Shown here piece by piece: positions 1-10,396 of a DNA stretch of 10,396 nt (the first letter of the stretch is position 1; each line of letters starts with the position of its first letter). Location of the stretch: contig JAIWOM010000031.1 in NCBI GenBank assembly GCA_020216895.1, forward strand, positions 1-10,396, read 5' to 3'. The translations under genes and the position numbers were made by a program. The DNA is from Microcella sp. (GTDB taxonomy: Bacteria > Actinomycetota > Actinomycetes > Actinomycetales > Microbacteriaceae). The notes beneath the pieces were generated by a model. It did no database searches and had not been told where the DNA came from. It saw nothing but the letters and a program-made list of their open reading frames with translations.

Positions 1-226
1 GAACACGTTGTCGACGGCGAGCGACTTCTCGATGAGGTAGCCGGCGTAGTACTGCTGGCCCAGCTCGGCCCCGTACTCCCACCAGATGTAGCCACCGAAG
101 GCGACGCCGAGGGTCACCCAGATGATCGACCAGATGGCCGCTTCTCGCACGCCGATGACGTGCGCTTTTCGGTGGGCGAAGAGGTCGATGGCGAGCATCG
201 CGAGGATGACGCCGAGCACGGCTAGC
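1..226 (-). pseudogene. terC: terC, main (3') portion, cut off from its start by the IS481-type element
   Basis: TerC-family integral membrane protein; family members are linked to manganese export or metal handling at the membrane. The minus strand reads without a stop to the window edge. It shows a hydrophobic helix (AVLGVILAMLAIDLF), then AHRKAHVIGVREAAIWS, a second helix region, and the family hallmark EKSLAVDNVF at the edge. The frame runs straight into the element at 226/227, so the native start and first codons are missing here; they sit at 2844-2872 beyond the element. No internal stop is visible, so the damage is the insertion alone. A GTG at 219-217 (codon 11 of the rebuilt gene) lies in frame 2 nt after the transposase stop and could serve as a new start. 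The rest of the gene lies outside the window. Family identity is confident; whether any protein is made is unknown. Confidence 0.88.
221..226. repeat. Target-site duplication, left copy (GCTAGC)
   Basis: GCTAGC directly precedes the TGTACTGACC end. The identical hexamer follows the other end at 2844-2849, and the flanking bases differ on both sides, which fixes the duplication at 6 bp. It fits NCTAGN. Its TAG, read on the minus strand at 224-222, is the transposase stop codon. Confidence 0.9.
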
Positions 227-1208
227 TGTACTGACCGGAGACGTTGGTCAATCGTGAGAAGGGCGGCTGGTTCCCGCAGGCCGTGTGGGGCCGGTGATGG
301 TTGTAGTAGTGCAGCCATCCGTCGAGTTCGCCGCGGCGCTCCGTCTCGGAGGTGTAGCAGCGGGCGTATGCCCAGCCGTCGGCCAGGGTGCGGTGGAAGC
401 GCTCGATCTTGCCGTTGGTCTGAGGGCGATACGGCCTGGTCCGTTTGTGCCTGATACCGAGCTCGGCGCAGGTGTCGCGCCACAGGTGTGAGCGATATGC
501 CCCGCCGTTGTCCGACAGAACCCGCTCGACGGTCACCCCGCGGGCGTTGAACCACTCGACGGCCCTCACCAGGACCGCGGTGGCGGTGTGGGCTGTTTCG
601 TCGTCGTGGATCTCGGCGTAGGCGACGCGGGAGTGGTCGTCGATGACGGTGTGGACGTAGGCCTTGCCCATCAACGGGTCGGAGTACTTGCTCCTGAGCT
701 TGCCTGGTGTAGCTGCCCGGTTCTTCTCGCCCTGTCGGCGTCCGACGTAGCGCCAGCCTCCGCCGTCGGGGATGTTGCCGAGCTTCTTCACGTCGACGTG
801 GAGCATCGCGCCGGGATGGTCGTGCTCGTAACGGCGCACCGGTTCCCCCGTGGCGCGGTCCACATGCGACAGCCGGTTCAGGTGGGCGTCGGTCAGGATC
901 CGGTGGACCGTCGACGGCGCGATCCCCAGCCGACACGCCAACTGCACGGGTCCTTCTCGGAGTCGTAGCCGCAGCTGGATACAGCGGCGAGTGACCGTCG
1001 GGCTGATCTTGTTCGGTGAGTGGTGCGGTCGGGAAGACCGGTCCTGCATGGACTCGCCCGCTCGGTAGCGGCCGGTCCAGCGTTTGACGGTGGGCCAAGA
1101 GACCTGGAAGCGGGCGGCAACCTCGCTGATCGGCCATCCGTCGTCGACGACGAGTTGGGCGACCTTCAAGCGGTGACGCGGTGTGAGGGCGGCATTGGCG
1201 TGGGGCAT
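222..1208 (-). CDS. IS481-family DDE transposase
   Basis: A 328-residue transposase that would cut and rejoin the element ends. Residues about 10-75 form the N-terminal helix-turn-helix region (EVAARFQVSWPTVKRW), and a second HTH-like stretch lies near 85-110 (ACRLGIAPSTVHRIL). The rve/integrase core follows, with catalytic residues readable as D139 (HVDVKKLG), D233 (SDNGGAY) and E269 (NGKIERFHRTL). The 35 residues between the second D and the E are the expected spacing, and the NHHRPHTA motif near the C-terminus is typical. All catalytic residues are present and the frame is intact, so it may be active. The final codons run through the left terminal repeat: the last Ser codon takes two bases, and the stop TAG all three, from the duplicated target GCTAGC. 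A 15-bp hairpin lies between it and the passenger genes, so it may depend on its own promoter or on read-through. Confidence 0.95.
   Translation of the reverse strand: MPHANAALTPRHRLKVAQLVVDDGWPISEVAARFQVSWPTVKRWTGRYRAGESMQDRSSRPHHSPNKISPTVTRRCIQLRLRLREGPVQLACRLGIAPSTVHRILTDAHLNRLSHVDRATGEPVRRYEHDHPGAMLHVDVKKLGNIPDGGGWRYVGRRQGEKNRAATPGKLRSKYSDPLMGKAYVHTVIDDHSRVAYAEIHDDETAHTATAVLVRAVEWFNARGVTVERVLSDNGGAYRSHLWRDTCAELGIRHKRTRPYRPQTNGKIERFHRTLADGWAYARCYTSETERRGELDGWLHYYNHHRPHTACGNQPPFSRLTNVSGQYS
227..249. repeat. Left terminal inverted repeat of the IS481-type element
   Basis: The 23 bp beginning TGTACTGACC pair with the reverse complement of 2821-2843 at 20 of 23 positions. Mismatches are at repeat positions 11, 13 and 21. 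The transposase coding region runs through this repeat to the very end of the element. Confidence 0.9.
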
Positions 1209-1243
1209 GGTGGTCTTCCTGGTGACGAGCGGGTGGAGACGGT

Positions 1244-1277
1244 GATGGGGGCTGCACCCTGTGGTGCAGCCCCCATC
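1244..1277 (-). terminator. Strong hairpin after the passenger operon
   Basis: A perfect 15-bp inverted repeat (arms 1244-1258 and 1263-1277, GATGGGGGCTGCACC and its complement) encloses a 4-nt loop. It lies 11 bp beyond the small-protein stop codon and before the transposase start. No T-tract follows on the minus strand, so terminator function is inferred from stem strength and position. It may also keep passenger transcription out of the transposase gene. Confidence 0.7.
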
Positions 1278-1288
1278 GATTCGGTATG

Positions 1289-1450
1289 TCAGTTGCCGTC
1301 CGTGTCCTCGCGGTTCGGCGCTGAAGAGGCAGCCGTCTCGGTGGGCGTTCCCTGCTCGCTCTGGGGCTGGTCGTCATCGTCGGGCACGATCTGGGCTCCG
1401 CAGCAACTGCTGTCCTGCTTGCGTGCGGTGAAGAGGTCCTTGAGTCCCAT
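1289..1450 (-). CDS. Small Cys-Cys acidic protein (53 aa), third gene of the passenger operon
   Basis: The start ATG (1450-1448) is preceded by GAGGAG about 11 nt upstream, and the frame ends in TGA at 1291-1289. The product begins MGLKDLFTARKQDSSCCGAQ. It has adjacent Cys16 and Cys17 in an SSCCG motif, then an acidic run (PDDDD) and a low-complexity polar tail ending in DTDGN. It has no signal peptide or membrane helix, so it should be cytoplasmic. It starts 43 nt after the permease stop, before the operon hairpin, so it is probably co-transcribed with arsR and the permease. The vicinal cysteines could bind a thiophilic metal or metalloid, for example delivering it to the permease. That role is inference; I do not recognise a named family. 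Confidence 0.72.
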   Translation of the reverse strand: MGLKDLFTARKQDSSCCGAQIVPDDDDQPQSEQGTPTETAASSAPNREDTDGN

Positions 1451-1493
1451 GGTTGTTTGTTCTCCTCGTGTGGTTGGGAATGTGGTGGTGGGG

Positions 1494-2372
1494 TCAGGCG
1501 ATCAGTGGGATGAGGTAGCCAGCGGCGATGGCCGTGCCGATGACAGTGACCACGAAAGTGACGACCAGTCGGGGCTTGAACAAGGCGGTGAGCATCGAGA
1601 TCTCGGGGATCGAGGCTCCGGCGCCGCCGATCATCAGCGCGAACACTGCCCCTAGCCCCATACCGGCCGAGCTGAGGGCCAAGCCGATGGGCAACATCGT
1701 CTCGATCCGCACGTAAAGCGGAACGCCAAGCACGGCGGCCAACGGCACGGCCCATGGCTTGTCGTCGCCAGCGACCGCGGCGAGTTGGTCCTGAGGCACG
1801 AAACCGTAGATAAATGCACCGACCGAGACACCCAGCACCATCGGGACGAGCAGCGGTCTCAGATCGGCCCAGGCCTCGCCGAGTGCGGGCCGGATCTCGT
1901 TGCGCAGTCCCGCCCAGGGGCGGGGGGTGCTGTCGTCGCCGACGACCTTGACTCGCTTGAGCTGGCTGGCCATACCGAGTCGTTCCCATACGAGGGGGGC
2001 GAGCAGGGACCATGCGGCGGTGACCACCGTGTAGACCAACGCGATACGCCAGCCGAACAGCAGCACCACCCCGGCCACGATGATGGGATCCAGCAGCGGT
2101 GACGAGATCAGGAAGGTCATCGACGTCCGGAACGCCACCCCCGACTTCAACATCCCAGCCAGCACCGGCAGCGTCGAACAGGAACAGAACGGCGTGATCG
2201 CCCCCAGCAGTAGCCCTTTGACCGGGCCGGGAAGGCGCCCATCGGCCATCCAGCTCTGGATCCGATCCGGCCCGAACCGCCGGTTCACCAGCGCAACGAG
2301 AACCGAGATCAGCGAGAACAGGACGAGCAACTCGACCAGGATCAACCCGAAGGTCTGTACCGCATGAATCAC
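1494..2372 (-). CDS. COG0701/ArsP-type permease (putative metalloid or organoarsenical efflux)
   Basis: A 292-residue polytopic inner-membrane protein of the permease family PF03773 (formerly DUF318). Members include ArsP, which exports trivalent organoarsenicals. Helices cover roughly residues 5-29, 53-75, 85-106, 108-128, 172-192, 207-224, 233-253 and 267-291. The family signature TPFCSCSTLPV (60-70) holds Cys63 and Cys65, the likely metalloid ligands. SSPLLDP (90-96) and GGAGASIPE (249-257) are the other conserved stretches. A cytoplasmic loop of about 45 residues (130-171) splits two halves. It starts with GTG overlapping the arsR stop (GTGA, 2372-2369), so it is translationally coupled to the repressor. 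Length is normal and no key residue is missing. The exact substrate (organoarsenical, arsenite or another soft metal) cannot be told from sequence. Confidence 0.9.
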   Translation of the reverse strand: MIHAVQTFGLILVELLVLFSLISVLVALVNRRFGPDRIQSWMADGRLPGPVKGLLLGAITPFCSCSTLPVLAGMLKSGVAFRTSMTFLISSPLLDPIIVAGVVLLFGWRIALVYTVVTAAWSLLAPLVWERLGMASQLKRVKVVGDDSTPRPWAGLRNEIRPALGEAWADLRPLLVPMVLGVSVGAFIYGFVPQDQLAAVAGDDKPWAVPLAAVLGVPLYVRIETMLPIGLALSSAGMGLGAVFALMIGGAGASIPEISMLTALFKPRLVVTFVVTVIGTAIAAGYLIPLIA

Positions 2373-2767
2373 CGCGCAGCACCCTCAGTCGATGCCTGAC
2401 CCTCCCCTGCTGGGGCAGTGCAGCACGCCTTCTGTCCCTCTGGAGTGAGAGTCGCCAAGTGAGCGAGCCACTGCACCGGCGCCGCCAACTGCTCACAACA
2501 CAGCTCGTAGATGTTGGACCGGCCCTCGGCCCGCACACTGATCAGCCGCGCTTCCCGCAAGGCTGCCACATGGTGACTCACCAGCGCCTGGCTCAACCCG
2601 GTGGCCTCCTGCAACTGCTTGTTCGAGCACGCCCCCGCCGCAAGCGTCAGCACGATCATCAGTCTGTTCTCGTCTGACAAAGGCTTCAACAACGGAGCAA
2701 GCATCCGCGCGTGATCCCGCGCCGACAGGTCCGTGCGCGGCATGGCAACATCCAGTGAAACTGTCAT
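2369..2767 (-). CDS. ArsR/SmtB-family metalloregulatory repressor
   Basis: A 132-residue winged-helix repressor, expected to bind the promoter dyad just upstream and to release it on binding metal or metalloid. PLLKPLSDENRLMIVLTLAAG (25-45) is the opening helix pair; TGLSQALVSHHVAALREARL (56-75) is the helix-turn-helix; ISVRAEGRSNIYEL is the wing. The classical ELCVCDL arsenic site is absent. Cysteines occur instead at 47, in the pair 90-91 (ELCCEQL) and in the pair 115-116 (KACCTAP), so the sensing site is probably of a different ArsR subtype. I chose ATG 2767 because the frame's upstream TTG (2803) is part of the -35 box; transcription predicted from the -10 box would begin at this ATG, making a leaderless mRNA. 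Its stop overlaps the permease start. Confidence 0.9.
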   Translation of the reverse strand: MTVSLDVAMPRTDLSARDHARMLAPLLKPLSDENRLMIVLTLAAGACSNKQLQEATGLSQALVSHHVAALREARLISVRAEGRSNIYELCCEQLAAPVQWLAHLATLTPEGQKACCTAPAGEGQASTEGAAR

Positions 2768-2773
2768 ACCCAC

Positions 2774-2816
2774 ACTATAGACAAGCGCTTCTTTGTGTGA
2801 CAAGTGGGCACTTGTC
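2774..2816 (-). promoter_or_regulatory. arsR operon promoter with overlapping palindromic operator
   Basis: On the minus strand a -35 TTGTCA (2803-2798) and -10 TATAGT (2779-2774) are 18 nt apart. The A of the arsR ATG at 2767 is 7 nt past the -10. A perfect dyad, GACAAGTG-GG-CACTTGTC (2799-2816), covers the -35, and a partial copy (GACAAGCGCTT, 2780-2790) lies in the spacer. This is the usual layout for ArsR autorepression. The operator lies just inside the right terminal repeat, so the unit is self-contained. Confidence 0.82.
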
Positions 2817-2820
2817 TAAC

Positions 2821-2843
2821 GATCAACGTCCCTGGTCAGTACA
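2821..2843. repeat. Right terminal inverted repeat of the IS481-type element
   Basis: This ends in GGTCAGTACA, the exact inverse of the first ten bases of the left end; 20 of 23 bases match overall. It directly abuts the second GCTAGC. Confidence 0.9.
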
Positions 2844-2849
2844 GCTAGC
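2844..2849. repeat. Target-site duplication, right copy (GCTAGC)
   Basis: Identical to 221-226. Removing the element and one copy joins the codons TGG-CTA-GCC-GTG in the terC frame. Confidence 0.9.
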
Positions 2850-2872
2850 CAGAGCCAAAGGGGAACGTCCAC
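2844..2872 (-). pseudogene. terC: terC, start codon and first codons (5' fragment)
   Basis: On the minus strand GTG (2872-2870) opens MDVPLWLWL, a typical TerC N-terminus. AGGAG lies upstream at 2884-2880 with a 7-nt spacer, which decides the start. With the element removed, the frame continues directly into AVLGVILAM at 219 and beyond. In the present arrangement translation from this GTG would enter the element and stop at TAG (2818-2816), giving an 18-residue peptide that ends inside the arsR operator. The fragment keeps its riboswitch and ribosome-binding site. Confidence 0.87.
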
Positions 2873-2879
2873 AGAGAAT

Positions 2880-2905
2880 CTCCTGAATCGATGAGGGTTC
2901 AGGAG
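2880..2905 (-). promoter_or_regulatory. Hairpin hiding the terC ribosome-binding site (riboswitch expression platform)
   Basis: The minus-strand RNA contains CTCCTGAA (2905-2898) and TTCAGGAG (2887-2880) around a 10-nt loop, a perfect 8-bp stem whose 3' arm holds the AGGAG of terC. The 5' arm shares CTCC with the 3' strand of the aptamer's P1 helix (CCTCC, 2906-2902). The two structures therefore exclude each other: P1 formed leaves the ribosome site free, P1 open lets the hairpin close. Confidence 0.8.
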
Positions 2906-3013
2906 GTCTCTCCCAGCGCCGCCGATCGGTGACCGGTGCGCCCCCGCTGCCGGACGCGCATGAGCGCGACGCAATGACGACAACAGGCGAAGACGGGGAT
3001 ACTCCCCTCCGCC
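2902..3013 (-). ncRNA. yybP-ykoY (Mn2+) riboswitch aptamer upstream of terC
   Basis: The minus-strand leader holds the two sequence hallmarks of this family. GGGGAGTA (3007-3000) follows P1 strand GGAGG (3010-3006); the distal loop motif CGTCATTGCG (2979-2970) comes later. P1 closes with CCTCC (2906-2902) after a GAGA stretch. Internal pairings CCCCG/CGGGG and CTGTTG/CGGCAG fit the two stacked arms whose loops dock on Mn2+. TerC-family genes are established members of this regulon, so class and neighbour agree. The motif search was by eye; a covariance model search against RF00080 would settle it. Confidence 0.87.
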
Positions 3014-3018
3014 GACAA

Positions 3019-3041
3019 GTGAATCACATTTCGTGATTCAC
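3019..3041. promoter_or_regulatory. 23-bp dyad upstream of the riboswitch (likely operator)
   Basis: Perfect arms GTGAATCAC (3019-3027) and GTGATTCAC (3033-3041) flank the 5-bp spacer ATTTC. Each arm is itself a GTGA-W-TCAC palindrome. It sits just before the 5' end of the riboswitch, where the terC core promoter is expected, and upstream of the divergent cupin gene. A regulator site is the simplest reading; I cannot name the regulator. No convincing -35/-10 pair was found beside it, so the terC and cupin promoters remain unassigned. Confidence 0.6.
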
Positions 3042-3152
3042 GCGCCCCCTGTCGCGGCCTAGAGCTTGCTGTGAACGATGTCGCGCCGCGGCGGCGCCGG
3101 TGTCGGGCTCTAGGGTCGAAGGGCACCTCGCTCCTTCATGAAAGGCACCGTC

Positions 3153-3512
3153 ATGGCCATCGTCTGCCGCACCGGCTCTGTGACCCGCGCCGACCAGACC
3201 CACACCCCGCTCGAGCTGCCGCTGGCCGACCCGCTCGGCGCTGACATCGCGACCACCTACCTGGAGGTGTTCTCCGGCAAGGCCAGCTCGCTCGACGTGG
3301 GCATCTGGGAGACCGACCCGGGCCGTTCGCGGTGGGAGTTCACCGACAGCGGCGAGGTCATCTACGTCATCTCGGGCCGCATGACTGTTACCGAGGACGG
3401 CAAGGAGGCTCAGCACATCGAGCCCGGCGACCTCGTGATCTTCCCCGTCGGTTGGCAGGGCTTCTGGGAGGTCACCGAGCCGCTGAAGAAGGTCTACGTC
3501 ATCTTCGAATGA
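3153..3512 (+). CDS. Cupin protein, DUF861/COG3450 type
   Basis: A 119-residue single-domain cupin resembling PF05899 (Cupin_3), related to the (S)-ureidoglycine aminohydrolase fold. Visible motifs are DVGIWETDPGRSRWEF (48-63), then EVIYVISGRMTVTEDG (68-83), PGDLVIFPVGWQGFWEV (91-107) and the family's closing strand KKVYVIFE. The usual first-motif His pair is not evident (Glu68 occupies part of it), so the metal site, if any, is of the DUF861 type. I prefer the ATG at 3153 because AAAGG lies 7 nt upstream; the ATG at 3138 lacks a comparable site. It is cytoplasmic, with no signal peptide. It is divergent from the terC leader and convergent with the DUF1801 gene. Substrate is unknown. Confidence 0.85.
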   Translation: MAIVCRTGSVTRADQTHTPLELPLADPLGADIATTYLEVFSGKASSLDVGIWETDPGRSRWEFTDSGEVIYVISGRMTVTEDGKEAQHIEPGDLVIFPVGWQGFWEVTEPLKKVYVIFE

Positions 3513-3537
3513 CGGATGCGGCGCCGCGGCCGCGCGC

Positions 3538-4005
3538 TCAGCCGACCGCGCGCCGCACGAGCTCGGTGATGCGCTGCTCTTCGACCGGCCCGATACTCAT
3601 GACCGCGAACGACGCCGGCCACATCGACCCGTCGTCGAGCTGCGCGGTGTCGTTGAACCCGAGCGTCGTGTAGAGGGTGTCGAACTTGCTGGCGGGCTGC
3701 ACGAAGCACAGCACCTTGCCGTCGAGCGCGTAGGCGGGCATGCCGTACCAGGTGCGCGGACCCAGCTGCGGAGCCGCCGCCATGATCAGCTCGTGCAGTC
3801 GCGTGGCGAGCGCCCGGTCGCCCTCGTCGGGAAGCTTCGCGATTGCCTCGAGCAGGTCGTTGAGCTCGGCCTCGGCCTTGGCGGCGCCCTTGGCCCGCTT
3901 CGCCTCGGCGCGCAGCTCGGCCGCCCGCTCTTTCATCGCGGCGCGCTCGTCCGCGGTGAACCCGTCATTGCCGGTGGATGCTCTGCCCTCAGCCATGCGG
4001 GCCAT
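3538..4005 (-). CDS. DUF1801 (YdhG/YjbR-like) small protein
   Basis: A 155-residue cytoplasmic protein. Residues about 15-60 form a charged Ala/Glu/Lys/Arg helix (a possible coiled coil). The DUF1801 core follows: LHELIMAAAPQLGPRTWYGMPAYALDGKVLCFVQPASKF (70-108), then YTTLGFND and a C-terminal helix VEEQRITELVRRAVG. The WYGMPAY motif is the family's best-conserved part. The fold is related to the CyaY/YjbR-like proteins; biochemical function is not settled, though some members are annotated as iron chaperones. Neither start has a strong ribosome site. ATG 4005 is the longest, and ATG 3996 (MAEGRAS) is equally possible. It lies 95 nt downstream of the HNH gene on the same strand and may share its transcript. 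Confidence 0.82.
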   Translation of the reverse strand: MARMAEGRASTGNDGFTADERAAMKERAAELRAEAKRAKGAAKAEAELNDLLEAIAKLPDEGDRALATRLHELIMAAAPQLGPRTWYGMPAYALDGKVLCFVQPASKFDTLYTTLGFNDTAQLDDGSMWPASFAVMSIGPVEEQRITELVRRAVG

Positions 4006-4100
4006 CGTTCCACTGCTCGGCGGTGGTGTCGAGGTCTGGAGAATCCTGAACCCAAGGAAGTGCGACAGCTCAGCGAGAGATCGCGTCGAATAGCTCCTTG

Positions 4101-4997
4101 CTAGGAGGCGAAGCGGGCGAAGCGTTCAGCGAGGTAGTCACGGTCGGGGCGGTCGTCGCGGCGGCTTGGAAGCTCGAGCGACTTGCCGTTCATCGCCTGG
4201 AGGCCGAACTGCAGCATAGGTCCGTCACGGTCGGCCAGCAGCCGTTCGTTGATGTAGACGATGTAGTCGGGGCTGACGCCCAGGAAGTCCTGGTCGTAGG
4301 CCGCGTGGTGGATCTTGCACATCGCCATGCCGTTCGTGACGATAGGCAGGCCGCGCTCGTCGTTGTCGCTGATGATGTGCGCAGCGTCCAACAGCTCGGG
4401 ATACCTGAGTGTGCAGACCGCGCACCGCTTGTTGTAGGCGTTGAGCACGCGTGCACGGAACATCGGCTGGTGCACCCGCTGCTTCACCACTCGGGCGACG
4501 TATGACTTGTCTAGCGGAACCTCGCGACCGGTGCGGAGTCGACTGTCATCGAGATCGATGATGAAGTGCCGCCTCTCGATGTCCACATCGATGACATAGA
4601 CGGGGAGTACCGGGACATAGAGATTGGGGAGCGGCTTCTCGAACAGGATGATCGGCGTTCCTGTCTGCAACGCGGCGAGGAGCTTCCGATTGTCTCCCGC
4701 GTCCAGCGGGCCTTTGGCCCAGGAGTAGCGGAGGAGCCCTGTTTCGCGGTCGATGGCGTCGTCGTAGGGGTTATTGCGCCCGCCGTCGCTCGCCGACACG
4801 ATAGCCAGCGTTGCGTCGAACTCCTGAGGGTTGCGGATTCCTCGCCCGGTGTCGATGAGGGGCATGCGCAGGCCGTTCTTCATGACGAAGCTGGTGAGCT
4901 CGTCACGGCTCGCGAAGCCGCCACGGGAGTCGATCAGCGCCTCGAGGTCAGCGAAGATCTCGAGCCGGAGCAGCGCCTGTTGCTCGCTGGACAGCAT
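4101..4997 (-). CDS. HNH endonuclease with N-terminal recognition domain; candidate modification-dependent restriction enzyme
   Basis: A 298-residue protein. Residues 1-70 form a helical head (FASRDELTSF, GRGIRNPQEFDATLAI). Residues about 75-145 (PYDDAIDRETGLLRY, GDNRKLLAAL, IILFEKPLPNLYVPVLPVYV) resemble the PUA/SRA-like or sulphur-binding modules seen in McrA-like enzymes such as ScoMcrA. The HNH_2-type nuclease lies at about 188-240: zinc ligands C192, C195, C227 and H230, with catalytic-site residues H207 (DAAHI) and N222 (TNGMAMCKIHH). All nuclease residues are present. ATG 4997 follows GAGGAGG by 4 nt. No methylase, dnd gene or other restriction subunit is nearby, which suits a stand-alone type IV enzyme cutting foreign modified DNA. 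HNH assignment is firm; modification dependence is inferred. Its base composition is less GC-rich than katG, which could reflect transfer. Confidence 0.87.
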   Translation of the reverse strand: MLSSEQQALLRLEIFADLEALIDSRGGFASRDELTSFVMKNGLRMPLIDTGRGIRNPQEFDATLAIVSASDGGRNNPYDDAIDRETGLLRYSWAKGPLDAGDNRKLLAALQTGTPIILFEKPLPNLYVPVLPVYVIDVDIERRHFIIDLDDSRLRTGREVPLDKSYVARVVKQRVHQPMFRARVLNAYNKRCAVCTLRYPELLDAAHIISDNDERGLPIVTNGMAMCKIHHAAYDQDFLGVSPDYIVYINERLLADRDGPMLQFGLQAMNGKSLELPSRRDDRPDRDYLAERFARFAS

Positions 4998-5022
4998 GAC
5001 GCCTCCTCATGTGGTTCCTCGC

Positions 5023-5051
5023 AGCCTAACTGCGAAACGAGCCATTTTCGA
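5023..5051 (-). promoter_or_regulatory. Promoter of the HNH gene
   Basis: Minus strand: -35-like TCGAAA (5051-5046), a 17-nt spacer, then -10 TAGGCT (5028-5023). The predicted start near 5017 leaves a leader of about 20 nt before the ATG at 4997, containing GAGGAGG. It lies just beyond the katG terminator. Confidence 0.6.
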
Positions 5052-5061
5052 GAGACGGGAA

Positions 5062-5091
5062 GGGCCGGGGCCTCCGTGGAGACCCCGGCCC
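5062..5091 (-). terminator. katG terminator hairpin
   Basis: Arms GGGCCGGGG (5062-5070) and CCCCGGCCC (5083-5091) pair perfectly. One C/A mismatch and four further pairs (CTCC/GGAG) close a very small loop. It begins 28 bp past the katG stop. Only a short T/C-rich stretch follows. Confidence 0.75.
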
Positions 5092-5119
5092 GAGCATCCG
5101 TCGCCGGAACAGCGGCTGA

Positions 5120-8109
<2,990 letters not shown>

Positions 8110-8116
8110 CGAAGCA

Positions 8117-8140
8117 GGCCCTCGGCTTTCACCGAGGGCC
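8117..8140. terminator. Bidirectional hairpin between the NYN gene and the tRNA cluster
   Basis: Perfect 9-bp arms GGCCCTCGG (8117-8125) and CCGAGGGCC (8132-8140) enclose a 6-nt loop. It begins 7 bp after the NYN stop and also lies downstream of tRNA-Phe on the minus strand, so it can serve both. There is no strong T-tract on either side. Confidence 0.7.
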
Positions 8141-8232
8141 GCGCCCGGTAGTCGAAACATCCGGGTTGTTATGTCCTTACGGTAGCAGTCCGTCCTGACA
8201 ATCGTGAGCGACGAAACCGCCAATTGACCATG

Positions 8233-8308
8233 TGGTGGCTCCGACGGGCGTCGATCCCGTGACCTCACGATTTTCAGTCGTGCGCTCTACCAACTGAGCT
8301 ACAGAGCC
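8233..8308 (-). tRNA. tRNA-Phe (GAA)
   Basis: The cloverleaf is readable on the minus strand: acceptor GGCTCTG with CGGAGCC, D-loop AGCTCAGTTGGTAGAGC, anticodon arm CACGA-CTGAAAA-TCGTG with GAA, T-arm containing GATCGAC, discriminator A at 8236 and an encoded CCA (8235-8233). It is last of the three-gene cluster. Confidence 0.96.
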
Positions 8309-8310
8309 GT

Positions 8311-8326
8311 GGGGCGGTGACGCCCC
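8311..8326. other. Short hairpin between tRNA-Asp and tRNA-Phe
   Basis: GGGGCG and CGCCCC flank a 4-nt loop in the spacer between the two tRNAs; a second weak inverted repeat (CCCTC/GAGGG) lies at 8341-8356. Most likely a processing structure of the polycistronic tRNA precursor. Confidence 0.4.
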
Positions 8327-8366
8327 GTACGGAACAAGCCCCCTCCGAGGAGAGGGCCCGTCGCCG

Positions 8367-8443
8367 TGGCGACCCTGACGGGACTTGAACCCGCGACCTC
8401 CGCCGTGACAGGGCGGCACGCTAACCAACTGCGCTACAGGGCC
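8367..8443 (-). tRNA. tRNA-Asp (GTC)
   Basis: Acceptor GGCCCTG pairs with CAGGGTC (one G-U). Anticodon arm GCCGCC-CTGTCAC-GGCGG carries GTC. The T-loop reads GGTTCAAGT. The discriminator is G (8370), as expected for tRNA-Asp, followed by an encoded CCA (8369-8367). Confidence 0.96.
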
Positions 8444-8472
8444 TTGCAGATATTCAATTGTAGGGCTGTTCG

Positions 8473-8545
8473 TGACCCCAACGGGATTCGAACCCGTGCT
8501 GCCGCCGTGAAAGGGCGGTGTCCTAGGCCACTAAACGATGGGGCC
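8473..8545 (-). tRNA. tRNA-Glu (TTC)
   Basis: Acceptor GGCCCCA pairs with TGGGGTC (one G-U). Anticodon arm CCGCC-CTTTCAC-GGCGG carries TTC. The T-loop is GGTTCGAAT and the discriminator A (8473). CCA is not encoded here, unlike in the other two genes. It is first of the cluster. Confidence 0.96.
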
Positions 8546-8579
8546 GTGGTGGCGCGAGCCGCACAGCAACCGGTGCACC

Positions 8580-8609
8580 AGCATACGGGTCGGGGGGCGA
8601 CTTCGCCAA
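8580..8609 (-). promoter_or_regulatory. Promoter of the tRNA Glu-Asp-Phe cluster
   Basis: Minus strand: -35 TTGGCG (8609-8604), an 18-nt spacer, -10 TATGCT (8585-8580). The predicted start near 8573 lies about 28 nt before tRNA-Glu. The 291-base stretch 8546-8836 holds this promoter and the divergent one below; I see no gene in it. Confidence 0.6.
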
Positions 8610-8750
8610 TCGGGTTCGGCGACGGTCCGGGCGACCTCCCGGCCGGCGGCGGCGCGGCGGGCTAGCGTCGCGGGCAGGATGCCCGAGCAGGGCTCGGCGA
8701 GCGGCACGCCCCCGTGGGGCGCGCCGTGCCTGGTCGCGGCGAGCATCCGT

Positions 8751-8759
8751 TGGTACTGT
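8751..8759 (+). promoter_or_regulatory. Extended -10 promoter candidate for the M23 peptidase gene
   Basis: TGG-TACTGT fits an extended -10 (TGN-TANNNT) and would start transcription near 8766, giving a leader of about 70 nt. That leader contains GTGAC (8785-8789) and its inverse GTCAC (8803-8807), a possible regulator site. No clear -35 is seen. Confidence 0.42.
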
Positions 8760-8836
8760 GGTCAATGGTGCTGGGGCGAGAGTTGTGACATAACGAAACG
8801 ACGTCACGACGACCACCTCGGCCAGAGGGGAAAGTC

Positions 8837-10042
8837 ATGCGGGCAACATCACGTCGGGGAACGGCGATCGTCGCGGCGCTCGCCGCCGTCGCCCTGCTCG
8901 TGACCGGCACCATCGCCGTCACCGAGAAGCCCGCCTACGCCGTCGACTACCCCTCCTGGAACGACGTGCTCGAGGCCCGCCGCGATGTCGCGCGCGCCCA
9001 GCAGAAGATCAAGGAGATCCGCGCCGCGATCGAGGCCATCACGGCCGAGGTCGAGCGCACGCAGGCCATCGCCCAGGAGAAGGGCGACATCTACTACGAG
9101 GCCCAGCTCGCCTTCGACGAGGCCGCCTACACCGCCGAGCAGCTGCAGGCGCAGGCCGACGAGGCCCAGGTGCGCGCCGACGGCTCCAAGCTGCGGGCGG
9201 GCCAGTTCGTCGCCGAGCTCGCGCGCTCGGGCGGCGGCGACCTGTCGGCCTCGCTGCTGACCAACCCCGGCCAGGCCGACGAACTGCTCTCGCGCCTCGG
9301 CTTCGCCAGCAAGATCACCGAGCAGGCCGAGGGCATCTACGCCGCGGCCCTGCAGGACCAGAACGCGGCGCAGTCGTTCACCGAGCAGGCCAACGTGGCC
9401 AAGGGCATCCGCGACGAGATGCGCGCCGAGGCGGAGGCCGCCTACCAGGAGGCGCAGGCCGCCGCCAAGGAGGCGCAGACCGCTCTGATCGCGCAGCAGG
9501 AGAACCAGGCGCGGCTCGAGGCGCAGCTGGCCGTGCTGGTCGAGAACCGCGACGCCACCGAGAAGGACTATCAGGCGGGCGTCCGCGCCCAGTACGGCGC
9601 CGGCTCGAGCGTCGACGCCGGCCAGATCGTCAACGGCTGGGTCGTGCCGGCGAGCGGCTACATCAGCTCGCCCTACGGCACACGCGTGCACCCGCTCTAC
9701 GGGTATGTGTCGTTCCACTCGGGCACCGACATCGCGGCCAGCTGCGGTCGTCCGATCTACGCGGCCTCCACCGGCACCGTCAGCTACGCCGGCTGGTACG
9801 GCGGCTATGGATACTACGTGCGCATCGACCACGGCAACGGCCTGACCTCGTCGTACGCCCACATCCAGGAGGGCGGCATCCTCGTGCAGCAGGGCCAGGA
9901 GGTCGTCGTCGGGCAGAACATCGCCAAGATCGGCACCACCGGCCTCTCCACCGGCTGCCACCTGCACGTTGAGATCCGCACCAACGGCAACCCGCAAGAC
10001 CCCGTGCCGTTCTTTCGCAGCAAGGGCCTCACCATTGGGTAG
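8837..10042 (+). CDS. Secreted coiled-coil M23 (LytM) peptidase
   Basis: A 401-residue exported cell-wall hydrolase or amidase activator, acting on peptidoglycan outside the membrane. The signal peptide spans about 1-35: RR near the N-terminus, hydrophobic IVAALAAVALLVTGTIAV, likely cleavage after AYA. Residues about 42-252 are Ala/Glu/Gln-rich with heptad-like coiled coils, broken by a short loop (SGGGDLSASLLTNPGQ, 131-146), an arrangement like EnvC/RipA-type proteins where the coil controls access. The LytM domain fills 265-390 with all zinc-site residues: H294 and D298 (FHSGTDIA), H342 (SYAHI), H375 and H377 (TGCHLHVEI). Cys303 and Cys374 could form a disulphide. ATG 8837 follows AGGGG by 6 nt. 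The intact site suggests an active enzyme rather than a degenerate activator. It is the first gene of a pair with the paralogue-like gene downstream. Confidence 0.94.
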   Translation: MRATSRRGTAIVAALAAVALLVTGTIAVTEKPAYAVDYPSWNDVLEARRDVARAQQKIKEIRAAIEAITAEVERTQAIAQEKGDIYYEAQLAFDEAAYTAEQLQAQADEAQVRADGSKLRAGQFVAELARSGGGDLSASLLTNPGQADELLSRLGFASKITEQAEGIYAAALQDQNAAQSFTEQANVAKGIRDEMRAEAEAAYQEAQAAAKEAQTALIAQQENQARLEAQLAVLVENRDATEKDYQAGVRAQYGAGSSVDAGQIVNGWVVPASGYISSPYGTRVHPLYGYVSFHSGTDIAASCGRPIYAASTGTVSYAGWYGGYGYYVRIDHGNGLTSSYAHIQEGGILVQQGQEVVVGQNIAKIGTTGLSTGCHLHVEIRTNGNPQDPVPFFRSKGLTIG

Positions 10043-10051
10043 TCGCGTCTG

Positions 10052-10396
10052 ATGCGACCCATCGGGGGTCGCGGCCATCGGGCCATCGCCCTCGCGACGG
10101 CCCTTGCCGTTGCACTCTCCGCCGCCCTCGTCGCCGGAACCTCGTCGGTCTCGAGCCCGGCGCTCGCCGCGCCCGCTCCGCCCACCTGGGACGACGTGCA
10201 GGCCGCCAAGGGTGACGCCGCCGCGACGCAGCGCGCCGTCGACCGAATCGTCGAGGTAGTCGCACAGCTCAACGGCGCGCTCGAGCAGCAGCGCATCGCC
10301 GCCCTCATCGCGGGCGAGCAGCTGCAGCAGGCGACCTTCGCCGCCGAGCAGGCCGCGCAGACGCTCGCCGCGACCGAACGGCGGGCGGATGCGGCG
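10052..10396 (+). CDS. Secreted coiled-coil protein, paralogous to the N-terminus of the M23 peptidase (partial)
   Basis: The first 115 residues are in the window; the frame is open to the edge. It starts at ATG 10052, 9 nt after the preceding stop and in the same frame, so co-transcription is likely. The signal peptide shows an Arg/His-rich start, a hydrophobic AIALATALAVALSAALVAG segment and probable cleavage at ALAA near residue 42. The mature start PPTWDDVQAAKGDAAATQRA matches the style of YPSWNDVLEARRDVARAQQK in the upstream protein, and an Ala/Gln/Glu coiled coil follows. The catalytic part, if any, lies outside; an M23 or NlpC/P60 domain would be expected from this architecture. The ribosome site is weak, so translation may be coupled to the upstream gene. 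Confidence 0.82.
   Translation, partial: MRPIGGRGHRAIALATALAVALSAALVAGTSSVSSPALAAPAPPTWDDVQAAKGDAAATQRAVDRIVEVVAQLNGALEQQRIAALIAGEQLQQATFAAEQAAQTLAATERRADAA

Follow-up and report, generated by a model that had tools for sequence, protein, structure and literature searches.

The window, that is, the whole stretch of DNA that was analysed, comprises 10,396 nt from Microcella sp. (Microbacteriaceae; GCA_020216895.1, contig JAIWOM010000031.1, positions 1-10,396, forward strand). Its positions 227-2843 are occupied by an IS481-family element of 2617 bp, which has a single pair of 23-bp ends, interrupts a terC gene and carries four genes, all on the minus strand. The features are the following:

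1-219, minus strand: body of a terC/alx-type gene, severed from its own start (likely GTG at 2872-2870) by the insertion
221-226: left GCTAGC target duplication, within terC
222-1208, minus strand: IS481-family transposase, 328 aa (NCBIfam NF033577, 352.8 bits, cut-off 224; rve domains)
227-249, plus strand: left terminal inverted repeat, TGTACTGACCGGAGACGTTGGTC, which shares bases with the 3' end of the transposase gene
1244-1277, minus strand: terminator- or attenuator-like hairpin with perfect 15-bp arms, separating the cargo operon from the transposase start
1289-1450, minus strand: Cys-Cys peptide, 53 aa, no family matched; also kept beside the permease in the relative L124
1494-2372, minus strand: PF03773 (ArsP_1) permease, 292 aa (157.4 bits, cut-off 32.3; FCSCS motif)
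2369-2767, minus strand: ArsR/SmtB-family regulator (HTH_5, 41.6 bits; Cys pairs CCEQL and ACC)
2774-2803, minus strand: promoter-like site TTGTCA-18-TATAGT, partly covered by the palindrome
2799-2816: 18-bp palindrome GACAAGTG-GG-CACTTGTC, read from the sequence, just inside the right end
2821-2843, minus strand: right terminal inverted repeat at the cargo end, minus-strand sequence TGTACTGACCAGGGACGTTGATC
2844-2849: right GCTAGC target duplication

The initial annotation had proposed that one pair of 23-bp inverted repeats and one 6-bp duplication enclose arsR, the permease, the Cys-Cys protein and the transposase, an arrangement that was confirmed. Both ends score 20/20 against the consensus common to them and the next best site anywhere in the window scores 13; therefore, an internal copy of the ends is absent, as had also been claimed. 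An independent repeat search recovered 30-nt arms (220-249 / 2821-2850) that include the duplication and are 90% complementary. The terminal repeats start with 5'-TGT and are bordered by a short duplication, as in IS481 elements; this duplication has the NCTAGN form known from TnRErm46, and its left GCTAGC copy supplies the TAG stop codon (222-224) of the transposase. The corresponding terC site is empty in 5/5 fetched relatives. Identical 6-mers flank 52 of the 58 related elements, the window's among them, whose two flanks both have a CTAG core, against 8.8% expected, a count that favours matches at the 10 loci with several end pairs, where the best-matching 6-mer pair was taken; these duplications are not due to chance. 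In the window's own assembly (71% complete), no second copy of the element was found, and the search for an insertion-free allele returned the right flank once, plus one partial match at 80%. The first 52 bases of the left flank recur at C223 and C78, which looks like an assembly branch.

The transposase is of the IS481 type, being above the NF033577 cut-off and matching the integrase core, and the regulator belongs to the ArsR/SmtB metalloregulator family (NF033788, 65.8 bits, cut-off 55). With one transposase, one pair of ends and passengers unrelated to transposition, the unit has the composition of a transporter IS. The passengers had been thought to possess their own promoter/operator-like site and a terminator-like hairpin, all of which are present. 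The promoter/palindrome region (2774-2816, minus strand) lies 6 bases from the ArsR ATG at 2767, a start set by analogy with the annotated length in plasmid pA2H1, and the palindrome is probably the ArsR operator. The z-scores of the hairpin come from simple base shuffles rather than dinucleotide ones. The scan of positions 1-3000 for sigma-70 promoters gave only the ArsR site (at two spacings) and none immediately ahead of the transposase. No solved structure matched the permease sequence at E ≤ 1. Riboswitches and other RNA families were rejected in the window, where cmscan gave three tRNAs and one match far below the gathering score.

A 2615-bp copy, 94.2% identical in nucleotides over the whole element, lies on the Arthrobacter plasmid pA2H1 between CCTAGA duplications, and at a further locus (L011) the cassette stands as a single unit between one pair of ends and ACTAGC duplications. 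The check that the initial annotation had suggested, a search for the whole unit at different loci, each with its own NCTAGN duplication, thus succeeded at three sites, including the window (GCTAGC). ISfinder isoforms share about 95% nucleotide identity and 98% transposase amino acid identity. The pA2H1 copy agrees with the window element in architecture, ends and cargo and falls below both values (94.2% nucleotides overall, 92.4% transposase amino acids). It was already named ISArsp12 (IS481 family, Arthrobacter sp. ANT_H2) in 2018 (PMC6305408) and, therefore, the type of element found in the window was known. ISArsp12 shares with it the ends, the 6-bp CTAG duplication and the ArsR and permease passengers (PMC6305408), and differs in its transposase, insertion site and duplication. 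Its description counts two passengers, the Cys-Cys peptide not being among them (PMC6305408).

Other known systems resemble the element in part. ISArsp12 is 86% identical in nucleotides to ISPfr21 from Propionibacterium freudenreichii, an IS481-type relative with passengers to which the published description likens it (PMC6305408); unlike the window element, ISPfr21 carries a TetR regulator together with a protein whose function is unknown (PMC2909200). TnRErm46/ISRe46 from Rhodococcus equi has an IS481-family transposase, an NCTAGN duplication and a target TAG serving as transposase stop, includes a TetR regulator in its cargo and is described as actively mobilised, but it is 6.9 kb long, ends in TGTTGCGGGTCATGACGTTG and carries macrolide resistance (PMC6794481). 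ISPst2, from the ISL3 family, also combines an ArsR regulator with a putative permease (given as COG0701 for ISPst2b), whereas its transposase is of another family and its passengers are reported not to be similar to the ISArsp12 ones (PMC6305408).

The initial annotation described IS481 members as usually having a transposase only, with passenger genes known from several IS families, yet in the close clade of the window element they are the rule: all 44 elements with both ends and at least 85% transposase identity carry cargo, and none is bare. A transposase with a closer right end moving without the passengers, which would have contradicted the cargo reading, was not found at this identity (0 versus 44); the nearest bare element (L056) stands at 81%. 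L058 is additional to the 44, since its own transposase has 87.5% identity but its longest match is a nested element at 39%. Overall, 22 DNA-distinct cargo types were distinguished, 20 of them with a recognised regulator, when types and regulators were scanned using one or two representatives each, and for types C and U, L058 and L067 were placed by ORF position rather than by clustering. The 21 types other than that of the window are accompanied by similar ends and transposases and mostly consist of a regulator plus an enzyme or transporter. In the clade tree, L005 forms a long, doubtful branch and the bootstrap had not settled.

There is no strict coupling between cargo and transposase: a common cargo tracks similarity in the 5' part of the transposase gene and not in its 3' part. 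Across 44 rows (L058 and L055 left out), the excess identity of same-cargo elements is 0.059 in the first 98 bp (p = 0.0002) and 0.002 in the last 164 bp (p = 0.40), and it falls unevenly along the gene, with 0.056 in the third segment; the label shuffles of this test ignore the relatedness of rows. The window element and ISArsp12 have cargoes that are 97.4% identical, yet their transposase bins fall to 0.72. Counted from the ATG, bases 1-50 and ~601-980 of the window transposase gene are closest to ISArsp12, and a tract of ~400 bp (bases ~151-550) is closest to L163, an element with a different, WYL/glyoxalase-bearing cargo (type A, 91% identical to L014). Identity to ISArsp12 is 72-84% in bases 151-400. 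In bases 1-150 it is only 86.6%, which counts against a mosaic reading. The three-way comparison of window, ISArsp12 and L163 gave 36 runs versus 73 expected (p = 0.0002). Similarly, L009, L012 and L013 have middle transposase bins of 0.95-1.00 in common and three different cargoes. Among seven pairs chosen by eye, breakpoints were found in L009/L012, L012/L013, window/L003 and L019/L023 (uncorrected p = 0.0005 each). Applied to this alignment, a PHI-type incompatibility test did not reach significance (p = 0.24 over 185 sites). Many of the mosaic rows derive from draft assemblies, with elements present in multiple copies, and matching duplications are absent in some (the L009 inner pair, L018, L029 and L163); the duplications on the two sides are identical in the window, L003 (a finished plasmid), L012, L013, L019 and L023. 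From these patterns we infer that elements exchange cargo through homologous recombination in their transposase genes, because one crossover there would join the cargo end of one element to the transposase end of another. The window element itself appears to show such recombination, with the cargo of ISArsp12 and an L163-like transposase tract.

Cargo could alternatively turn over mainly by capture through the outer ends: an element lying next to a second end would move as part of a larger unit, its inner ends would degenerate together with the former cargo, and mosaicism would be a side effect. This is possible but rather doubtful. Several arrangements agree with it: L009, L025, L063 and L067 have an additional inner end inside a composite unit whose outer duplications match, elements abut across a 6-bp CTAG spacer in L067 and L070, and genes lie behind a C-terminally shortened transposase (L062, L063, L067) or behind the transposase (L039, L047). 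However, tandem junctions were rejected as a common capture route, as their pattern (≤3 mismatches) occurs in 0/394 class genomes, and capture alone predicts neither the 5'-but-not-3' transposase sharing of same-cargo elements nor an internal transposase tract from another element.

Regarding what the cargo exports, the permease is a member of PF03773; it remains far below the NCBIfam equivalog cut-offs for SaoE (79.8 of 325 bits) and the SO_0444 Cu/Zn exporter (72.3 of 300 bits), and the NCBIfam profile search matched it to no ArsP equivalog. Therefore, the substrate rests on neighbouring genes. The passengers do exist without the transposase, as the initial annotation had considered, although in an ars cluster and not at terC: in L124, ArsR (67%) and permease (65%) homologues and the Cys-Cys gene follow acr3 (435 bits, cut-off 282.8) and an ArsC-like and two ArsO pieces below cut-off. 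An arsenite methyltransferase gene (285 bits, cut-off 263) adjoins the ArsR-permease pair in L159, and in L160 ArsB (636 bits, cut-off 457) lies beside an ArsR homologue, with no permease relative; the three ORFs tested in L158 matched no family. None of these relatives has the transposase or the element ends (best end score 15/20), and the Cys pairs are retained in the ArsR homologues. The ars-gene neighbourhoods support a role of the cargo in arsenical efflux. Export of a different soft element or a thiol-linked compound (Cu/Zn, Se, Sb), for which the weak SaoE and Cu/Zn matches would speak, seems unlikely in view of the acr3, arsC-like, arsO, arsB and arsenite methyltransferase genes adjoining the transposase-free relatives.

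The weakest account, an ordinary ISArsp12-like copy with mosaics made by assembly and cargo variety due to old divergence, would suit the draft state of most loci, the prior publication of ISArsp12 with the same cargo (PMC6305408) and the non-significant PHI-type test, but it is very improbable, since a mid-element mis-join would break the duplications about nine times in ten (8.8% chance), six elements have identical ones, and window/L003, L012/L013 and L019/L023 still show their breakpoints.

Judging from sequence comparison, the locus is thus probably a complete IS481 transporter element that takes along an ArsR-controlled operon for arsenical efflux as a fixed component, in a clade whose cargo would be reassorted through recombination in the transposase gene; we infer that the unit transposes. 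The transposase would recognise both ends and insert at CTAG. ArsR would repress from the palindrome just inside the cargo end and release it once its vicinal cysteines bind a trivalent arsenical, the permease would export the arsenical, and the hairpin ahead of the transposase may limit read-through. Crossovers within the transposase gene would then recombine cargo ends and transposase ends between elements. As far as the literature was searched, the universality of cargo in the close relatives, the 22 types and the loose coupling of cargo to transposase are new, and no description of passenger exchange in IS481 was found among the titles and abstract openings covered.

More tentatively, the clade could be a cargo-exchange system, in which the ends and transposase form a chassis and the transposase gene is the recombination anchor for swapping regulator-effector modules; the inducer of the cargo might also raise transposition, as the transposase gene comes last, after the inducible cargo operon and the hairpin. 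IS elements are mostly regarded as transposase-only units. Among the nearest relatives of this one, cargo is the rule; it mostly takes the form of a small module that brings its own regulator, and such modules seem to be interchangeable. If this is true, such elements would provide actinobacteria with a compact route by which regulated detoxification traits could travel between plasmids and chromosomes, and the acquisition of cargo by a simple IS would be directly testable using two small elements.

The features of the stretch that matter here are these:
227-2843, minus-strand genes, IS481-family element with arsenic-type cargo (2617 bp)
8236-8545, three tRNAs

The element has ends of 23 bp, matching at 20 positions, and GCTAGC stands on either side of it. 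Its minus-strand order is an ArsR regulator, a permease, a Cys-Cys peptide, a hairpin and the transposase. The initial annotation had described a single pair of ends with no internal copy, and this is borne out, no other site of the window agreeing with the end consensus at more than 13/20. The transposase-side end sits inside the final transposase codons and the TAG stop is supplied by the target, as PMC6794481 reports for TnRErm46. Directly inside the cargo end lies an 18-bp palindrome, less perfect in ISArsp12, that overlaps the -35 of a promoter-like site predicted from sequence. Joining the flanks with one GCTAGC puts the TerC/Alx start, likely the GTG at 2872-2870, back in reading frame, and the joined sequence aligns across the insertion site in the five of five relatives fetched (L119-L123; 81-94% identity). 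The left flank found some match in 29 of the 40 genomes searched, with alignments covering those five. The element is a single copy in its own assembly, which is 71% complete. Window positions 1-52 recur exactly in two contigs of that assembly (C223 and C78), which probably marks a branching of the assembly within terC-like sequence. By eye, window 3138-10042 encodes cupin-like, DUF1801-like, HNH endonuclease-like, NYN-domain-like and peptidase M23-like proteins, with a catalase-peroxidase-like gene inside 5120-7510.

Going by the matches listed for 396 genomes in the order, permeases exceeding 60% identity are confined to two, the genome itself and G290. In the latter (locus L124) the three cargo genes are adjacent, with neither transposase nor end. 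Passengers free of the transposase, which the initial annotation would have taken as a refutation had they flanked terC, do exist, but in an ars cluster and not beside terC. They are preceded there by acr3 (435 bits against a cut-off of 282.8), by an ArsC-like gene scoring below its cut-off (87.6 bits against 215) and by the two pieces of an ArsO gene, likewise below theirs (222.5 and 316.5 bits against 425). This monooxygenase gene (L124:2617-3685) is broken across two frames, each piece matching NF040505. ArsR is matched at E<=1e-25 in 3 of 394 genomes of the class, including its own; the other two (L158 and L159) both have ArsR-permease kin without a transposase. Those of L159 have three neighbours scoring above cut-off, genes for an arsenite methyltransferase (285 bits against 263), a phosphonopyruvate decarboxylase (374 against 312.5) and a phosphoglycerate mutase (373 against 330.65), a neighbourhood that may be an organoarsenical pathway or biosynthesis cluster; no family was found for the three ORFs tested near those of L158. 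L160 has no permease kin; its ArsR homologue (54%) adjoins ArsB (636 bits, cut-off 457) and an ArsC-like gene below its cut-off (68 bits against 215). The CCE and ACC cysteine pairs are retained in these ArsR homologues. The Cys-Cys peptide, with seven relatives in the database and one in L124, could at a guess be a metalloid carrier. From this evidence we conclude that the cargo would serve arsenical efflux, no particular form of arsenic being specified.

A 2615-bp copy, 94.2% identical to the window element and flanked by CCTAGA, is found on the finished 8.4-kb Arthrobacter plasmid pA2H1; it corresponds to ISArsp12 as presented in PMC6305408. A third copy, in L011, is almost identical to ISArsp12 and has the duplication ACTAGC. 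The expectation that copies would lie at other loci, each with its own NCTAGN, therefore holds, and the unit with its cargo is present at three different sites. The record titles of L011 (Vibrio cholerae 35D) and L083 (Phycisphaerae bin) ill suit actinobacterial elements; the flanks of L011 have a GC content of 59-62%, L083 and L049 have identical transposases, and the L011 and L083 records are likely mislabelled or contaminated.

The clade sample comprises 87 loci, namely the window, six plasmid loci and, of 305 relatives, the best 80 as ranked by similarity of the transposase, a cut that skews the sample to near kin. Two ends were found in 75 loci, 61 cargo-bearing and 14 bare, and the second end is missing in 12. 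A bare mover among close kin, which the initial annotation had set against a cargo unit, was looked for: at transposase identities of at least 85% there are 44 cargo-bearing elements and no bare one. Sampled loci with both ends number 5 and 1 respectively at 80-85%, 11 and 2 at 75-80%, and 0 and 11 at 60-75%, the cargo-bearing L058 having been filed under <60% in error. Flanking 6-mers are identical in 44 of the 57 cargo elements with both flanks (CTAG core in 41 of these) and in 11 of 13 bare ones; more bare elements with matching duplications occur at 61-77%.

The cargo itself is diverse. DNA clustering with manual merging gives 22 types, 21 with both ends plus L048, and some protein families recur across types (glyoxalase in four). 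A regulator was recognised in 20 of them by Pfam or annotation, mostly from one representative per type: TetR in six, AraC in three (in one case together with a DJ-1 domain), WYL and MarR in two each, then MerR-TipAS, XRE-cupin, ArsR, LysR, Rrf2, HxlR and one IclR/MarR-like; none was found among the ORFs scanned in types J (L016) and O (L020). Partner genes include glyoxalases, EamA, ABC and MFS transporters, SnoaL-like and MDMPI-like proteins and dehydrogenases; the DoxX match of type U scores below cut-off. In every type but F (21 of the 22, by hand count) the transposase is read in the same direction as the nearest identified gene ahead of it; in type H, 700 bases ahead of the transposase are unassigned. 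Downstream of the transposase and within the ends, HEPN_AbiV proteins (about 110 bits, cut-off 27.1) are encoded at L062:6897-7706, L063:6972-7712 and L067:6966-7706, and a Schlafen/AlbA_2 protein (38.8 bits, cut-off 25.3) at L039:6984-8216; both kinds of gene are defence-like. In 24 rows compared by eye, elements with different cargo agree over the transposase ORF and over roughly 25 bp at their cargo end, with little in common in between. Of 24 representatives, 14 show strong folding of the 70 nt upstream of the transposase start (z<=-2.8 relative to base shuffles; the other 10 lie above this value), with folds that differ in sequence, and a strong hairpin extends to that start in 9 of 10 bare elements. 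Protection from read-through is known in other IS, and these hairpins fit such a role.

Similarity of cargo and similarity of transposase do not run strictly in parallel. The window and ISArsp12 cargoes are 97.4% identical over 1635 bp, and their transposase bins, from 5' to 3', give 0.88, 0.80, 0.72 and 0.83, thereafter 0.91-0.97. Bases 151-600 of the window gene are 92-100% identical to L163, against 72-100% to ISArsp12 (minimum in 151-400), both being equally close in 401-500 and 551-600; in bases 601-950 ISArsp12 reaches 92-98% and L163 80-90%, and in 51-150 neither is favoured. L163, with non-matching flanks (GTTAGT/ACTAGG), carries WYL and glyoxalase genes in a cargo 91% identical to the type A cargo of L014. 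Informative sites in this three-way comparison are clustered (36 runs against 73 expected, p=0.0002). Similarly, L012 and L029 have cargo identities of 0.96-1.00, a first transposase bin of 0.99, then 0.76-0.90 and a final 0.97-1.00; L019 and L023 have the same cargo and agree over about 490 bp within the transposase gene; L009, L012 and L013 have middle bins of 0.95-1.00, yet three different cargoes. In 44 dereplicated rows, with L055 and L058 excluded as gappy, 48 same-cargo pairs show excess identities in successive segments of the gene of 0.059, 0.023, 0.056, 0.016, 0.021, 0.017 and 0.002, with label-shuffle p values of 0.0002, 0.0014, 0.0002, 0.006, 0.048, 0.034 and 0.40; the 5' minus 3' difference has p=0.0002. 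All these shuffles ignore row relatedness. A PHI-type test on the same alignment was not significant (p=0.24). A crossover within the transposase gene would join the cargo and the cargo end, both 5' of it, to the opposite end at its 3' side, and this arrangement makes it a simple explanation of the pattern. Since duplication pairing, breakpoint pairs and label shuffles each carry bias, our confidence in the joint explanation is slightly lowered. Three composite units, L009:5132-9875, L025:1348-6982 and L063:3747-7729, have matching outer duplications and enclose an extra inner end; they are candidates for cargo capture through an outer end and point to a second route to new cargo. In L067:1781-7723 and L070:1254-1283 two ends abut across a 6-bp CTAG spacer, and the outer duplications of L067 match (ACTAGA), as though the end pair had moved jointly.

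Passenger-bearing IS481 elements were already known: ISArsp12 (PMC6305408), ISPfr21 (PMC2909200), TnRErm46 (PMC6794481) and IS5564/Tn5564, listed among them in PMC8304765. Two of these are published kin with unlike cargo, ArsR and a permease in ISArsp12, TetR and an unknown protein in ISPfr21. No description of cargo exchange in IS481 was found in a small search of open-licence literature. What the initial annotation observed stands, and its reading of a mobile cassette largely does too. The window element is a new member near ISArsp12 with a part-mosaic transposase, and the clade as a whole suggests a variant of the transporter IS whose cargo is exchangeable.
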